From contig NZ_PDJQ01000001.1 in assembly GCF_002563855.1 (NCBI RefSeq), forward strand, positions 620,001-684,000: a stretch of 64,000 nucleotides of DNA, given 5' to 3'. The notes under the pieces were generated by a model. The model made no database searches and was not told the origin of the DNA. It was given only the letters and a program-made list of their open reading frames with translations. This document shows, in pieces, positions 1 to 64,000 of the stretch (the stretch's first letter is position 1; each line of letters opens with the position of its first letter). The position numbers and the translations under genes were made by a program. This DNA comes from Tepidiforma thermophila (GTDB lineage: Bacteria; Chloroflexota; Dehalococcoidia; Tepidiformales; Tepidiformaceae).

Positions 1-898
1 TTTCGAGCGCCTTCCGGATCGCCGGGATCGGGCCGGAGCCCATAATCGCCGGGTCGACGCCGGCCTCGGCCCGGGCGACGATCCGCATCCGCGGGCGGGC
101 GCCCAGCTCCTTCGCCTTGCTCGCGCTCATCAGGACGAGTGCGGCGGCGCCGTCGTTGATGCCGCTGGCGTTGCCGGCCGTCACCACGCCGCCCTCCTTG
201 AAGGCCGGGCGGAGCTTGGCCAGCGCCTCCACGGTCGTGGCCCGCGGGTGCTCATCGGTATCGAAGACCTTCTCCTCTTTGCCGACGCGGATGGTGATCG
301 GGGCGATCTGCTCCTTGAACCGGCCCGCTTCGATGGCGGCGAGGGCGCGCCGCTGGCTCTCGGCGGCGAAGGCGTCCTGCGCCTCGCGGCTCACTTCGAA
401 CCGCTCGGCGAGGTTCTCCGCCGTGATGCCCATGTGGTACCCCTTGAAGGGGTCGCTCAGCATGTGGATGATGCCGTCTTCGATCGAGTCGTGGCCGAGC
501 CGGTACCCCTGCCGCGCCTTGCGGAGGTAGAACGGCATCCGCGTCATGTTCTCGGCGCCGCCGGCGACGACCACCCCGGCATCCCCGCTCTGGATGAGGC
601 GCGACGCGGTATTGATCGCCTCGAGCCCGGAACCGCAGATCCGGTTCACGTTCATCGCCGGCGTGCCGATCGGCAGGCCCGCCTTCACCGCCGCGTGGCG
701 GGAGAGGTAGGCGTCCTCGGCAACCTGCCCGACAATGCCCATGACCACGTGGTCGACCCGGTCGGGTTCGACCCCCGCGCGGTTCACCGCCTCGCGGATG
801 ACATGGGCGGCGAGGTCGGAGGCCGGCACATCGGCGAGCGAGCCCTGGAACCGGCCGATCGCGGTGCGCACACCGCTCGTGATGACGACATCTTCCAT
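1..898 (-). CDS. Thiolase (acetyl-CoA C-acyltransferase), 3' end cut by window edge
   Basis: This is a thiolase, which cleaves 3-ketoacyl-CoA or condenses two acyl-CoAs in the cytoplasm. Reading from ATG at 898, the protein opens with [17 protein letters not shown], the classic thiolase N-terminus. The nucleophilic cysteine is Cys88 in [10 protein letters not shown], and a glycine-rich VVAGGAENM stretch follows. About 299 codons are visible, out of roughly 390-400 usual for the family, so the C-terminal part with the HxxGxP/CxG motifs lies outside the window. A possible -10 (TAGAAT on the minus strand near 970) would leave a leader of about 70 nt. It fits the acyl-CoA genes elsewhere in the window (Hbd-like, EtfBA). 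Degradative versus biosynthetic role cannot be decided from sequence. Confidence 0.93.
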
Positions 899-1091
899 CT
901 TCGAACATCCCGGGTGCATGGAATGCTGGAGCCCGCGGGGATGGGCCCAGGGAGCACGTGGGCTTCATTCTACGCGCGGCCTTCACCGCCGTGCCAGCCC
1001 ATAGCAGCCGCCCCACCGATAGCTCCGCCCTATGGGTTAGAACGCGCTCCCGTCGTACCCTGCCCTCAGCATCCATCCGAGGAGCCGCCCC

Positions 1092-1385
1092 GTGAGCGAA
1101 GCCGAGCAATCCGTCCCCGAGTACTACGTCGATGCCGTCCAGATCAGCACCGGCGTCTACGGCGTCGCCCTCACCTTCGGGCTGAACCCGCCCCACCCGA
1201 CCGGCCCCCACGGCACGGTGCCGAAGGACCTCTGCGTCCTCCGGATGAGCCTCGAGCACGCCAAGGTGCTGGCCATGCTGCTGCGCGCCCAGCTGAAGGA
1301 GTACGAGCGGGAGAACGGCGAAATCCCCCTCCCGCCGAGCCTCTACACCTCGCTCGGCATCGCCCGCGAAGACTGGGGCTTCTAG
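1092..1385 (+). CDS. Small DUF3467-like protein
   Basis: A 97-residue cytoplasmic protein starting at GTG 1092, with a purine-rich GAGGAG about 10 nt upstream. It has a beta-rich N-terminal half (YYVDAVQIST, GVALTFGL) and a helix with LEHAKVLAMLLRAQLKEYE. That layout, a strand pair then 'xxHAKxLxxxLxxxLxxYE' and a short GEIPLP tail, resembles the DUF3467 family, whose function is unknown. It stands between the divergent thiolase and the convergent radC, 9 bp from the radC stop. The family assignment is from memory of the pattern and is moderate; that it is a real gene is supported by the start signals and host-like codon use. Confidence 0.7.
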   Translation: MSEAEQSVPEYYVDAVQISTGVYGVALTFGLNPPHPTGPHGTVPKDLCVLRMSLEHAKVLAMLLRAQLKEYERENGEIPLPPSLYTSLGIAREDWGF

Positions 1386-1394
1386 CCGGCCCGT

Positions 1395-2111
1395 TCACGC
1401 GTCGAAGGCGAGCCCCTCGCGCCGGAGCGAGACGAACCCCCGCGCGCCGATGACGACGTGGTCGAGCACGGCGATGTCGAGCATCTCGCCGGCCCGGATC
1501 AGTTCGCGCGTCAGGGCGATATCCTGCGGGCTCGGCCGCGGGTCGCCCGAGGGGTGGTTGTGGGCGAGGATCACCGACGTCGCCTCCAGCACGATCGCCT
1601 GCCGGAAGGTCTCGGCCGCGCGGATGCTGACCGCGTTGACGCTCCCGCCGTTCACGGGGGCGATGCCGCCGAGCAGCCGTCCCTTCGTATCGAGCGGGAG
1701 GGCGTAGAACTCCTCGCGCGTCTTCCCGAGCAGCCGCGGCCCGAGCAGGTCGAACACGGCCTCCGGGCGGAGGAGGGTCGGCTGCTCGCCCGGGTCGAGG
1801 GCGTGCACCCGCCGCCCGAGCTCGACCGCGGCGGCCAGCTCGGCCGCCTTGGCCGGGCCGAGGCCGTCGACCCGCTGGAGCGCCGCGGGGTCGGCGCGGA
1901 CCAGCCCGCGGAGCCCGCCGAGCGATTCGAGCAGCCGCCGGGCAAGGTCGACCACGTTTTCGCCGCGGCGGCCCGTGCGGAGGAGGATGGCCAGCAGCTC
2001 GGCATCGGCGAGGACGCCCGGCCCGTGCTCGAGCAGCCGCTCGCGCGGGCGCTCGTCGCCTGCCCACTCCCGCATCGTCCGGTAGGGTGCCGCCCGCTGC
2101 GCGTCGCCCAT
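1395..2111 (-). CDS. radC: RadC family JAB/MPN-domain protein
   Basis: A 238-residue RadC protein. An N-terminal UPF0758 region with a helix-hairpin-helix-like segment (VDGLGPAKAAELAAA, about residues 81-95) is followed by a C-terminal MPN+/JAMM domain. The metal-binding signature HxHx10D is intact: His184, His186 and Asp197 in AHNHPSGDPRPSPQD. RadC proteins are widespread; their proposed role in DNA repair is unsettled and the JAMM domain predicts a metalloprotease-like or nucleic-acid-linked activity. I chose ATG 2111 because a TACAAT -10 box ends 8 nt upstream (2120-2125), which makes the transcript essentially leaderless; a longer reading frame would run into the protease gene upstream. 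Confidence 0.95.
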   Translation of the reverse strand: MGDAQRAAPYRTMREWAGDERPRERLLEHGPGVLADAELLAILLRTGRRGENVVDLARRLLESLGGLRGLVRADPAALQRVDGLGPAKAAELAAAVELGRRVHALDPGEQPTLLRPEAVFDLLGPRLLGKTREEFYALPLDTKGRLLGGIAPVNGGSVNAVSIRAAETFRQAIVLEATSVILAHNHPSGDPRPSPQDIALTRELIRAGEMLDIAVLDHVVIGARGFVSLRREGLAFDA

Positions 2112-2119
2112 GGGCCGCG

Positions 2120-2125
2120 ATTGTA
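2120..2125 (-). promoter_or_regulatory. Leaderless-type -10 box of radC (TACAAT)
   Basis: TACAAT on the minus strand, 8 nt before the radC ATG. Transcription would begin at or within about one base of the start codon. No Shine-Dalgarno can fit. Confidence 0.6.
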
Positions 2126-2130
2126 GCCGC

Positions 2131-3165
2131 TCAGTCGCGCGAGAGCAGCGGCACCCGCAGCCGGAACTGGCTCCCCGGCGGCGGAGGCGTCGGCGTGCGC
2201 ATCGGCGTGGCGGTCGCGGTGGGCGTCCGGGTGGGTGTCGCCGTCGGCGCCGCGCCCTCGACGTACCACTCGAAGTCGCAGCCCATCTGGTTGCACGCCT
2301 CCACAAGGTCGGCGATCACTTCGTCGTCGATCCGCGTCGCTTTGTTGTAGCCGCCGGCGGCCACGCCCCGCACGTGGATGCCCACGATGTAGCCGAGCAG
2401 CTCAATCCGGTTCGTCGTGTTCGTCAGGATGACCGCCGAGCCGCTCTGCCCCGGGGCGGTGTCGATCGTGTGGTAGAGCGTGAACGCATCCACGTCGAGG
2501 AAGCCGGGCTCGTAGTCGAACCACATCGTCCCGTCCGGCTTATCGCCCGGGTAGCCCACGATGGCCGGCTCGATGTCGGGCAGCCGCAGCGTGGCTGTCG
2601 AGAGGATCGCCATCGTCAGCCAGCCCGTCTCCCAGCCCGGTTCGTCGGACACCCGGATCAGCCCCCAGTCGTACAGCTCGTTCCCGGGGTCGAAGTACCA
2701 AGGGTCGGGCACCCACCAGTCCGTCGCCCAGGTGAAGCCGAACGGCTCGAGGGCGCCGCTCTTGCCGGGGACGACGCGGATGTCCTCGGTCCAGCCGTCC
2801 TCGCTGTAGAGGCAGTGGGCCGCGGTCAGGATGGCATCGGGCGAGATGAAGGTGCCGCTGCAGCTGCTGACGAGAAAGCCGTACCGGTCGTACAGCTCGA
2901 GGTAGACGACCGCCGACCAGGGGAAGTCGGCGGTGTTGGTCACCCGGATGCGGTTATCGGGGCCGATGACCGCTGCGGCGCCGGCATCGGCCGGGGTGCG
3001 GGCGGCAACCGGCGGGTGGAGGCCGTCGTCGCGGAAGATTTTGCCGCCGCGGGCTGCCGGCGGGGCCGGGTCGGCGCCGGCCGTGCCGCCGGGCGCGAGC
3101 ATGACGAGCAGGAGGCCGGCGAGTGCCAGTACGGCCGGCAGGAGCGGGAGCACGCGGCGGCGCAT
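2131..3165 (-). CDS. Secreted trypsin-like (V8/Glu-endopeptidase-type) serine protease
   Basis: A 344-residue exported chymotrypsin-fold protease. Residues 1-30 form a signal peptide (RRR, then a Leu/Ala core, cleavage near AGA). The catalytic triad is visible: His117 in LTAAHC, Asp166 in YDWGLI and Ser241 in PGQSGSA. The GQSGS form resembles glutamyl endopeptidases. A Thr/Pro-rich linker (about 307-332) leads to a short C-terminal tail, RLRVPLLSRD. The gene upstream (3270-4400) is a paralogue with the same order of parts, including the shared blocks YPGDKP-GTMW and IRVT-T. A TAGAAT -10 near 3241 would give a leader of about 70 nt. The substrate is unknown; a nutritional or envelope-processing role is inference. 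Confidence 0.9.
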   Translation of the reverse strand: MRRRVLPLLPAVLALAGLLLVMLAPGGTAGADPAPPAARGGKIFRDDGLHPPVAARTPADAGAAAVIGPDNRIRVTNTADFPWSAVVYLELYDRYGFLVSSCSGTFISPDAILTAAHCLYSEDGWTEDIRVVPGKSGALEPFGFTWATDWWVPDPWYFDPGNELYDWGLIRVSDEPGWETGWLTMAILSTATLRLPDIEPAIVGYPGDKPDGTMWFDYEPGFLDVDAFTLYHTIDTAPGQSGSAVILTNTTNRIELLGYIVGIHVRGVAAGGYNKATRIDDEVIADLVEACNQMGCDFEWYVEGAAPTATPTRTPTATATPMRTPTPPPPGSQFRLRVPLLSRD

Positions 3166-3269
3166 CGGGGGCTGCTCCGTCGATGGTGTCGCGGGGAGCC
3201 GCCGGGGGCGGGGGCCGCGCGGCGCCGCGCAGCCGCGATTCTACGTGGTCCGGGTTACGAACATTCGGC

Positions 3270-4400
3270 TCAATCCCGCGCCACCTGCGGGATGCGGATG
3301 GGCGCCGGGCGGGGCGGCGGCGTGGGGGTCGGCGTGGCCGCCCGCGTGGGTGTCGCCGGGGGCGTAAAGGTCGGCGGGGTGGTCCGCGTAGGGGTCGGGG
3401 TCGCCGTGGGCGAGGCGGCCCGGGTTGGGGTCCAGGTAGGGGTAGGAGCAGGTGTGTCTCCCGGGAGGATGTAGGTCGTCAGGCTGGCGCCGAGTTCTCG
3501 GGCATAACTTTCGAGCGCATTGACAACTGGGATGGAAAAACGAACTGAACGATTGACGTAGCTATTTCCGCCGGAAACTACACTGACGATGTATGCTGTG
3601 TCTGGTGATACCGCCCAGATTGGACTCCCGCTCTGTCCTTTATAGACGTCTGCCCAGGTGTAAATAAAATCATCATCAAAGAAGAAATCTTCATGATCGA
3701 CGGCAGTCCACCACATCGTCCCAACTGGCTTATCACCAGGATATCCTGCCGTTACTAGACCGACACTATGATCGTTCAAAAATCCGTCTGGAGCATATGC
3801 TATAACGGGGTAAGGTCTCATTATCGTGTCGTCCCAGTCGTAAAGATCGAGCACAAGTATGGCCCAGTCGTAAATTGTTGGAGGCAACAGCGCGTCTGCT
3901 GGGTCTCGTCCTGGGCCATTTGCCCATCCGTTTGGTACGGCCATCCTAATTGAATATCCACTGCCAAATGGCCAATTAAGTCCGTTTGATCCTGGTATCA
4001 CAACGACAGATTTAACGTATCTTCCGGAAAAATAAACGCAATGTGCAGCGGTTAGAACTACGTTGACCGCAACGAGTGTCCCCGAGCAATAGCTGAGGTT
4101 TTCGTTATGATCGAAAATCCCCAATCTTGCCACGGTCCGGAAAATTGGCTGCGTGGTGTCAGTAACCCGGATGCGGTCGTCTGGCGGAAACACCGTCGCC
4201 GCTCCGGCATCGCCCGACTCCGCCATTGCGGCGCGGATCAGCTCCTCGGCGTTCTCAGGAGGCGGCTGAAGCTCAAACTCCACCAGCTCGTATGGGCTCG
4301 CATCTGCCTCGGCCCGGCCGGCCCCGCTCGAGAGAACTATCGCCCCGCCGACGAGCCACAGCCCGGCCAGCAGGAGCCCGAAAACCCGTGTCCAGCGCAT
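3270..4400 (-). CDS. Secreted trypsin-like serine protease with low-GC catalytic core
   Basis: A 376-residue paralogue of the protease at 2131-3165. It has a signal peptide (1-32), a propeptide-like acidic stretch, and a protease domain with His120 (LTAAHC), Asp178 (YDWAILV) and Ser257 (KGQSGSP). A long Pro/Thr linker (about 317-365) and the tail APIRIPQVARD follow. All catalytic residues are present, so it should be active outside the membrane. The DNA for the central domain (about 3480-4140) is strikingly AT-rich compared with both ends: 23 of 60 bases are G/C at 3661-3720, while the linker and signal-peptide ends are over 65 % GC. This suggests that a foreign or recombined catalytic core was fitted between native export and tail modules. 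Confidence 0.9.
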   Translation of the reverse strand: MRWTRVFGLLLAGLWLVGGAIVLSSGAGRAEADASPYELVEFELQPPPENAEELIRAAMAESGDAGAATVFPPDDRIRVTDTTQPIFRTVARLGIFDHNENLSYCSGTLVAVNVVLTAAHCVYFSGRYVKSVVVIPGSNGLNWPFGSGYSIRMAVPNGWANGPGRDPADALLPPTIYDWAILVLDLYDWDDTIMRPYPVIAYAPDGFLNDHSVGLVTAGYPGDKPVGTMWWTAVDHEDFFFDDDFIYTWADVYKGQSGSPIWAVSPDTAYIVSVVSGGNSYVNRSVRFSIPVVNALESYARELGASLTTYILPGDTPAPTPTWTPTRAASPTATPTPTRTTPPTFTPPATPTRAATPTPTPPPRPAPIRIPQVARD

Positions 4401-4501
4401 CGCACGCCCTTTCCAGCGGAAAAGTGGCGCGACTCTACGCCGGCCCAGCGACAGCGCCTGTCGCGATTTGGGCAGGGATGCAAAAAATTCACAAAACCCG
4501 C

Positions 4502-5038
4502 CTACCGCCGCTCAATCGGCCCCCGCCCGCTCCCGCCCGCGGGATCCCGGCCCTGCCCGCGCGCCTCCTCGCCGTCGCCCGGCTCCGGCACCACTTCGGC
4601 CCAGACCAGCACCGCCGAGTGCGGGTAATACGTCACCTCCACCCAGTCGCCCTCCCGCACCCCGGCCACCGCGTGCGCATCGGCGCGCAAAATCTGCCGG
4701 TCCACGCGCACGTAGTACGTCTTCAGCACCAGCGAATCCCGCCGCGACCACATCCGCGTCACCCGCCCCTGGCGCACGCGCGGCTTCGCGAACAGGTCCA
4801 GCACCGACTGCACCGCCTGGTACCCGAAGAGGAACGCAAGGAATCCCAGCACCACCACCAGGAACCAGGTCGAGCCGCGCTCGCCTCCCCCAACCGTCCG
4901 GTCGTACAGGACGAAAAGGAATGCGCCGATGGTGATGGCGGCCACCGGCACCCAGAGCAGCGCCGAGCGGAGGATGCCCCCCCGCACCGCCCGCGCCTTC
5001 AGTTCACGCTCCAGCTGCGGGTCGCCGTACGCGCTCAT
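4502..5038 (-). CDS. Two-TM membrane protein, DUF3592-like
   Basis: A 178-residue membrane protein with two hydrophobic segments (about 24-44 and 58-78). A soluble beta-rich domain follows (RQGRVTRMWSRRDSLVLKTYYVRVDRQ...EGDWVEVTYYPHSAVLVW), of the type seen in DUF3592 proteins. The C-terminal 25 residues are low-complexity Gly/Arg/Glu. Its start overlaps the stop of the LysM gene by 4 bp (ATGA), so the two are translationally coupled and probably one operon. The function is unknown; the partner with a LysM domain hints at the cell envelope. Confidence 0.75.
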   Translation of the reverse strand: MSAYGDPQLERELKARAVRGGILRSALLWVPVAAITIGAFLFVLYDRTVGGGERGSTWFLVVVLGFLAFLFGYQAVQSVLDLFAKPRVRQGRVTRMWSRRDSLVLKTYYVRVDRQILRADAHAVAGVREGDWVEVTYYPHSAVLVWAEVVPEPGDGEEARGQGRDPAGGSGRGPIERR

Positions 5039-5592
5039 GGCAGCCGAATCTCCATGCCGACGGCAAGGGTGTCCGGGTTCAGCCCCGGGTTGAGCGCGAC
5101 GATGGCCTCGACGGTCGTGTCGTTATCCAGCGCGATCTGGAAGAGGGTATCGCCGGGCTGCACGACGTACACGCGGCCCGCCGGCGTCGGGGTGGCCGGA
5201 GGCGTGGGTGATGCCGCCGCCGTTACCGTGGTTGGCGCCGTGGCCGCGGCCGTCGCGGTGCGCCCTGGCGCAGGGGTCGGGGTCGGCGCGCCGCCGCGCG
5301 GCGTGGGCGTCGCGGTCGCGCTGACCGCCGGCGTCGGGCTCGGCAGTTCGCGCACGAGCGGACCGCGGCTCTCGCTCGCCGGCGGGCGGATGAGCAGGAA
5401 GGCCGTCACGAGCGTGGCCAGCGCCAGCAGCGCCAGCGACCCGCGGAATACCCTTGCCGAGGGCACAGCCGATTCCGGCGCCATGCACCGCAGGCACACC
5501 TCGGCGCCGTGCTCCTCGCAGTAGAGGCGGCCGCAGGTCGGGCAGTCGGCCGTCGCCGGGCGTTCGCAGTAATGACAGGTCGTGTCGGTCAC
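5035..5592 (-). CDS. Zinc-ribbon / transmembrane / LysM protein
   Basis: A 185-residue single-pass protein. Residues 6-36 hold a Cys/His cluster (CHYC, CPTC, CEEHG, CLRC) resembling a B-box/zinc-ribbon finger. One membrane segment follows (about 49-67), then a Thr/Pro/Ala-rich linker (about 80-138) and a LysM domain at the C-terminus (VYVVQPGDTLFQIAL...PGLNPDTLAVGMEIRLP). LysM modules bind peptidoglycan or chitin-like glycans. The finger would face the cytoplasm and the LysM domain the wall, so the protein could tether a cytoplasmic partner to the envelope; this is inference. The start is GTG 5592, with a TAGGCT -10-like box about 10 nt upstream. It is coupled to the downstream DUF3592-like gene. 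Confidence 0.85.
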   Translation of the reverse strand: MTDTTCHYCERPATADCPTCGRLYCEEHGAEVCLRCMAPESAVPSARVFRGSLALLALATLVTAFLLIRPPASESRGPLVRELPSPTPAVSATATPTPRGGAPTPTPAPGRTATAAATAPTTVTAAASPTPPATPTPAGRVYVVQPGDTLFQIALDNDTTVEAIVALNPGLNPDTLAVGMEIRLP

Positions 5593-5631
5593 CGGTAGTG
5601 CAAGCCTACCCCGCCGGCCGGAACGGGAAAG

Positions 5632-5925
5632 TCAACCGTTGCTGCCCGCGGGCTCGATGGTGGCGGTCAGCCCGAACGATTCCAGCCGCGCGCGGTAGTG
5701 CTCGGCGGCTTCTTTCGGGCATTCGATGACGACCGCCCGGCCGTGGTGGTGCGCCTCGAGCATGATCGCCGTCGCCTCCTCTGCCGTGAGCGAAGGCACC
5801 GAGCGCCGCAGCGCCTTCACCACGTGGTCCATCGTGTTCACGTCGTCGTTGTGGAGGATCACGCGGTAGGGCGGCAGCAGCTTCTCGAGCAGCGCAGGGT
5901 CGAGTTCCGTCGTCGGAGTCGGCAT
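5632..5925 (-). CDS. clpS: ATP-dependent Clp protease adaptor ClpS
   Basis: A 97-residue ClpS adaptor. The family delivers N-degron substrates with bulky hydrophobic N-termini to ClpA/ClpC. The core is unmistakable: PPYRVILHNDDVNTMDHVV (residues 18-36) with the substrate-pocket acidic pair, EAxAIMLEAHHHGRAVV for the Clp-docking face, and CPKEAAEHYRARLESFGL. No clpA or clpC lies in the window. A second, more divergent ClpS-like gene lies at 17121-17459. The region upstream is a repeat tract, so its promoter is unclear. Confidence 0.95.
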   Translation of the reverse strand: MPTPTTELDPALLEKLLPPYRVILHNDDVNTMDHVVKALRRSVPSLTAEEATAIMLEAHHHGRAVVIECPKEAAEHYRARLESFGLTATIEPAGSNG

Positions 5926-5935
5926 GGCTGGAGCC

Positions 5936-6222
5936 TGCAGCTTGGAGCTTGGAGCCTGGAGCCTGGAGCTTGAGTATACCCAACTCCTCCCTCCTCCCTC
6001 CTCCCCTGGGGCGGGGCGCGGGCGCGGCGGGCGGGGCTCCCTCCTCCCTTTTCCCTGGGCGGGGCGCCGGGGCCGCGGGCGGGGCTCCCTCCTCCCTCCT
6101 CCCTGTGGCGGGGCTGCGGGGCCGCGGGCGGGGCTCCCTCCTCCCTCCTCCCTGTGGCGGGGTGCGTGGGCCGGGCGGGGCTCCCTCCTCCCTCGGGGCG
6201 GGGCTGCGGTGCGGCGGGGGCC
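5936..6222. repeat. G-rich intergenic repeat tract, locus 1
   Basis: About 290 bases with no credible gene. It begins with a simple repeat of CTTGGAG/CCTGGAG units (5940-5973). Four to five units then follow in which TCCCTCCTCCCTCCTCCC alternates with GGGGCGGGGC plus a short GC-rich spacer. Unit length is roughly 45-60 bp. The minus strand carries runs of GGGAGGAGGGAGGAGGG, which could form G-quadruplexes. The tract begins right after the patatin stop codon and lies upstream of clpS. The same units recur at 11575-11772 and 59172-59545. Confidence 0.85.
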
Positions 6223-6227
6223 CCTCC

Positions 6228-7112
6228 CTACGCCGCCAGCCGTGCGCTGCCGCCCGGGTGGGACCTCCCCGCAGGCATCACCCGGCCCCAGGGATCGATC
6301 ACCCGCGTCAGCTCACTCCGCGCCCGCGCAAGCTGCTCCTGGATCAGCCCCTCCGACACATCCAGCCGCCACGGCGACAGCCCGGCAAGGTCCGGCCGCA
6401 CCACCCGGACCGCCGCCGCGGAGTGCGCGATCGCCTCCATCGCATCGGTCGTGGCGTGGGTCAGGATTCTGAACGAGCGGGCGAGCACGCCGATGGCGGT
6501 CCGCGGGGGCGGCGCGGCGCCCGGCGGCGGCGTCAGGTCGATCGCCAGCACCTCGCCCGCGCCCAGCGCCAGCGCGCTGGCAATGTCGACCGACGCGGTG
6601 ATGCAGCCGTCGACGAACAGCTCGCCGCCGATCTCCACCGGCTCGAACACCCCCGGGATGGCGGTCGACGCCGCAATCGCCGGCGCCAGCGGCCCTTCGC
6701 GGAAGAGGTGCTTCTGCCCGCGCGTCAGGTTTGTCGCCACCACCGCGAGCTGGAGCCGCGCATCCTCGAAGCGGAGGTCGCGCACGTGGGCATCGAGCAG
6801 GCCGCGAACGATGTCGTTCTCGCGCAGGGCGCGGGGGCTCCGCGCAATCCGCGCGGCCAGGTGGACCGGGTTCCAGCGCAGCACCCGGATCCGGCCGAGC
6901 CCCCGCCACACCTCGAGCAGCCCCTCCGGGTCGTCCGGGTACATCGCCACCCAGGCGCCGTTCAGCGAGCCGACGCTCGTGCCGACGACGAGGTCGGGCC
7001 GGAAGCCGAGCTCGAACGCGGCCTGGATGTAGGCGGCCTGGACCACGCCGTAGGTCCCGCCCCCGCCGAGGACCAGCGCCCGCAGACCGTTCCGGGGAGC
7101 CTCCGGTGCCAC
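6228..7112 (-). CDS. Patatin-like phospholipase
   Basis: A 294-residue cytoplasmic patatin-fold acyl hydrolase, expected to hydrolyse phospholipids or other acyl esters through a Ser-Asp dyad. It has the oxyanion loop GGGGTYG (16-22), nucleophile Ser46 in GTSVG, and the dyad Asp168 in FVDGC; the usual third residue is Gly or Ala, here Cys170. The start is GTG 7112, with AGGAGG 7 nt upstream. The length is typical for small bacterial patatins. It lies head-to-head with the lipoprotein hydrolase at 7212, so both may share a divergent promoter region. The true substrate is not predictable. Confidence 0.92.
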   Translation of the reverse strand: MAPEAPRNGLRALVLGGGGTYGVVQAAYIQAAFELGFRPDLVVGTSVGSLNGAWVAMYPDDPEGLLEVWRGLGRIRVLRWNPVHLAARIARSPRALRENDIVRGLLDAHVRDLRFEDARLQLAVVATNLTRGQKHLFREGPLAPAIAASTAIPGVFEPVEIGGELFVDGCITASVDIASALALGAGEVLAIDLTPPPGAAPPPRTAIGVLARSFRILTHATTDAMEAIAHSAAAVRVVRPDLAGLSPWRLDVSEGLIQEQLARARSELTRVIDPWGRVMPAGRSHPGGSARLAA

Positions 7113-7211
7113 CCTGCATCCTCCTGTGTCATGGGTATCGGCCGGCCTGCCCCGCCCGTACAGCCCCTTCCCTCTTCCCTTTCCCTGCGGGCTGCTACCT
7201 TCGTTTCTGCT

Positions 7212-8942
7212 ATGGCCCGACGCCTCCTCCTGTCCGCTGCTGCCGCCTTCGCCGCCCTTGCGCTGGCCTGCTCCGACCGCGCACCCTCGAACGCCGACGC
7301 CGGCACCGCCGGACCCGGCCCTGCCGCGCTCCAGTGGTCGAACTGCGGCGGCCGCGCCGAGTGCACCACCCTCCAGGTCCCGCTCGACTGGGACAAACCG
7401 TCAGGCGAAACGATCGAGATCGCCGTCATCCGCTACCCGGCGCGCAAGCCCGACCAGCGGATCGGCGTGCTGATGGCGAACCCCGGCGGCCCCGGTGGCT
7501 CCGCCATCGACTTCCTCCGCGCCTGGCAGAGCATCCTCGCCCCCGACATCCGCGACCGCTTCGACCTCGTCGCCTTCGACCCGCGCGGCGTCGGCGAAAG
7601 CACCCCCATCCTCTGCCACGACCGCCTCCAGGAGCTCGTCGCCGTCGACCCCGACCCTGACACCGAGGCCGAGTGGCAGGAGGCCGAGCGCGTCGCGAAG
7701 GCGTTCGCTGACGACTGCGCCGCAGCCGCCGGGCGCCTCCTCCCCCACGTCGGCACGAAGGACGTGGCGCGGGATATGGACGCCCTCCGCGCCGCCCTCG
7801 GCGAAGAGCAGCTCACCTACGTCGGCTACTCCTACGGGACGACGCTCGGCGCCGTCTACGCTGACCTCTTCCCCGGGCGCGTCCGCGCCTTTGTGCTCGA
7901 CGGCGGCACCGACCAGTCGCTCGACTACGAAACCCTGGCCGTGACCCAGATGGTCGGCTTCGAACGGGCCCTCCAGGCCTATCTCGACGACTGCGCGGCG
8001 CGGCGCTGCCCCCTCGGGCGCGACGGCAACCCCCGGGCCGCCATCGACCGCGTCATCGCCGCTGCGGAGCAGGCGCCGATCCCCGCGCCCGGCGCCGACC
8101 GCCCGGCCGGCCCCGGCGAAGTCCAGCTCGGCATCATCTCCGCCCTCTACAGCACGTCGTACTGGAATCAGCTCACGCAGGCGCTCGTCCGCGCGCTCGC
8201 CGGCGACGGCACCGGCCTCGTCCAGCTCACCGACCAGTACCTGCTCCGCAACCCCGACGGCTCCTACCCGAACCTGATCGAAGCGAACTACGCCGTTAAC
8301 TCGGTCGATTCGGTCTGCCCGAAAGACCCGCGCGCCTACCGGGCGATGGCCGACCGGTTCGCGAAGATTGCGCCCACCTTCGGCCGGTCGGCGGCCTCGA
8401 GCGGGCTCGTCTGCGCCTACTGGGCGGCCCCGCCCGACCCGCTCGGCGTGCCCCGGGCCGCCGGCTCGGCGCCCATCCTCGTCATCGCCACGACCAACGA
8501 CCCTGCCACGCCCTACGAGTGGGGGAAGGCCCTGAGCGAGCAGCTCGAGAATGCCGTCCTGCTGACCTACCGCGGCAACGGCCACACCATCTACGCCCAG
8601 GGCAACGCCTGCGTCGACGAGGTGGTCAACGCCTACCTGCTGAACCTGGCGCTGCCCGCCGCGGGCACCACCTGCGGCGACGGTCCGCCGCCGCCCGGGC
8701 AGGCCGCCGAACCGGCTGCATCGCCGCCGACAGAGGCCGCGACGCCGTCGCCCGCTGCCCGCCTGGCCACCCCAACGCCGGCCGCCGCCGGCGACCCACC
8801 GGCCGAGAGCGGCCAGTCCGGAGGCGGCGAGCCGGCCACGTGGGGCTACTGGCTGGTCGGCCTGCTCCTGCTGGCGACGGCCATCGCCTTCGTCGGCATC
8901 GGCGTCGCTCAGTCCCGCCGCGCGCGCCCGCCCGGCCCCTAA
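7212..8942 (+). CDS. Secreted alpha/beta hydrolase lipoprotein, TAP-like
   Basis: A 576-residue exported hydrolase of the tripeptidyl-aminopeptidase/proline-iminopeptidase type. The signal peptide ends in a lipobox (LALAC, Cys20). The alpha/beta core has NPGGPGGS (oxyanion loop, 90-97), Ser207 in VGYSYGTT, and the C-terminal TAP-like segment with ...ATTNDPATPYEWG and GNGHT (Asp and His of the triad). A Pro/Thr/Ala-rich linker and a final membrane helix (WGYWLVGLLLLATAIAFVGIGV) precede a basic tail. Having both a lipobox and a C-terminal helix is somewhat unusual. ATG 7212 is chosen at the signal peptide; the frame is open far upstream only because GC-rich DNA lacks stops. The last codons form part of the direct repeat that bounds the low-GC island. 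Confidence 0.9.
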   Translation: MARRLLLSAAAAFAALALACSDRAPSNADAGTAGPGPAALQWSNCGGRAECTTLQVPLDWDKPSGETIEIAVIRYPARKPDQRIGVLMANPGGPGGSAIDFLRAWQSILAPDIRDRFDLVAFDPRGVGESTPILCHDRLQELVAVDPDPDTEAEWQEAERVAKAFADDCAAAAGRLLPHVGTKDVARDMDALRAALGEEQLTYVGYSYGTTLGAVYADLFPGRVRAFVLDGGTDQSLDYETLAVTQMVGFERALQAYLDDCAARRCPLGRDGNPRAAIDRVIAAAEQAPIPAPGADRPAGPGEVQLGIISALYSTSYWNQLTQALVRALAGDGTGLVQLTDQYLLRNPDGSYPNLIEANYAVNSVDSVCPKDPRAYRAMADRFAKIAPTFGRSAASSGLVCAYWAAPPDPLGVPRAAGSAPILVIATTNDPATPYEWGKALSEQLENAVLLTYRGNGHTIYAQGNACVDEVVNAYLLNLALPAAGTTCGDGPPPPGQAAEPAASPPTEAATPSPAARLATPTPAAAGDPPAESGQSGGGEPATWGYWLVGLLLLATAIAFVGIGVAQSRRARPPGP

Positions 8943-9021
8943 CCCCGCCCTCGCGTACACTCCGGTTCACCCCCCACCACGGGACCGGAGGACCCGCGTG
9001 GCCAATGCCGCGCCCGGCGCC
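8889..9021. repeat. Left direct repeat of the HEPN island (about 130 bp)
   Basis: This segment covers the last 17-18 codons of the hydrolase gene, the intergenic TACACT promoter, an ACCGGAGGA ribosome site and the first 8 codons of an MFS gene (GTG GCC AAT GCC ...). It recurs at 10155-10278 with about six substitutions and three small indels by eye. Here the MFS reading frame stops after a few more codons, where the low-GC island begins. Confidence 0.9.
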
Positions 9022-9041
9022 TTTTGGCTGGGCTAAACACC

Positions 9042-9776
9042 TCATCCCGGACTCGGAAAAACGTCTGGCAGGTTTGGGAATTGCTCCAACAGGCGCACAC
9101 GTAGCGAGTTTCTGTGATCATCAACGTGACGATTCGCGCTCTTTGGTTGATTCGCGATCATCCAAAAGAAATGAAGGGAATCGGAAAAGAAGTGATTGAC
9201 CCGTTCTGCAAATAATTCGGCAAAAACAGGACTAACATAGCTTCTGACGTCATCTCTCCAAACAGGATCAGCAAACTCTGCCGATGGATGGACAACCATA
9301 TTGCGCAACCTGAAGAGTGCAGACAGATGAGAATGTAATTGCCCACCCGTTTCCTTTTTCAGATCGAAGGCTAACTCCATAGTCTGAGTTATTTTCTTTG
9401 CCGCAGATTTTCTGTTCTTTTTCCAAGAAGCTTTCACATCTTTTGTCGAACGTATCGAATCGGCAATTACCTTCTGAAAGGACTCCCACGCGATCGCCAA
9501 AGAGACGATTGTCTGAGAGCAAGAGCTCAATTCCGATTCCAACATGCGAGCCCTGTTATCAGCGTCGGATGTATCCCAAACTGCAGCTATTTCGTTGCCA
9601 GCAACTAGTGATTGATCTCTATGTTTGCTTGCAATCCATATCCAAAAAGGCGCGGCTGAATATCGTAGCTTCATCGAAAATTGAGGAATAAAATTGCCAT
9701 CAGGTCTTTCAATAATATGAATATTAACCATTGGCTGGACGCCACGGATAATCAGAAAACCTTTTTCGCCAGTCAT
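9042..9776 (-). CDS. HEPN-like protein of a low-GC island
   Basis: A 244-residue protein not recognised as a named family. The second half is helical and contains LRNMVVHP: Arg158-Asn159-x3-His163, which matches the R-polar-x3-His signature of HEPN ribonucleases and HEPN folds common in toxin-antitoxin and abortive-infection systems. The N-terminal half is beta-rich (IHIIERPDGNFIPQF). No partner gene lies beside it. The DNA is strongly AT-biased (23 of 60 bases G/C at 9361-9420) against roughly 70 % around it, a clear sign of transfer. ATG 9776 is used; ATG 9731 is an alternative start. The HEPN call rests on a short motif and is tentative; that it is a coding gene is well supported by an intact frame in AT-rich DNA. 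Confidence 0.65.
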   Translation of the reverse strand: MTGEKGFLIIRGVQPMVNIHIIERPDGNFIPQFSMKLRYSAAPFWIWIASKHRDQSLVAGNEIAAVWDTSDADNRARMLESELSSCSQTIVSLAIAWESFQKVIADSIRSTKDVKASWKKNRKSAAKKITQTMELAFDLKKETGGQLHSHLSALFRLRNMVVHPSAEFADPVWRDDVRSYVSPVFAELFAERVNHFFSDSLHFFWMIANQPKSANRHVDDHRNSLRVRLLEQFPNLPDVFPSPG

Positions 9777-10154
9777 ACGTTTTTATCTCGATGTATTGCA
9801 GTGCATCGATGTCCATTCATGCGGTGTTCTCTGGACATACCTTTGTCTACTTAGAAACACGCATCATTCAGAAGTGTTCAAAAATTTGGTAGATCGAGTA
9901 CTTTCGTAACGTCTGCCATTATTATTCACGTTATTCGATTTGATCGTGCTTGGCTGCCTGCGAGCGGCGGTGGAGGTTTTTAGCAGATGGTGATGGTCGT
10001 ATAGGCGAGTGAGGCTAAGCGCCTCAGCTAGAGTAGTGCGGGATGGTGCGTTGCTGGTTATGGATTGCTGATCGGCGGGCATGACGCACCGGTGACGGGG
10101 GATTTCGCCCCGATTCTACTCCAAGTCATGGCGCAGGGCGGAAACTGGGGGTTC
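9777..10154. other. Non-coding remainder of the low-GC island
   Basis: About 380 bases upstream of the HEPN-like gene with no convincing reading frame. 9777-9960 is AT-rich and must hold the promoter of the HEPN-like gene. 9960-10150 rises in GC and looks like the end of another element, with a small hairpin (CGGGG-gatttcg-CCCCG near 10096-10112). It could be a remnant of an insertion sequence, but I see no transposase and no matching terminal inverted repeat. Confidence 0.5.
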
Positions 10155-10278
10155 TTCATCGGCATCGCCCAGTCCCGCCGCGCGCGCGCCCGGCCCCTAA
10201 CCCTGCCGTCGCGTACACTCCGGTTCACCCCCACCACGGGACCGGAGGACCCGCGTGGCCGATGCCGCGCCCGGCGCC
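10155..10278. repeat. Right direct repeat of the HEPN island (about 124 bp)
   Basis: Second copy of 8889-9021. It includes a truncated hydrolase tail (IGIAQSRR then stop), the TACACT promoter, ACCGGAGGA and the GTG start of the MFS gene. A 27-bp piece of it (GTGGCCGATGCC...) occurs again at 10330-10356, 75 bp further on and in frame. Confidence 0.9.
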
Positions 10279-11543
10279 CTCGGAGGCCCGCGGACCCGCC
10301 CGGCCCGCTTCTTCTACGGCTGGTGGATCGTGGCCGATGCCGCGCCCGGCGCCCTCCAGGCCGCCCTCCTCGGCCAGGCCTACGGCGCCTGCGTCGTCCT
10401 CCTCCGTGAGCAGTTCGGCTGGAGCACGACGATGCTCTCCGCCGCCTCCAGCCTCCGCGAGGCCGAAAGCGGCATCCTCGGCCACTCCACGGCGCCCTGC
10501 TCGACCGGTTCGGGCCGCGAAAGGTCGCCTCGGCCGGCGTCGTCATCCTCGGTCTCGGCTTCATGCTCTTCAGCCGCGTGCAGGAGCCCTGGCAGTTCTA
10601 CGCCGCCTTCCTCGTCATCGCCGTCGGCGCGAGCATGTCGGGCTTCCTCACGGCCACCTTCGCCGCCGTCCACTGGTTCGAACGCCGCCGCGCCACAGCC
10701 ATCTCGCTCACCTCGGCCGGCTTCGCTATCGGCGGCATGTGCGTGCCGCTCACCGTCCTTGCCCTCGAAAGCCTCGGCGGGCGCACCACGGCGCTCCTCT
10801 CCGGGGTCCTCATCATCGCGGCCGGGCTGCCGCTTGCCCGGCTCTACCGGCACCACCCCCATGAGCTCGGCCTCGAACCCGACGGCGGCCCGCCGGCAGC
10901 CGCGCGGCGCGCCACGGGCGGCCTCGGCGCGCGCCGGCGCACCGCGACTTCACCCTCGGCGAGGTCGTCCGCACCCCGGCCTTCTGGCTGATCTCGCTCG
11001 GCCACGCCTCGGCCCTGTTCGTCGTCGTCGCGATGAGCGTGCACCTCGTCTCCCACCTGCGCGACAGCCAGGGCTAGACGCTCGGCCAGGCCTCCGCCGT
11101 TGTGCTGGCGCTCACCTTCACGTTCATGGTCGGCAACCTCACGGGCGGGTTCCTCGGCGACCGGGTGAACAAGCGCGCCCTGCTGGTGGCCTGCATGGCG
11201 ATGCACTGCACCGGGCTGCTCATCCTTTCGCATGCCGCCAACCCGTGGATGGTCGCCGCCTTCGTGGTCATCCACGGCCTCGCGTGGGGGTGGCGCGGCC
11301 CCCAAGATGACCGCCATCCGGGCCGACTACTTCGGCCGGGCCGCCTTCGGCACGATCATGGGCGTCTCGAACCTGGTCATCCTGAGCGGCACGATCCTCG
11401 GCCCGCTCATCGCCGGCGTCGCCTACGACCGCACCGGCAACTACCGCCTCGGCTTCGATATCCTCGCCTTCATCGCCCTCGCCGGCTCCGTCTTCTTCCT
11501 CCTCGCCAGCCGCCCATCCCCGCCGCCCTCCCGCCGCCCCTAG
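10255..11543 (+). pseudogene. Decayed MFS transporter gene
   Basis: An MFS permease of about 400 residues can be pieced together only across several frames. From GTG 10255 one reads FFYGWWIV and FGWSTTMLSAASSLREAE. The frame is then lost near 10490 and resumes with FMLFSRVQEPWQFYAAF (from 10563). It is lost again near 10940 and resumes with DFTLGEVVRTPAFWLISLGHASALF. It meets an in-frame TAG at 11075-11077, and shifts once more near 11300 before GPKMTAIRADYFGRAAFG...LLASRP and the stop at 11543. Three frameshifts and one nonsense codon make a working product very unlikely. The surrounding genes are intact, so general sequencing error is a poor explanation. The gene lies just downstream of the HEPN island. 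Confidence 0.85.
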
Positions 11544-11574
11544 CCGCCGCTCCCCGCTCCCCGTTCCCCGCTCC

Positions 11575-11772
11575 AAGCTCCAAGCTCCAACCTCCTCCCC
11601 GGGGCGGGGCAGGGCTGCGGCGGGGCTCCCTCCTCCCTCCTCCCTGGGGCGGGGCGCGGGCCGGGGCGGGGCTCCCTCCTCCCTCCTCCCTGGGCGGGGC
11701 GGGGCCGGGGTGGCGGGGCTCCCTCCTCCCTCGGCGGGGCGCGGACCGGGGCGGCGGGGCTCCCTCCTCCCT
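11575..11772. repeat. G-rich intergenic repeat tract, locus 2
   Basis: A short run of AAGCTCC units (11573-11594), the reverse complement of the CTTGGAG units of locus 1, is followed by about four units of TCCCTCCTCCCTCCTCCCTG alternating with GGGGCGGGGC. The tract fills the gap between the convergent MFS pseudogene and fucosidase and abuts the fucosidase stop codon directly. Confidence 0.85.
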
Positions 11773-11773
11773 C

Positions 11774-13012
11774 CTACCCCCACTCCACCGCCAGCACCGT
11801 CGCCAGCGGGTCCAGCTCCTCCTCAGGAACCTCGATCGTCAGCTCGCCCGGCGGGTCGCGCCCGAGCAGCCGGTCCACGATGGCGCAGCGGCCGGAGGTC
11901 GCCAGTTCGCGGCCTGTGGCCACGATCCACGCCCGGCGCACGTGGTCGATCGGCACGCCCCGCACCGTCACGCGGTCGTACGGCCGCATCAGGAGGTGGA
12001 GGTACGTCACGTTCCGCCGCTTCGTCGCCGGGCCGTAGAACTGCCACGGCTCCAGCCCCGGTTCGGTGCCGATGATCGCCTCGCCGTGGCGGGCCATCCA
12101 GCCGGCCACCTCCTCGAGGATGGCGGTCTGCTCCGGCGGCAGCGTCCCGTCGCCCCGGGGGCTCACGTTCAGCAGCAGGTTCCCGCCGCGCCCGGCCACC
12201 TCGCAGAGCGTGTGCACCACCTGCCGCGGCGATTTGTAGCGGGTATCGGCCGGCACGTACCCCCAGCTCTCGTTCAGCGTCATGCAGGTCTCCCAGCGCT
12301 CCCCGGGCGGCTGCGGCGGCACGAACTGCTCCGGCGTCGCGAAGTCGCCGGCCCCGGGCAGCCGGTCGTTGACCAGGATGCCGGGCTGCAGCCGCCGGAT
12401 GAGCGCCTCCAGCTCCTTCGCCCGCCACTGTTCCGGCGTGCGCTCCCAGCCGCCGTCGAACCAGAGCAGGTCGATCGGCCCGTAGTTCGTCAGCAGCTCG
12501 CGCACCTGTTCGAACATGTCGGCGAGGAACCGCTCCCAGCCCTCGGGCGTCGGCTGGCGGCCGCGCCCGAACCGGTACGGCCGGTCATCGTCGGTGAGCG
12601 CCGGGTAGCCGGGGTGGTGCCAGTCGCAGAGCGAGAAGTAGAGCCCGACGCGCAGCCCCTCGGCGCGGAACGCCTCCACGTACTCCCGGACGAGGTCGGC
12701 CCCGGCGGGCGAATGGGCCACGCCGAAATCGCTCGTCTTCGTGTGGAACATGGCGTAGCCGTCATGGTGCTTCGCGGTGAAGACTGCGTACTGCATCCCG
12801 CAGCGCTTCGCGAGGCGGGCGAGCGCCGGGAAGTCGCGGTTCCGCGGGTCGAACGTGGCCGCCGAGGCCTGGTACGCCGCGACCGTCATCGCGCCCGTGG
12901 GGAGGGCGACGTTGCCGCCGGCCATCGGCCACGACAGTTCGACTCCCTGCTGGGACGCGTGCCCCCAGTGGATGAACATGCCGAAGCGGGCGGCCGCGAA
13001 CCAGTCTGTCAT
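11774..13012 (-). CDS. Alpha-L-fucosidase, GH29
   Basis: A 412-residue glycoside hydrolase family 29 enzyme that removes alpha-L-fucose by retaining hydrolysis. It has the N-terminal RFGMFIHWGHAS motif, YAVFTAKHHDGYAMF (residues 75-89), the nucleophile Asp186 in DLLWFDGGW, and GGNLLLNVSPRGDG typical of the family. A short beta-rich domain ends the protein. ATG 13012 gives the family N-terminus; there is no signal peptide, so it appears cytoplasmic and would act on imported oligosaccharides. It stands alone, with a 35-bp gap to the upstream tmk stop and a repeat tract directly after its own stop. Confidence 0.95.
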   Translation of the reverse strand: MTDWFAAARFGMFIHWGHASQQGVELSWPMAGGNVALPTGAMTVAAYQASAATFDPRNRDFPALARLAKRCGMQYAVFTAKHHDGYAMFHTKTSDFGVAHSPAGADLVREYVEAFRAEGLRVGLYFSLCDWHHPGYPALTDDDRPYRFGRGRQPTPEGWERFLADMFEQVRELLTNYGPIDLLWFDGGWERTPEQWRAKELEALIRRLQPGILVNDRLPGAGDFATPEQFVPPQPPGERWETCMTLNESWGYVPADTRYKSPRQVVHTLCEVAGRGGNLLLNVSPRGDGTLPPEQTAILEEVAGWMARHGEAIIGTEPGLEPWQFYGPATKRRNVTYLHLLMRPYDRVTVRGVPIDHVRRAWIVATGRELATSGRCAIVDRLLGRDPPGELTIEVPEEELDPLATVLAVEWG

Positions 13013-13047
13013 CGCGGCCGGATGGTACGCGCCGTACCCCGCTGCCG

Positions 13048-13668
13048 CTAGCGCAGGGCCCGCAGCACCCGTTCCAGGGCGAGCTCGGCGACCCGCTCGG
13101 CGGGCAGGCTGGCATCGATGACGGCCCAGCGCGCCGGGTCGTCCCGCGCCTGGAGGAGGTACCCCTCGCGGACCTTTCGGTGGAACTCGAGCCCCTCCTG
13201 GCCGGTGGCGACGGCCGGTCCCTCGCCCGCCTTCCGGGCCAGCCCGGCCGCAGGGTCGATATCGAGGTAGACCACGAGGTCGGGCTCCAGGCCGCCGGCG
13301 GCGGCGCGGTTGGCGGTCCGCACGACCACCGGGTCGAGGCCGCGGGCATGGACCTGGTAGGCGAAGGTGCTCGGCGCGAACCGGTCGCAGATGACGGTCG
13401 CGCCGCCCTCGAGCGCGGGCCGGATCACCGTGCTGACCAGCTCGGCGCGGGCCGCGAGGAAGGCGAACAGCTCGGCCCACGGGCTCAGCCGGTGGTGGAG
13501 CAGGGCCCGGATCGCCTCGCCGGCAGGGGTCCCGCCCGGCTCCCGCGTGAGCACCACCCGCTGGCCGGCCGCCTCCAGCCGCGCCGCAACGGCGGCCGCC
13601 GCCGTGCTCTTGCCCGAGCCGTCGCCGCCCTCGAAGACGATGAACCGGCCGCGCGCGCCGCTGCTCAC
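13048..13668 (-). CDS. tmk: Thymidylate kinase
   Basis: A 206-residue dTMP kinase that phosphorylates dTMP to dTDP for DNA synthesis. It has a P-loop FEGGDGSGKST (about 12-22), LTREPGGTPAGE (40-51) and the CDRFAPSTFAYQ substrate motif near 95. The start ATG overlaps the stop of the R3H-AAA gene by 4 bp, so the two are coupled. The lid region (LARKAGEGPAVATGQEG) is short and alanine-rich compared with enterobacterial Tmk. Confidence 0.95.
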   Translation of the reverse strand: MSSGARGRFIVFEGGDGSGKSTAAAAVAARLEAAGQRVVLTREPGGTPAGEAIRALLHHRLSPWAELFAFLAARAELVSTVIRPALEGGATVICDRFAPSTFAYQVHARGLDPVVVRTANRAAAGGLEPDLVVYLDIDPAAGLARKAGEGPAVATGQEGLEFHRKVREGYLLQARDDPARWAVIDASLPAERVAELALERVLRALR

Positions 13669-15428
13669 CGCTCGAACGGCGTCCCGGTGCCGAGCGGCAG
13701 GATCTTCACCCGGCGCATCGGCTCCTTGCCGGAGCTGCGGCTCTCAAGGTTGTACCGGTTCGCCAGCTGGTGCTGCACCCGCCGGACGTAGCTGTTCGCC
13801 GGCGGCAGCTCCACCGGCCGCCCCTCCTCCAGCACCTTCGCGATCGCCTCTTCCGTCTCGCGGAAGATATCGACCATCGGGTCGCGCCGCGGGCCGCGGC
13901 CCGCGCTCCCGCGGTCGCCCCGGAGCTGGAGGAGCGCCTGCTCGAGCTGGTAGACGCCGCTGCTCTTCACCACGTAGAGCGGCAGGTTCCGGTCTTCGGC
14001 CTCGCGCAGGGCCGGCGGCTTGTTCCGGTAGTAGTTGCGGAGCGTAATCACGGCATCGGCATCGGCCGGGTCATCGACCAGTTCGATGTTGGCGCCCACC
14101 GAGCGCGCGGCCTGCTCCAGCCGCCCCCGCGGGATGCCGAACGGGAAGAGCCGCGTAATCCGCGATGCTGCGCGCGGCGCTGCTGTCACGAACGGCGTGC
14201 CCTCCTCCTCGTCCTCGGGCTCGGGCCCGGCCGGCTCTGCCGGTTCGTAGGCGCGCGGCTCGCGCGGTTCGCGGTACTCGCGGATGTGGCCGCCGTTCCG
14301 GCGGTGCCCAATCTCCCAGGTCGGCGGCCGCCCGCCGCGCGCGCCGCCGGCGCCCAGGGCGCCCATGCCGAACTCGCCGCCCTCGCGGTCCGCATCGTCC
14401 ACAATCTCGATCCGCCCGCCCGGGCCGAGCTGCCGCGTCTCCGGCTTCGCCCGGTAGCCGCGGAGGATGGCATCGACCGTCTCCGCCACATTCTTGTGAA
14501 TGGAGACCCGCCGCCAGCTCTCGATCTCGACCACGATGTCGAAGGTCGGCGGCGCCTTCCGCTCGAGGATCGACTTCTGCGTGCCGCGCCGCCGGGCCTC
14601 TTCGTCGCCGAGGGTGACCGACTGGATCCCGCCGATCAGGTCGGCCAGCGTCGGGTTCAGCATCAGGTTCTCGAGCGAGGTGCCGTGGGCCGTGCCGACG
14701 AGCTGCACGCCGCGCTCGGCGATCGTCCGGGCCGCCTGCGCCTCCAGCTCGGTGCCGATCTCGTCGATGACGATGACCTCCGGCATGTGGTTCTCGACGG
14801 CTTCGATCATCACCGCGTGCTGCATCGAGGGCGTCGCGACCTGCATCCGGCGGGAGCCGCCGATCGCCGGGTGGGGCACATCGCCGTCGCCGCCGATTTC
14901 GTTCGAGGTATCGACGATGATGACCCGCTTGTTCGCGTCGTCAGCGAGGACGCGGGCCACCTCGCGCAGCATCGTCGTCTTGCCCACACCCGGCCGGCCG
15001 AGGAGGAGGATGTTCTTGCCGCTCAGCACGAGGTCTTCGATCACGCGGATGGTGCCGTAGACGGCCCGGCCCACGCGGCAGGTGAGGCCGATCACTTTGC
15101 CCCGCCGGTTGCGGATGCAGGAGATGCGGTGGAGGGTGCGCTCGATGCCGGCGCGGTTGTCGTCGCCGAAGTCGCCGATCCGGGCGATCACCCACTGGAG
15201 GTCGGCCTCGGTCACCTCCTCCCGGCTGAGGATAATTTCGCGGCCGGGGTAGCGCGCCTCGGGCAGGCGGCCGAGGTCCATCACCACTTCGAGCAGGTCG
15301 GTGCGGCGCTCGGCGTCGCGCAGCGGGCCGGAGATGTGCGGCGGCAGCGCATCGAGCAGCAGGTCGAGGTCGTCGGTGACGATCTGTTCAGATGGCAGCG
15401 GCGTTGAAGAAGAAGACGGGTGGGTCAC
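13665..15428 (-). CDS. R3H-domain AAA ATPase (SpoIIIAA/Ycf45-like)
   Basis: A 587-residue cytoplasmic ATPase. An N-terminal region (about 20-125) precedes a RecA/AAA-type core with Walker A GRPGVGKTT (144-152) and Walker B VIVIDEIGT (218-226). A disordered Gly/Arg/Glu-rich linker (about 340-420) follows, then a domain with YVVKSSGVYQLEQALLQL, and near the C-terminus an R3H-like single-strand nucleic-acid-binding motif (VRRVQHQLANRYNLESRSSGKEPMRRVKI). The family is widespread in Chloroflexota, cyanobacteria and Firmicutes, and its role is not settled. It sits in a run of overlapping or nearly overlapping genes: pdxT - GNAT-like - this gene - tmk. The start is GTG 15428. Confidence 0.9.
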   Translation of the reverse strand: MTHPSSSSTPLPSEQIVTDDLDLLLDALPPHISGPLRDAERRTDLLEVVMDLGRLPEARYPGREIILSREEVTEADLQWVIARIGDFGDDNRAGIERTLHRISCIRNRRGKVIGLTCRVGRAVYGTIRVIEDLVLSGKNILLLGRPGVGKTTMLREVARVLADDANKRVIIVDTSNEIGGDGDVPHPAIGGSRRMQVATPSMQHAVMIEAVENHMPEVIVIDEIGTELEAQAARTIAERGVQLVGTAHGTSLENLMLNPTLADLIGGIQSVTLGDEEARRRGTQKSILERKAPPTFDIVVEIESWRRVSIHKNVAETVDAILRGYRAKPETRQLGPGGRIEIVDDADREGGEFGMGALGAGGARGGRPPTWEIGHRRNGGHIREYREPREPRAYEPAEPAGPEPEDEEEGTPFVTAAPRAASRITRLFPFGIPRGRLEQAARSVGANIELVDDPADADAVITLRNYYRNKPPALREAEDRNLPLYVVKSSGVYQLEQALLQLRGDRGSAGRGPRRDPMVDIFRETEEAIAKVLEEGRPVELPPANSYVRRVQHQLANRYNLESRSSGKEPMRRVKILPLGTGTPFER

Positions 15429-15432
15429 GGGC

Positions 15433-16356
15433 TTATTGCGGCACGGGGAACGACTCCGCCGGGACCGCTACGACCTCCTTGAGGGTCTCGGCCCGCGCGA
15501 GGCGGCGAGCGCACATGAGCCGCACTCCGAGGGCCGGATAGCCGCGCTCCTGCGCGGCAGCTTCGATGCCGGGCTGGTGTTCGGCCACCACCAGCGCCCC
15601 GTGGCGGGGTGCATGGGCCTCCACGGTGTCGAGCGCAGCCTCCACGAGGCTGCCGCCCTCGGCGAGCAGGAGGTGCGCCTCGCGCTCGCCGATCCCGGCC
15701 CAGCCGATGAGCGCGCCTTCGCCATCGGCCACGAACTCGTGCTCGCAATCGAACGAATCGAGCACGGCCCGGAACTCCTGCAGGCCGGGCGCCTCGTTCC
15801 GACGGACCTGCTCCGGCACGGCCCGGCAGTACAGCCGGAAGATGCCGGCGCGGTCGGCCCGCGCCGCCGGGCGGAACGGGTTCCCTTCCGCCATCTGCGC
15901 CCGCGCGCTGCGGATGGCGTACAGCCGCTCCAGCCGGTACGCGTAGAAGCCGGCCCGCCGGAGCGCCGCCGCGTGGGGCGACCCCTCGGCGTAGCGAAGG
16001 TAGAGCACCCGCCCGCCGCGGAGCGCCACTTCCCGCGCGAGCCCGAGCAGCAGCGCCTCGACCGCGTCGTCGTCCTTCGGCCGGCCAATGCGCACCGAGG
16101 CGACATCCCAGCCGGCGCCGCCGGCAAGCTGGCGCGCCACCGCCACGCCCCGGTAGCTCAGCCCGCGGCGCAGCCCCACGACGGCTGTCCGGGGCACGCG
16201 CGGCAGCCGGGCGATGCCCGTCGCCGCCAGCCCGCTCGAAACGAGCAGGTTCTGCGACCCGCGCAGCGCCACCACCTCGGTATCGAGCCGGTGGAGCTGC
16301 GGCCAGAGCGTCGCCGCATCGATGGGGCTCAGCGCTTCGGCTGCCAGTTCGCTCAT
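15433..16356 (-). CDS. Two-domain GNAT-like protein
   Basis: A 307-residue cytoplasmic protein. The arrangement of two alpha/beta halves suggests two GNAT-type acetyltransferase domains. The first half has LRGGRVLYLRYAEGSPHAAALRRAGFYAYRLERLY (an acetyl-CoA-site-like 'AxxxLxxAGF'). The second half has HEFVADGEGALIGWAGIGE and ...AAQERGYPALGVRLMCARRLA, a typical GNAT C-terminal 'GYxxxxxxxxMxR' pattern. The substrate is unknown. It overlaps pdxT by 4 bp and is 4 bp from the R3H-AAA start, so all are probably cotranscribed. The family call is by pattern only. Confidence 0.65.
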   Translation of the reverse strand: MSELAAEALSPIDAATLWPQLHRLDTEVVALRGSQNLLVSSGLAATGIARLPRVPRTAVVGLRRGLSYRGVAVARQLAGGAGWDVASVRIGRPKDDDAVEALLLGLAREVALRGGRVLYLRYAEGSPHAAALRRAGFYAYRLERLYAIRSARAQMAEGNPFRPAARADRAGIFRLYCRAVPEQVRRNEAPGLQEFRAVLDSFDCEHEFVADGEGALIGWAGIGEREAHLLLAEGGSLVEAALDTVEAHAPRHGALVVAEHQPGIEAAAQERGYPALGVRLMCARRLARAETLKEVVAVPAESFPVPQ

Positions 16357-16967
16357 TTCGCTGCCCCCTGCGGCGCGCCCATCGCCAGGAAGTAGGCGTG
16401 CAGCCGCGGATCGTGCGTCAGTTCCGGGTGGAAGCTCGTCGCCAGCAGGTTCCCCTGCCGCGCCGCCACCACGGTCCCGTCCTCCAGCCGGGCGATCGCC
16501 CGGGCCGGCGGGTCGACCCGCTCGATGACGGGCGCACGGATGAACACGGCCCGGAACGGCCCGCCCTCGATTCCGTCGATGGCGATCTCCTCTTCGAAGC
16601 TGTCCACCTGGCGGCCGAAGGCGTTCCGGCGCACCCGGATCGCCATCACCTCGATGCCCGGCCGGTCGAGCCGGTCGACCTCCTGCGCGAGGAGGATGGC
16701 GCCCGCGCAGGTGCCCCAGGTTGGCTTCCCGCTCGCGCAGAAGTCGCGCAGGGGCTGCTGGAAGCCGTTCGAGAGGATCAGCCGGGCAATGGTGGTGCTT
16801 TCGCCCCCGGGGATGATGAGCGCATCAATCCCCTCGAGCTGGGCCGGCTTGCGGATTTCGATGGCGCGGTGGCCCATCGCCTCGAGCATCTCGCGGTGCT
16901 CGCGGAAGTCGCCCTGCAGGGCAAGGACGCCCACGGTGCGCGGGCCTGGAACCTGGACGTTGGTCAT
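16353..16967 (-). CDS. pdxT: Pyridoxal 5'-phosphate synthase glutaminase subunit PdxT
   Basis: A 204-residue class-I glutaminase that supplies ammonia to PdxS for de novo PLP synthesis. It has the N-terminal VGVLALQGDFREH, IIPGGEST (51-58), the nucleophile Cys87 in GTCAGA, and His180/Glu182 in SFHPELT. All catalytic residues are present. pdxS is not in the window. The short N-terminal extension MTNVQVPGPR could be trimmed if an internal start is used. A TACACT box near 17085 would give a leader of about 110 nt. Confidence 0.96.
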   Translation of the reverse strand: MTNVQVPGPRTVGVLALQGDFREHREMLEAMGHRAIEIRKPAQLEGIDALIIPGGESTTIARLILSNGFQQPLRDFCASGKPTWGTCAGAILLAQEVDRLDRPGIEVMAIRVRRNAFGRQVDSFEEEIAIDGIEGGPFRAVFIRAPVIERVDPPARAIARLEDGTVVAARQGNLLATSFHPELTHDPRLHAYFLAMGAPQGAAK

Positions 16968-17120
16968 GCGGAAGGGTCCCCCGGCGCAGGGCGCGGCTCA
17001 CGGACGGCAACCGAGGGGTGCGTGGAACGGCGGATGCTCGATGGCAACGGCAGTGCAAAAACCCTGCGCAACCTGCTTCCAGTGTAGCGCACCCGCAGGG
17101 GCCCTGCGTGCCGGGAAACG

Positions 17121-17459
17121 TTAACGTCCTGTGCCCTGGTACGCCGGCTCGATGATCGCCGACATGCTCCCGCGCGAATTCGGCATCAGCGGGTCCGGCC
17201 CGTAGGCGTGGACGAGCTCCTGCTTCGCCCGCACCTCATCGTGGCTGCCGGTCATCAGTACGGCCCGCCCCTGGCTGTCGACCACGCAGGCGATGGCGTA
17301 CCCCTTCTCCGGCCCGTACCCGAAGATCTCGGCGCACATGCGGATGACGTAGGCGTAGGTGTGCTCGTCGTCGTCCAGCAGCACGAGGTGGTACGGCGGT
17401 TCGAGCTGCTGATCGGTCTCGTCGATGACGCGTGTCCCTGGAGATGGCAGCAGGCTCAT
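17121..17459 (-). CDS. ClpS-like adaptor, second paralogue
   Basis: A 112-residue protein with a ClpS fold signature: PPYHLVLLDDDEHTYAYVI (22-40), a helix, then GYAIACVVDSQGRAVLMTGSHDEVRAKQELVHAYGPD. Compared with the canonical ClpS at 5632, the HNDDVNTM loop is replaced by DDDEHTY, so the substrate pocket may differ. The C-terminal PLMPNSRGSMSAIIEPAYQ is an added tail. The start ATG follows a consensus TATAAT -10 by only 7 nt, so the mRNA should be leaderless and strongly transcribed. Whether it docks on ClpC or another unfoldase is unknown. Confidence 0.88.
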   Translation of the reverse strand: MSLLPSPGTRVIDETDQQLEPPYHLVLLDDDEHTYAYVIRMCAEIFGYGPEKGYAIACVVDSQGRAVLMTGSHDEVRAKQELVHAYGPDPLMPNSRGSMSAIIEPAYQGTGR

Positions 17460-17466
17460 ACCCGCA

Positions 17467-17472
17467 ATTATA
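17467..17472 (-). promoter_or_regulatory. Consensus -10 box (TATAAT), leaderless start of the second clpS
   Basis: A perfect TATAAT on the minus strand, 7 nt before ATG 17459. It is the best -10 match seen in the window and leaves no space for a ribosome-binding site. Confidence 0.7.
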
Positions 17473-17498
17473 CCGCGTCGGCCGCTCCGCCCGGCCCC

Positions 17499-18407
17499 TC
17501 AGCGGCCGGGTTCGAACAGCGCCGCGATCACCGCCAGCGCCAGCAGCCGCCCGCCGGCAGGCGTGAAGTGGACCCCATCATCCGTCCGCATCACCCGCGG
17601 CACGCCGGCCTCATCGGGCAGCACCGCCGTGTAGCTGCCGTCCGGGCCCGAGGTGAGCGCCCACGCATCGAGGTACAGCACCCACGGCCGCGCCGCCGCC
17701 TGCGCCCGGAAGATCGCGTTGACCCGCGGCACGCTCGCCGCGAGGTCGGGCCGCCCCATGTTCGGCTGGCCGACCCAGACGACCGTCCGCCCCGGCCGGT
17801 AGAGCAGGTCCATCACCGCGCCCACGCGGGCCGCATACGCCTCCTCCGAACGCACCTGGTTCGCGTCGTTCGCGCCGACCATGAACACCACGACGTCCGG
17901 GTCGTAGCGCGCCATCTCGGCCGCGAGGTAGGCCGGCCAGTCGAAGAAGTCGCTCCTGACGAGCCCCGAGGAGATCTTGTAGTCGGCGCCCCGCACCGGC
18001 ACCCCGCCCAGCGCGCTCCACGCCTGGAAGAGCGCGACCGTCATGAAGTACGAGGTCGAATCCCCGTCCGACCAGATGCGCACGCCCTCGGCCGACTGGA
18101 GGCGGGCAGGCGGCGGCGTCGGGGTCGGTGTCGGTGTCGGCGTCGGCTCGGGGGTGCCGTCGAAAGCGAGGCCCATCACGTACACGGGCAGCGGCGGCGC
18201 TGCCGCGCCAGCTGCCGGGGCCTCGGCCTGCGGGTTGCTCGCCGCCGAATAGATGACCCCGGCGGCGCCGCCCAGCAGCCCGGCAAGCAGCAGAAGCGCC
18301 GCATGCCACCGGCGCGCCGCCCGGCCCCGGAATGGTCCGCGGACCGGGGCGGCTGGGGCGTCGGCGTCGCGTTCGTCCTCCAACCGGGCAACCTCGCAGG
18401 GGCTCAC
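17499..18407 (-). CDS. DUF459 / SGNH-hydrolase-type membrane-anchored protein
   Basis: A 302-residue protein with an N-terminal basic region, one membrane helix (about 36-54), a TP-repeat linker (88-100) and an extracytoplasmic SGNH domain. Block I is WSDGDST (Ser117), block III is VGANDANQ, and block V is DGVHFTPAG, giving the Ser-Gly-Asn-His set plus Asp. Such DUF459 proteins typically accompany MBOAT acyltransferases and are thought to transfer or remove O-acyl groups on extracellular glycans. It is divergent from the MBOAT gene at 18510 and paralogous to 19956-21032. The start is GTG 18407. Confidence 0.88.
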   Translation of the reverse strand: MSPCEVARLEDERDADAPAAPVRGPFRGRAARRWHAALLLLAGLLGGAAGVIYSAASNPQAEAPAAGAAAPPLPVYVMGLAFDGTPEPTPTPTPTPTPPPARLQSAEGVRIWSDGDSTSYFMTVALFQAWSALGGVPVRGADYKISSGLVRSDFFDWPAYLAAEMARYDPDVVVFMVGANDANQVRSEEAYAARVGAVMDLLYRPGRTVVWVGQPNMGRPDLAASVPRVNAIFRAQAAARPWVLYLDAWALTSGPDGSYTAVLPDEAGVPRVMRTDDGVHFTPAGGRLLALAVIAALFEPGR

Positions 18408-18509
18408 ACGCTACAACGGATGATGCCAGCCGAAAGTTTCCGCCAGTCGCCCGCTTCGGACGAGGCGGCGACAATGCAGGACGGGGCGGCTCACCCGCCG
18501 GCCGATGCC

Positions 18510-19931
18510 ATGCTTTTCCCGACCGTCGACTTCGCCGTCTTCTTCGTCGTTGTCTTCGCCATCGCCTGGCTGATCCGGCCCTGGCATTTCTGGTGGCGCG
18601 TCTTCCTCGTCGCCGCGAGCTGGTTCTTCTACGGCTTCTGGGAGCCGAAGTTCGTCCTCCTGCTCATCGGCTCCACCGCCTTCAACTGGGCCGTCGGCCG
18701 CGACCTCGCCGCCATGCGCACCCCCGAGGGGCTCACCCGCTTCGGCCGCTGGTTCCTCGGCTTCGGCATCGCCGCCAACCTCCTCACCCTCGGCTGGTTC
18801 AAGTACTACGGCTTCTTCGTCGAGGATGTCGCCGGGCTGATTGAGCGGTTCGGCGTCGACCTCCCGCTCCCGCTCCTCCAGGTCACCCTGCCGGTCGCCA
18901 TCTCGTTCTTCACCTTCCACGCCATCAGCTACCTGGTCGATATCGCCCGCGGCGACTGTGAGCCGCTCTCCCCGCTCGACTTTGCGCTCTACCTCTCCTT
19001 CTTCCCCCACCTGGTGGCCGGTCCCATCGTCCGGGTCACCGAGTTCGCGCCGCAAATCCGCGCGCCCCTCCGCGAGCGGGTCATCGATGCCGCCCCGGCC
19101 TTCACCCTCATCGTCGCCGGCCTCTTCAAGAAGGTCGTCATCTCCACCTACCTCGCCGGCGAGATCGCCGACCCCGTCTTCGCCAGCCCGGCCAGCCACA
19201 GCGCACTCGAAAACCTGTTCGGCGTCTACGCCTACGCCGTCCAGATCTTCGCCGACTTCAGCGGCTACACCGATATCGCCATCGGCTGCGCCCTCCTCCT
19301 CGGCATCCAGTTCCCGCAGAACTTCGACAGCCCCTACCGTGCCTGGTCGCTCCAGGACTTCTGGCGCCGCTGGCACATGACCCTGAGCCGCTGGCTGCGC
19401 GACTACCTCTACATCCCCCTCGGCGGCAACCGCGGCCCGAAGTGGTTCGTCTACCGCAACCTCTTTCTCACCATGCTGCTCGGCGGCCTCTGGCACGGCG
19501 CCGCCTGGACGTTCGTCGCCTGGGGCGCCATCCACGGCGCCGGGCTCGTTCTCGAGCGCGAGGTCCGCGCACGCAACCGCTGGCTCCGCGGCGCGGCCGC
19601 GAAGGCCGTCGGCTGGTTCGTCACCTTCCACCTGGTCTGCTTCGCCTGGATCTTCTTCCGGGCCGAGACGTTCGGGGCCGCCTGGGAGGTCATCACCCGT
19701 ATCGCCACCGCCTGGGGCGAGCCCTCCCCGGCCGTCACACCGCTGCTGGCCGCCGTCATCGCCGGGTCGATCGCTGCCCAGTTCCTTCCGAAGGACCTCT
19801 TCCGCCGGTTCGAAGTCGCCTATTCTGAACTCGCCCCTGCCGCACAGGCGGCTATGCTGGCGGTGGCGCTCGTCCTGATCGATGCCCTCGGGCCGGAGGG
19901 CGTGGCGCCCTTCATCTACTTCCAGTTCTAG
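18510..19931 (+). CDS. MBOAT membrane O-acyltransferase (AlgI-like)
   Basis: A 473-residue polytopic membrane protein of the MBOAT family, which moves acyl groups (usually acetyl) across the membrane onto glycans. About ten hydrophobic segments are visible. Diagnostic motifs are SFFTFHAISYLVDI, FPHLVAGPIVR, FADFSGYTDIAIG, FWRRWHMTLSRWLRDYLYIPLGGNR, and the catalytic His in GGLWHGAAWTF. ATG 18510 gives the family N-terminus MLFPTVDF; ATG 18474 and ATG 18420 are in-frame alternatives, the last only 2 nt from a TACAAC -10-like box. It is flanked by two SGNH genes, so the three probably form one O-acylation system. Confidence 0.94.
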   Translation: MLFPTVDFAVFFVVVFAIAWLIRPWHFWWRVFLVAASWFFYGFWEPKFVLLLIGSTAFNWAVGRDLAAMRTPEGLTRFGRWFLGFGIAANLLTLGWFKYYGFFVEDVAGLIERFGVDLPLPLLQVTLPVAISFFTFHAISYLVDIARGDCEPLSPLDFALYLSFFPHLVAGPIVRVTEFAPQIRAPLRERVIDAAPAFTLIVAGLFKKVVISTYLAGEIADPVFASPASHSALENLFGVYAYAVQIFADFSGYTDIAIGCALLLGIQFPQNFDSPYRAWSLQDFWRRWHMTLSRWLRDYLYIPLGGNRGPKWFVYRNLFLTMLLGGLWHGAAWTFVAWGAIHGAGLVLEREVRARNRWLRGAAAKAVGWFVTFHLVCFAWIFFRAETFGAAWEVITRIATAWGEPSPAVTPLLAAVIAGSIAAQFLPKDLFRRFEVAYSELAPAAQAAMLAVALVLIDALGPEGVAPFIYFQF

Positions 19932-19955
19932 CGGCCGGCGGCCCCGCCCGCCGCG

Positions 19956-21032
19956 ATGGAGCAGCACCAGCAGATGTCCGGCGCAACCCGGCACAGCCCC
20001 CGCCAGCGCCTCGGCGCCCGGCCCCGGCGCGTCTTCGGCGTCATGGTCGGCGGCCTCCTCCTCGCCGTCCTCCTCAATGCCCCTGCCCTCGAACAGGGCG
20101 CCGAGCGGATGCCCTACGGCCGCGAACGCGACTTCTGGCTCGCCGTTTGGAAGCCCTTCGCAGCCGTCAGCCGGGCCTTCTTCCTCGATGAGCCGCGCAA
20201 CCTGCTCGACCGCGCCCTCGGCCGCAGCGATGGCGACCTCTTCGAGCTCCCGGCCGCGCCCGGCGGCGAAGAACCGGGTGTTGCGCCGCCCGCAACGGCC
20301 ACGCCAGCCCGCACCCCGGCCCCAGGCCGCGGCACGCCCGCCGCCACGCCGACGCCCACGCCCGATCCCCGCCCGCGCCTCCGCACCCCCACCGCCGCCG
20401 ACCCCCTCCGCGTCTGGATTGGCGGCGACTCGATGGTGAAGGTGCTCGGCGAGGCCTTCCTCCGCCAGGCCGCCGAAACCGGCGTCATCGCCGCCACCCA
20501 CGACCCCCAGCTCTCCAGCGGCCTCACCCGCCCCGACTTCTTCGACTGGCCAGGTCATTTCAACCAGCTCGTCCAGTCCGGCCGCTACGAAGTGTTCATC
20601 GTCATGTTCGGCGCCAACGACTCCCAGGGCATCAAGACGCCGGACGGCAAGATCTTCCAGCCCGGCGAGGAGGGCTGGACCGCCGAGTACCGCCGCCGCG
20701 TCGCCGGCGTGATGGACCTCCTCGGCGGCCAGGACCGGCTCGTCCTCTGGGTCGGCCAGCCCATCATGCGCAGCTCCGAGTTCAGCGAACGGATGGCCGC
20801 CCTCAACGCCATCTACCGCGAAGAGGCCGCAAAGCGCCCGTGGGTGCAGTTCATCGACCTCTGGCCGCTGTTCACGACCCCCTCCGGCGGCTACGATGCC
20901 TACCTCGCCGATGATGACGGCCAGGTGAAGGAGATGCGCCACCCCGACGGCGTCCACCTCGTCCGCGCCGGCGGCGAACGGGCGGCCCGCGCCATCCTGG
21001 CCGTCCTCAAGGCCGAGGCGAAGATCCCCTGA
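19956..21032 (+). CDS. DUF459 / SGNH-hydrolase-type protein, second paralogue
   Basis: A 358-residue envelope protein. It has one N-terminal membrane helix (about 26-43), a Pro/Thr/Ala-rich linker (100-148) and an SGNH domain with GGDSMVK (Ser159), FGANDSQG and DGVHLVRAG. All catalytic blocks are present. It is the same family as 17499-18407 (shared FFDWP, GANDxQ, WVGQP and PDGVH blocks) but has an extra 50-residue region after the helix. It begins 25 bp after the MBOAT stop on the same strand, so the two are very probably cotranscribed. The likely role is acyl transfer from the MBOAT product to a glycan. Confidence 0.9.
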   Translation: MEQHQQMSGATRHSPRQRLGARPRRVFGVMVGGLLLAVLLNAPALEQGAERMPYGRERDFWLAVWKPFAAVSRAFFLDEPRNLLDRALGRSDGDLFELPAAPGGEEPGVAPPATATPARTPAPGRGTPAATPTPTPDPRPRLRTPTAADPLRVWIGGDSMVKVLGEAFLRQAAETGVIAATHDPQLSSGLTRPDFFDWPGHFNQLVQSGRYEVFIVMFGANDSQGIKTPDGKIFQPGEEGWTAEYRRRVAGVMDLLGGQDRLVLWVGQPIMRSSEFSERMAALNAIYREEAAKRPWVQFIDLWPLFTTPSGGYDAYLADDDGQVKEMRHPDGVHLVRAGGERAARAILAVLKAEAKIP

Positions 21033-21076
21033 GCGCCGGGGCCGCGCCCGCGGTCGTCCGTTCCGCCCGCCGGCCG

Positions 21077-21082
21077 TAGGCT
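21077..21082 (+). promoter_or_regulatory. Leaderless-type -10 box (TAGGCT) of the MFS gene at 21091
   Basis: TAGGCT ends 8 nt before ATG 21091. The intervening CGAAGGCG is too close to -10 to act as a leader. Confidence 0.5.
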
Positions 21083-21090
21083 CGAAGGCG

Positions 21091-22287
21091 ATGGACGGCA
21101 GCCTCCCGCCCGGGTTCCGGCGCTACCCGCTGCCGCTCGCCCTCGCCATCCTGCTCGTCCAGGGCGCCCTCGGCATCATCCTCTTCGCCGCATTCCAGGA
21201 GTGGGTCCCCCGCGAGCTCGACACCTCCGATGCCTGGGGCGGCTACCTGCTCGCCGCCTACGGCGCGGCCCGCTTCCTCCTCGAAACGCCGACCGGCGCC
21301 CTCGCCGACCGCGTCGAGCGGCGCGCCGGGCTCCTGTTCGGCTTCCTCCTCATGCTCCCCGCCATCGCCCTCATGGGCGCCGTGCGCGACGCGCGGGCCT
21401 ACCTCGCCTTCGCCGCCATGCTCGGCGCCGCCACGGCCTTCCTCTGGCCTGCGGCCTACGCCATCGCCGCCGACCTCTACCCGGTCGACCGGCGCGGCAA
21501 AGTCATCGGCTTCCTGAACCTCGCCCAGCTCGCCGGATTTGGCATCGGCGCCCTCGGCGGCGCATTCATCGTCGACCACGCCGGCGGCCGCGAGCTCTTC
21601 GGCGCCGCCGCGGTGAGCGTCGGGCTCGCCTTCGCCGCCGCTCTCCTCGGCATCCCGAACTACCGCGGAGGGTCGCTCTTCCGCCGGGTCGATGGCCCGG
21701 CCCGGCCGCCGCTCCGCGCGGTGCTGACCGGCAGGGTTGCCGCCCTCGCCGGGCTCATCCTCCTCGCCAGCATCGCCCTCGCCATGCTCGTGCCGGCCAT
21801 TCGCCCCTATGGCGAACGGGAGCTCGGGGTCACCTTCTCGCGGCTCACCCTCGCACTGGTCCCTGCCGTGGCGGTCGGCGCGCTCCTCTACATCCCGGCC
21901 GGCGACCTCGCCGACCGGTTCGGCCGCTGGAAGCCGTTCGCCGCGGGGCAGCTCTGCCTCGTCGCCGGCCTCCTGGTGCTGGCGGCGACGGCCAGCCTGC
22001 CCGTCGCGATGGGTGCAGCGACCCTCGTCTTCGCCGGCAACGTCCTCACCGTGCCGGCATGGAACGCGGCGGTGATGGACCTCGCCCCCGAAAGCCACCG
22101 CGGCACCCTGATCGGCCTCTCCGTCGCGCTCAGCGGGCTGGCGCTGGCCCTCGGCCCCGCGCTCGGCGGGTTCGTCGTCGGCCGCTGGGGCGCGGAGGCT
22201 GCCTTCCTCGTCTCGGCCCTGCTGGCGGCGCTCGCAACGTCCGCGATCGCCGCCTATGCCCGGGGCGCGCCGCCGGCCCGGCGGTGA
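21091..22287 (+). CDS. Major facilitator superfamily transporter
   Basis: A 398-residue inner-membrane transporter with 11-12 hydrophobic segments. The loop 2-3 MFS motif is visible as ETPTGALADRVERRAGLL (GxLaDrxxrr), and its repeat in the second half is PAGDLADRFGRWKPF. A conserved GPALGGFVVGRWG closes the protein. The substrate is not predictable, and no regulator or pathway gene is adjacent. It is followed after 67 bp by an esterase gene with its own promoter (TATGCT) and ribosome site. Confidence 0.9.
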   Translation: MDGSLPPGFRRYPLPLALAILLVQGALGIILFAAFQEWVPRELDTSDAWGGYLLAAYGAARFLLETPTGALADRVERRAGLLFGFLLMLPAIALMGAVRDARAYLAFAAMLGAATAFLWPAAYAIAADLYPVDRRGKVIGFLNLAQLAGFGIGALGGAFIVDHAGGRELFGAAAVSVGLAFAAALLGIPNYRGGSLFRRVDGPARPPLRAVLTGRVAALAGLILLASIALAMLVPAIRPYGERELGVTFSRLTLALVPAVAVGALLYIPAGDLADRFGRWKPFAAGQLCLVAGLLVLAATASLPVAMGAATLVFAGNVLTVPAWNAAVMDLAPESHRGTLIGLSVALSGLALALGPALGGFVVGRWGAEAAFLVSALLAALATSAIAAYARGAPPARR

Positions 22288-22354
22288 CCCGGCCCGCACA
22301 CGCCGCACCCCAAACCGTTATGCTCCACGCACCTGCGCACTGGAGGATTGCCCC

Positions 22355-23248
22355 ATGCCGAGCCCCGAAGCCGAGCAGCTGGCCGCCATGTTCCGCGCTG
22401 CTCCCGCGCCCCTCGAGTCCCCGTCCGTCGAGCAGCTCCGCGCCAACATGGAGAGCATGGCCGTCCTCGGCGGCCCCGAGCCGGGAACGGTATCTGAGCC
22501 GGTCGATGCCGCCGGCGTCCCCGCCGAGTGGATCACCGGTCCCGGTGCCAGCCGCGACCGCGCCATCCTCTACCTCCACGGCGGCGGGTATGTGATCGGG
22601 TCGATCGCCACCCACCGGGGCGTCGTCTCCCGCCTCTCGGCCGCCTCCGGTGCGGCCGGCCTCGCCCTCGACTACCGCCTCGCCCCCGAGCACCCCTTCC
22701 CCGCGGCCGTCGAGGATGCGGTTGCCGCCTACCGCTGGCTCCTCGGGCAGGGCATCGCGCCCGGCCGCATCGCCATCGCCGGCGACTCCGCCGGGGGCGG
22801 GCTGACCGTCGCCGCTCTCGTCGCCCTCCGCGATGCCGGCGACCCGCTCCCTGCCTGTGCCGTCACCTTCTCCCCCTGGGCCGACCTCGCCCTCGAGGGC
22901 GCCTCCATGGACGAACGCGACGCCATCGACCCGATGGTCCACCGGCCCGGCATCCAGCAGATGGCCGACTGGTACCTCGCCGGGCAGGACCCGCGCCACC
23001 CCCTCGCCTCACCCATCCACGCCGACCTCGCCGGCCTGCCGCCGCTGCTCATCCAGGTGGGCACCGCCGAGACCCTCTACGACGACGCCGTCCGGCTCGC
23101 CATCCGCGCGATCGAAGGCGGCACCGCCGTCACCTTCGAGCCCTGGCGCGACCTCTTCCACGTCTTCCAGCTGTTCGGCATGCTCCCCGAGGCGCAGGAA
23201 GCCGTCCGGGCTGCCGGCGCCTTCATCGCCCGGTACACCGCCGGCTGA
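22355..23248 (+). CDS. Alpha/beta hydrolase, hormone-sensitive-lipase family
   Basis: A 297-residue cytoplasmic esterase of family IV (HSL type), expected to cleave short acyl esters. Motifs: oxyanion HGGG (75-78) in YLHGGGYVIGS, nucleophile Ser145 in GDSAGGG, the acid in the ETLYDDAVRLA region, and His in DLFHVFQLF. ATG 22355 is chosen because GGAGG lies 8 nt upstream and TATGCT (22319-22324) is a good -10; the frame is open further 5' without start signals. It converges on the DinB-like gene, 5 bp away. Confidence 0.93.
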   Translation: MPSPEAEQLAAMFRAAPAPLESPSVEQLRANMESMAVLGGPEPGTVSEPVDAAGVPAEWITGPGASRDRAILYLHGGGYVIGSIATHRGVVSRLSAASGAAGLALDYRLAPEHPFPAAVEDAVAAYRWLLGQGIAPGRIAIAGDSAGGGLTVAALVALRDAGDPLPACAVTFSPWADLALEGASMDERDAIDPMVHRPGIQQMADWYLAGQDPRHPLASPIHADLAGLPPLLIQVGTAETLYDDAVRLAIRAIEGGTAVTFEPWRDLFHVFQLFGMLPEAQEAVRAAGAFIARYTAG

Positions 23249-23253
23249 GGGCT

Positions 23254-23727
23254 TCAGCGCGGCAGCTCCTCCACCCGCAGCCCGAACAGCGGCGGCGGCT
23301 CGACCCCCAGCGCCGCGAGGTACGAGCAGAGCTGGCTCCGGTGGTGGACCTCATGCTCAACGAGCCCGCCGAGCACCCGCTTCCACGCCGGGAACGGGTC
23401 GCCCGCCAGGTTGCCGATCGTCCGCTCCAGGTCGGCAGTCGTCAGCACGGCGACGGTCTTCTTGCCCGTGCGCAGGCAGAGCGCCCGCAGCCGGTCGGCG
23501 GTCAGCCCGGGCGGCGGTTCGTGGCCGGGGTAGCGCGGCTGACCGCTGAGGACCGCCTCGAGGTTCATCCGCCGGCTGGCGACGATATGCAGCGCCAGCT
23601 CCGCCACCGTGTACTCGCCCGGCGCCGGCCGCCACCCGAGGTGCTCGTCGCGCAGCCGTTCGAACGCCTCGTACGTCCGCGCCTGCACGTTCACCACGTA
23701 CTTCACGAGGTCCTCGCGGGTAATCAC
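23254..23727 (-). CDS. DinB-like four-helix metal-binding protein
   Basis: A 157-residue DinB/YfiT-type protein. This superfamily forms four-helix bundles with three histidines binding a divalent metal, and often acts as thiol transferases. Here His47 (LALHIVA) and His125/His129 (VEHEVHHRS) fit that triad. The start GTG 23727 follows a TAGGAT box by 6 nt, so it is leaderless. No thiol-biosynthesis gene is near; the substrate is unknown. Confidence 0.85.
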   Translation of the reverse strand: MITREDLVKYVVNVQARTYEAFERLRDEHLGWRPAPGEYTVAELALHIVASRRMNLEAVLSGQPRYPGHEPPPGLTADRLRALCLRTGKKTVAVLTTADLERTIGNLAGDPFPAWKRVLGGLVEHEVHHRSQLCSYLAALGVEPPPLFGLRVEELPR

Positions 23728-23733
23728 GCCCTC

Positions 23734-23739
23734 ATCCTA
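23734..23739 (-). promoter_or_regulatory. Leaderless-type -10 box (TAGGAT) of the DinB-like gene
   Basis: TAGGAT on the minus strand, 6 nt before GTG 23727. Confidence 0.55.
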
Positions 23740-23815
23740 CGACACGTCCGCCGGCGCGCCGGCGCGGGCGGCGCGCTAATCTCCCGTTAATCACGCACTT
23801 GGAGCATCGCCCCGG

Positions 23816-24508
23816 ATGTCCCGTGAGCAGGCCGCACCGTACCTCGCCGAGGCGCTTGGCACGTTCGCCCTCGTTTTCGCCGGCCCCGGCGCCATCGCGG
23901 TCGATGCGGCCTCTGGCGGCGCCGTCAGCGGCGTCGGCATTGGGCTCAGCTTCGGGCTCATCGTGATGGCGATGATCTTCGCGCTCGGCCACATCTCTGG
24001 CTGCCATATCAACCCGGCGATCACGCTCGCCTTCGCCGCGCGCCGGCGGATCGGCCCGGCGGCAGCGCTCGGCTACATCGCCGCCCAGCTCGCCGGGGCT
24101 GCACTCGCCGGGCTCGCCATCGTCGCCATCGTCGGCGACTACGCCGATGCCGGCGCCAGCCTTCCCCGCCTCGGCGGGACCGACGCCGCCCTCGTCTCCG
24201 AAGTCGTGCTCACCTTCTTCCTCGCCCTGGTCGTCTTCTCGGTCGCCACCGATGCCCGCGCGCAGGGCGCCCTCGCCGCCATCGCGATCGGCGGCTACGT
24301 CGCCATGGCCGCCACGGGCTGGGGCCCGGTCGCGAACGCCTCCATGAACCCCGCGCGCTCGTTCGGCCCGGCGGTGGCCTCCGGCGCGTGGCATGCCCAC
24401 TGGGTGTACTGGCTTGGGCCGATCGCCGGCGCGCTGCTCGGCGCCCTCGCCTTCGAACTCATCCGCCCCGGCTCGCCCCCGGGGCCGCCGCCACCAGGAA
24501 GGAGCTGA
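23816..24508 (+). CDS. Aquaporin-type MIP channel
   Basis: A 230-residue major intrinsic protein with six hydrophobic helices and both NPA half-helices: N66-P67-A68 (HINPAITLAF) and N178-P179-A180 (ASMNPARSFGPA) with Arg181 of the selectivity filter. It stops 2 bp before the arsenate reductase gene, so the pair is surely one transcript. Arsenite-permeable MIP channels linked to arsenate reductase are known (AqpS of Sinorhizobium). Here the channel could let out arsenite made by the reductase. Water or glycerol transport is the alternative. Confidence 0.93.
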   Translation: MSREQAAPYLAEALGTFALVFAGPGAIAVDAASGGAVSGVGIGLSFGLIVMAMIFALGHISGCHINPAITLAFAARRRIGPAAALGYIAAQLAGAALAGLAIVAIVGDYADAGASLPRLGGTDAALVSEVVLTFFLALVVFSVATDARAQGALAAIAIGGYVAMAATGWGPVANASMNPARSFGPAVASGAWHAHWVYWLGPIAGALLGALAFELIRPGSPPGPPPPGRS

Positions 24509-24510
24509 CC

Positions 24511-25167
24511 ATGGCCGCACTCCAGCTGACCCCCGCCGAAGAGGGTGAACTCCGCGCCCGCGTCCGCCGCGAAGCCGAAGCCCTCGCCCGCGAGTTCGCC
24601 GGGATCTTCTCCCCCGAAACGGTCGAGCGGTACGTCACCGAATCGTTCGATGCCATCCGGGGGCGCGCCCGCCTGCTCGATTTCGTGCCCGTCTTCGTCC
24701 ACCGCTACAGCCGCGAGCGGCTCCGCGCCCTCGCCCAGGCCGAGGGGCTGATCGCCAAGGACCGGCCCGAAGTCCTCTACGTCTGCGTCCACAACGCCGG
24801 CCGCTCGCAGATTGCCGCCGCGCTCACCGCGCGGCTCAGCGGCGGCGCCGTCAGCGTCCGCTCCGCCGGCTCCGACCCGGCCGACGAAATCAACCCCGCC
24901 GTCGTCGAGGTCCTCGCCGAGCGCGGCATCGACCTCTCCGAGGAGTTCCCCAAGCCGCTCAGCGACGAAGTCGTCCGCGCGGCCGATGTCGTCATCACCA
25001 TGGGCTGCGGCGACGCCTGCCCCATCTACCCCGGCAAGCGCTACATGGACTGGGAGGTGCCCGACCCGGCCGGCCAGCCCCGCGAGGTCGTCGAGGCCAT
25101 CGTCGAAGACATCGAGCAGCGGGTCCGCAAGCTCCTCGCGGAGCTGGGCGTCGCCGCCGCGCAGTAG
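24511..25167 (+). CDS. Arsenate reductase, low-MW tyrosine-phosphatase type, with N-terminal helical domain
   Basis: A 218-residue protein. Residues 1-80 form a three-helix domain (FSPETVERYVTESFDAI) seen fused to some actinobacterial arsenate reductases. Residues 87-215 are an LMW-PTP fold with the phosphate-loop CX5R, Cys92-VHNAG-Arg98-S. The distal MGCGDACPIYPGKRYMDWEVPDP supplies the two resolving cysteines and the Asp-Pro acid typical of thioredoxin-linked ArsC. It reduces arsenate to arsenite in the cytoplasm. AAGGAG lies 6 nt before ATG 24511. No ArsR or ArsB is in the window. Confidence 0.93.
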   Translation: MAALQLTPAEEGELRARVRREAEALAREFAGIFSPETVERYVTESFDAIRGRARLLDFVPVFVHRYSRERLRALAQAEGLIAKDRPEVLYVCVHNAGRSQIAAALTARLSGGAVSVRSAGSDPADEINPAVVEVLAERGIDLSEEFPKPLSDEVVRAADVVITMGCGDACPIYPGKRYMDWEVPDPAGQPREVVEAIVEDIEQRVRKLLAELGVAAAQ

Positions 25168-25179
25168 CCTTCGGCCCGG

Positions 25180-25932
25180 CTACCACTCCCTGCCGATGCC
25201 GCCCCGGCCGCCGAAAAAGCCGGACGGCCAGTTCCGGCCGGTGATCATCGCTTTGTCGACGTCCTCTTTCGTCGCGATGCCCGCCTCCACGATGGCGCGG
25301 GCCTCGCGCGCAGCCGCGGCGAACACCCGGTTCAGGATGAACCCGTAGGTCCCCGGCGTGTCCTTCACCATCGAGACCTCCTTCCCGGCCGCCTCCGCCA
25401 GCCGCCGCACTGTCGCGATCACCTCCTCGCTGTTCTGCGGCGTCCACACCACCTCGCACATCCGCATCACGCTCACCGGGTTGGAGAAGTGCATGCCGAT
25501 GAACCGCTCCTTGCGCGCCTCCGAAACGTCCCGCGCGACGTCCTGGATGCAGAAGCCGCTCGTGTTGGTCGCGAAGATCGCTTCCGGCTTCACCAGACCG
25601 TCGAGCTCCTGGAAGACGCGCTGCTTCAGCTCCAGGTTCTCCGGGATCGCCTCGATGATGATGTCGCAGTCCGCCAGCGGCGCGAGCTCCGTCGTGTAGG
25701 CGATGCGAGCCATCGCCGCGACCGCGTCGTCGAACCCGAGCTTGCCGCGCTCCACGGCCCGCTTGAGGCCCCACTTGCCGTCTTCGATGGCGGAGCGCGT
25801 TTTCGCGATCGCCTCGTCGCTGATATCGCGCACCACCACGTCGTAGCCGGCGGCCGCGAACACCTGGGCGATGCCGCCGCCCATCACGCCGCCGCCGAGG
25901 CAGCCCACCTTCCGCACGTCTTCGAACTTCAT
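25180..25932 (-). CDS. 3-hydroxyacyl-CoA / 3-hydroxybutyryl-CoA dehydrogenase-like
   Basis: A 250-residue NAD(P)-dependent dehydrogenase of the HAD family in acyl-CoA beta-oxidation or butanoate metabolism. The Rossmann motif is GCLGGGVMGGGIA; the active-site residues lie in TNTSGF, the His in GMHFSNPV and the Glu in RMCEV; and ILNRVF marks the C-terminal domain. Typical members have about 280 residues; this one ends early with TGRNWPSGFFGGRGGIGREW, so the last helices are missing or replaced. GGAGGT lies about 10 nt before ATG 25932, and TAGCGT near 25991-25996 is a possible -10. It converges on arsC. Confidence 0.85.
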   Translation of the reverse strand: MKFEDVRKVGCLGGGVMGGGIAQVFAAAGYDVVVRDISDEAIAKTRSAIEDGKWGLKRAVERGKLGFDDAVAAMARIAYTTELAPLADCDIIIEAIPENLELKQRVFQELDGLVKPEAIFATNTSGFCIQDVARDVSEARKERFIGMHFSNPVSVMRMCEVVWTPQNSEEVIATVRRLAEAAGKEVSMVKDTPGTYGFILNRVFAAAAREARAIVEAGIATKEDVDKAMITGRNWPSGFFGGRGGIGREW

Positions 25933-26037
25933 CGCGCCCGCACCTCCGTCCGGGCACCGTGCGCCCGGGAGAATTCTGTGCCGTGCACGCTACACGAGGC
26001 GCCCATCGCGGTGAAGCGCCTCGCGGCCTCTTACCCC

Positions 26038-26889
26038 CTACCCCCGCGAACGGTCCCAGCGGAACGCCAGCCGCGCCAGCAGGCCCGCACCGACGAACCA
26101 CGCCGCCAGCACCGCCAGGACCCGCTCAATCTCCCAGCTGCCGCCGTAATCCACCGCCGCCACCCACTCCGGCAGGAACACGTAGCGGAAACCCTGCGCC
26201 ATCCACTTCAGCGGAAAAACGCTCGCGACCGCCTGCAGCCACCCCGGAACCGATGAGTACTGGATGAACACGCCGCTGATGAACTGGAGAACGAGGTACG
26301 GCGGCTGCACCACCGCCGGAGCCGCCGTCGAACTCCGGATTAGCCGCGTGTACGCAATCCCGAGCAGGCTGCACGAGCCCACGCCGAGGAACAGCACCGC
26401 TGCGAACACCGCCCACCGCCCCGCGTCCCGCGGCGGCGATACCCCGTAGAAGGTCATACCGATCGCCAGGATGATCGCGACCATCAGCACCGCCGTCGTG
26501 ATCGCCAGCCCCACCTTGCCGATGAAGTACGCCGTGCGCGGCAGCGGCGTCGCCGAAAGCCGCCGCAGCAGGCCGTCGTGCTGCTCGATCGCGATGCCGA
26601 TCGCCAGCCCCGCGAAGCCGGCGCTCATCACCCCTGCGGCGATCATCCCCGGTACGAAGTACTGCGCGAACGGCACCGTCCCCCGCCCGGGCGGCCCCGG
26701 CAGGTCGCCAGAAAACACTGTCGAGAACACCACCACGAACAGGACCGGCAGCAGGAACGTGAAGAAGACCTGGTCGGTTGAGCGGAAGAAGCCGACCAGC
26801 TCAATCCCGACCCGGCTCGCCCCGAGGCGCGCCAGCCGGGCCGGCGAGTTCGGCGCGAAGGTGCGCGGTCCGGGTGTCCGCCCGCTCAT
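26038..26889 (-). CDS. ABC-2 type exporter permease
   Basis: A 283-residue ABC-2 membrane subunit with six hydrophobic segments. Family landmarks: an N-terminal RVGIELVGFFRSTDQVFFTFLLPVLFVVVF, the loop FVPGMIAAGVMSAGFAGLAIGIAIEQHDGLLRRLSATPLPRTAYFIGK (in which ATPLPR is the conserved coupling helix) and PLKWMAQGFRYVF. It overlaps the ATPase gene by 4 bp (26886-26889), forming a two-gene exporter operon. The substrate is unknown; drug or lipid export is typical for DrrAB-like pairs. Confidence 0.92.
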   Translation of the reverse strand: MSGRTPGPRTFAPNSPARLARLGASRVGIELVGFFRSTDQVFFTFLLPVLFVVVFSTVFSGDLPGPPGRGTVPFAQYFVPGMIAAGVMSAGFAGLAIGIAIEQHDGLLRRLSATPLPRTAYFIGKVGLAITTAVLMVAIILAIGMTFYGVSPPRDAGRWAVFAAVLFLGVGSCSLLGIAYTRLIRSSTAAPAVVQPPYLVLQFISGVFIQYSSVPGWLQAVASVFPLKWMAQGFRYVFLPEWVAAVDYGGSWEIERVLAVLAAWFVGAGLLARLAFRWDRSRG

Positions 26890-27803
26890 CCCGCCGACTC
26901 GCCATTGCCGCCGTGTTCCCGGACCAGCCGCAGGTAGATGTCCTCCAGCGTCGGCCGGCGCACCTCAAGCCCCGGCACCTCCCCGCAGCCCTGCGCCTCC
27001 GCCCACCGCGCGAGCGCGACGACGACGGCCGTCGGCTCCGGCGTCAGCAGCTCCAGGCGGCCATCGGCGTGGGCTTCCCAGTCGCCCGGCGGCGGCGGAA
27101 GCCCGGGGGGCGGGTCGATCGTGACGCGCGCCAGCTCCCGCTCCCGGCCGCCGATCGTATGCGGCGGGCCGAGCTCCACGATTCGGCCCCGCACGATGAT
27201 CCCCACCCGGTCGGCCAGCTCCTCCGCTTCGTCGAGGTAGTGGGTCGTGAGCAGGACGGTTCGGCCGCGGGCGGCGAACTCCTTGATGACCGCCCAGGCC
27301 TGCCGCCGGCCCTCAGGGTCCAGACCCGTCGTCGGCTCGTCGAGGAAGAGCAGCTCCGGGTCCCCGATCAGCCCGAGCGCCAGGTCAGCCCGCCGTTTCT
27401 GGCCGCCTGAGAGCTTCCCAATCCGGGTATTCCGCTTCTCCTCCAGGCCGACCATCGCAATCGCTGTGTCCGGGTCGAGCGGGTCCGGGTAGAACCCGGC
27501 GAAGTGGCGCAGCAGTTCCCGCGGGGTGAGGGCATCGAAATACCCCGCCGACTGAAAGACGACGCCGACCCGCACCCGCCACGCGAGCCCGCCCGCCTCC
27601 GGGTCCGTGCCGAGCACCCGCACCTCCCCCGCCGTCCGCCGCCGGAACCCTTCGAGAATCTCGACGAATGTCGTCTTGCCCGCCCCATTCGGGCCGAGCA
27701 GGGCGAACACCTCCCCGGCCGGCACCTCCAGCGACACGCCCGCGACCGCCTCCAGCGCTCCGTACCGCTTTACGACATCGCGGGCTTCGATTGCGGCGGA
27801 CAT
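26886..27803 (-). CDS. ABC transporter ATP-binding protein (DrrA/CcmA-like)
   Basis: A 305-residue ATPase that powers the permease encoded next to it. Walker A is [10 protein letters not shown] (36-45), the signature is [15 protein letters not shown], Walker B is [16 protein letters not shown], and the switch His is in [13 protein letters not shown]. The C-terminal 80 residues are the accessory domain common in drug and lipid exporters. A TAGAAT -10 sits 9 nt before ATG 27803. It is divergent from the esterase lipoprotein at 27919. Confidence 0.95.
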
Positions 27804-27905
27804 CGCGGACAGATTCTAGAGCGGACATTAACAACCCCGGGGCGCAGCATGGAGAGCACCCGTGTTGCACGCGTGTGCCCCCTGCTGCATCGCGCCATTC
27901 CGCCG

Positions 27906-27911
27906 TACTAT
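27906..27911 (+). promoter_or_regulatory. Leaderless-type -10 box (TACTAT) of the gene at 27919
   Basis: TACTAT ends 7 nt before ATG 27919. It supports the choice of that ATG over the upstream in-frame ATG at 27862. Confidence 0.6.
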
Positions 27912-27918
27912 CTGGCAC

Positions 27919-28944
27919 ATGGCTCGCCGCGCCCGCCTCCTGGCCTTCCTCGCCCTGCTGCTCGTGGCGCTCGGCATCTCCCTCGGCGCCTGCACCGGCG
28001 CCGACGAGCCGGCCGCACCCGCACGCTCGCCCACCGAGGCCCCGGCCGCACCCACGCCCGCGCCGTCCCCCTCCCCAAACCCTGCGCCCGCCCTCCGCGG
28101 CACCCCGGGCTGCCGCCAGCCCCTGCCCGCCGACCTCAAGGCGGGCGAGACGGTCTCCCGCACTCTCCAGTCCGCCGGGCGCACCCGCACCTACCTCGTC
28201 TACCTCCCGCCCTCGGCCGGCCCGGCGGCCGAGCCGATGCCGCTCGTCCTCAACTTCCACGGGCTCGGCAGCACCGGCGCCCAGCAGCACATCTACGGCG
28301 GCTGGGTGCCCATCGCCCAGCGCGAAGGCTTCGTCGTCGCCAGCCCCAACGGCGTCCAGAACTCCTGGCTCATCGCCGCCGGTCTCGATGACATCCAGTT
28401 CGTCTACGACCTTGTCGCCGCGCTCGGCAACGAACTCTGCCTCGACCCCGCCCGCGTCTACGCCACCGGCATGTCGAACGGCGGCTTCATGTCGACCACC
28501 CTGGCCTGCCGCGCGCAGGACCTCATCGCGGCGGTCGCCCCGGTGGCCGGCGAATCCGCCCCGGCCGCCGGCTGCGGCGAACGCCCGGTGCCCATGGTCC
28601 TCTTCCACGGCACCGACGATACGGTCGTGCCCTACCAGGCCGGGACCATCAACGCCGGCGCCGTTTCGGGGACGCCCTTCCCCGGTGTGGCCGCCGTGCT
28701 CGACGCCTGGGCGAAGCACAACGGCTGCAGCGATGCCCCGCCGGCGGAGACCCGCATCGCCGCCGACGTCGTGAAAGTCGAGTACCAGGGCTGCCGGGCG
28801 CCCGTGGTGCACTACCGGGTCGAAGGGGGCGGCCACACCTGGCCCGGCGCGGTGCCGGTCCCGCGGCTCGGCGCCACGACCACCTCCATCAGCGCCAGCG
28901 ACATCGCCTGGGAGTTCTTCAAGGCGCACCCGAGGACGCCCTAG
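27919..28944 (+). CDS. Esterase / PHB-depolymerase-like (LpqC family) lipoprotein
   Basis: A 341-residue exported hydrolase. The signal peptide ends in the lipobox LGAC (Cys25), followed by a Pro/Ala/Thr linker (30-57) and an alpha/beta hydrolase domain. That domain has [10 protein letters not shown] (oxyanion), nucleophile Ser186 in ATGMSNGGF, Asp in [10 protein letters not shown], and His in EGGGHTWPG. These match the family that includes poly(3-hydroxybutyrate) depolymerases, feruloyl and acetylxylan esterases, and mycobacterial LpqC. The substrate is therefore a polymeric ester outside the cell, not further defined. It converges on the aldolase gene 10 bp away. Confidence 0.92.
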
Positions 28945-28954
28945 TTCCGCGGCC

Positions 28955-29740
28955 TCAGCCGTAGACGGAGCGTCCCCCGCCCCCGGCGCTCCCGCGCGCC
29001 TGGCGGAGGTCGGCTGCCGCCTGGGCCGCGAGCGCCCCCGCATCGCCGCACACGGTGATCATCTGGAAGCCCGCCGCCGCGTGTTTCGCCGCCAGTGCCG
29101 CGTTCGCGTGGATGCCCGCGACGATGCCGCGCTCCCGGCAGGCGGCCGCAATCCGCAGCCGGGCCGCTTCGAAGGCGCCCTCGTTGTCCATCCGCGGCGG
29201 CAGCCCGAGCGTGATGCTCAGGTCGGCCGGCCCCACGTAGACCGCATCGATGCCCGGCACCGCGAGGATCTCTTCCAGCCGCTCGAGCGCCTGCTGCGTC
29301 TCGATCATCGGGATGCAGGCCACTTCCCGGTTCGCCCCGGCGAAGTAGTCCGCCCCGGCGTAGTAGGCCGCGCGCGTCGGGCCGAAGCTCCGGTACCCCT
29401 CCGGGTAGTAGCGGCAGGCGCCCACCGCCTGGCGGGCCTCCTCCGGGCTGTTCACCAGCGGGATGATGACGCCCATCGCACCGGCATCGAGCACCTTGCC
29501 GATGATCCCCGGCTCGTTCCAGGGCACCCGCACGAAGGGCACCGTCTCCGTCCCGCCGATGACCTGCAGCATCGCCACCGCTGCCTGGTAATCAACTACG
29601 CCGTGCTGCATATCGATGCACAGCCAGTCGAACCCCTGGTGGGCCATGATTTCGGCCGTAAACGTGTTCGCAATTGAAAGCCAGCCCCCGAAGGTGACCT
29701 CGCCCCGGGCCCAGCGCTCCTTCACCGTGTTCGTCCGCAT
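28955..29740 (-). CDS. HpcH/HpaI-type class II aldolase
   Basis: A 261-residue cytoplasmic aldolase of the 2,4-dihydroxyhept-2-ene-1,7-dioate / 4-hydroxy-2-oxovalerate type, which cleaves 4-hydroxy-2-oxo acids using a divalent metal. Motifs: FDWLCIDMQHGVVDY, VRVPWNEPGIIGKVLDAGAMGVIIPLV, metal ligands in PMIETQQAL and VGPADLSITLG, and the C-terminal GIHANAAL. It starts 11 bp after the stop of the 2-hydroxyacid dehydrogenase on the same strand, so the two probably form a small operon handling hydroxy/oxo acids. Confidence 0.93.
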   Translation of the reverse strand: MRTNTVKERWARGEVTFGGWLSIANTFTAEIMAHQGFDWLCIDMQHGVVDYQAAVAMLQVIGGTETVPFVRVPWNEPGIIGKVLDAGAMGVIIPLVNSPEEARQAVGACRYYPEGYRSFGPTRAAYYAGADYFAGANREVACIPMIETQQALERLEEILAVPGIDAVYVGPADLSITLGLPPRMDNEGAFEAARLRIAAACRERGIVAGIHANAALAAKHAAAGFQMITVCGDAGALAAQAAADLRQARGSAGGGGRSVYG

Positions 29741-29751
29741 CCCGGCTCCTT

Positions 29752-30729
29752 TCAGCGGCTTGCCGCCCGCTCCAGCACCGACGGATTGACGCACGACGGC
29801 GGCGTCCGCCCCGTCAGCACGGCCACCAGGTTCCGGACGGCCATGTCCCGCATCGCCGCCCGCGTCTCCACCGTCGCCGAGCCCACGTGCGGCAGCACGA
29901 TGACGTTCTCCATCGCGAGCAGCGGTTCGTCCGGCGCGGGCGGCTCCGGGTCGAGCACATCGAGCGCGGCCCCGGCGATCGTCCCGTCGCGCAGCGCGGC
30001 CGCCAGGGCCTGCTGGTCGACCACCTGCCCCCGCGAGGTGTTGATGAGCCACGCCGTCGGCTTCATCAGCGCCAGCTCTCGCGCGCCGATGAGGTGGTGC
30101 GTCGACGGGTCAAGGTTCACGTGGAGCGTCACCACGTCGGAGAGTTCCAGCAGCTCCTCGAGCGGAACCGGGCGGCAGTCCTCCAGCCCTTCGACCGGCT
30201 CGTTGACGAGGTCGTGGTAGACCACTTCCATCCCGAACGCCTGCGCGCGCAGGGCCACGGCCTGTCCGATCCGCCCGAAACCGATGATGCCGAGGGTCTT
30301 GCCGGCCGGGTCCCACCCCAGCGGCGGCGGCGGTTCGCGCCGGCTCCAGCCGCCCGCCCGCACATACGCAGCGTTCGCGAACAGCCGCCGGGCGATCGCC
30401 AGGATGAGCGCCATCGTCAGGTCGGCCACCGCGCCGCTCAGCACCCCCGGGGTGTTGCAGACGGCGATGCCGCGGGCCGTGGCCGCCTCGAGGTCGACGT
30501 TGTTGTAGCCCACGCCGAAGTTCGAAATCACCCGCAGCCGCGGCGCACGGTCGAGCGTCTCCGCCGGCAGCGGGAAGAGCGCGCTGCAGAGGATCCCCTC
30601 CGCCCGCGGCAGCGCCTCGGCGATCGCCGCCGGGTCGCTGCCCGTCACGATCGGCGTCACCGAGCGGCGCAGGTCTTCGAGCAGCCCGGCGGGCAGGTCG
30701 ATGGCGATGATGGCCGGCGGCTTCGACAT
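29752..30729 (-). CDS. D-2-hydroxyacid dehydrogenase (glyoxylate/hydroxypyruvate reductase type)
   Basis: A 325-residue NAD(P)-dependent D-2-hydroxyacid dehydrogenase. The nucleotide site is GIIGFGRIGQAVA (147-159), and the catalytic residues are Arg233 (INTSRG), Glu262 (LDPEPP) and His281 (LPHVGSAT). It probably reduces glyoxylate or hydroxypyruvate, or oxidises the matching hydroxy acid. It precedes the HpcH aldolase, whose products include pyruvate and aldehydes. ATG 30729 follows a TAGCCT box by 7 nt, indicating a leaderless mRNA. Confidence 0.94.
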   Translation of the reverse strand: MSKPPAIIAIDLPAGLLEDLRRSVTPIVTGSDPAAIAEALPRAEGILCSALFPLPAETLDRAPRLRVISNFGVGYNNVDLEAATARGIAVCNTPGVLSGAVADLTMALILAIARRLFANAAYVRAGGWSRREPPPPLGWDPAGKTLGIIGFGRIGQAVALRAQAFGMEVVYHDLVNEPVEGLEDCRPVPLEELLELSDVVTLHVNLDPSTHHLIGARELALMKPTAWLINTSRGQVVDQQALAAALRDGTIAGAALDVLDPEPPAPDEPLLAMENVIVLPHVGSATVETRAAMRDMAVRNLVAVLTGRTPPSCVNPSVLERAASR

Positions 30730-30736
30730 CGGGGCA

Positions 30737-30742
30737 AGGCTA
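30737..30742 (-). promoter_or_regulatory. Leaderless-type -10 box (TAGCCT) of the dehydrogenase/aldolase operon
   Basis: TAGCCT on the minus strand, 7 nt before ATG 30729. It is the same hexamer that precedes hicB and the amine oxidase gene. Confidence 0.6.
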
Positions 30743-30775
30743 CTCCGGCCGCATGAACGCTGCCACCCCCGCTCG

Positions 30776-31675
30776 CTACTTCCGGGTCAGGTCGGCGACC
30801 AGCGTCTCCGGCTTCGGGAAGTCGAGGTCTGCGTAGACCGCCACCAGCTTCGCGTCCTTCGGCACATCAAAGGTCACCCAACCGCGGATCGTCCGCCCCT
30901 GGGCGAGGTCGGTCATCTTCAGCGCCGGCTCGCGGCCGAAGAACGCCGGGTCGTAGGTGTAGCCCTTCTCGTCCTGGACCGTGAAGTCGAAGGTCGCGAC
31001 CGACACGCTCCCCTTCGCCGCCTCGATGCTGACCTCGATGGCGACGAGCCGGCGGCCCGGTTCGACCACGGCGTCCGGTGCGCGCGCGGGGTCCTCAACC
31101 GCGTGGACCGTGACCCGCGCCTTGCCGGCCTCGACGGTCTCACCGAGCTTCGGCCCCGACCCGGGCGGCGGAACGGTCGGCGCGGGCCCGCTGTCGCCGA
31201 AATCGTCGCCGCTGCCGCCGGCGAGCCCCGAGCAATCGGCTGCGACCCAGCGGCCGTCCTCCCACTTCCAGGGTTCGAACTCGCCGGCGCCGACAAAGTC
31301 CTCGAACCCCTCGGCGGCCTTCGGCGCCTCGATCGTGACCGAGACCTCCGCGCCGTCCTTCGTGAAGTTGCGGACCTCGACGCCGGCGACCTTGAAGTCC
31401 TTCAGCTTCACGCCCGCGAGCTGCTCGATGAACACGACGCCGAGGCGGGTGGTCGATTCGAACTCCTTGAAGTCCACCTGGTCGCGGCACTCCTTCGCGT
31501 AGGAGTCGTACCATTTCCGGTAGTCGCCCTTGAACAGGCCTTCCGCAGCCTCCCGGACGGCCCGTTTGAGGCCTTCTTCCGTCCGGGCCTGCCCGTCACC
31601 GCCGCCGCAGGCGGCAGCGAACAGGATGACGGCGGCACCGAGGGCGAGTGCGGCGAGGGCGCGAAACCGGGGCAT
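30776..31675 (-). CDS. Lipoprotein with NTF2-like and DUF4352-like domains
   Basis: A 299-residue exported lipoprotein with signal peptide and lipobox (FAAACG). Residues 30-150 form an NTF2/SnoaL-like region (LKRAVREAAEGLFKGDYRKWYDSYAKECR). A Gly/Pro linker (154-175) follows, then a C-terminal immunoglobulin-like DUF4352 domain: KLGETVEAGKARVTVHAVEDP...RRLVAIEVSIEAAKGSVSV...ARTIRGWVTFDVPKDAK-type pattern. Such domains are found on Gram-positive and Chloroflexota surface lipoproteins of unknown function. An inverted repeat overlaps its promoter (see 31706-31727). Confidence 0.85.
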   Translation of the reverse strand: MPRFRALAALALGAAVILFAAACGGGDGQARTEEGLKRAVREAAEGLFKGDYRKWYDSYAKECRDQVDFKEFESTTRLGVVFIEQLAGVKLKDFKVAGVEVRNFTKDGAEVSVTIEAPKAAEGFEDFVGAGEFEPWKWEDGRWVAADCSGLAGGSGDDFGDSGPAPTVPPPGSGPKLGETVEAGKARVTVHAVEDPARAPDAVVEPGRRLVAIEVSIEAAKGSVSVATFDFTVQDEKGYTYDPAFFGREPALKMTDLAQGRTIRGWVTFDVPKDAKLVAVYADLDFPKPETLVADLTRK

Positions 31676-31705
31676 GGCGGGCTCCCCCTGGGAAATCAGG
31701 GCCGC

Positions 31706-31727
31706 AGCATATCACCTGTTCGGTGAT
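31706..31727 (-). promoter_or_regulatory. Extended -10 promoter with an adjoining palindrome
   Basis: On the minus strand, TGATATGCT forms an extended -10 (hexamer TATGCT at 31706-31711). Directly upstream, overlapping it by one base, lies the perfect inverted repeat ATCACC-tgttc-GGTGAT (31711-31727), so a bound repressor would block the -35/-10 spacer. It would serve the lipoprotein gene, whose ATG is about 30 nt downstream. The repeat could instead be a weak terminator for the DUF4325-like gene, but no T-run follows. Confidence 0.45.
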
Positions 31728-31776
31728 TCGGCGGATAACAGCCGCCCCGGGGAACCGACGATGCAGAGACGGAGGC

Positions 31777-32061
31777 TTACCCGCCCGCCGTGGCAGCAGC
31801 GACAACCCGGTCGCCGAGCCCCATGCTTGCCGCCACACGAACTGCCAAAGCCTGGTGGTCTGGCAGACCGAGGAGGATGACGCGCTCGTACCGCTCGAGC
31901 AGCCCCACATACAGCTCTGCGAGGAACGACGGGCTTGCGACAATCTCGTCGAGCGCCACGCTGATTTCTGGGGCGTCGTCTTCCGGCAGCTCCTCAAGAA
32001 TCTGCCGCGCCCGCCACCTGGTCGCGAACGTTCGGCCACTATCTTTCAGGCGCAGCTCCAT
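31777..32061 (-). CDS. STAS-like DUF4325 protein
   Basis: A protein of 94 residues from ATG 32061; a 110-residue version from 32109 is possible but would lie further inside the upstream gene. The pattern RTFATRWRARQILEEL...ISVALDEIVASPSFLAELYVGLLERY fits the STAS-like DUF4325 family: 'S/TR..A..L...L', a beta strand, 'xxxSFxxEL'. These small proteins accompany HATPase proteins and act as antagonists or switches in partner-switching regulation. It overlaps the STAS-HATPase gene by 23 bp, so the two are translationally coupled and likely partners. Confidence 0.75.
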   Translation of the reverse strand: MELRLKDSGRTFATRWRARQILEELPEDDAPEISVALDEIVASPSFLAELYVGLLERYERVILLGLPDHQALAVRVAASMGLGDRVVAAATAGG

Positions 32062-32908
32062 GGCCCACCTCGGTATCGAGCAATGGTACAGGAAAATAGG
32101 CACTGGCAACCGTAAACGGGAGGTGGGCGAACGGGCTGGCCTGCATCCGGGAATTAGACAGGCTCACGAGCCCGCCCCCGGAAGCGATGTCGAGTGTGGC
32201 GCCGGGGATGGCTCCAATCGCCAGGGCAACGTGGTGCAGCCCGTACCCGCGGTACGGCTCCGCGCGTGACGTGATCCCCTCCTCGAAGGCCCGCGCAATG
32301 CATTCCTCGGGCGGCAGGTCACCGAGCACGGGCCGCAGGTTGGCTGCGAAGCCCGGGCCGAAGTCCGCAACTGCAAGGTGTACCCCCGGCGTGCCGCTGG
32401 TCCGCCCGGTGTGGGTCTGGAGGACGGCGTAGCAGTCGGAGCCGTGGTCGCGTGCGTTCCCGGACAGCTCCGATGCTACGGTGAAAATCGGTTCGATGAG
32501 GCTTGCCAGCCCTGCCGCGCGCAGCACCCCCTCCAGGCGGATGCCCATCTCCTCGAGTTCGGCAAAGTCGGTGATGCGCATCACCGGCACGTGGTGATGG
32601 ATCCGGTAGGCGGCGGGCGCCCGCGCCCCGGGAGCAACACTCCAGCCGTTCACGACCAGCTCGTCGTACATTCCGATTCGGTCGAAGTAGGCAAGGACGG
32701 CCGGATCGCGCGGCAGCCGGACGGCAGCGCGGCGACCGGCTCGTTGCGCCCCCAGGCATTGGGCGAGCAGCGCCACAACGCCCGCCGGCGCAACCCACTT
32801 CACCTCGTGGAGGTCAATCTCAAGCTCGTCCGCCCGGCTGTCCGCGCCCAGAAATGCCAGGTCGGCGACCGTCCGCAGCTCTCCCGGGGCCACGAGAGGC
32901 CCGCTCAT
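32039..32908 (-). CDS. STAS-HATPase fusion (partner-switching regulator)
   Basis: A 289-residue cytoplasmic protein. Residues 10-85 resemble a STAS-like fold (ELEIDLHEVKWVAPAGVVALLAQCL). Residues 110-250 are a GHKL/HATPase domain: N-box ELSGNARDHG (Glu147, Asn151), G1 box VADFGPGF (Asp182) and G2 box YRGYGLHHV. There is no histidine-kinase dimerisation domain, so it resembles anti-sigma-factor serine kinases more than two-component kinases. The coupled DUF4325 gene supplies a possible antagonist. The target is unknown. The tRNA-Pro gene lies just upstream on the same strand. Confidence 0.8.
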   Translation of the reverse strand: MSGPLVAPGELRTVADLAFLGADSRADELEIDLHEVKWVAPAGVVALLAQCLGAQRAGRRAAVRLPRDPAVLAYFDRIGMYDELVVNGWSVAPGARAPAAYRIHHHVPVMRITDFAELEEMGIRLEGVLRAAGLASLIEPIFTVASELSGNARDHGSDCYAVLQTHTGRTSGTPGVHLAVADFGPGFAANLRPVLGDLPPEECIARAFEEGITSRAEPYRGYGLHHVALAIGAIPGATLDIASGGGLVSLSNSRMQASPFAHLPFTVASAYFPVPLLDTEVGHGAAPER

Positions 32909-32934
32909 CGACTCGCCCCGCGGAAAAACAAAAC

Positions 32935-33011
32935 TGGTCGGGGTGACAGGATTTGAACCTGTGGCCTCTGCGACCCGAACGCAGCGCTCTTCCAGGCTGA
33001 GCTACACCCCG
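32935..33011 (-). tRNA. tRNA-Pro(CGG)
   Basis: On the minus strand the gene begins CGGGGTGTAGCTCAG and folds into a full cloverleaf. The acceptor CGGGGTG pairs with CACCCCG, the D-arm is GCTC...GAGC, the anticodon stem CTGCG/CGCAG encloses TTCGGGT (anticodon CGG), and the T-arm ACAGG-TTCAAAT-CCTGT is standard. The discriminator is A, and CCA is encoded (32935-32937). Encoded CCA is notable because a CCA-adding enzyme is also present at 37777. Confidence 0.97.
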
Positions 33012-33084
33012 CGCCTGCCCCCGAGCATACCAGCCAGCCCGCACAGGCGCGAGCGCGCACCCGTCCCCTAACCGCCGCCCGGCG

Positions 33085-33090
33085 TACCCT
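33085..33090 (+). promoter_or_regulatory. Leaderless-type -10 box (TACCCT) of the Nudix gene
   Basis: TACCCT ends 6 nt before ATG 33097. Confidence 0.55.
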
Positions 33091-33096
33091 GTTGCC

Positions 33097-33579
33097 ATGG
33101 ATACCCTCCAGCCGCGGCTCGCCGCCCGCGCTGTCATCCTCGATGACCGCGGGCGCACCCTCCTCTTCCGCATCCACGCCCCGGGCGACCCCACCCGCGT
33201 CTTCTGGATCACCCCGGGCGGCGGCCTCGAACCCGGCGAAACCGAACTCGATGCCCTCCGCCGCGAACTCTTCGAAGAAACCGGCCTCCAGTCCTGCGAC
33301 ATCGGCCCCTGCGTCTGGGTCCGCGACCAGTCCTTCCGCTGGGGCGAGCGGCTCATCCGCCAGCGCGAGGCGTACTACCTCGTCCGCTGCCCCGCCTTCG
33401 AGGTCGATACCTCCCGCCACCTCGCTGAGGAGCGCGCCTTCCTCCAGCGGTACCGCTGGTTCACTCCCGAGGAGCTCGCCGGCTGGCCGGAGCGCCTCGT
33501 CCCGGCCAACTTCGCCGACCTCTTCGCGGCCCTCGCCCGCGGCGACCTCCCCCGCGAGCCGGTGCAGCTCGGCCGCTGA
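33097..33579 (+). CDS. Nudix hydrolase
   Basis: A 160-residue Nudix pyrophosphohydrolase. The Nudix box Gx5Ex7REUxEExGU is complete at 42-64 (GGLEPGETELDALRRELFEETGL with Glu57, Glu60 and Glu61). A conserved RWFTPEEL follows in the C-terminal part. Such enzymes cleave nucleoside diphosphates linked to another moiety; the substrate is not predictable. The mRNA appears leaderless. The USP gene follows 40 bp downstream with its own promoter. Confidence 0.94.
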   Translation: MDTLQPRLAARAVILDDRGRTLLFRIHAPGDPTRVFWITPGGGLEPGETELDALRRELFEETGLQSCDIGPCVWVRDQSFRWGERLIRQREAYYLVRCPAFEVDTSRHLAEERAFLQRYRWFTPEELAGWPERLVPANFADLFAALARGDLPREPVQLGR

Positions 33580-33606
33580 GCCCGCGCCCCGTCGCCCGGC
33601 CTCCCC

Positions 33607-33612
33607 TACAAT
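33607..33612 (+). promoter_or_regulatory. Leaderless-type -10 box (TACAAT) of the USP gene
   Basis: TACAAT ends 7 nt before ATG 33620. Confidence 0.6.
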
Positions 33613-33619
33613 CGCCGCG

Positions 33620-34486
33620 ATGAACATCCTCGTTACCACCGACGGCTCCGAGCGCTCCGCCTGCATCCTCCCCCACGCCGCCGCCCTCGCCCGCGCGGTC
33701 GGTGCCCGGCTCCATCTCGCCCGCGTGCTCGATCCCCGCTCCGATGCGGCCGGCGTCGTCGCCGGGCGGCTCGCCGAGGCCGTCTCCGGCGTGCGAACCC
33801 GCTGGGAAGCCGAGCTCCGCACCCTCCTCGCGGACCATGGGATCGAGGGCGAGCCGCTCGTCATCGAGCGGCGCTGGGGCGAGGATGTCCCCGCAGCCAT
33901 CCACCGCGCCGCCGATGAGCTCGGCGCTGTCCTGGTCGCCATGGCCTCCCGCGGGACCGGCGCCATCCGCCACGCCGTCTTCGGCAGCGTCACCATGGGC
34001 GTCCTCGGCCGGGCCGACCTGCCCGTCATGACACTCTCAGGCTGCCCGCCCGTCATGCCGCACGCAGGTCCCTACCACCTTCTGGTCACCACCGACGGCT
34101 CGCCCGATGCCCGCAGCGTCTTCCCCGCGCTCGCGCCCCTGCTCCTTCCCGGACGTGTCAGGGTCACCCTCGTCGAAGTTGTGGTCATGCGCGCCCTCGA
34201 AACCGAGCCCGAGGCGAAGGCGCGTGCCCTCCCCGGGCTCGAAGCCCTCCGCCCGCGCATCCCGGCCGGCGTGGAGGTCGCCTGCCACCTGCCGGTCGTG
34301 CCGCCGGGCGCGGGCATCGATACCGCCATCATCGAGGCCGCGAAGGAGCTCGGCGCCGACGCCATCGCCAGCGCCACCCACGGCCACAGCGCCCGGCGCC
34401 ACCTCATCGCCGGGAGCACGGCGCTCGGCGTCGCCCGCCGCTCGCCGGTGCCGGTCATCCTCGTCAAAAGCGCCCCGGTCGATTGA
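33620..34486 (+). CDS. Tandem universal stress protein
   Basis: A 288-residue protein made of two Usp domains. Domain 1 (1-145) has ILVTTDGSERS and the ATP-binding ASRGTGAIRHAVFGSVTMGVL. Domain 2 (152-288) has LLVTTDGSPDA and ATHGHSARRHLIAGSTALGVARRSPVPVILVK. The G2xG9G(S/T) signature is well kept in the first and looser in the second. Usp proteins bind ATP or AMP and help survival under stress. ATG 33620 is set by the TACAAT box just upstream. Confidence 0.93.
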   Translation: MNILVTTDGSERSACILPHAAALARAVGARLHLARVLDPRSDAAGVVAGRLAEAVSGVRTRWEAELRTLLADHGIEGEPLVIERRWGEDVPAAIHRAADELGAVLVAMASRGTGAIRHAVFGSVTMGVLGRADLPVMTLSGCPPVMPHAGPYHLLVTTDGSPDARSVFPALAPLLLPGRVRVTLVEVVVMRALETEPEAKARALPGLEALRPRIPAGVEVACHLPVVPPGAGIDTAIIEAAKELGADAIASATHGHSARRHLIAGSTALGVARRSPVPVILVKSAPVD

Positions 34487-34498
34487 CCCCGGCCCCGG

Positions 34499-35080
34499 CT
34501 ACCACGGCCGCTTCCAGCGGTTCCAGTTGAACGGCTCGATACCGTCGTCGGTAATCTGCCAGATGGTGGCCTCCGCCTTCCCGCCGCTGATTTCGAGGAA
34601 GCCGATGGTGCCGTACTGCGTTTCGAGGTTGTGCGGGTAGGTGGGCGAGCCCGGGTTCACGCAGAGGATGCCGTTGATCGTGTTGATTGCCTCCACGTGG
34701 GTATCGCCGTAGACCAGCACGTCGAGATCCGTCGTGCCGAAGTACCGCTTCAGCGCCCGCTCCAGCGTCAGGTGGGGCGGGTATTCCGGGATGGGCACAT
34801 CGTGCACCAGCCCGACCTTCAGCCCCTCGAGCTCGAGCAGCCACGCCTCCCGCAGCCGCGGGTGGTCGGGCTGGACCGGCCGGCCGCCCGAGCCGTCCTC
34901 GCCGTTGCCGCGCGCTGCGTACGTCGGCGCGATGTCGTGCAGCTGGTCGATGACCACGAGGTCGTGGATGTCGCCCGCGTGGAGGATGCAGTCGACCCCG
35001 CGGAAGGCGTCGAACACCTGCGGCCAGAGCTCGTGGCGGGCTTCGGGAATGTGGGTATCGGAGATGAGACCGATGCGCAT
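34499..35080 (-). CDS. YfcE/MJ0936-type metallophosphoesterase
   Basis: A 193-residue calcineurin-fold phosphoesterase. Metal ligands: Asp8/His10 in ISDTHI, Asp in HAGDIHD, Asn in ARGNGED, His in LVHDVPI, and YGDTHVE in place of the usual GHTH. The second His of that motif is kept and the first is Asp, a small deviation. Homologues hydrolyse phosphodiesters or 2',3'-cyclic phosphates. ATG 35080 follows TACAGT by 6 nt. Its 3' end faces the USP gene 12 bp away. Confidence 0.92.
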   Translation of the reverse strand: MRIGLISDTHIPEARHELWPQVFDAFRGVDCILHAGDIHDLVVIDQLHDIAPTYAARGNGEDGSGGRPVQPDHPRLREAWLLELEGLKVGLVHDVPIPEYPPHLTLERALKRYFGTTDLDVLVYGDTHVEAINTINGILCVNPGSPTYPHNLETQYGTIGFLEISGGKAEATIWQITDDGIEPFNWNRWKRPW

Positions 35081-35086
35081 GGCCGA

Positions 35087-35092
35087 ACTGTA
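35087..35092 (-). promoter_or_regulatory. Leaderless-type -10 box (TACAGT) of the phosphoesterase gene
   Basis: TACAGT on the minus strand, 6 nt before ATG 35080. Confidence 0.55.
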
Positions 35093-35111
35093 GCAGCCCG
35101 CCGCCCGGCGT

Positions 35112-37604
35112 TCAGCGTGCGTCGCCTTCGGCCAAAACGGGCAGGAGCAGCCGGAAGATGCTCCCCCGGCCGGGCGTGCTCTCGGCCGAGAGCCACCCCC
35201 CGTGGGCCCGGGCGATGGCAAGCGCCGTCGGCAGGCCCAGCCCGGAGCCCCGCCCGACCGGCTTCGTCGTGAAGAACGGGTCGAAGATCTTCTCGAGCAC
35301 CTCGGGCGGCATCCCGGTGCCGGTGTCGCGCACGGCGATGACGTGGTAGCGGCCGCGGGGCAGCTCGGGCGGCGCCCACCGGCGGCGGCTGCCCAGCTCC
35401 GCGGTGGTGCGGGTTACCGTGATCGTCCCGCCCTCCGGCATCGCATCCCGCGCGTTGACGAAGAGGTTGACGAGGACCTGCTCCAGCGCGCTCGCCGACC
35501 CCTTCACCCGCGCCTTCCCGGGGCCGCCCCGGATGACCAGCTTCACCTGGGGCTCCACCATCGGCCTGGCGAGCGCCGCCGACTCCGCAATCAGCTCGTC
35601 GAGGTCGACGACCTCGTCCTGCGCGATATCGGGCCGGCCGAAGGCGAGCAGCCGCCGTACGAGCCCTGCCCCGCGCTCGGCCGCGTGGGCCGCATCGTCG
35701 ATCAGCTCGCGGAGGGCGGGGTCGGCCGGCGCGGCCTGCCGCAGCAGGTAGAGATTGCCGAGCACGGCGGTGAGCAGGTTGTTGAAATCGTGGGCCACGC
35801 CCCCGGCCAGCACGCCGAGGCTTTCCAGCTTCTGCGCCTGCCGGACGAGCAGCTCGAGCCGCTCCCGCTCGAGCTCGGCCTCCTTCCGGCGGGTGATGTT
35901 CAGGAAGCTGCCGACGGCCCGGAGCGGCCGCCCATTCGGGGCCCGCTCGATGATCCGCCCCCGGGTGAGGTACCAGCCGTAGCCGCCCCCGGGCAGGAGG
36001 TAGCGGTGCTCGACGTCGATCGCGCTGGCCTCCGCCCGCAGGTGCGCTTCGAAGGCGGCGACGACCGCGCGCCGGTCATCCGGGTGGACCCGCTCGAGCC
36101 AGTGGGGGAGCCCCGGCTGGGGCGGTGCCCCTTCGGAGTTGCCGGCGAAGGCGACCATCTCGTCGCGGGCGACGTCCCACTCCCACAGCGTGATCTCCGA
36201 GCGCTCCAGTGCGGCCGCGAGCCGCCGTTCCGCTGCGAGGCGCTGCTCCTCGGCGCGCAGCGCTTCGATGAGTGTCGCGCAGGTGGCAAGGAACGGCCGC
36301 AGGAAGGCGACATCCGCGTCGCTGTATCCCCCCGGCCGGTTCGCGACACCGACCATGCCGACCACCTCGCCGCGGCTCACGATCGGCAGGCCGAGGTAGC
36401 TGGTCAGCCGCGGATGCCCCGGCGGAGTCCCGTGGGCGCGCGGGTCCGAGCCCGGGTCGTTGCTGATGACGGGCTCCCCTGTCCGGAGCGTAACCCCGAA
36501 GAGCGTGTCGAGGTTCTCAAAGACGAGGTCCGGCGGTGCCGCCTCGGCCAGCCTCGCCCGGTCGGCGGGGTCCTCCGGGTAGGTCAGCGCAATAGCCCGC
36601 AGCTTCGGCGCCCCTCCCGGCTCGGCCATCGTCTCGCCGATGAATCCGTACTCGCTCTCCGTCAGGTCCAGCAGTGCGGCGAGGAGCCCCTCGAAGACAG
36701 CCTGGTGGTCCCCCGAGGCGATGAACTCTGCCTGCGCCCGCGAAATCGCCCCCAGCAGCCGGTTCGTCCGCTCCAGCTCTTCGGTCATCCGCAGCCGCTC
36801 AGTGATCTCCCGTGCGATGCCGCCGATGGCCATCACCTGCCCGGCTTCATCCCGCACCGGGAAGAGCGACAGCTCAACGTCGATGATACGGCCGTCGCGT
36901 GCCCGCCGCCGCGTCGTGACCTGCACGTGTTCACCCCGCTTCACCCGCTCCGTCAGCTCGCGGACCTCGTCCTCCCGCCCGGGCGGGGCCAGCACGTCCG
37001 CAGTCCGGCCGATCATCTCGGCGGCCGTCCAGCCGTACAGCGCCTCCGCGCCGCGGTTCCAGCTCAGGATCCGCCCTTCCAGGTCGCGGCTCACGATCGC
37101 GTCACCGGCCGACTCCACGATCGCCGCCAGCCGGGCGTGCTCGCGCTCCGCAGCCACCCGTGCGCTGATGTCGCGGAAGAGGAACCGCACCCCGGTCGGC
37201 ACACCCCGGGCATCGACGATGTACGAACCCTGCGCCTCGATCGGGAAGCGCGAACCGTCCTTCCGGATCGCCGTGAACCGGTGCACCTGCTGGCCCGGGC
37301 GCCGCTCATACGGCAGCCCCTTGTGCACCGTGCCGGCGAAGTCCTCCTCGCCCGCCCGGAGCGCGCGCCGCCAGCTCTCCTCGTCGACCACCTGGTAGCC
37401 GTACAGCCCGGCCAGCACATCCTCCACCGTGTACCCCAGCAGCACCTCGGCCAGCCGGTTCATCGAGGTCACCCGGGCCGAAGGGAGCTCGAACTCGATG
37501 AGCGCCTCGGGCAGGTGGTAGCGGAACTGCTCGTATTCAGCCGAGAGCTCAAGGTACCGCTGCACAAGAAGCTCGGGTGTCTCGAGGTCAGCCGGGTTCG
37601 TCAC
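35112..37604 (-). CDS. PAS/GAF hybrid sensor histidine kinase
   Basis: An 830-residue soluble kinase without membrane helices. Order: PAS (about 25-145), PAS (150-270, SAGDAIVSRDLEGRILSWNRGAEALYGW), GAF (285-455, FIGETMAEPGGAPKL), PAS (470-585, with the PAC-like VGSFLNITRRKEAE), then DHp with His in GVAHDFNNLLTAVLGN and HATPase (VNLFVNARDAMPEGG, DTGTGMPPE, GRGSGLGLPTALAIA). It would autophosphorylate in response to a cytosolic or redox/ligand signal. There is no receiver domain and no response regulator beside it. The start GTG 37604 is chosen at the first PAS-like sequence; further extension would overlap the cca promoter. Confidence 0.88.
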   Translation of the reverse strand: MTNPADLETPELLVQRYLELSAEYEQFRYHLPEALIEFELPSARVTSMNRLAEVLLGYTVEDVLAGLYGYQVVDEESWRRALRAGEEDFAGTVHKGLPYERRPGQQVHRFTAIRKDGSRFPIEAQGSYIVDARGVPTGVRFLFRDISARVAAEREHARLAAIVESAGDAIVSRDLEGRILSWNRGAEALYGWTAAEMIGRTADVLAPPGREDEVRELTERVKRGEHVQVTTRRRARDGRIIDVELSLFPVRDEAGQVMAIGGIAREITERLRMTEELERTNRLLGAISRAQAEFIASGDHQAVFEGLLAALLDLTESEYGFIGETMAEPGGAPKLRAIALTYPEDPADRARLAEAAPPDLVFENLDTLFGVTLRTGEPVISNDPGSDPRAHGTPPGHPRLTSYLGLPIVSRGEVVGMVGVANRPGGYSDADVAFLRPFLATCATLIEALRAEEQRLAAERRLAAALERSEITLWEWDVARDEMVAFAGNSEGAPPQPGLPHWLERVHPDDRRAVVAAFEAHLRAEASAIDVEHRYLLPGGGYGWYLTRGRIIERAPNGRPLRAVGSFLNITRRKEAELERERLELLVRQAQKLESLGVLAGGVAHDFNNLLTAVLGNLYLLRQAAPADPALRELIDDAAHAAERGAGLVRRLLAFGRPDIAQDEVVDLDELIAESAALARPMVEPQVKLVIRGGPGKARVKGSASALEQVLVNLFVNARDAMPEGGTITVTRTTAELGSRRRWAPPELPRGRYHVIAVRDTGTGMPPEVLEKIFDPFFTTKPVGRGSGLGLPTALAIARAHGGWLSAESTPGRGSIFRLLLPVLAEGDAR

Positions 37605-37764
37605 GCAGGGCCTGCCCGGGCTCGTGGTCGTCCCCCCGCCGGCGCGCCGGAGCCCTGTGGCGGCCAGCAGCCATAGCGTACCGCCCCGGGCTCGCCCCTC
37701 GCACTCAGGGTTTTCCCGCAGTCCCGCGACGGCCACGGGTTCGACACCCGCGCGCCGCCGGCCA

Positions 37765-37770
37765 GACAAT
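37765..37770 (+). promoter_or_regulatory. Leaderless-type -10 box (GACAAT) of cca
   Basis: GACAAT ends 6 nt before ATG 37777. Confidence 0.5.
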
Positions 37771-37776
37771 CCCGCC

Positions 37777-39120
37777 ATGACCATCACCCACGAGGCGCTG
37801 CGCGAGGCCTTCCGCGCCCGCGGCCGCCAGCTCTGGCTCGTCGGCGGCGCCCTCCGCGACCGCCTCCTCGGCATCCCGTCGAAGGATATCGACTACGCCA
37901 CCGACGCCCTCCCCGACGAAATCGAGGAGATCGCCCGCTCCCTCGGCGCGAAGGTGAGCACCGTCGGCAAGCGGTTCGGCACCATCGGCGTCCTCGTCGA
38001 GGACACGTGGGTCGAAATCACCACCTTCCGCGGCGACAGCTACGCCGGCGGCAGCCGCTGGCCCGAGGTCACCTTCGGCCGCACCATCGAAGAGGACCTC
38101 GCCCGGCGCGACTTCACCATTACCGCCTTCGCCGAAAACGCCCACACCGGCGAGTGGCTCGACCTCTTCGGCGGCGAGGCCGACCTCCGCGCAGGCATCA
38201 TCCGCGCCGTCGGCGACCCGGCCACCCGCTTCCGCGAAGACCCCCTCCGCATCCTGCGCGGCGTCCGCTTCGTCAGCCAGCTCGGCTTCCGGCTCGACCC
38301 GGCCACTGCCGCCGGGATGCGCGAAACCGCCCACCTCATCGCCACCCTCTCGCAGGAGCGCGTTACCGCCGAGCTCGACAAGCTCCTGCAGGGGCGGGCC
38401 CCGGCGGCCGGCCTCGAGGCCCTCCGCGAGGTCGGCGCTCTTCCCCACGCCCTCCCCGAGCTGGCCGCCATGCCCGGCTGCGAGCAGAACCGCTTCCACA
38501 GGTTCGATGTCTGGGGCCACACGCTCGCGACCGTCGAGGCGATCGCCGCCACGCCGGAGACGCTCCGCCTGCGCCGCTGGGCAGCGCTCCTCCACGACAT
38601 CGGCAAGCCTGCCGTCCGCCACCGGAAGCCGAACGGCGAATGGGGCTTTTACCGCCACGAGGTCGTCGGCGCCGAGCTCGCCGCTGCCCTCCTCGAGCGG
38701 CTTCGCCTCGGCCGGGCGGAAAGCCACGTCGTCGTCCTCCTCGTCCGCCGCCACATGGACCGCCCCGACCCGGCCGACCGCCGCGCCGTCCGCCGCTTCA
38801 TGGCGAAGCTCGGCGGCCACTGGCGCGACCTCCTCGCGCTCAAGCGCGCCGACAACGCCAGCCACACCTACGACGACACCGCCTACCACGACGCCCTCGA
38901 GGCGGCCTGCCTCCGCGCCGAGCAGGAGGAGGCCGAAGCAATCCGCGCCGAAAGCCCGCTCTCCGGCGACGAGCTGGTCCGGATGTTCGACCGCCCCCCG
39001 GGGCCGTGGGTCGGGGTGATCAAGCGGCAGCTCGGCGCCATGGTGCTCGACGGCGAACTCGCTCCCGGCGATAAGGAGGCCGCCGCCCGCATCGCCCGCC
39101 GCCTCATGGGCCGCGATTGA
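37777..39120 (+). CDS. cca: CCA tRNA nucleotidyltransferase (class II poly(A)-polymerase family)
   Basis: A 447-residue enzyme that builds or repairs the 3' CCA of tRNAs. The nucleotidyltransferase head has LVGGALRDRLLG (21-32), metal-binding Asp37/Asp39 in KDIDYAT, EEDLARRDFTITAFA, and the RNA-binding RFREDPLRILRGVRF. An HD phosphohydrolase-like domain follows (LLHDIGKPAVRH, FYRHEVVGAELA). No signal is visible that separates full CCA addition from A- or CC-adding subtypes. Its last seven codons are part of the 57-bp direct repeat that brackets hicBA. Confidence 0.92.
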   Translation: MTITHEALREAFRARGRQLWLVGGALRDRLLGIPSKDIDYATDALPDEIEEIARSLGAKVSTVGKRFGTIGVLVEDTWVEITTFRGDSYAGGSRWPEVTFGRTIEEDLARRDFTITAFAENAHTGEWLDLFGGEADLRAGIIRAVGDPATRFREDPLRILRGVRFVSQLGFRLDPATAAGMRETAHLIATLSQERVTAELDKLLQGRAPAAGLEALREVGALPHALPELAAMPGCEQNRFHRFDVWGHTLATVEAIAATPETLRLRRWAALLHDIGKPAVRHRKPNGEWGFYRHEVVGAELAAALLERLRLGRAESHVVVLLVRRHMDRPDPADRRAVRRFMAKLGGHWRDLLALKRADNASHTYDDTAYHDALEAACLRAEQEEAEAIRAESPLSGDELVRMFDRPPGPWVGVIKRQLGAMVLDGELAPGDKEAAARIARRLMGRD

Positions 39121-39154
39121 CCATCCCCGGCCGCCCGCGCCTGTGGTAGCCTGC
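39098..39154. repeat. Left 57-bp direct repeat of the hicBA cassette
   Basis: It spans the last seven codons and stop of cca, the intergenic region and the TAGCCT promoter that drives hicB. An identical copy lies at 39690-39746. I compared the two base by base and found no mismatch over 57 bp; both flanking bases differ. Confidence 0.97.
39147..39152 (+). promoter_or_regulatory. Extended -10 box (TGG-TAGCCT) of hicB, inside the repeat
   Basis: TAGCCT is preceded by TGG and ends 6 nt before the hicB ATG 39159. It is the left copy of the duplicated promoter. Confidence 0.6.
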
Positions 39155-39158
39155 GGCC

Positions 39159-39461
39159 ATGGCCGCCCGGTACACCGGAGTCCTCGCCCGCGACGCCGAG
39201 GGGTGGTACACCGCTACCTGCCCGGCGATGCCCGGCGCCGTCGCCGAGGCCGCGAGCCGCGACGAGGCCATCGATGGACTGCTACGCGCGCTCGCGGCAT
39301 GGCTCGATGCGGCCGCCCGCCGCGGGGAGCGCCCGCGCGATGAGACGCCCGAACTTGTGGCCGATGCGGTTGCCGGAGCGCTCCGCGACCTTGCCGCGGA
39401 AGGCGCCCCGCTGGTGGTCGAAACCATCGCACTCAGCCTGCCCGCGGCGCAGGTTGCGTGA
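39159..39461 (+). CDS. hicB: HicB-like antitoxin
   Basis: A 100-residue protein of the HicB antitoxin family, which has a partial RNase H-like fold. It opens with YTGVLARDAEGWYTATCPAMPGAVAEAASRDEAIDGLLRALAAWL, the typical 'D.E.GY...PdlPG..t.G.t.eEA..n...al' layout. The C-terminal part (LVVETIALSL) has no obvious ribbon-helix-helix, so autoregulation is uncertain. It would bind and block HicA. It is leaderless from the duplicated promoter and overlaps hicA by 4 bp. The order hicB-hicA is reversed from the classical one. Confidence 0.85.
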   Translation: MAARYTGVLARDAEGWYTATCPAMPGAVAEAASRDEAIDGLLRALAAWLDAAARRGERPRDETPELVADAVAGALRDLAAEGAPLVVETIALSLPAAQVA

Positions 39462-39688
39462 GCCGCCTGGCCGGGTTCTCCGCGCGCGAGGTCGGCCGGG
39501 TTGCCGAGCGGCTCGGCTGGCAGCTCGAACGGCAATCCGGGTCGCACCTGGTGTACGTTCCGCCCTCGCAGGGGCTCCCCATCCTCGTTGTGCCCAACCA
39601 CCGCGAACTGCGTCCCGGCACGGTCCGTGCCCTGATCCGCGCCATGGGAATCGACGTCGACACCTTCCTGCAGATCGCCGGGCGGTGA
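39458..39688 (+). CDS. hicA: HicA-like mRNA interferase toxin
   Basis: A 76-residue HicA toxin with a dsRBD-like fold. It has SAREVGRVAERLGWQLERQSGSHLVYV with the catalytic His30, then PILVVPNHRELRPGTVRALIRAMGIDVDTFLQI, an almost complete family consensus. HicA cleaves mRNA and tmRNA unless bound by HicB. It starts within the hicB stop (GTGA). It ends 1 bp before the right repeat copy, which places the toxin gene exactly at the cassette border. Confidence 0.92.
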   Translation: MSRLAGFSAREVGRVAERLGWQLERQSGSHLVYVPPSQGLPILVVPNHRELRPGTVRALIRAMGIDVDTFLQIAGR

Positions 39689-39689
39689 A

Positions 39690-39746
39690 GCCGCCTCATG
39701 GGCCGCGATTGACCATCCCCGGCCGCCCGCGCCTGTGGTAGCCTGC
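39690..39746. repeat. Right 57-bp direct repeat of the hicBA cassette
   Basis: Perfect copy of 39098-39154. Here the cca 3' end is an untranslated relic, while the promoter part serves the amine oxidase gene at 39755. Confidence 0.97.
39739..39744 (+). promoter_or_regulatory. Extended -10 box (TGG-TAGCCT) of the amine oxidase, inside the right repeat
   Basis: Right copy of the duplicated promoter; it ends 10 nt before ATG 39755. Confidence 0.55.
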
Positions 39747-39754
39747 CGGCCGCA

Positions 39755-41179
39755 ATGACCGTCACGCCCGAACGCCTCCGCGAACTCGCCGCCGACCCGC
39801 AGCCCGCCCCCGCCGGCCGCGAGCACATCCTCGTCCTCGGCGCCGGGATGGCCGGCCTCGCCGCGGCCTTCGAGCTCCGCCGCCGCGGCTTCACCGTCAC
39901 CATCCTCGAAGCCCAGCCCCGTGTCGGCGGCCGCATCCAGACCTTCCGCGAACCGTTCTCCGACGGCCTCTCCGGCGAAGCCGGCGCCATGCGCATCCCC
40001 CGCGCCCACGACCTCGTTCTCCACTACGTCGAGCGGTTCCGCCTCCCGACGGTCCCCTTCGTCATGGAGAATCCCCGCACGTACGTCGCCTTTAACGGCG
40101 AACGGGTCCGCCGCGGCGACTTCGATTCTGCGCAGCACGCCGGCGACTTCGAACTCCAGCCCGGCGAAACCGACCTCCCGATCGGCACCCGCTGGGAGCG
40201 GGAGATCGCCCCCCTGCTCGCAACCATCCGCGAGCACGGCGACCTCGGCTGGGAGGAGGTCGCCAGCCGGTACGACCACTACTCCCTCTCCGAATTCCTC
40301 GAATCCCGCGGCTGGTCGCAGGGCGCCATCGAGCTCTGGGGGCTCCTCACCCACATGGAGCCGTTCATGAACAGCGCCTTCCTCGAAGTGCTTCGCGAAG
40401 AGGCCGGGCACTGGTTCACCGATGTCGTCACCATCCCCGGCGGCATGGACCGCCTGCCCCGCGCCTTCCTCGCCGAACTCGGCGACGCCATCCGCTACGG
40501 CATGCGCGTCATCGCGATCCACCAGTCGCTCGAAGGCGTGCAGGTCCGCTGCCGAACCGTCGCCGGCGAACACACCTTCACGGCCGACCGCGCGATCATC
40601 ACCATCCCCTTCTCCCTCCTCCGCCACATCGAAATCACCCCCGCCCTCAGCCGCGGCAAGCAGCGCGCCATCCGCACCCTCTACTACGATGCGGCCACGA
40701 AGATCTTCTTCCAGTGCCGGCGCCGCTTCTGGGAGGAGGACGAGGGCATCAGCGGCGGCGGCTCCGTCACCGACCTCCCGATCCGCACCATCTACTACCC
40801 CGCCGGCGGCGAGCCCGGCGGCCGCGGCATCCTCCTCGCCAGCTACACGTGGGCCGAAGACGCCCGCCGCTGGGGCACGCTCAGCCCCGAGGAGCGCCTC
40901 GCCCAGGCGATCGAAAACGTCGAAGTCATCCACCCCGCGGTCCGGCAGGAGTTCGAACTCGGAGCCAGCAAGGTCTGGCACCAGGACGAGTTCGCGGGCG
41001 GCGCTTACGCCCTCTTCGAGCCGGGCCAGCAAACCCACCTCTACCGCCACATCATCGCCCCGGAGGGCCGGCTGCACATCGCCGGCGAACACGCCTCCCT
41101 CGCCCACGGCTGGATCCAGGGCGCCGTCGAATCCGGCCTCCGCTGCGTCGCCGAAATCCTGGACCGGGCTGCGGGCTAG
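39755..41179 (+). CDS. Flavin monoamine oxidase / L-amino-acid oxidase-like
   Basis: A 474-residue FAD-dependent amine oxidase. It has the dinucleotide site LVLGAGMAGLAAAFEL (27-42), TILEAQPRVGGRIQTF, a conserved GAMRIP near residue 76 and the C-terminal FAD motif LHIAGEHASLAHGWIQGAVESG. No signal peptide is visible. It resembles L-amino-acid oxidases (GG doublet, GAMRxP). It would oxidise amino acids or amines to imines, producing H2O2. The stop overlaps the convergent hypothetical gene by 4 bp. Its promoter is the right copy of the 57-bp repeat, so the hicBA insertion left its expression intact. Confidence 0.93.
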   Translation: MTVTPERLRELAADPQPAPAGREHILVLGAGMAGLAAAFELRRRGFTVTILEAQPRVGGRIQTFREPFSDGLSGEAGAMRIPRAHDLVLHYVERFRLPTVPFVMENPRTYVAFNGERVRRGDFDSAQHAGDFELQPGETDLPIGTRWEREIAPLLATIREHGDLGWEEVASRYDHYSLSEFLESRGWSQGAIELWGLLTHMEPFMNSAFLEVLREEAGHWFTDVVTIPGGMDRLPRAFLAELGDAIRYGMRVIAIHQSLEGVQVRCRTVAGEHTFTADRAIITIPFSLLRHIEITPALSRGKQRAIRTLYYDAATKIFFQCRRRFWEEDEGISGGGSVTDLPIRTIYYPAGGEPGGRGILLASYTWAEDARRWGTLSPEERLAQAIENVEVIHPAVRQEFELGASKVWHQDEFAGGAYALFEPGQQTHLYRHIIAPEGRLHIAGEHASLAHGWIQGAVESGLRCVAEILDRAAG

Positions 41180-41727
41180 CCCGCCCCCTCGCTCCCCTCC
41201 GACCGCGCCCGCTCGTACGCCCCCAGCAGCGAGAGGAGCAGGTCCTCCAGCCGCGCCCGCGTCCACTGGCCGTTCCGCCGCTCCGGCCCGGCTGCCGCGG
41301 TTGAGCCGCGCGGCCCCCCGGTGCTCATCGTCACCGCGATGTGCCAGCGCGTGCCGCCGACCCGCCGCCGCTCCACCAGGGCGAAGGTCAGCGTATGGTC
41401 CTGCGCCACGCGCACCGTGAAGGCGGCCGCCTCCGCATCGTCGGCCGGCAGCCGGCTCACCTCGACGGCGAGCCCCGGGCCGTACACCGCGCGGATGTCG
41501 GCCGCGGCCTCCACCGCCCACCCGTGGAGCGTCCGCAGGAGCGCCAGCTGCGACGCCCGGTCGTGCGCCCCCGCAATGCGGCGCAGCGCGCGCCGCTCCG
41601 CCCAGGCATCGCGCAGCTGTTCAACCCGCCTGCGGAACGGCTCGAGGGTCAGCGCCGGCACCGTCCCGCCTCCACCTCCCGGCATCGCATCTGGGCCTGC
41701 ATCGTCCCGATTCTGAACGCCCGGCAT
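41176..41727 (-). CDS. Hypothetical protein
   Basis: A 183-residue protein that I do not recognise. The first 20 residues are Gly/Pro-rich, and ATG 41685 is an equally good start. A helical region (PFRRRVEQLRDAWAERRALRRIAGAHDRASQLALLRTLHGWAVEAAADI) precedes a beta-rich half (GLAVEVSRLPADDAEAAAFTVRVAQDHTLTFALVERRR, RWHIAVTM), and a C-terminal helix follows. There is no membrane segment. It lies convergent with the amine oxidase and downstream of glnB. Coding is supported mainly by third-position GC bias and frame length. Confidence 0.55.
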   Translation of the reverse strand: MPGVQNRDDAGPDAMPGGGGGTVPALTLEPFRRRVEQLRDAWAERRALRRIAGAHDRASQLALLRTLHGWAVEAAADIRAVYGPGLAVEVSRLPADDAEAAAFTVRVAQDHTLTFALVERRRVGGTRWHIAVTMSTGGPRGSTAAAGPERRNGQWTRARLEDLLLSLLGAYERARSEGSEGAG

Positions 41728-41833
41728 TTCGTCCGCTTTGCGCCGACGTTACGGACGCATTTCCTTGCGGCGCAGCACAACGGCCGGGCACTGCATGTGC
41801 CCGGCCGCTGCCGCTGCCTGCCCGCGCCGCCGG

Positions 41834-42172
41834 CTAAACCGCTGCGGGGCCCCGTTCGTTCGTCCGGACGCGGATCACATCGAGCACGTCCGAAATGAAG
41901 ATCTTCCCGTCGCCGATTTCGCCGGTGCGCGCGTTCTCCACAATCGCATTGACGACCTTCTGGAGGTCCTGGTCGTTGACCACGATCAGGATCCACGCCT
42001 TCGACAGGTACTCGACCTTGTACTCGCGCCCGCGCCACTGTTCCGTGATGCCGCGCTGCTTGCCATGCCCCTTCACCTCGGCCACCGTCATGCCGCCGTA
42101 GCCGAGCTCTTCGAGCGCCTCGCGGACGAAGGGGAGCCGGGAGGGCCGGATGATCGCGTCGATGCGCTTCAT
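41834..42172 (-). CDS. glnB: PII signal protein GlnB/GlnK
   Basis: A 112-residue PII protein that senses 2-oxoglutarate, ATP/ADP and, when modified, nitrogen status. The T-loop is GHGKQRGITEQWRGREYKVEYLSK with Tyr51, the usual uridylylation site, and TGEIGDGKIFI is the B-loop signature. It sits 78 bp downstream of amtB on the same strand, the usual amtB-glnK pairing, in which the protein blocks the ammonium channel when nitrogen is plentiful. GGAAGG lies about 8 nt before ATG 42172. Confidence 0.97.
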   Translation of the reverse strand: MKRIDAIIRPSRLPFVREALEELGYGGMTVAEVKGHGKQRGITEQWRGREYKVEYLSKAWILIVVNDQDLQKVVNAIVENARTGEIGDGKIFISDVLDVIRVRTNERGPAAV

Positions 42173-42250
42173 TGCAGTTGCCTTCCTCTCTCGATGGTCC
42201 GCGGAGCCGGGGCCCGGCCCCGCGGTGAGTCTAGCTGATCGCCGTGCAGC

Positions 42251-43681
42251 CTAGGCGCCCGGGCTGAAGACGCCGGGGCCCGTCGGCCCGAAGTCCGGAT
42301 AGGAGTCGAGCCCGTGCTCGAGCAGGTCGAGCCCCTTCTCTTCCTCCTCCTGCGGTACACGGAGGCCGATCGTGTACTTGATGGCGGTAAAGAGGATGAA
42401 GGCCGTCACCACCACCCAGCCGATGATCGCGGCCGCGCCGACCAGCTGGGCAGCCAGCTGATCGAAGCCGCCGCCGAGCAGGAGCCCGTACTTCGAGGGG
42501 TCGCTGTAGCCGGCCTGCTCCAGCCCGCCCTCGCTCGAGAAGAGGCCGACCGCGATCACGCCCCAGAGCCCGGCGGCGCCGTGCACCGGGAACGCGCCCA
42601 CCGGGTCGTCGATCCGGACGACATCGAGCAGGAGCACCGCGCCGTACATCACGGCCGAGGCCACCGCGCCGATGACGACCGCCGCCCACGGGTCCACCGT
42701 CGCGCACGGCGCCGTGATGCCGACCAGTCCCGCGAGGATCCCGTTGATGGTGAGACCGGGGTCGTACCGCGTGGTCAGAATCTTCGAGTAAATCACCGCT
42801 GCAACGCCGCCGGCAGCCGCCGAGAGCGTCGTATTGACCGCAACCTTCGCCGCCAGGGCCGCGCCGCCGCCCGTCAGCGCGAGCGTCGAACCCGGGTTGA
42901 AGCCGTACCAGCCGAACCAGAGGATGAACATGCCGAGCGTGGCGATGCCGATGTTATGGCCCGGGATGGCGTTCACCTGCTTGCCGGGGCCGAACTTCCC
43001 CAGCCGCGGCCCGAGCAGCGCCGCACCGACGACGCCGGCCCAGCCGCCGACCATGTGCACCACGCCCGAACCGGCGAAGTCGATGTAGCCGCTGGCAAGG
43101 AACGGATCCTCGTTGAAGGCCGACATCCAGCCGTTCACGTCCCAGGCCCAGTGGACCACCACCGGGTAGATGAAGCCCGTAATGACCACCGTGTAGGCGA
43201 GGTAGGCGCTGAACTTCAGCCGCTCGGCAAGACAGCCGGCCACGATCGTGGCCGCCGCCGCCGCGAAGGCGAACTGGAAGAACCAGCCCGCAAACCCCTC
43301 GTACGTGTCGTAGAAAAAGTCGCCCCAGCCGATGAACCCGTTCGCCGAGTCCGAGGCGCCGTAGGCGATGCCGTAGCCGACGGCCCAGAAGAGGAGGCCG
43401 CCGACGCAGGCGTCGATCATGTTCTTCATCAGGATGTTCGCCGTGTTCTTGGAGCGGACGAACCCGCCCGTCAGCATGGCGAAGCCTGCCTGCATGAAGA
43501 ACACCAGGAACCCCGCGACGAGGAGCCACGTCGTATCGAGCGCGGCGAGCAGGTCGGCGACGTTCTCCTCGGTCGTTGGTTCCTGGGCTGCGGCAGCAGA
43601 AATCGCCGCCATAGCCAGGATGGCGCCGCCCAGCACAGCGAGCGGCCGGTGCAGTGTGCGCAGCCAGGTGCGCCGTTTCAT
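42251..43681 (-). CDS. amtB: Ammonium transporter Amt
   Basis: A 476-residue ammonium channel with a cleavable signal peptide (1-33, ending AAAAQ) and eleven membrane helices. Channel landmarks: twin histidines in VVHWAWDVNGW and FPVHGAAGLWGV, the phenylalanine gate region, and DDPVGAFPVHG. The C-terminal tail (QEEEEKGLDLLEHGLDSYPDF) is the cytoplasmic PII-contact region. ATG 43681 begins the signal peptide; the frame extends upstream without a credible start. It forms an operon with glnB. Confidence 0.96.
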   Translation of the reverse strand: MKRRTWLRTLHRPLAVLGGAILAMAAISAAAAQEPTTEENVADLLAALDTTWLLVAGFLVFFMQAGFAMLTGGFVRSKNTANILMKNMIDACVGGLLFWAVGYGIAYGASDSANGFIGWGDFFYDTYEGFAGWFFQFAFAAAAATIVAGCLAERLKFSAYLAYTVVITGFIYPVVVHWAWDVNGWMSAFNEDPFLASGYIDFAGSGVVHMVGGWAGVVGAALLGPRLGKFGPGKQVNAIPGHNIGIATLGMFILWFGWYGFNPGSTLALTGGGAALAAKVAVNTTLSAAAGGVAAVIYSKILTTRYDPGLTINGILAGLVGITAPCATVDPWAAVVIGAVASAVMYGAVLLLDVVRIDDPVGAFPVHGAAGLWGVIAVGLFSSEGGLEQAGYSDPSKYGLLLGGGFDQLAAQLVGAAAIIGWVVVTAFILFTAIKYTIGLRVPQEEEEKGLDLLEHGLDSYPDFGPTGPGVFSPGA

Positions 43682-44040
43682 GCGCGTGAACCCCCGTGAC
43701 GTTCCGGTGCCCCGCGGCACCTGCGGATTGCCAGCGTGCGGCGGCCGGGGCCCCGCGGACGCCCCCGCTGGATGGCCGTAACGGTAGGAAGGCGCGGTTT
43801 CTCGCCGATTTCGACGCCGTTTCGAACCTGTTTCCGGGTCATGACGTTGATGTTTCACGGCCCGCGCCGCCGGCGCCCCCGCCCGGCCCCGCTGGCCGGG
43901 CGGCCAGCATTGGTGCGATATTTCACAATCTCGTCACGTGTGGTACATTGCTCGGGGTTTGCCCCAATTCACTGCAGGAATCGCCCCGGCCCGCATCCCC
44001 GCACGAGGACCGGCAACGCGCAGGAGGCAAGGAACGCCGC
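43682..44040. other. Intergenic region between divergent amtB and etfBA
   Basis: About 360 bases without a gene. It holds the amtB promoter on the left and the etfBA promoter on the right. A moderately GC-rich central stretch (43730-43900) shows nothing recognisable. A nitrogen-control operator upstream of amtB might be expected, but I could not identify one. Confidence 0.5.
43944..43949 (+). promoter_or_regulatory. Extended -10 promoter (TGG-TACATT) of etfBA
   Basis: TGGTACATT gives an extended -10. The predicted start of transcription leaves a leader of about 85 nt, ending with AGGAGG (44022-44027) before GTG 44041. No clear -35 is seen. Confidence 0.5.
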
Positions 44041-44841
44041 GTGAACATCGTCGTTTGTGTCAAGCAAATCCCCGATCCCGAGACCCCGGCCGCGTCCTTC
44101 AAGGTCGATGAGGTTGCCAAGAAGGTCATCCCGGCCCAGGGCATCGCCCCGGTCGTCAACCCGTACGACCCGCAGGCGACCGAGGCCGCCCTCCGCCTGA
44201 AGGAGGCCGCCGGCACCGGCAAGGTCACCGTCATCAGCCTCGGCCCCGAGTCTGCCCGCGACGCCATCAAGCACGCCCTCGCCATGGGCGCCGATGAAGG
44301 CGTCCTCATCACCGGCCCCGAGTTCGAGGACATCGACAACTTCCAGACGGCGAAGGCCCTCGCCGCTGCCATCCAGAAGCTCGGCGGCGCCGACCTCGTC
44401 CTCACCGGCCGCGCCGCCGCCGACTGGGACATGGGCGTCGTCCCGCTCGGCATCGCCCAGGCCCTCGGCGTCCCCTGCGTCACCGTCGCCAAGGCGATCG
44501 AAAAGAACGGCGCCGGCCTCAAGGTGGAGCGCGTCCTCGAAGACGGCTTCCAGACGGTCGAAACGCCGCTCCCCGCCGTCGTCTCCGTCTCGAACGAGTT
44601 CGGCGAGCCCCGCTACCCGCAGCTCCGCCAGATCATGCTCGCCGCCAAGAAGACCGTGCAGGTCTGGGGTGCGAACGACCTCGGCATCGCCGGCGACATG
44701 GGCAAGGAGAACCGCCGGCTCGTCCTCGAAGCCCTCTACGTCCCGAAGGTCGAGAGCAACGTCGAGATCATCGAAGGCGAAACGCCCGAAGAGAAGGCCC
44801 GCAACCTCGCCCAGAAGCTCCGGGCCGCGAAGCTGATCTAA
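44041..44841 (+). CDS. etfB: Electron transfer flavoprotein beta subunit
   Basis: A 266-residue EtfB, the AMP-binding subunit of the flavoprotein that passes electrons from acyl-CoA dehydrogenases to the quinone pool. It begins MNIVVCVKQIPDPETP and has VNPYDPQATEAALRLKE, VISLGPESARDAIKHALAMGADEGVLI and the ETF recognition-loop region PRYPQLRQIMLAAKK. The start is GTG with a strong AGGAGG upstream. It is followed after 15 bp by etfA. Confidence 0.97.
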   Translation: MNIVVCVKQIPDPETPAASFKVDEVAKKVIPAQGIAPVVNPYDPQATEAALRLKEAAGTGKVTVISLGPESARDAIKHALAMGADEGVLITGPEFEDIDNFQTAKALAAAIQKLGGADLVLTGRAAADWDMGVVPLGIAQALGVPCVTVAKAIEKNGAGLKVERVLEDGFQTVETPLPAVVSVSNEFGEPRYPQLRQIMLAAKKTVQVWGANDLGIAGDMGKENRRLVLEALYVPKVESNVEIIEGETPEEKARNLAQKLRAAKLI

Positions 44842-44856
44842 GGAGGAGCACGCACC

Positions 44857-45816
44857 ATGGCAGGAATCCTGGTCATCGCAGAAGCCAACGAGGGGGCGCT
44901 GGCCCCCATCTCGGGCGAGCTCCTCGGTGCTGCCCGCAAGCTCTCCGCTGAGGGCGCCGGCAGCGTCACCGCCTTCATCGCCGGCGGCGAGGCCCTCGGT
45001 AACGAGCTCATCGCCCTCGGCGCCGACGCCGCCATCGTCGATACCAACCCCGCCCTCCAGGGCGCCCTCGCCGAGGTCTACCTCCCCGCCGTCCAGGCCG
45101 CCCTCCAGCAGTCCGGCGCCGATATCGTCCTCATCGGCCAGACGGCCCTCGGCCGCGATCTCGGCCCCATGCTCGCCTTCGCCCTCGATACCGCCGTCTC
45201 GATGGAGACCGTCGACCTGAAGTACCAGGGCAAGCTGATCGCCACCCGCTCCTGCTACGGCGGCAACGCCCGCGCCGAGGTCTCCTTCAAGAACGCGCCG
45301 GCCATCGCCACCGTCAAGGCGAAGTCGTTCGACGCCCTCGCACCCGATGCCTCCCGCACCGGCACCGTCACCACCATCGACGTCGCCGGCGAAGCCCGCA
45401 TCAAGATCCTCGGCGTCCAGAAGGCCGAGAGCACCGGCATCCGCCTCGAGGATGCCCCGGTCGTCGTCTCCGGCGGCCGCGGCCTCGGGGACCCCTCCGG
45501 CTTCAAGATGCTCGAAGAGCTCGCCGCCCTCCTCAAGGGCGCTACCGGCGCCAGCCGCGCCGCCTGCGACCTCGGCTGGTACCCGCCGAGCCAGCAGGTC
45601 GGCCTCACCGGCAAGGTCGTCTCCCCGAACCTCTACATCGCCGTCGCCATCTCCGGCGCCAGCCAGCACATGGCAGGCATGGCCGGCTCGAAGAACATCG
45701 TGGCGATCAACAAGGACCCCGAGGCGAACATGGTCAAGGTCGCCAAGTACGCCGTCATCGACGACTACCGGAAGGTCATCCCGGCCCTGATCGAAGAGAT
45801 TAAGAAGCTCGGCTGA
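44857..45816 (+). CDS. etfA: Electron transfer flavoprotein alpha subunit
   Basis: A 319-residue EtfA carrying the FAD. The C-terminal FAD domain is clear: [51 protein letters not shown] and [21 protein letters not shown]. Ribosome site GGAGGA lies before ATG 44857. With EtfB it forms the dimer that serves beta-oxidation dehydrogenases, matching the thiolase and hydroxyacyl-CoA dehydrogenase in this window. Confidence 0.97.
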
Positions 45817-45840
45817 GCCGCCGGCTCCCGGTGCAGCCCA

Positions 45841-45873
45841 GGGGGGCGGGGGGATGCATCCCCCGCCCCCTTT
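45841..45873 (+). terminator. Rho-independent terminator after etfA
   Basis: A near-perfect palindrome centred on ATGCAT: GGGGGCGGGGGG pairs with CCCCCGCCCCC with a single bulged G, followed by TTT. It stands between convergent etfA and the MFS gene and could act for etfBA. Confidence 0.75.
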
Positions 45874-45881
45874 GCGCTATT

Positions 45882-47102
45882 TCACCGCCGCCCGCGGCCG
45901 AAGGCCAGCCACGTCACCGCCGCGCTCGCGAGCAGGGCCGCCGCAGCGCCGCGGAATGCCAGTTCGTACCCCGCCGGGGAGGTGCTCGCCAGCCCGATCG
46001 CCGCCGGGCCCGCTGCCCGGCCAGCCGCCACGAAGAGTGCCTGCAGTCCGATGAGCCGCCCGAAGTACGGGCCCGCGAACCGCTCGGAGGTGACCAGGGC
46101 CCGCAGCGGGTAGATCGCGCCGAAGACCGTGCCGAACAGCCCGACCACCACCCATACCTGCCACCACGCATCGGCCACGGTGGCCGTCGCTGCCGCCCCG
46201 GCGACACCCGCAAAGCAGATCGCCAGCATCGCCGGGCTCGAGACCCGTCCCGAGAGCATCGGGAGGAGCAGCCGGGCCGGCAGGCTGACGATGCCCGTGA
46301 CGGCGATGGCCCAGGCCACCCCGCCCGGCGAGAAGCCGCGGCCTTCGAGCCCCGCCACCAGGTGGAACTGGAATCCGCTGAACGCCACCGTCGCAACGAA
46401 AAACGCGAGGGTGAACAGCCAGAACGCCCCGTCCGCCTGGCGGACTCCCGCCGCTGTCTCCCGGAGGAAGCTGCGCGGCGCCAGGCGCTCCCCCGTCGGC
46501 CCGGCCGGCTCCCGGATGACCGCCGGGACCGCCGTCCCCACGGCGAGCAGCATCCCGCCCAGGACCGCCATCGCCGCCCGCCAGCCGAGGCCATCGACCA
46601 GCCAGCGCGTCAGCGGCGTGAAAATCGTGATGCTGAAGCCGCTCAGCAGCGTCAGCACGCCGTACGCCCGCGGCCGCTCCTCCGCCGGGAACCAGCGGTT
46701 CATCAGCACATACACCGGCTCGTAGAACGTGGCCGCCATCGCCGGCCCGAGGACGGCCGCGAGGACCGCGATGAACTGCCACGCCTCCTGCGCCGTCCCG
46801 AGCAGCGCCAGCCCGGCGCAGCCCAGCACCGCGCCGCCGGCCATCAGCCGGCGAGTCCCCAGCAGGTCGGCCACCGTCCCGGCAAAGACCCCCGACACGC
46901 CGCTCACGAGCAGCGCGGCGCCAAACCCGGCAGACACCACGCCCGCGCCGAACTCCCCGGCCGGCCCGCTCGCCGTCACGAACACCGAGAACGCGTACGA
47001 CAGCGTCCCGTAGCTGGTGTTGATGAACAGCGCAGCGGCAGCAACCTGCAGCCACTTGCGGGAAACGACGGCGCGTCCCGTGCGTGCCAGCGCGACCTGC
47101 AT
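45882..47102 (-). CDS. MFS transporter, monocarboxylate (MCT/OFA)-like
   Basis: A 406-residue permease with twelve hydrophobic segments. Features: INTSYGTLSYAFSVFV in helix 1, the loop GTVADLLGTRRLMAGG (MFS motif), FYEPVYVLMNRWFPAEERPRAYGVLTLLSGFSITIF and GWRAAMAVLGGMLL. The long 'NRWFPxxxRxxAxG' is typical of MCT/OFA carriers of monocarboxylates. The substrate is uncertain. ATG 47102 is preferred over an upstream TTG because a TTGTAT box ends 6 nt before it. Confidence 0.88.
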   Translation of the reverse strand: MQVALARTGRAVVSRKWLQVAAAALFINTSYGTLSYAFSVFVTASGPAGEFGAGVVSAGFGAALLVSGVSGVFAGTVADLLGTRRLMAGGAVLGCAGLALLGTAQEAWQFIAVLAAVLGPAMAATFYEPVYVLMNRWFPAEERPRAYGVLTLLSGFSITIFTPLTRWLVDGLGWRAAMAVLGGMLLAVGTAVPAVIREPAGPTGERLAPRSFLRETAAGVRQADGAFWLFTLAFFVATVAFSGFQFHLVAGLEGRGFSPGGVAWAIAVTGIVSLPARLLLPMLSGRVSSPAMLAICFAGVAGAAATATVADAWWQVWVVVGLFGTVFGAIYPLRALVTSERFAGPYFGRLIGLQALFVAAGRAAGPAAIGLASTSPAGYELAFRGAAAALLASAAVTWLAFGRGRR

Positions 47103-47258
47103 CGCCGGATACAACCACAGCCCGGCCGCTATCGCAATTCTCCGATGTTCGAACAGCGCGTTCGGACGTACGGCCGCGCCTGCGCTACCATAAAGCGCGC
47201 ATCTGCTGCTGGCGCTTTCGCCAGCCCCGGCAGCGAACCCTGGCCCCGGAGAGAACGC

Positions 47259-49316
47259 GTGAACTCACCGAACGACCCCGGGCAGGCCCCCGCCGAGCGC
47301 CTGCCCCATCGCCTCTACGACGCCGACGGCAACCCGACGAAAGACCGCCCCTGGATTTTCCGCACCTACGCCGGGCACTCCAGCGCCGCCGCCTCCAACG
47401 CGCTCTACCGGAAGAACCTCGCCGCCGGGCAGACCGGCCTCTCTGTCGCCTTCGACCTGCCGACCCAGACCGGCTACTCCTCCGACCACCCCCTCGCCCT
47501 GCCCGAGGTCGGCAAGGTCGGTGTGCCCATCAACACCATCGACGACATGCACCAGCTCTTCGAGGGCATCCCCCTCGCCGAGATGAACACGTCGATGACC
47601 ATCAATGCCACCGCGATGTGGCTGCTCGCCCTCTACATCGGCGTCGCCCGCGAACGTGGCGAGGACGTCCGCAAGCTCCAGGGCACCACCCAGAACGACA
47701 TCATTAAGGAATACCTCGCCCGCGGCACCTACATCTTCCCGCCCGAGGCGAGCCTCCGCCTCATCGCGGAGATGTACGAGTACTGCCTCGATAACCTGCC
47801 GAAGTGGAACGCCTCCAACATCTGCAGCTACCACCTGCAGGAGGCCGGCGCCACCCCCGTCCAGGAGCTCGCCTTCGCCCTCGCCAACGCCATCGGCGTC
47901 CTCGATACCATCCGCGAGCGCGGCGTCGTCCCCGCCGACCGCTTCCCCGAAGTCGTCGGCCGCATCTCCTTCTTCGTGAACTCCGGCATTCGGTTCATCG
48001 AAGAGATGTGCAAGATGCGCGCCTTCGTGGAGCTCTGGGACGAGATCACCCGCGACCGCTACGGCGTGACCGACCCGAAGCTCCGGCTCTTCCGTTACGG
48101 CGTGCAGGTCAACTCCCTCGGCCTCACCGAGCAGCAGCCCGAGAACAACGCCTGGCGCATCCTCATCGAAGCCCTCGGCGTCACCCTCTCCCGCAAGGCG
48201 CGCTGCCGCGCCCTCCAGCTCCCCGCCTGGAACGAGGCCCTCTCCCTCCCTCGCCCGTGGGACCAGCAGTGGTCGCTCCGCCTCCAGCAGATCCTCGCCT
48301 ACGAAACCGACCTCCTCGAATACCCCGACATCTTCGACGGCTCCGTCGTCATCGAATCGAAGGTCGAAGAGCTCAAGCGGCAGGCCCGCGAGGAGATCGC
48401 CCGCATCGAAGCCATGGGCGGCATCCGCGCGGCCGTCGAATCCGGCTACCTCAAGTCCCAGCTCGTCCGCTCCATGTCTGAGCGCGTCAGCAAAATCAAC
48501 TCCGGCGAGCTCGTCATCGTCGGCGTCAACCGCTGGACCGACGGCCTCCCCTCGCCCCTCCTCACCGGCGAGGACGGCGGCATCTTCAAGGTCGACGAAG
48601 CCGAGACCCGCCGCACCCTCGAAGCGCTCGCCGCTGTCAAAGCGAAGCGCGACCCGGCCCGGGTGCAGGCCGCCCTGAAAGCCCTCGAAGCCGCGGCCCG
48701 CAGCGGCGCCAACCTGATGGAGCCCTCCATCGAATGCGCCCTCGCCCGCGTCACCACCGGTGAATGGGCCGATACCCTCCGCGGCGTCTTCGGCGAGTAC
48801 CGCCCGCCCACCGGCGTTGAAGGCCAGCGCCTCTACGTCGATAGCGACCGCGTCGCCGAGGTCCGCCGCCGCGCCGAGGAGTTCGTCCGCCGCACCGGCC
48901 ACCGCCCCCGGATCGTCGTCGGCAAGCCCGGCCTCGATGGCCACTCCAACGGCGCCGAAGTCATCGCCGTCGCGGCCCGCCACTGCGGCTTCGATGTCGT
49001 CTACTCCGGCATCCGCCTCACGCCCGAGGAGATCGTCCAGAGCGCCGTCGAAGAGGCCGCCGATGTCGTCGGCCTCTCCATCCTCTCCGGCTCCCACCTC
49101 GACCTCACCCGGCAGGTCATCGAAGGGCTGCGGGCCGCCGGCGCCGGCGACTCCATCCCCGTCATCGTCGGCGGCATCATCCCCAGGGACGACCACGAGG
49201 CGCTCCGCGCCCTCGGCGTCCGCCAGGTCTTCACCCCGGCCGACTTCGACCTCGCCGACGTGATGAGCCGCATCATGGACGTCGTCGAAGAACAGGCCGG
49301 CGTCCGCGCCCGGTGA
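47259..49316 (+). CDS. B12-dependent acyl-CoA mutase, ethylmalonyl-CoA mutase (Ecm/MeaA) type
   Basis: A 685-residue adenosylcobalamin mutase with both the substrate TIM barrel (about 20-530) and the C-terminal B12 domain in one chain. The barrel shows DRPWIFRTYAGHSSAAASNALYR, GLSVAFDLPTQTGYSSDHP, MNTSMTINATAMWLL, QGTTQNDIIKEYLARGTYIFPP and NICSYHLQEAGATPVQE. The base-off B12 site is Asp560-Gly-His562-Ser-Asn-Gly565, with SILSGSH and VIVGGIIP after it. The DGHSNGAE form, rather than DGHDRG, and the AGHSSA start are what I recall of ethylmalonyl-CoA mutase; methylmalonyl- or isobutyryl-CoA mutase is the alternative. It is coupled to meaB by a 4-bp overlap. The start is GTG 47259. Confidence 0.88.
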   Translation: MNSPNDPGQAPAERLPHRLYDADGNPTKDRPWIFRTYAGHSSAAASNALYRKNLAAGQTGLSVAFDLPTQTGYSSDHPLALPEVGKVGVPINTIDDMHQLFEGIPLAEMNTSMTINATAMWLLALYIGVARERGEDVRKLQGTTQNDIIKEYLARGTYIFPPEASLRLIAEMYEYCLDNLPKWNASNICSYHLQEAGATPVQELAFALANAIGVLDTIRERGVVPADRFPEVVGRISFFVNSGIRFIEEMCKMRAFVELWDEITRDRYGVTDPKLRLFRYGVQVNSLGLTEQQPENNAWRILIEALGVTLSRKARCRALQLPAWNEALSLPRPWDQQWSLRLQQILAYETDLLEYPDIFDGSVVIESKVEELKRQAREEIARIEAMGGIRAAVESGYLKSQLVRSMSERVSKINSGELVIVGVNRWTDGLPSPLLTGEDGGIFKVDEAETRRTLEALAAVKAKRDPARVQAALKALEAAARSGANLMEPSIECALARVTTGEWADTLRGVFGEYRPPTGVEGQRLYVDSDRVAEVRRRAEEFVRRTGHRPRIVVGKPGLDGHSNGAEVIAVAARHCGFDVVYSGIRLTPEEIVQSAVEEAADVVGLSILSGSHLDLTRQVIEGLRAAGAGDSIPVIVGGIIPRDDHEALRALGVRQVFTPADFDLADVMSRIMDVVEEQAGVRAR

Positions 49317-50272
49317 CCGCCCCCGCGCTCGACGAGCTCATCGCCGGCGCGGTCGCGCTCGAAAAGTGGCCGCTCGCCCGGCTCGTCCGCCTCTTCGAGG
49401 ACGCGCGCCCCGAGGCCGTGCCCGGGAAAGCGGCCGCCATCGCCGCCCTCGAAACCCACGGCGCCCTGCCCCGCGCCATGGTCGCCGGCTTCACCGGGAC
49501 CCCGGGCAGCGGCAAATCTACCCTCGTCGGCGAACTCGCCGCCCGCATGGTCGCCCGCGACCCTGCTATCTCCGTCGCCGTGCTCGCCATCGACCCCTCC
49601 AGCTACCGCTCAGGCGGCTCCATCCTCGGCGACCGCACGCGCGTCCACTTCCCTATCGGCGAACGGCGGCTCTACTTCCGCTCCCAGCCCTCCGACCGTG
49701 AGCTCGGCGGCATCGGCCGGGCCACCTACCCCGTCGTCCGCGTGCTCGAGCGGCTCTTCGATTACGTCTTCGTCGAAACCGTCGGCATCGGCCAGAGCGA
49801 AGTCGAAGTGGAACGCCTGGCCGACCGCGTTTACCTCGTCCTCCAGCCCCTCGGCGGCGACCACATCCAGTTCATGAAGGCCGGCATCATGGAGGTGCCC
49901 CACGCCTTCATCCTCAATAAATGCGATGTCGGCGCCGCCGCCCGCCGGAGCTACCACGCCCTCCGCGCCAGCATCGACTTCGCACGCCCCGGCGAGGCGT
50001 CGCCTCCGCCGATCTTCCGCACCAGCGCGCTCTCCGGCGAAGGGCTCGACGACGTCCTAGCCGACCTCGTCGCCCACCGCACCCTCCGCGATGCGGCCGG
50101 CCGCCGGGAACGCGACCGCTACTTCTTCGAAAAGTGGGTGCGCGACGAGTACGGCCGCTTCGGGCTCGACCTGCTGGAGCGCCAGGGCGGCGCCGAGGGG
50201 CTGCTCGCGCGGGCCGCGACATTCGAAGCCGCCCAGGCCGCCTACCGGCCGCCCGTCGCCCCGCCCGGCTGA
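49313..50272 (+). CDS. meaB: MeaB/ArgK-type G3E GTPase, mutase chaperone
   Basis: A 319-residue G3E GTPase that protects and reloads B12-dependent mutases. P-loop GTPGSGKST (62-70), Walker B/switch FVETVGIGQSEVEV, base recognition NKCD, and a C-terminal dimerisation arm (RYFFEKWVRDEYGRFGLDLLE). The start GTG overlaps the mutase stop, so the enzyme and its chaperone are made together. This direct pairing supports the mutase assignment but does not separate Ecm from Mcm. Confidence 0.94.
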   Translation: MTAPALDELIAGAVALEKWPLARLVRLFEDARPEAVPGKAAAIAALETHGALPRAMVAGFTGTPGSGKSTLVGELAARMVARDPAISVAVLAIDPSSYRSGGSILGDRTRVHFPIGERRLYFRSQPSDRELGGIGRATYPVVRVLERLFDYVFVETVGIGQSEVEVERLADRVYLVLQPLGGDHIQFMKAGIMEVPHAFILNKCDVGAAARRSYHALRASIDFARPGEASPPPIFRTSALSGEGLDDVLADLVAHRTLRDAAGRRERDRYFFEKWVRDEYGRFGLDLLERQGGAEGLLARAATFEAAQAAYRPPVAPPG

Positions 50273-50285
50273 GGCCGGCCCCGGC

Positions 50286-50819
50286 TCACGGCCCGCAGGT
50301 AACCACTGCGGTGTGCTCGCTGCCGCGGTCCAGCTCCAGCCGGGTCTCCCCGGCTTCCAGCAGCTCCTCGCCATCGAAGGTGACTGAGACGAGCGGGCGC
50401 GAGTAGGTCACCGACTGGTCGACGAACCGCCAGCTGAAGCGCGCCTCGCCCTGGCGGATGTCGACGGTGTAGCTTCCCGCCGGGACACGGTAGGTGCCGG
50501 CCTCCCCCGGGCCAATCGCCCGCGCCGGCACCGCGAACACGGGCAGCAGGTTGATCAGCCGCCGAACCAGCCCCGGCGGCGGTGCAATCGGGTCGCAGCC
50601 GGCGTTTTCGAGCCGGACCTCCGCCGACCCGACGGCGAAGCTCGCGACGGCCAGCGCCCCGCCGACCACCACCGTGGCCGCGATCAGCAGCGCGAGCAGG
50701 AGCGAGATGATCCGCGCCGCGAGCGGCCAGGCAACCCACCAGCCGAGGATCGGCAGGATGGGCGGAACGAAGGGCGTCGGTCGCCCGGGTGAGCCGGGCA
50801 GGACGAGCGGAGCGGGCAT
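50286..50819 (-). CDS. Single-pass membrane protein of unknown function
   Basis: A 177-residue protein. A Pro-rich cytoplasmic N-terminus (residues 1-35) precedes a strong membrane segment (about 38-62), followed by an extracytoplasmic beta-rich domain: SAEVRLENAGCDPIAPP, AGTYRVPAGSYTVDIRQGEARFSW, VTFDGEELLEAGETRLELDRGSEHTAVVTCGP. The two Cys could form a disulfide. ATG 50819 is chosen because GGAGG precedes it by 9 nt; the longer frame is not plausible. It is downstream of the glycosyltransferase gene, possibly in one operon. Confidence 0.7.
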   Translation of the reverse strand: MPAPLVLPGSPGRPTPFVPPILPILGWWVAWPLAARIISLLLALLIAATVVVGGALAVASFAVGSAEVRLENAGCDPIAPPPGLVRRLINLLPVFAVPARAIGPGEAGTYRVPAGSYTVDIRQGEARFSWRFVDQSVTYSRPLVSVTFDGEELLEAGETRLELDRGSEHTAVVTCGP

Positions 50820-50958
50820 CGGGCGGCCTCCATGGTACGGACTGAGGCCTTCAGTTTCCGCCAGCCCGGCAGCCCTGCGGAGGGCCGACCGGGCCCCGCC
50901 GCGGGGGCCGGCTGCCGGACCGCCATGCCGCCACAGCCCGCAGCCTTCAGCCCTCGCG

Positions 50959-52065
50959 TCAGGCCCGGCCTGCGCCGTCGGTGCGGCCGTCGGCCGCATC
51001 CAGCGCCAGCGGGAGCTGCGCCGCAGCCTCGCGCCGGCCGCCTTCCGCGAGGATGGCGCGGTAGAGCTGCTCGTGCCGGAGCACGTTCAGCGCCGCGCTG
51101 AAGTGCCGCTCCACCCGCCGCCGGCACTCCCGCCGGTCCAGCTCCTTCGCCCGCCAGGCCGCCTCCGCAGCAGCGTCGATGTCCTCGCAGATGATGCCGG
51201 TCACGCCGTCCTGCACCACCTCCGGCACCGACCCGTTCCGGAAGGCGATGACGGGCGTGCCCGTGGCCATCGACTCGATCATCACCAGGCCGAACGGCTC
51301 CGGCCACTGGATGGGGAAGAGCGTGGCGAGCGCGTCGCGGTAGGCGCGCAGCTTCTCCTCCGTCGGCGGCTGCTGCTTCACCTCCACATCGAGCCCGCGC
51401 AGCCGCGGGCGCACCTCCGCCTCCCAGTACTCGTGCTCGATCGGCTCGTTGATCTTGACCACCATCAGCAGCGGCAGCCCGGCCCGCCGGGCGATCTCGA
51501 TCGCCTGCACCGGACCCTTCTCCGGGTTGATCCGCCCGCAGAACAGCAGGTACTCCCCGGGCCGGTCGCTAAAGGGGAACGCCGCCGGGTCGATGCCGTT
51601 GTGGATGACCGTCGCGTGCACCCCATCCGGCAGGGTCGAACGCTGGTGGTGGCTGATCGCGACGAGGTGCAGCCGCCGGCCGAGGTCGGCAATCAGCCCG
51701 CGGTTGTCAGGCGTCACCGGCCCGTGCACCGTGTGAACCACCGGAACCGGCACCGCGGCGCCCACGATGGGGCCAAGGAAGGTGTGGTCGTGGATGATGT
51801 CGAACTCGCGCCAGCGGTCGTAGGCGGCGAGCACGTGCCGCGCCTCGACTGCGGCGTTGCCGAGCAGCTTCGATGGCGGGTCCGGGAAGGTCGTCACCAG
51901 CCGCGCCTCGGTTCGTGAGCCGCCCGCGGCGAAGAGGGTCACATCGTGGCCGCGCCGGGCCAGCCCGTCCGCGAGGTAGCTGACCACCCACTCGATGCCG
52001 CCGTAGCCCGTCGGCGGAACGGCGAACCACGGCGGCGCAACGATGGCGATCCGCATCGTCTCCAT
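50959..52065 (-). CDS. Glycosyltransferase family 4
   Basis: A 368-residue GT-B fold glycosyltransferase. It has the N-terminal MRIAIVAPPWFAVPPTGYGGIEWVV and DIIHDHTFLGP, the second domain VIHNGIDPAAFPF...LLFCGRINPEKGPVQAIEIAR, and the donor-binding PIQWPEPFGLVMIESMATGTPVIAFRNGSVPEVVQDGVTG (GT4 E-x7-E). The sugar and acceptor are unknown. It follows the GDE-like glucosidase on the same strand (110-bp gap), suggesting a role in storage or surface glycan metabolism. ATG 52056 is an alternative start. Confidence 0.93.
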   Translation of the reverse strand: METMRIAIVAPPWFAVPPTGYGGIEWVVSYLADGLARRGHDVTLFAAGGSRTEARLVTTFPDPPSKLLGNAAVEARHVLAAYDRWREFDIIHDHTFLGPIVGAAVPVPVVHTVHGPVTPDNRGLIADLGRRLHLVAISHHQRSTLPDGVHATVIHNGIDPAAFPFSDRPGEYLLFCGRINPEKGPVQAIEIARRAGLPLLMVVKINEPIEHEYWEAEVRPRLRGLDVEVKQQPPTEEKLRAYRDALATLFPIQWPEPFGLVMIESMATGTPVIAFRNGSVPEVVQDGVTGIICEDIDAAAEAAWRAKELDRRECRRRVERHFSAALNVLRHEQLYRAILAEGGRREAAAQLPLALDAADGRTDGAGRA

Positions 52066-52174
52066 CTCGCATCCCTCGGGTTCGAACGGTTCTCTGGCGC
52101 GGGCCGCCCCGGCCGCGCCTTACCACCATTCTTCGTTCGCTATTGCGAAGACGTCAATACCGCGTCGGCTGCCG

Positions 52175-54331
52175 CTACCGCGGCCACCGGTCGGAGAGCA
52201 CGATGGCGAGGTCGCCCCGCACCCCTTCGACCTCCACCGCGACCCCGGCCGCGCCCCGCCGGAAGGCGAGGTCGACCCCGGCGCCGGCCACCCGGAGGTT
52301 CCGCAGCCGCACCCACTCGACCATCCCCGGCAGCTGCGGGCGGGTGATTGCGAGCGTGCGCGGCCCGGCCGGGCGCACCCCCAGCATCGTCGCCAGCACG
52401 AACGGCAGGCTCGCCGCCGACCACGCCTGCGGCCGCGAAGCGACCGGGTACGGCGTGGGCACCAGCCGCAGCTCCCGCGGGTCGCCGCAGTACAGCTCGG
52501 GGATGCGGTAGGCCGGGAAGGCGAGCGCCGCCTCGATGAACGCCGTCCCCAGCGCCCGCGCAAGGTCGTCGAAACCGTGCCGCCGCAGCCCGGCGAGCAG
52601 GATCGCGTTGTCGTGCGGCCAGACGGAGCCCGTGTGGTAGCCGAGCGGGTTGTAGCCAGCCACCGACGACGCCAGCGTCCGTACGCCCCAGCCGCTGAAC
52701 AGGTCCGACTGGAAGGCGCGGTCGGCGAAGGCGGCCGCCCGCGCGGGCAGCGGGTCGCCCAGCCAGAGGAGGTGGCCCGGGTTCGAAGCCGGCGTCGGCA
52801 CCGGCGTCCGCCCCCGCTCGAGGCAGAGCACGTAACCGAGGGCATCGTCGCCGAACCGCTCCTCGATGAGCGCCGCCAGCCGGCCGGCGGCAGCTTCGGC
52901 GCCGTCGGCGGGCTCGCCGCAGAGCGCCGCCATCCGCACGAACGCCCGCAGCGCCGCCAGCGTGTAGCCCTGCACCTCGACAAGGGCAATCGGCGGCTCG
53001 GCGAGCCGCCCATCCGGCCAGCGGATCGCGTCGTGCGAGTCCTTCCACCCCTGGTTCTCCAGCCCCGCAGGAGACTCCCGGGCATAGGCCACCACGCCCC
53101 CGTGCCGCTCCAGTTCGGCCAGGCACCAGCGGGCCGCCGCCCGGAGGTTCGGCCAGAGCCGCTCGATCGCCGCCCGGTCGCCCGTCCAGGCCAGGTACTC
53201 CTCAGCCGCGACCAGGAAGAGCGGGGTCGCATCGATGCTGCCGTAGTACCGGCCGAAGGGCACCTCGCCGATGCGCGCCAGCTCGCCCCAGCGCAGCTCA
53301 TGGGGAACCTTGCCCGGGGCTGCGTCGCTCGCAGGGTCGTGCTCCTCCGCCTGGTAGCGGGCCAGCACCTCCAGCGCCCCGCGCAGCAGCCGCGGCGCCC
53401 ACGGCGCCAGGAACATACCCGTGACCAGGCTGTCGCGCCCGAACAGCGTATCGAACCAGGGCACCCCGGCCGCGATGAACTCCGTCCCGTCCACCCCCGT
53501 CCGCAAGGCCCGCACATCGAGCAGCGCGCGCTCCACGGCGTCGTTCAGCGGCTCGTAGTCGCACTGGAAGCGCGTCGCCTCGTCGAGGAAGGTCCGCTCC
53601 TCGCGCTGCACCCGCGCAATCACCTGCGGCACCGGCTGGCGCTCCCCCGGTTCGCCCGTGCTCACCCGGATGTCGAGCACCACCGTCTCCCGCGGCTCCA
53701 GCACGAGCCGGTAGAGCGCCCCGCCGGCGCCGATCGACGAAGGCGGCGGGTCGAACCGCACCGAGGTCGTCCGCACCGTGCCGTCGGCCCCCGCGTACCG
53801 GAAGCGGATGCCCGTCCGCCCCGCCTGCGCATCCACCGGCGGCCGCGGGCTCCGCCGCTCGAAGCCGCGGACCTCGAAGATGTCGTGGAAATCAGCATCG
53901 ACCTCGAGCCGCACCTCGACCGCCTGCGGGTCCGGGTGGTAGTTCGAAACGGTCAGGCTCTCGACGAGCCCCCGGCCGAGCACCCGCCGGCGGCGGATGA
54001 CGAGCGCCCGCGCCGGAACCACCCGCCCGCCCGGTTCCGCCATCGCCGGGTTCGTGTACACGGCCGAGAAGATCGCGCCCGACTGGCTCGCATCGAGCAG
54101 GATCGGCGCCACGCCGCCCAGCGTCAGCCGGAAGCGCGAGAGGTGGCGCGTGTCGCAACGGTAGAGCCCCGTCGCCTCGTGCTCCTCCGCATCGATATCG
54201 CCGCCCGGCAGCGCCACGAGCGAAACGCCGTCGTTCCGAAGGATCACGCAGTCGGTAATCGAGCCCGTCGGCTGCGGTTCTTCGCCGACCGGCAGCCAGC
54301 CCGCCGCGGGGATCGGTCGCGCCTTCGACAT
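52175..54331 (-). CDS. Glycogen-debranching-like amylo-alpha-1,6-glucosidase family protein
   Basis: A 718-residue cytoplasmic protein. The N-terminal domain (about 15-225) is the beta-sandwich GDE_N_bis type: ILRNDGVSLVALPGGDIDAEEHEATGLYRCDTRHLSRFRL. The C-terminal (alpha/alpha)6 barrel has FDTLFGRDSLVTGMFLAPWAPRL, FGRYYGSIDATPLFLVAAEEYL, GWKDSHDAIRWPDGR and TGSVWPHDNAILLAGLRRHGF, all typical of this glucosidase family. It probably hydrolyses alpha-glucosidic links in glycogen-like or trehalose-like glycans. ATG 54331 fits the domain start; the longer frame upstream has no family similarity. Confidence 0.9.
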   Translation of the reverse strand: MSKARPIPAAGWLPVGEEPQPTGSITDCVILRNDGVSLVALPGGDIDAEEHEATGLYRCDTRHLSRFRLTLGGVAPILLDASQSGAIFSAVYTNPAMAEPGGRVVPARALVIRRRRVLGRGLVESLTVSNYHPDPQAVEVRLEVDADFHDIFEVRGFERRSPRPPVDAQAGRTGIRFRYAGADGTVRTTSVRFDPPPSSIGAGGALYRLVLEPRETVVLDIRVSTGEPGERQPVPQVIARVQREERTFLDEATRFQCDYEPLNDAVERALLDVRALRTGVDGTEFIAAGVPWFDTLFGRDSLVTGMFLAPWAPRLLRGALEVLARYQAEEHDPASDAAPGKVPHELRWGELARIGEVPFGRYYGSIDATPLFLVAAEEYLAWTGDRAAIERLWPNLRAAARWCLAELERHGGVVAYARESPAGLENQGWKDSHDAIRWPDGRLAEPPIALVEVQGYTLAALRAFVRMAALCGEPADGAEAAAGRLAALIEERFGDDALGYVLCLERGRTPVPTPASNPGHLLWLGDPLPARAAAFADRAFQSDLFSGWGVRTLASSVAGYNPLGYHTGSVWPHDNAILLAGLRRHGFDDLARALGTAFIEAALAFPAYRIPELYCGDPRELRLVPTPYPVASRPQAWSAASLPFVLATMLGVRPAGPRTLAITRPQLPGMVEWVRLRNLRVAGAGVDLAFRRGAAGVAVEVEGVRGDLAIVLSDRWPR

Positions 54332-54470
54332 GCCTGCTTCGCGGGAAATTCTCCCCCGCAGCCCGCGCCCGGTGAAGGGCAGCGCCCGCACCCGGTGACA
54401 CCTCCCCCTCGGAGCTCCGCACCCGCCCCCGCACGCTGACCCCGAACTTCACACGGAGGTCAGCACCACC

Positions 54471-55358
54471 TTGGCACTCACCCTCATCGAAGCCGCGAAG
54501 CTCAGCAACGATACCCTCCTCGCCGGCGTCATCGAGACGATCGCGCAGGAAAGCCCCGTCCTCCAGCGCCTCCCCTTCATCGAAATCGTCGGCAACGGCC
54601 TCACCTACAACCGCGAGAACGTCCCCCCGTCGGCCGCCTTCTACGATGTCGGCGACGACTGGGACGAGAGCACCCCCACCTTCACCCAGGCCACCGCCAC
54701 CCTCAAGATCCTCGGCGGCGACGCCGACATCGATAACTTCCTCAAGGCCACCCGCTCCAACCTCCAGGACCTCGAGGCCGCCATCGTCCAGCTCAAGGCG
54801 AAGGCCGTCCAGGCGCTCTTCGACGATACCTTCATCAACGGCAACGCCGCCGCCAACCCGCGCAGCTTCGACGGCATCGACCGCCTCTGCGACCCGGCCC
54901 AGGTGGTCTCCATGGGCCCCAACGGCGGCACCCTCACCCTCGCGAAGCTCGATGAGCTGATCGACCGCGTCCGCGGCGGCAAGCCCGACCTCCTCCTCAT
55001 GAGCCGCCGCTCCCGCCGCACCCTCAACGAGATCGCCCGCGCCTCCGGCGGCTTCCTCGAAGCCGACCGCGACGAGTTCGGCCGCATGGTCCAGTACTAC
55101 GACGGCATCCCCATCGGCCTGAACGACTACATCGCCGACGACCAGGCGGTCGGCACCAGCACCGACTGCAGCACCATCTACGCCATGCAGTTCGGCGAGG
55201 GCGGCCTCGCCGGGCTCACCGCCCCCGGCGGCCTCACCGTCGAGCGGGTCGGCAGCCTCGAAACGAAGGACGCCAGCCGCATCCGCGTGAAGTGGTACGC
55301 CGGCCTCGCCCTCTTCAACTCCGTCAAACTCGCCAAGCTCGTCGGCGTCCGTCCGTAA
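54471..55358 (+). CDS. Phage-type HK97-fold major capsid protein (orphan)
   Basis: A 295-residue protein that I recognise as a phage major capsid protein type: EAAKLSNDTLLAGVIETIAQESPVLQRLPFIEIVGNGLTYNRE, a beta-rich middle with AKAVQALFDDTFINGN, then LLLMSRRSRRTLNEIARASGG, VQYYDGIPIGLNDYI and VKWYAGLALFNSVKLAKLVGV at the end. The frame is intact, with TTG start 54471 and GGAGGT 10 nt before it. Codon use looks like the host. No portal, prohead protease, scaffold or tail gene is adjacent; the next gene is on the other strand. It could be a prophage relic, a domesticated capsid or, less likely, an encapsulin. Confidence 0.8.
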   Translation: MALTLIEAAKLSNDTLLAGVIETIAQESPVLQRLPFIEIVGNGLTYNRENVPPSAAFYDVGDDWDESTPTFTQATATLKILGGDADIDNFLKATRSNLQDLEAAIVQLKAKAVQALFDDTFINGNAAANPRSFDGIDRLCDPAQVVSMGPNGGTLTLAKLDELIDRVRGGKPDLLLMSRRSRRTLNEIARASGGFLEADRDEFGRMVQYYDGIPIGLNDYIADDQAVGTSTDCSTIYAMQFGEGGLAGLTAPGGLTVERVGSLETKDASRIRVKWYAGLALFNSVKLAKLVGVRP

Positions 55359-55401
55359 CGCCCCCGGCTCCAACCGCGGCGGGGTGAGCGGCCCCGCCCC
55401 C

Positions 55402-57789
55402 TCAGGCCGCCGCCAGCCGGTGGCGGCCCGCCTCCTTCGCCCGGTAGAGCGCCCGGTCCGCAGCCTCGTACGTGACCGAGAGCGCGTCGAGCGGCCGGTC
55501 CTCCGGGGCCGGCTGCCACGGCGCAAACCCGCCGCTCACCGTGACCTGCAGCTCGAGCCCGCCCCCGATCGCCACCGGTTCGCGCGCGACCTCGCCCACG
55601 CACCGCAGCGCAATCTCCTTCGCCTCCGTCGCCGGCACCGTAAAGAACACCGCGAACTCCTCCCCGCCGATCCGCCCCACCACCCCGGCCTCCCCGGCCG
55701 CCGCCTCCAGCCGCCGCGCGACCTCCCGCAGCACCACATCGCCCGCCGGGTGCCCGTACGTGTCGTTGATCTTCTTGAAGTAGTCGATATCGAAGATCGC
55801 GATCGCCGTCGGCGAGTGGATCGCCGCCTGGTGGAACCACGCCCGCCGGTTCAGCGCCCCGGTCAGCGCATCATGGTTCGCAAGGTATTCCGCCTCGATC
55901 CGCAGCCGGTCCAGCTCCGCAGCCTGCTCCTCCAGCGCCACCGCGTTCGCCCGCAGCACCTCCATCGTTTCCTCCATCTCCTCCTCCGCCCGGACGATGT
56001 CGGTGATATCCCGCGCCACGACGTAGCTCTCGTCGTCCGTCGCCGCGGAGGCGTTGAACGACACCCAGCGCCAGCTCCCGTCGGCATGCCGGAACCGCCC
56101 ACGCAGGTCGCACGCGTCCCGCCCTTCGAGCACCGCCCGCGCCCGCGCAATCTGCTCCTCCCGGTCGTCGGGGTGCACGAAGTGCCACAGGCTCTGGCCG
56201 ATCAGCTCCTCCGGCTTCCACCCCAGCGTCCGCTCCCAGGCCGGGCTCACCCGCTTGAACCGCCCCCGCCCGGTCACGATCGCCAGCATATCGATCGAGT
56301 AGGCGAACACCCGGTCGCGGTCCCGCTCGGCCTCCCGTTCGGCCGTCACATCCCGCCCGATGAACACGAACCCGCCCGGCGCCCCGCCCTCGCCCGGCAG
56401 CGCCGAGATCGTCACCCAGATGGTCAGCAGCTCCCCGCCCGGCCGCCGGTAGAGCCACTCCCGCTGGATGCTCACGCCCGGCCGCAGCTCCGCGATGAGC
56501 GCTGCCAGCCCCCGCCCGGTGCCCAGCGCAGCCAGGTGCCCCACCGACGGCAGCGCCCGCAGCTCCTCCGCCGACATCCCGAGCAGCGCCTCCGCCGCCG
56601 GGTTCGCCCGCGTGATCCGCCCCTGCCCGTCGGTCGCCAGGATCGCCAGCCCCGCACCATCCACGATCGCCCGCTGCAGCGCCAGCGCCTCCCCCAGCTC
56701 CTTCGTCCGCCGCGCCGCCAGCGCCTCCGCCCGGCGCCGCCAGGTCACCAGCAGCCACGCCGTCCCCGCCAGCAGCACCGTCAGCAGCGTGCCTGCCGCG
56801 GCCACCGTATCGGCCAGCGCCGCGTTGCTCACCGGGAATGCCGCCCCCGGCCGCACCTCCAGGCGCACCACCCGGCCGCCCAGGACCGCCCGCCGCACCG
56901 CCAGCTCCTCCCCGGCCTGGCCCCCCGTCGCGAACAGCATCGGCCCCTCGGCAGCCGAGTCATCGAACACCGTAATCTCCACCTCCGGCGCCATCACCCC
57001 GAGCGCCGCCCGGTAGAACTCCTCCTGCGCGAACACCGCGAACACCCACCCCGCAGTCGCCCGCTCCCGCCCCTCGGCGTCGAACGGCGCCGGCCGCTCC
57101 CCGTACACCGGCACGAAGAGGATGAACCCCGGCGCCCCGTCGCGCACCAGCGGCACCGTCCCCGTCATCTGCATCGACCCGGAGCGCGCCGCCGCCAGCG
57201 CCGCCGCCCGCTGCACCGGCGCGCCATCGAACCGCACCCCCAGCGAACCCCGGTTCTCCTCCAGCGGCTCCACGTACTGCACCACCCACGCCGGCCCGGC
57301 CGCCGGCCCGCTCCCCGGCACCGGCCGCACCTCCGCCGGCGTGCCCCCCGGCCCCAGCCGCGCCGCAAACGCCGGCAGCTCCGACTCCGGCACCACCGCC
57401 GCGTACCCCACCGACCGGAACCCGGGGTACCGCTGCCCCACCCGCATCCCCTCCACGAACCCGCGCCACTCCTCCGCCGTCACCTCCTCCGAGGCGCCGA
57501 AGAGCGCCGCCCCGCCGAGCAGCACGCTCTCGTAGGCCGCCAGCCGCGTCTCCAGCCGCTGCACCGCCTGCGCCGCCTCCGCCGCCAGCCGCTCCCGGTC
57601 CCGCGCCGCGCCCTCGGCCTGGAGCTGCGCCGTCAGCAGCGCCGTCGCGATGACCCCCGCGGCAGCCACCGCCAGCGGCAGCACCGGCCCGCGCCCCAGC
57701 GCCCGCAGCAGCCACCCGAAACGGCCCCCTCGCACGCAGTCTCCCCTCCGGCGGAGCAGCCTCCGCCCTCTTTCCTTACGTTTCGGCAC
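55402..57789 (-). CDS. CHASE-PAS-PAS-GGDEF diguanylate cyclase
   Basis: A 795-residue membrane sensor. A cytoplasmic Arg-rich start and TM1 (about 35-53) are followed by an extracytoplasmic CHASE domain (70-320, YPGFRSVGYAAVVPESELPAF) and TM2 (about 330-350). Two PAS domains follow (ILATDGQGRITRANPAAEALLG; MLAIVTGRGRFKRVSPAWERTLGW with a PAC segment), then GGDEF with LTGALNRRAWF, IAIFDIDYFKKINDTYGHPAGD and the active site GGEEF (708-712). The inhibitory RxxD site expected five residues before GGEEF is absent. It would make c-di-GMP in response to a small external ligand. It lies, oppositely oriented, between the two phage genes. Confidence 0.92.
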   Translation of the reverse strand: MPKRKERGRRLLRRRGDCVRGGRFGWLLRALGRGPVLPLAVAAAGVIATALLTAQLQAEGAARDRERLAAEAAQAVQRLETRLAAYESVLLGGAALFGASEEVTAEEWRGFVEGMRVGQRYPGFRSVGYAAVVPESELPAFAARLGPGGTPAEVRPVPGSGPAAGPAWVVQYVEPLEENRGSLGVRFDGAPVQRAAALAAARSGSMQMTGTVPLVRDGAPGFILFVPVYGERPAPFDAEGRERATAGWVFAVFAQEEFYRAALGVMAPEVEITVFDDSAAEGPMLFATGGQAGEELAVRRAVLGGRVVRLEVRPGAAFPVSNAALADTVAAAGTLLTVLLAGTAWLLVTWRRRAEALAARRTKELGEALALQRAIVDGAGLAILATDGQGRITRANPAAEALLGMSAEELRALPSVGHLAALGTGRGLAALIAELRPGVSIQREWLYRRPGGELLTIWVTISALPGEGGAPGGFVFIGRDVTAEREAERDRDRVFAYSIDMLAIVTGRGRFKRVSPAWERTLGWKPEELIGQSLWHFVHPDDREEQIARARAVLEGRDACDLRGRFRHADGSWRWVSFNASAATDDESYVVARDITDIVRAEEEMEETMEVLRANAVALEEQAAELDRLRIEAEYLANHDALTGALNRRAWFHQAAIHSPTAIAIFDIDYFKKINDTYGHPAGDVVLREVARRLEAAAGEAGVVGRIGGEEFAVFFTVPATEAKEIALRCVGEVAREPVAIGGGLELQVTVSGGFAPWQPAPEDRPLDALSVTYEAADRALYRAKEAGRHRLAAA

Positions 57790-57857
57790 GCAACCGCCCG
57801 CGCTGGAGTGCCTCCGGCCCCTTGGCGCTCGCCCGCCGCCCCGGCCACCTTCGCCCC

Positions 57858-59171
57858 ATGGCCGCCCCGCTCCTCCGCCCCTACCAGCGCCGCGTCTTCC
57901 TCCCCCTCTGCCGCGGCCTCCTCACCGTCCGCCACGAGCAGTTCACCCTCCTCATGCCCCGCCAGTCCGGCAAGAACCAGCTCGCCGCCACCATCGTCAC
58001 CGCCCTCCTCCTCGCCCACGCCCGCCGCGGCGGCAGCATCGTCATCTGCGCGCCCACCTTCCGCCCCCAGGCCGCCATCAGCCTCGAACGCACCCGCGCC
58101 ATCCTCGAACCCGCCGCCCGCCGCGCCGGCCTCCAGCCCCGGGTCGAGGAGCACCGCATCCGCTGCGGCAACGCCGAGGCCGTCTTCCTCTCCGCCTCCG
58201 GCCACGCCCAGGTCGCCGGCCACACCGCCAGCATCGCCCTCCTCGCCGACGAAGCCCAGGACATCGACCCCGACTGGTTCGACCGCCAGTTCCGCCCCAT
58301 GGCCGCCTCCACCGGCGCACCCGCCCTCCTCTTCGGCACCCCCTGGGATGGCGACTCCCTCCTCGAACGCGCCATCGCCCGCAACGCCGGCCGCACCGCC
58401 GCCGGCCTCCCCCTCCACTACTCCGTCTCCTGGCAGGAGGTTGCCCGCGACGTGCCCATCTACGGCCAGTATGTCGAACGCGAACGCCAGCGCCTCGGCG
58501 CCCAAAACCCCCTCTACCTCAGCCAGTACGAACTGATCGCCTCCCGCACCAGCGCGCGCCTGCTTTCTGCCGAGGCCCTCGCCCGCATCGAAGGCAGCCA
58601 CAGCCTGCTCGAAGGCCCCCGCGCCGGCGAACGGTACGTCGCCGGGCTCGACCCCGCCGGCGCCGGTCCCGATGCCACCGTCCTCGCCATCGGACGGCTC
58701 CAGCCCGGCCGCCGCCTCGAAATCGTCGCCTTCGAAACCTGGCAGGGCGCCGACCTCGCCGGCTTCGCACCCCGCGTCGCCAGCATCGCCGCCCGCTGGG
58801 GGCTCGAACGGCTCGCCATCGACGCCACCGGACTCGGCCAGCCGCTCGCCGCCGCGCTCGAACCCCACCTCGGCCGCGCCCTCCTCCCCGTCGCCTTCAG
58901 CCAGCAGACGAAGAGCGCCCTCGGCTGGGAGCTCATCGCCGCCTGCGAAACCGGCCGCCTCGCCCTGCCCTCGCCCGCCGGGGGCCAGCCCGCCCTCCTC
59001 CAGTGCTGGGAGGAGCTGCGCGCCTGCCGCCGCAGCCTGCGCATCGGCGGCATCCTCCACTGGGAAGCCCCCGCCGGCCAGCACGACGACTTCGTCGCCG
59101 CCCTCGCCCTCGCCCTCCACGCCGCCGGCGCCCTCCCCCAGGAGCGCACCGCCCGCGGGAGAAGGAGCTAG
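57858..59171 (+). CDS. Phage-type terminase large subunit (orphan)
   Basis: A 437-residue packaging ATPase-nuclease. ATPase: LRPYQRRV at the N-terminus, Walker A MPRQSGKNQ (33-41), Walker B LLADEAQD (128-135), motif III FGTPWDG. RNase H-like nuclease: Asp265 (GLDPAGAGPDATV), Asp322 (LAIDATGLG) and Asp410/411 (QHDDFVAALALAL). Every catalytic element is present, so it is not visibly degraded. No small terminase or portal gene adjoins. ATG 57858 is chosen over TTG 57822, which lacks start signals. Base composition is host-like, indicating long residence. Confidence 0.87.
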   Translation: MAAPLLRPYQRRVFLPLCRGLLTVRHEQFTLLMPRQSGKNQLAATIVTALLLAHARRGGSIVICAPTFRPQAAISLERTRAILEPAARRAGLQPRVEEHRIRCGNAEAVFLSASGHAQVAGHTASIALLADEAQDIDPDWFDRQFRPMAASTGAPALLFGTPWDGDSLLERAIARNAGRTAAGLPLHYSVSWQEVARDVPIYGQYVERERQRLGAQNPLYLSQYELIASRTSARLLSAEALARIEGSHSLLEGPRAGERYVAGLDPAGAGPDATVLAIGRLQPGRRLEIVAFETWQGADLAGFAPRVASIAARWGLERLAIDATGLGQPLAAALEPHLGRALLPVAFSQQTKSALGWELIAACETGRLALPSPAGGQPALLQCWEELRACRRSLRIGGILHWEAPAGQHDDFVAALALALHAAGALPQERTARGRRS

Positions 59172-59545
59172 AAGGGAGGAGGGAGCCCCTCCCCTCCATA
59201 CCTCCCCCCAGGGAAGAGGGATGAGATGCTCTCCCTCCTCCCTCCTCCCTCCTCCCTCGGGGCGGGGCCGGAGCGGCCGCGGGGCTTCCCCTCCCTCCTC
59301 CCTCCTCCCTGGGGTGGAGGGGCGGCCGGGCGGGGCTCCCTCCTCCCTTCTCCCTTCTCCCTCCTCCCTCCTCCCTGGGGCGGTGCCGGTGCGGCCGCGG
59401 GGCTCCCTCCTCCCTCCTCCCTCCTCCCTCCTCCCTCGGGGCGGGGCCGGTGCGGACGCAGGGCTCCCTCCTCCCTCCTCCCTCGGGGCGGGGCCGGGAC
59501 GGACGCGGGGCTCCCTCCTCCCTCCTCCCTCGGCGGGGCGGCCGG
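59172..59545. repeat. G-rich intergenic repeat tract, locus 3
   Basis: The largest of three such tracts, about 370 bases. It opens with AGGGAGGAGGGAGCCCC, then carries roughly eight units of TCCCTCCTCCCTCCTCCC alternating with GGGGCGGGGC plus a short variable spacer (GGAGCGGCCGCGG, GGTGCGGACGCAG and similar). Because both orientations occur at its start, a hairpin with the first TCCC unit is possible. There is no coding capacity beyond low-complexity frames. Confidence 0.85.
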
Positions 59546-59579
59546 GAGGGAAGGGGCCAGGCTTCTAACAAATTTCCTA

Positions 59580-59881
59580 CTGACACGCATCAGGGATTTC
59601 CCGTATTCTCTCCATCGTGTTCACTATTCCTTCCCCTACCGTGGGGAAGCGTGACACCCGCGGGGCAGCAGCGTTGCCGCCCGGCGGACCGTCAGCGACC
59701 AGGCCGTTTCCGCCATGTAAGGCGAGAGCGGCGCCAGCAGACAGAAACCTTGGAGGCAGCGAGAGAGCACACGGACTGAACACGACGGGGGTCTGACAGC
59801 GCCGGGGAGGAAACAGCGCGCGACCTTCACCACCACACCGCCGGCACGGGACAGCCGGCCAACGCGAGGACGGAGGTATCA
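59580..59881 (+). promoter_or_regulatory. Promoter and long leader of the surface-protein gene
   Basis: CTGACA (59580-59585) and TATTCT (59604-59609), 18 bp apart, form the best -35/-10 pair in the window. Transcription would begin near 59616, leaving a leader of about 265 nt rich in possible stems (for example GGCGGA...TCCGCC). GGAGGT precedes ATG 59882. The length suggests RNA-level control, but I could not match it to a known riboswitch. Confidence 0.5.
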
Positions 59882-62800
59882 ATGACACTCGCACTCTACG
59901 GAAAAAGCCGACGGCGCCAGGGCGCACTTCTTGCCGCCGCCCTCCTCGCCGTCCTCATCGCCACCATCGGCGCCCTCGTCGCACAACGCGACGCCCGGGC
60001 GATCGACCTCGTAAGCGCCAGCGGCACCTGGACCGCCACTATGCCGCCCTACACATGGCTTACCTGCGGGCATGGGCTGAACACCGACACGATCCGCTGG
60101 GGCAGGACATCTGATTCCGGCTGCGGAGACGTCAACAACCGCTCCGGCTACAACTGGACCGGCAACTCGGTCTCGAACATCAGCTTCGGGTCGGAATTCT
60201 TGCTCGGCACGTTTATCCATTACAACAATCCGATCTGGGGCACATCGCCGACGTCGGTCACCCTGGGCCTGCAGCTCGTCTTTACCAGCCCGAACCACAC
60301 CGTCAACCTTTCGGTGCAGTTCCAACATCATGAGACGGACAACCTTGCCGACCCGTGCGCTTACTCCGGCCCGGGCATCGACAACTCGGAGGGCTGCGCC
60401 GACCGCGTCCTCCTGCCGTCGCTCGCAGATCAGCCGTTCCAGATCGGCGACAACCTTTACATCCTCGAGTTCACCGGCTTCAACCTGCTCTCAAGCCCGT
60501 CGGACTCCTGCCCCGCGACGAAGAACGAGGGCGGCTTCTCGCAGACCAACATCGACCGGCTCTACACGAAAGAGGACGCCACCAACAAGGCCTGCGTCTA
60601 CGCGAAGCTGACGCTCAAGCAGCCGGTCGTCACCGTGGAGAAGTCGGCAGTCTCCGGCTCCGTCAGCGTCGGGAGCGACATCAAGTTCAAAATCACCGCG
60701 AAGAACTCCGGCCAGCCGGACGCGACTGGCTGGACGCTCACCGACACCCTCCCGAGCGGCTATACCTGGACCGTTGAATCCCCGGCGAGCGGCTGCAGCA
60801 TCTCCGGGACGACGCTCACCTGCAGCAACATCACCATCCCCCGGGGGACGCCAAACCAGCCCGGAACATTCGAGGTCGTGGTCAAGGCATCGACGAAGGG
60901 CAAAGGCTGCGGCACCGTCACCAACGACAAGGCGACCCTGACCAAGGGCAATGAAACGCGCGAGTCCGGCTCCGCCTCCGTCCAGGTGACCGGCTGCGGC
61001 ACCATCATCATCAAGAAGGTGGTCGCCGGCCAGGGCTCCAGCCCCACCGACACGTTCACCGCTGCGGTAAATAATGAGAACGGTTCCGCCGGGGACAAGA
61101 GCGGCATCAGCTTCAGCCAGAGCTCGCCGTACACCCACACCTTCGGCGGCCATAGTAGTGGCAATGATTTCATCGTCACGGAGACGGCGCTCCCGGCCAA
61201 CTACCAGCTCCTCGCCACTTGGGAAGGCAGCGGTAACGCGAATTGCCCGGCTGTCGGCTCGAACAAATGGGACTCCAACAACCCGCAGAACGGCGAGCGC
61301 ATCACGAACCTCGGCAGCGACACGAAAACGGTCTGCTTCCTGAACGTCAAGGTCACCGCAACAAGGTGCACCGACCTTGGCCTCACGCTGATCGACAAGT
61401 TCAACTTCAACAACAACACCTACCAGTGGGAGAGCGGCAGCGGTACACCCGGCCGGCAGGTCACCATCTTCGGCGGCACCGCAACCGGCGGCAGCTGGAC
61501 CTCGACGGTCCCGATCGGCGCCGTCATCGTCAAGGGCGGCTCCGGCCCGGTGGCGTATAAGATCTTCCCCTTCCCGCCGCCCTATCCGGCCGACACCATG
61601 ATCGGCAGCTTCGATAACACGGGGCTCGTCAACTGGGGCGGCAACACCCCGGCCGTCTCTCACGTCGAGTTCTGCCAGCGCACCTCGACCCCCAAGGGCA
61701 ACATCATCGTCGGCAAGGTGAAGGACCCGACCGCCGGCGTCCCCAACGCCGACGGCTCCCAGTTCAGCGGCACCATCTCCGGGCCGACCAACACCACCTG
61801 GGGCCCCATCACCTTCGGCGGCTTCACCAGCGCCATCCAGGTGAATGCCGGCACCACCTACAGCCTCAACGAAACCGGCACCGAGAACGGCTGGACGCCG
61901 TACGGCTGGGCCCTCGGCAGCTACACCAACAACCAGGCCGCCTGCCCGAGCGACAAGAACAGCTACACCGCCGGCAGCTCCATCAGCAACGTCACGGTCA
62001 CTGCCAACCAGACCACCGTCGTCTGCGTGATGAACACCAAGACGGCACAGACCCCCAGTATCTCCAAGACCAGGGCGACCGAGGGTGTCTCCGGCGGCTA
62101 CGCCTACTGGGACATCAGCGTCGCCAACCCCGAGAACTTCTCCCAGACGGTCGAGATCCACGACAGCGGCGCTACCTACGTCAGCCACAGCGGTGGCACC
62201 TGCTCCGACACCGACTTCTCCGACGGGAAGATCACCTGCTCGGTCAACGCCAACGCCACGCTGACCGTCAAGGTGAAGAAGGCGGTCACGCCGCAGTGCA
62301 AGCCCACCGAGGTCAACAACACCGCCGCGGTGTACCTCGTGCCGGCCAACGGCGGCGAGAAGACGCTCATCGGCAGCGCCGGCGGCGATAACGACACCAA
62401 GTACACCATCCCCGCCGACGAAAAGAAGTGCGGCCTCCCCACCATCACCAAGCAGGCCAGCCAGGCCTCCGAGGTCAGCGACCCTGCTGACATCGCCTGG
62501 GTCGTCACCGTCACCAACCCGAACGGCACCAACGGCATCACCCGCAACGTCTGGATTAAGGACCAGAACGTCACCGTGACCTCCGGCCCGGCCTACACCG
62601 GCAAAGCGGAATGCAAGCCGGACAGCGGCCAACCGTTCGAGCAGGCGCTGACCAGCGCGAACGGCGTCTACTGCACCATGCCCGCAGGCTCCAGCATCAC
62701 CTTCACGGTCAAGCCGGCCAAGACTCCCGAGCGCGCCTGCAAGGACCAGACGTTCACCAACACCGTCGAGCTCTACCTGGCAGGCGACCCGCCGACCAGG

Positions 62801-64000
62801 CTCGGAGAGGCTTCCTCGACCATCACCCTCCTCGGCGACCCGAAGCTCTGCACCAGGACCATCAAGGTCTGCAAGATCCTCGAGGACAACCGCGACGGGT
62901 ACAAGCGGCCGGCAGGCACCTTCACCCTCACCGTCAACGACGGCAGCCAGACAACGCAGCACGCGCTCGATGCCGCCGAGGGCGGCCAGCCCGCCTGCAC
63001 GGCCGTGACCGTCCCCGCGAACGCCACGATCACCGTCGGCGAAACCGCCACCCGCCCGGCCGACTGGAACGGCGACGCCGACGGCTACCCGAAGGTTACC
63101 CAGGACGGCTACACCTTCACCGTCACCAACAAAGAGAAGCCGATCGAGGTGACGGTGACCTTCGTCAAGAAGATCTGCGAAACTTTCAAAGACGTCCCGA
63201 AGAACCCCGGGACCGACTACGTCCACGTCGGCGCGCCCGTCGTGCAGGAGACCGTGGCGGCGCTCGGCGATACCGAAGGCAAATGCACGACGGTCAACGA
63301 CTGGGAGTTCGAGATCTGGTCCTCGACGACGTCGAACCCGTCGTGGCCGGCAGACACTCCCTCGGGTGGGGCTCTGCTCCAGAAGGCCGGGGTCGGGCCG
63401 AACGTGCTGAATTCGGACGCACTCACCGAACTCCTCAACAGCCCGTCTAAGCGGCTGTTCGTCAAGGAGAACTACCAGGCCGGCTACATGTTCGCCGCGC
63501 TCAAGTGCGAGGGCGACACCTACAACAACGACAACTGGGAGTGGATTTTCTGGAGCGCGGCGAAGGACGGGCAGGTCACCTGCACTGCCTACAACGTCCC
63601 CGCCACCAAGACCATCACCATCACGAAGACCTGGGTCGGCGACAGCAGCATCACCGAAGAGGACTACCCGACCTTCCAGGGCCTCCCGGAAGGTGTTACG
63701 TGCACCGGCCCGCAGCCCTCGTCTCCGTCCGGCACCCCGCCGGTCGTCACCGGCACCTGGACCTGCACCGTGCCCTACAGCTGGGAAGGCCAGGTCACCG
63801 AAGTGCCCGCCACGGGGTGGGAGCAGTGCACCTACCCGGAAGCGGTGCCGCTGAATGGCGGCCGCGAGCAGGCTCTCCAGGCTGCGACCATCGTGCCCCT
63901 CGACACCTGGCTTTTCACGAACTGCAAGCAGCCGTCCATCGTCGTCAAGAAGGTCGTCACCAACGTCGAGAACGACACCACCCAGTTCACCGTCACCCTC
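59882..64000 (+). CDS. Giant secreted surface protein with DUF11/SpaA-like repeats, C-terminus outside window
   Basis: At least 1,373 residues in one open frame to the window edge. A basic start and hydrophobic helix (about 16-36) form a signal peptide. A unique Cys- and Trp-containing domain (40-245) follows. Then come DUF11-like modules (from about 248: TVEKSAVSGSVSVGSDIKF; about 726: SISKTRATEGVSGGYAYWDISVANP; about 852: TITKQASQASEVSDPADIAWVVTVTNP). These mix with prealbumin/SpaA-type modules beginning IIIKKVVAGQ, NIIVGKVKD, TIKVCKILEDNRDGY, TITITKTWVGD and IVVKKVVTN. Such proteins are wall- or S-layer-associated adhesins or scaffolds in Gram-positive-like bacteria and Chloroflexota. A C-terminal anchor cannot be seen. 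GC is slightly lower than in its neighbours. Confidence 0.88.
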   Translation, partial: MTLALYGKSRRRQGALLAAALLAVLIATIGALVAQRDARAIDLVSASGTWTATMPPYTWLTCGHGLNTDTIRWGRTSDSGCGDVNNRSGYNWTGNSVSNISFGSEFLLGTFIHYNNPIWGTSPTSVTLGLQLVFTSPNHTVNLSVQFQHHETDNLADPCAYSGPGIDNSEGCADRVLLPSLADQPFQIGDNLYILEFTGFNLLSSPSDSCPATKNEGGFSQTNIDRLYTKEDATNKACVYAKLTLKQPVVTVEKSAVSGSVSVGSDIKFKITAKNSGQPDATGWTLTDTLPSGYTWTVESPASGCSISGTTLTCSNITIPRGTPNQPGTFEVVVKASTKGKGCGTVTNDKATLTKGNETRESGSASVQVTGCGTIIIKKVVAGQGSSPTDTFTAAVNNENGSAGDKSGISFSQSSPYTHTFGGHSSGNDFIVTETALPANYQLLATWEGSGNANCPAVGSNKWDSNNPQNGERITNLGSDTKTVCFLNVKVTATRCTDLGLTLIDKFNFNNNTYQWESGSGTPGRQVTIFGGTATGGSWTSTVPIGAVIVKGGSGPVAYKIFPFPPPYPADTMIGSFDNTGLVNWGGNTPAVSHVEFCQRTSTPKGNIIVGKVKDPTAGVPNADGSQFSGTISGPTNTTWGPITFGGFTSAIQVNAGTTYSLNETGTENGWTPYGWALGSYTNNQAACPSDKNSYTAGSSISNVTVTANQTTVVCVMNTKTAQTPSISKTRATEGVSGGYAYWDISVANPENFSQTVEIHDSGATYVSHSGGTCSDTDFSDGKITCSVNANATLTVKVKKAVTPQCKPTEVNNTAAVYLVPANGGEKTLIGSAGGDNDTKYTIPADEKKCGLPTITKQASQASEVSDPADIAWVVTVTNPNGTNGITRNVWIKDQNVTVTSGPAYTGKAECKPDSGQPFEQALTSANGVYCTMPAGSSITFTVKPAKTPERACKDQTFTNTVELYLAGDPPTRLGEASSTITLLGDPKLCTRTIKVCKILEDNRDGYKRPAGTFTLTVNDGSQTTQHALDAAEGGQPACTAVTVPANATITVGETATRPADWNGDADGYPKVTQDGYTFTVTNKEKPIEVTVTFVKKICETFKDVPKNPGTDYVHVGAPVVQETVAALGDTEGKCTTVNDWEFEIWSSTTSNPSWPADTPSGGALLQKAGVGPNVLNSDALTELLNSPSKRLFVKENYQAGYMFAALKCEGDTYNNDNWEWIFWSAAKDGQVTCTAYNVPATKTITITKTWVGDSSITEEDYPTFQGLPEGVTCTGPQPSSPSGTPPVVTGTWTCTVPYSWEGQVTEVPATGWEQCTYPEAVPLNGGREQALQAATIVPLDTWLFTNCKQPSIVVKKVVTNVENDTTQFTVTL

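What the first reader, a model, noticed from the sequence alone, without database searches (positions are those of the whole stretch)
8889..10278. Low-GC island with one HEPN-like gene between approximately 130-bp imperfect repeats
The island between the repeats (9022-10154) drops to about 38 % G+C in places (23 of 60 at 9361-9420) in DNA of roughly 70 %. The repeats differ at about six bases and three small indels, so this insertion is older than hicBA. The left copy retains the true end of the hydrolase gene and an aborted start of the MFS gene; the right copy retains the MFS start.
Basis: seen in the sequence. Interest (0 to 1): 0.7.

Follow-up and report, generated by a model that had tools for sequence, protein, structure and literature searches.

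The report
Foreign toxin-like gene in duplicated target
A probably heat-loving Chloroflexota bacterium picked up a short stretch of foreign, AT-rich DNA with one probable RNA-cutting (HEPN) gene, and the landing site was copied as a ~125-base repeat on each side; this is a known but unexplained way for genes to enter bacterial chromosomes, seen here several times in one genus.

Summary
The repeats are 8897-9021 (125 nt) and 10157-10278 (122 nt), with 5 substitutions and 2 indels. They enclose 1,135 bp at 47% G+C in a 71% G+C window. The closest congener (G004, about 91% nt) and two more (G003, G002) have the empty site with a single copy. A fourth (G001) has a different, 2.6-kb response-regulator/histidine-kinase insert at the same spot, again with a duplication (39 bp) of the hydrolase end. 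Both window copies share bases that no congener has, so the duplication arose in this lineage. The one gene (9042-9776, minus) is intact: a divergent DUF3644-like HEPN protein whose AWExxxK and RNxxxH align with the family, but below Pfam's cut-off and without relatives in about 500 Chloroflexota genomes. The downstream MFS gene is a pseudogene only in this lineage. In 503 kb compared with G004, 4 of 13 sharp insertions carry such long duplications (HEPN, hicBA, an MFS gene, an orphan); no transposase explains them. This matches 'insertion with long target duplication', described for Helicobacter pylori restriction genes; the mechanism is unsolved. New member of a known kind, unusually well polarised.

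The parts
7212..8942 (+). Alpha/beta hydrolase (TAP-like) gene upstream of the insertion, intact
   Evidence: Pfam Abhydrolase_4 E=1e-28, Abhydrolase_1 E=8e-27; start position; 93% aa identical in G004
8897..9021 (+). Left copy of the target duplication (125 nt): end of hydrolase, 55-bp intergenic stretch, first 24 nt of the MFS gene
   Evidence: alignment with the right copy; single copy in G004, G003, G002
8998..9036 (+). Aborted start of the MFS gene (12 codons, then TAA)
   Evidence: sequence
9022..10156 (.). Inserted DNA, 1,135 bp, 47% G+C, absent from all congeners searched
9042..9776 (-). 244-aa divergent DUF3644-like HEPN protein, E98-x3-K102 and R158-N-x3-H163; orphan
   Evidence: no relative
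10157..10278 (+). Right copy of the target duplication (122 nt), carries the true MFS start
10255..11546 (+). MFS transporter pseudogene (1-nt deletion near 10483, 1-nt deletion near 10920, TAG near 11075, 1-nt insertion near 11303); intact in G004, G003, G002 and G001
10329..10356 (+). 28-bp copy of 10254-10281 that replaced the ancestral sequence inside the MFS gene
   Evidence: 100% identical; absent from G004 and G001
39098..39154 (+). Left copy of the 57-bp repeat flanking hicBA: second, younger event of the same kind in this window
39155..39689 (+). Inserted hicB-like and hicA genes, absent at the syntenic site of G004
   Evidence: HicA Pfam E=3e-15, HicB-like E=0.006 below cut-off
39690..39746 (+). 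Right copy of the 57-bp repeat flanking hicBA

Best explanation
[quoted passage not shown] A 1.1-kb piece of foreign AT-rich DNA carrying one HEPN gene entered the short gap between a hydrolase gene and an MFS gene. The process duplicated about 124 bp of the target, so both neighbours kept complete ends. Shown: the empty site, the single ancestral copy, the in-lineage origin of the duplication, the absence of detectable terminal repeats or a transposase, and further events of the same type in the same genome and at the same spot in a congener. Inferred: that the DNA came in by uptake (ComEC and DprA genes are present) and was joined by RecA-assisted illegitimate recombination or repair synthesis that re-copied the target, not by a transposase. 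Also inferred: that the cargo was kept because the HEPN RNase acts in defence or as a toxin, and that cutting the MFS gene off from the hydrolase operon allowed it to decay.
For: Single-copy empty site in three congeners. Both copies share lineage-specific bases (CAGT and CTCCGGTTCA where G004 has CAGG and CTCCCCATCA), so the duplication post-dates the split from G004. Repeat score 207 against a null maximum of 107. Four of 13 sharp G000 insertions in 503 kb have long duplications, scores 115-207. A second, different insert with a 39-bp duplication sits at the same spot in G001. No long terminal inverted repeats; no IS1634-family transposase in the genus. ComEC and DprA are present in all six genomes. 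HEPN: P0001 scores 8.6 bits against a profile built from 14 Chloroflexota DUF3644 proteins, 0 of 1,545 shuffles reach it, and both motifs align. MFS decay: worst-broken of 217 genes tested, with excess amino-acid changes on the G000 branch against the hydrolase (23:17 versus 12:29, P=0.014).
Against: No donor sequence is known, so the junction mechanism cannot be read. DprA and ComEC occur widely and do not prove transformation. The HEPN match stays below Pfam's cut-off (16.4 against 27.6 bits), and a coiled-coil family gave a better E-value. The AlphaFold model was useless (mean pLDDT 44). The HEPN gene could be decaying slowly: its chance of surviving intact by drift is 0.001 with repeat-based rates but 0.10 with MFS-based rates. 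The MFS lesions could predate the insertion.
Confidence: 0.8

Rival explanations
1. Campbell-type integration: a circle carrying the HEPN gene and one copy of the ~124-bp segment recombined into the single chromosomal copy. The circle would have been excised from another strain where the island already stood between repeats.
For: It gives exactly this anatomy and could explain how such cassettes spread between strains. In a nearby region G000 has the order R-X-R-Y and G001 R-Y-R-X around an 88-92-bp repeat, which suggests recombination through R.
Against: It only moves the question of the first duplication to another strain. The two copies share bases that no congener has, so the donor would have to be a near-identical strain.
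Confidence: 0.13
2. Transposition in trans by an IS1549/IS1634-type transposase, the known source of long, variable target repeats (8-514 bp, PMC2266710). The island would be a passenger or a decayed element.
For: Repeat length lies in the reported range.
Against: No IS1634-family transposase in any of six genus genomes; no matched long terminal inverted repeats; the cargoes of the sister events differ.
Confidence: 0.04
3. Ancestral arrangement, with other genomes losing the island by recombination between the repeats.
For: Direct repeats do allow precise deletion.
Against: It needs several independent losses (G004, G003, G002). Shared lineage-specific bases in both copies date the duplication after the split from G004. 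The AT-rich cargo is foreign in composition and was found nowhere else in the family.
Confidence: 0.01
4. Assembly or sequencing artefact.
For: The adjacent gene is frameshifted.
Against: Single-contig genome; only 7 of 217 genes (3%) are disrupted in G000 relative to G004, against 12 of 213 the other way; the two repeat copies differ from each other; the hydrolase and HEPN frames are intact.
Confidence: 0.02

Closest known systems
Insertion with long target duplication (Nobusato et al. 2000, H. pylori restriction-modification genes; cited in PMC1643837, PMC3874152, PMC3031569)
   Same: Gene cargo inserted between direct repeats of variable length on the order of 100 bp; one copy at the empty site of a relative; no mobile element of its own apparent
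   Different: The cargo here is a lone HEPN gene, not a restriction-modification system; sister events carry hicBA, an MFS gene, an orphan and a two-component system; host is a high-GC Chloroflexota; the same gap was hit twice in the genus
IS1549/IS1634 family insertions (PMC2266710)
   Same: Long, variable-length direct repeats
   Different: No transposase, no long terminal repeats, and no such transposase in the genus
Homology-facilitated illegitimate recombination in competent bacteria (PMC3240628)
   Same: Foreign DNA joined without a transposase; a plausible route
   Different: Homology at one end could not be demonstrated here, as the donor is unknown
DUF3644 / EC042_2821-type HEPN RNases (PMC3710099)
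   Same: AWExxxK in the second helix and RN-x3-H spaced as in DUF3644 proteins
   Different: Below Pfam cut-off; no fused domain recognised; not in a restriction-modification operon

Membership tests
Insertion with long target duplication | Direct repeats of variable length, on the order of 100 bp, flanking a gene insert | tested here: met
   125/122 nt, 5 substitutions and 2 indels
Insertion with long target duplication | One copy of the repeat at the empty site in a close relative | tested here: met
   G004, G003, G002
Insertion with long target duplication | No transposase or classical element ends | tested here: met
   the only ORF of note is P0001
Insertion with long target duplication | Cargo is a restriction-modification system (the original examples; a property of the first cases, not taken here as part of the definition) | tested here: not met
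   HEPN-like gene
HEPN / DUF3644 | R[N/D/H]x3H motif and conserved acidic Ex3[K/R] in the second helix | tested here: met
   R158-N-x3-H163 and E98-x3-K102, aligned with 14 Chloroflexota DUF3644 proteins
HEPN / DUF3644 | Score over the family's curated cut-off | tested here: not met
   16.4 bits against 27.6; hence called DUF3644-like, not filed as a member
HEPN / DUF3644 | All-helical HEPN fold | tested here: inconclusive
   single-sequence AlphaFold model, mean pLDDT 44
HEPN / DUF3644 | RNase activity | not testable with these tools
   needs the bench
MNT-HEPN toxin-antitoxin pair | Adjacent nucleotidyltransferase antitoxin | tested here: not met
   no second recognisable gene in the island
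IS1634/IS1549 transposition | IS1634-family transposase in the genome | tested here: not met
   NF033559: 0 of 6 genus genomes

The most novel reading that the evidence does not exclude
In this genus, short gene cassettes (toxin-like genes, antitoxin pairs, transporters, regulators) often enter chromosomes by a transposase-free process that duplicates 40-125 bp of the target, repeatedly using the same intergenic gaps. It would be a general gene-gain route and not one special to restriction-modification genes.
Probability: 0.35. Interest if true: 0.6.

Novelty: new member of a known kind. Interest (0 to 1): 0.42.

Why it matters
How single genes without transposases enter compact bacterial chromosomes is poorly understood. 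Insertion with long target duplication was named in 2000 from H. pylori restriction genes, and its mechanism is open. This genus offers several polarised events of different ages (repeats 100% to 96% identical), a spot hit twice with different cargo, and a visible cost to a neighbour gene. That makes the mechanism and its rate testable by comparing strains, and suggests it is not restricted to restriction-modification genes.

Tried and rejected
Wider homologue searches for the HEPN protein failed: PDB, plasmids and phages, viral contigs, GTDB contigs twice, 99 relatives and 400 Chloroflexota genomes, PADLOC, NCBIfam, PHROGs. AlphaFold from a single sequence was unusable, so no fold search was run. 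Rfam found no convincing RNA in the island (one snoRNA match far below its gathering score), and no tandem repeats were found that would point to an RNA antitoxin. A gene-disruption census with unfiltered long ORFs was swamped by wrong-frame ORFs and was redone with codon-position G+C filters. BLAST-overlap duplications of 3-33 bp in other insertions mostly failed the null test and are not counted. A paper with likely further examples (PMC2853133) is not held.

Full report
What is there. The window lies at 620001-684000 of a single-contig 2.74-Mb genome. The contig is unnamed and its taxonomy was not given; its relatives are handled here as congeners G001-G005. From its gene content and G+C I take it to be a Tepidiforma-like Chloroflexota, which is inference. 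Between an intact alpha/beta hydrolase gene (7212-8942) and an MFS transporter gene lies a stretch of 1,135 bp at 47% G+C in a 71% G+C window. It is bounded by direct repeats 8897-9021 and 10157-10278 with 5 substitutions, one 2-nt and one 1-nt indel. A random-pair control of the same geometry reached 107 at most in 1,500 draws against 207 here.

It is an insertion. The closest congener, G004, aligns with the window up to 9021 on the left and from 10157 on the right, and the two alignments overlap by 124 bp in G004, which has one copy of the unit and nothing between. G003 and G002 are empty as well. The inserted DNA is in none of the congeners. Both window copies share bases that G004 and the others lack, for example CAGT for CAGG and CTCCGG for CTCCCC, while each copy also has private changes. 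So the duplication happened in this lineage after it separated from G004, and both copies then drifted. Synonymous divergence from G004 is about 0.25, i.e. about 0.125 per lineage, and the copies differ by about 0.04, i.e. about 0.02 each. This puts the event somewhere between one sixth and one half of the way back to that split, depending on whether synonymous or overall divergence is the yardstick.

The same gap was used twice. In G001 a different insert of about 2.6 kb, a response regulator, a histidine kinase and a small protein, sits at the same place; relative to G003 the hydrolase end is again duplicated, 39 bp with one mismatch. Its random-pair probability is weaker (7 of 1,500, because of low-complexity arrays), but the empty G003 site supports it. 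The response regulator has no close counterpart elsewhere in the genus (best 43%).

It is not alone in this genome. A 503-kb collinear stretch of G000 compared with G004 holds 13 sharp G000 insertions of at least 300 bp. Four have long duplications with scores of 115-207: this one (124 bp), hicBA (61), an MFS transporter gene at 926882-928686 (64 bp at 97%), and a 259-aa orphan gene at 534116-535086 (92 bp at 99%). The other insertions have no duplication clearly beyond chance, so the process is one of several. Not all four are equally clean: at 534 kb G001 carries related cargo next to an 88-bp repeat in a different order (R-Y-R-X against R-X-R-Y), which points to recombination through the repeat. 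For the 926-kb event no outgroup was at hand, so its direction is assumed.

The gene. P0001 (9042-9776, minus) has codon-position G+C of 50/41/43%, unlike the host. Pfam gives DUF3644, a HEPN family according to PMC3710099, at E=0.007 but below cut-off, and an irrelevant coiled-coil family at E=0.0015. I therefore collected 14 DUF3644 proteins from Chloroflexota genomes and built a profile. P0001 scores 8.6 bits with AWExxxK and RNxxxH on the conserved columns; none of 1,545 shuffles reaches it, and the single control ORF that equals 8.6 bits is presumed to be P0001 itself, whose region was in the control set. These are the two elements that PMC3710099 names as the RNase site. So HEPN membership is likely but not secure. 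The AlphaFold model was too poor to help. No antitoxin partner is recognisable. The frame is intact; under neutral drift that has probability 0.001 with repeat-based rates and 0.10 with MFS-based rates, so selection to keep it is suggested, not shown.

Consequence for the neighbour. The MFS gene is intact in G004, G003, G002 and G001 but carries three 1-nt frameshifts, a TAG and a 28-bp internal copy of its own start in this genome. Only 7 of 217 genes are disrupted in G000 and this is the worst, so sequencing error is unlikely. On the G000 branch it shows 23 amino-acid to 17 silent changes against 12 to 29 in the hydrolase (P=0.014); against its own G004 branch the excess is not significant (P=0.27). 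The hydrolase stop and the MFS start are 55 bp apart in the left copy, so a shared transcript in the ancestor is plausible and its interruption is the simplest reason for decay; this is inference.

Mechanism. The anatomy equals 'insertion with long target duplication', reported from H. pylori strain comparison for restriction-modification genes (Nobusato et al. 2000, as cited in PMC1643837, PMC3874152 and PMC3031569). The original paper was not held and was not read. A transposase source is disfavoured: the only family known to me for such long repeats, IS1634/IS1549 (8-514 bp, PMC2266710), is absent from the genus, and no matched ends were found. All six genomes encode ComEC and DprA, so uptake of DNA with repair-type or illegitimate joining is plausible (homology-facilitated illegitimate recombination is described in competent species, PMC3240628). 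Why duplications cover gene ends may simply be survivorship: an insertion into a 55-bp gap leaves both neighbours whole only if it falls cleanly inside the gap or the ends are duplicated. That is inference.

Verdict. The class is known; the cargo, host and repeated use of one gap are new details.

Noticed in passing
window 10329-10356: 28 bp identical to the MFS start (10254-10281) replaced the ancestral sequence 75 bp downstream inside the MFS pseudogene; looks like a small templated copy event.
   Followed up: partly
window 6009-6243, 11598-11779, 59231-59540: GC-rich 41-49-bp tandem units (GGGCGGGGC..GGGGCTCCCTCCTCCCT) occur as arrays at three places in the window and also in G004; unexplained minisatellite-like family.
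   Followed up: no
window 3411-4239: Second low-GC stretch (53%): looks like part of a trypsin-like protease gene, apparently an AT-richer paralogue of the gene around 2500-2990 (62 bp at 73%, 37 bp at 81%). The protease call is from reading the sequence only.
   Followed up: no
L018 (genome 534025-535172 of G000) and L125 (genome 1184940-1186133 of G001): An 88-92-bp repeat R lies next to two small genes X and Y in the order R-X-R-Y in G000 and R-Y-R-X in G001, with copies nearly identical within each genome but about 75% between them: concerted evolution or repeated recombination through R.
   Followed up: partly
L088-L089 (genome 926843-928755 of G000): An MFS transporter gene inserted between 64-bp repeats (97%) that contain a strong hairpin (GATGCCCGCC..GGCGGGCATC).
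   Followed up: partly
genome 784044-816980 of G000: 33-kb island absent at this site from G004 and from G001, with about 21 bp duplicated at its edges; not annotated here.
   Followed up: no
window 9788-9809: TCGATG-N10-CATCGA palindrome just upstream of the HEPN gene start, a possible operator; significance not tested.
   Followed up: no
G001:C1:1292000-1292446 and G003:C3:240368-240811: A partial DprA-domain protein lies just upstream of the hydrolase gene in G001 and G003; no such second match in G000 or G004, so the whole neighbourhood seems variable.
   Followed up: no

Follow-up and report, generated by a model that had tools for sequence, protein, structure and literature searches.

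A hicBA toxin-antitoxin pair between long duplicated target sequences suggests chromosomal entry without a transposase of its own

Solitary toxin-antitoxin pairs on chromosomes raise the question of how they spread when they have no mobile element of their own. The case considered here is a hicBA pair that lies between two identical 57-bp sequences, downstream of cca, in the window (the whole stretch of 64,000 nucleotides that was analysed). The features of the locus are as follows.

37777..39120, + strand: cca, the CCA tRNA nucleotidyltransferase gene (PF01743, PF12627 and HD matches)
39098..39154, + strand: left copy of the 57-bp duplicated target, 100% identical to 39690-39746 and single in relatives with an empty site
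39159..39461, + strand: hicB antitoxin gene, 100 aa (HicB_lk_antitox in family members; HicB structures by profile)
39458..39688, + strand: hicA toxin gene, 76 aa (PF07927, E 3e-15; the profile matches solved HicA)
39690..39746, + strand: right copy of the 57-bp duplicated target, 100% identical to 39098-39154
39755..41179, + strand: flavin amine oxidase family gene, downstream of the insertion (PF01593, E 4.6e-84)

The two copies are spaced by 592 and flank a tightly trimmed hicBA pair, exactly as an earlier sequence-only reading of this DNA had reported. The segment contains the 3' end of cca as its left part, the stop codon, intergenic DNA and the motif TAGCCT. The cca end and its stop are present as described earlier, but the number of cca codons is corrected from seven, as the 20 nt of cca before the stop in the left copy make six whole codons and 2 nt. 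The start of hicB (39159) is 4 bp past the end of the left copy and the hicA stop ends at 39688, 1 bp short of the right copy; both positions agree with the earlier claim. The 535 bp between the repeats hold hicB and hicA only. No recombinase, transposase or integrase gene was found in this insert, and no terminal inverted repeat of the insert was found among the arms listed. The assembly is a single contig.

HicA matches PF07927 with 56.5 bits (cutoff 27) and keeps the GSH motif, and hicA and hicB overlap by 4 nt in the same operon. The single HicB sequence scores under the Pfam cutoff. When the family was used, HicB_lk_antitox was matched by 12 of 12 aligned HicB members at E values up to 1 (best 1.5e-9), and the family profile retrieved solved HicB structures, the best named HicB at E 1.6e-7. 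HicB folds also rank first for the predicted HicB fold, which is weak evidence because it was made from one sequence only (pLDDT 62.6) and no match reached E <= 0.001. No recognised DNA-binding domain was found in the hicB product. These matches assign the gene pair to the HicBA type II toxin-antitoxin systems, with growth arrest by the toxin and relief by HicB predicted.

The site was compared within the genus, for which six genomes are in the set. G004, G001 and G002 have one copy of the segment and no hicBA, and cca is followed directly by the amine oxidase gene; the empty site that the sequence-only reading had proposed to look for was thus found in three sister genomes. In G003 this place is occupied by a related hicBA, enclosed by a near-identical repeat pair of that genome's own (49 aligned columns with one indel, 37 bp of these perfect). 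The core CTGTGGTAGCCTGC is found once per empty genome and twice in G000 (the present genome) and in G003. The incomplete G005 (72%) gave no match. The duplication without hicBA was found in no genome of the genus. In each filled genome, both repeats bear the differences that set this genome apart from its empty sister: both G000 copies share their sequence and differ at about four positions from G004, and both G003 copies share changes absent from G001. In the cca and amine oxidase trees G000 pairs with G004 and G003 groups with G001, which indicates that filled and empty sites alternate. A repeat pair in relatives without hicBA, or an assembly artefact, had been named as grounds against the insertion; the empty genomes have one copy each, and the same arrangement stands in the independent genome G003. 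On sequence comparison, the 57-bp repeat is a duplicated target and not an assembly artefact.

The duplicated segment also contains a candidate promoter, once in each copy.

39147..39152, + strand: TAGCCT, probable leaderless -10 for hicB, 6 nt before the hicB ATG (TANNNT enrichment)
39739..39744, + strand: second TAGCCT, in the right copy, 10 nt upstream of the amine oxidase ATG

In 224 kb of this genome, scanned with ORFs of 150 aa or more and shuffled controls, TANNNT peaks 6-10 nt upstream of first-ATG ORFs (23 cases versus about 5 expected from the shuffles). A spacing of 6-10 nt between motif and start is that of leaderless transcripts. The TAGCCT motif is kept 9-10 nt before the amine oxidase gene in relatives, and the promoter core is present as one copy in relatives without hicBA and as two in G000 and G003. 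The repeat therefore probably carries a duplicated leaderless promoter. The leaderless -10 position supports, at the level of a predicted promoter, the proposal that the insertion left host promoter sequence in front of both hicB and the amine oxidase gene. With a leaderless promoter, the start codon has to follow immediately, which would account for a cassette trimmed to its genes.

Similar layouts were searched for around other hicA genes. A PF07927 search of the family genomes found hicA in 31 of 38. The census covers 95 hicA loci, of which 94 have more than 1 kb on both sides and one is the purQ case, where the contig ends in the right flank. A locus qualified when a direct repeat enclosed it within 1 kb with a score of at least 30 and an identity of at least 84%, repeats between hicBA paralogues being excluded. 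Such long direct repeats enclose 15 of the 95 hicA loci, compared with 3 of 840 windows taken at random from this family (Fisher p 3e-13) and none of 54 PIN or ParE toxin loci (p 0.001 versus hicA); the score and identity cut was set after the first results, so these p values are descriptive. The very low count in random windows indicates that the repeats flanking hicBA are not due to chance. The count is one of enclosing repeats, with the empty site compared at a minority of loci. The qualifying repeats range from 44 to 1215 bp. Three loci (L166, L168 and L190) go back to a single old event that they share, and L140 and L158 lie at a common site, so that the 15 loci correspond to about 13 events. 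About 84% of hicA loci show no such repeat, and other entry routes or repeat decay must therefore exist. In a wider phylum sample outside the family, 5 of 61 hicA loci qualified, one of them marginal at 83.9%. Two of these five are at tRNA-Ala genes, with one copy intact and one decaying, and another two may involve dispersed repeats.

The repeats were inspected for their content, with target protein names, tRNAs excepted, read by eye from the translations. The repeat is a tRNA-Gln 3' end at L140 (45 bp, perfect), a purQ-like 3' end at L139 (143 bp, 94%), a response-regulator 3' end at L141 (57 bp, 84%) and a DNA-methyltransferase-like 5' end at L178 (52 bp, perfect). At L166, L168 and L202 it belongs to an acyl-CoA dehydrogenase-like gene, with a perfect length of 82 bp in G053 and 1.2 kb at 87-88% in G049 and G052. 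Judged by these assignments, the inspected repeats are ordinary host sequence, different at each locus. The hicA stop lies within 5 bp of the repeat, or overlaps it, at L031, L141, L187, L202 and L136. G022, a congener of G053, carries the cassette at the corresponding site but lacks the left copy; an origin at the time of insertion is thus not proven for all repeats. The qualifying repeats at L295 and L351 may be dispersed intergenic repeats.

Several candidates were dropped as examples: L045, L170, L192, L034 and L189 are tandem hicBA paralogues, L059/L091 have an 18-bp repeat and are tandem cassettes, and L150, L148 and L204 have dispersed intergenic repeats. The weaker enclosing repeats at L187 and L103 (scores 22-24) are outside the census count. 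In L166, L168 and L190, an acyl-CoA-dehydrogenase-like region common to the three genomes encloses hicBA as two copies of about 1.2 kb with 87% identity, an old duplication that was apparently kept. At L202 (519-1152), a vapBC-like pair, named from translations, adjoins the duplicated end of the acyl-CoA-dehydrogenase-like gene and the hicBA pair, which indicates that toxin-antitoxin pairs cluster at the end of this gene.

Within the window, the other close-range direct repeats of at least 24 bp are a G-rich tandem and dispersed repeat and a second duplicated-target insert, which has a short internal repeat. The features of this second insert are as follows.

8897..9024, + strand: left copy of the second duplicated target, comprising a hydrolase 3' end, intergenic DNA and the beginning of the downstream gene, 94-98% identical to 10157-10281
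9042..9776, - strand: orphan 244-aa ORF in the AT-rich insert, no family over cutoff
10157..10281, + strand: right copy of the second duplicated target, 94-98% identical to 8897-9024

The GC content of the second insert is 46.7%, versus 70.9% for the window. Its target, present here as copies of about 125 bp, is a single copy without insert in G004, and overlapping single-copy matches were found in G003 and G002. PADLOC, PHROGs and plasmid searches returned nothing for this insert, and no recognisable toxin-antitoxin was found in it. An orphan-ORF insert with the same signature indicates that the process is not specific to toxin-antitoxin pairs.

The hicBA architecture likely originated by insertion with long target duplication. 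The repeats match the single copy at the empty site, they are long and variable, and no transposase is present. The hicBA pair would have entered the intergenic site between cca and the amine oxidase gene with a long stretch of target duplicated. As the duplicate spans the cca end and the probable leaderless promoter, cca would keep its stop, the amine oxidase gene would keep its promoter, and hicB would use the second promoter copy. As the leading candidate route, a small circle or fragment, in which hicBA stands next to target-like DNA, could recombine with the chromosome there, as in single-crossover integration. Such a crossover would direct cassettes to conserved sequence or return them to the same site; taken alone, this route is possible rather than probable. 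Recombination between the repeats would restore the empty site, and the layout predicts an exact 592-bp excision product. Addiction arises when a toxin outlasts its antitoxin. Selection would then disfavour cells that delete the cassette and would account for the persistence of repeat arrangements that look unstable. Three elements of this account are what we infer: a circle as the intermediate, retention through addiction, and promoter activity. A further, tentative reading treats bare hicBA pairs as minimal mobile elements of about 0.5 kb without a recombinase, which would exit as circles with one target copy, re-enter related genomes by homologous recombination and hold their repeats by killing deleters. 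Recombination through the target segment would then return the cassette to the same site or steer it to conserved stretches, for example tRNA genes.

The main rival to the crossover is template switching, in which a stray hicBA fragment was caught and local DNA duplicated; in a related version, a staggered break was filled in. Under either, hicBA would be enriched only as addictive genes survive. This explanation accounts for the variable repeat length, for inserts that are not toxin-antitoxin pairs (9042-9776) and for the missing recombinase, but not readily for sister cassettes that use the same site in two branches of the genus. No Ku was found in this genome, which makes Ku-dependent end joining of filled-in staggered breaks the less likely branch. 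As a whole, we consider this rival doubtful. It is quite improbable that a trans-acting tyrosine recombinase integrated the cassettes site-specifically, with the repeats as attL and attR. Enzymes of this kind classically choose tRNA or gene 3' ends, as seen for several targets here. Against this route, the repeats are unrelated in sequence and about 40 to 1215 bp long, the duplicated DNA is in some cases a gene 5' end or a promoter (L178 and the second insert), and the inserts leave no room for a recombinase gene. By inspection, no short att core common to the insertions was found, and the repeats at different sites are unrelated. The widely varying lengths, unrelated sequences and lack of a recombinase in the insert also make the repeats unlike a transposon footprint. 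That the segment was duplicated before hicBA was inserted, or that the repeat is an assembly artefact, is hardly credible, given that no genome of the genus has the bare duplication and that the layout recurs in the independent G003 and, at other loci, in separate assemblies.

The history of the cca site was then considered from the two filled genomes. In a tree of nine related pairs, the G000 and G003 cassettes are sisters with a support of 99.7/100. Their DNA is 69% identical, compared with 88-89% for the flanks, and hicBA keeps 43 of 87 fourfold-degenerate sites between the two genomes, compared with 387 of 526 for cca plus the amine oxidase gene (p 1.3e-5). The lower retention makes the cassettes appear older than the split of the hosts, unless hicBA mutates faster, and the excess of cassette over flank divergence points to separate insertions or homogenised repeats. 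The sequence-only reading had taken the perfect identity to imply a recent event. The insertion with duplicated host DNA stands; the recent date is called into question by G003, which is on a different branch of the genus and has a near-perfect pair at the same site around a cassette far more diverged than its flanks. Judged from these comparisons, either separate re-acquisition at the same site or losses with repeat homogenisation would be needed. The latter is the alternative of a single ancestral insertion in the genus with vertical descent, in which the cassette was lost in G004, G001 and G002 through repeat recombination, gene conversion keeps the repeats identical, and hicBA evolves fast. 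The sister cassettes share the site, orientation and right-hand edge, as this history expects, and the repeats would yield a clean loss. Three losses and ongoing homogenisation in two lineages are required, however, and both the difference in fourfold sites and the unlike left repeat edges of G000 and G003 argue against it. This history is rather unlikely. It concerns the site and is compatible with an original insertion by target duplication.

Similar arrangements are known in other systems. For restriction-modification genes of Helicobacter pylori, "insertion with long target duplication" was described (Nobusato et al. 2000, as cited in PMC3874152, PMC1643837). As summarised in these citing papers, the inserts resemble hicBA as small addictive units without their own transposase, polymorphic between relatives, with a long, variable direct target duplication in the order of 100 bp. 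Compared with that summary, the present case concerns a type II toxin-antitoxin in another bacterial group and at many loci, some repeats exceed 1 kb, and a probable leaderless promoter comes with the duplicate. The MaOC1 toxin-antitoxin of Microcystis aeruginosa PCC 7806 lies between two identical 152-bp direct repeats (PMC7935541). In the excerpted account, it is similarly a type II pair with identical direct repeats downstream of a host gene; unlike hicBA here, it is ParE/ParD-like and its repeats are 120-147 bp from the genes, with a 16-bp inverted repeat, and target duplication is not among the terms of that excerpt (PMC7935541). Transposed Arabidopsis genes also moved into sites whose flanking repeat matches the empty orthologous site, and a circle model was proposed (PMC2869330); these are mostly ordinary genes of a eukaryote, moved singly. 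Integrons and superintegrons bear toxin-antitoxin cassettes (reviewed in PMC2654758). They resemble the present locus as tight gene cassettes with toxin-antitoxin pairs. Integron cassettes use attachment sites and an integrase, whereas the hicBA repeats are ordinary host sequence that differs per locus. The conserved core of attC is of the GTTRRRY type. Read directly, the 57-bp repeat (cca end and promoter) has no such core.

The recurrent layout suggests that small toxin-antitoxin pairs enter chromosomes with long target duplication and without their own transposase. Insertion of this kind, known for restriction-modification genes, is read here for a type II toxin-antitoxin, and its mechanism is what we infer from the layout. 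Relative to the cited summaries, this would extend the mechanism from restriction-modification genes to a second addictive gene class and another bacterial group. The signature of a duplicated target, a cassette cut to its genes and an empty sister site makes the spread of toxin-antitoxin pairs testable, and the locus is a natural test case for whether unstable direct repeats are guarded against deletion by addiction.

Two minor observations were also made. The relatives G015 and G016 carry two or three divergent hicBA pairs arrayed in tandem (L138 4304-5399, L137 17-1550). The G-rich repeat of about 47 bp (GGGGCTCCCTCCTCCCT...) forms three tandem clusters at 6004-6213, 11593-11806 and 59205-59557 and is dispersed through the window.
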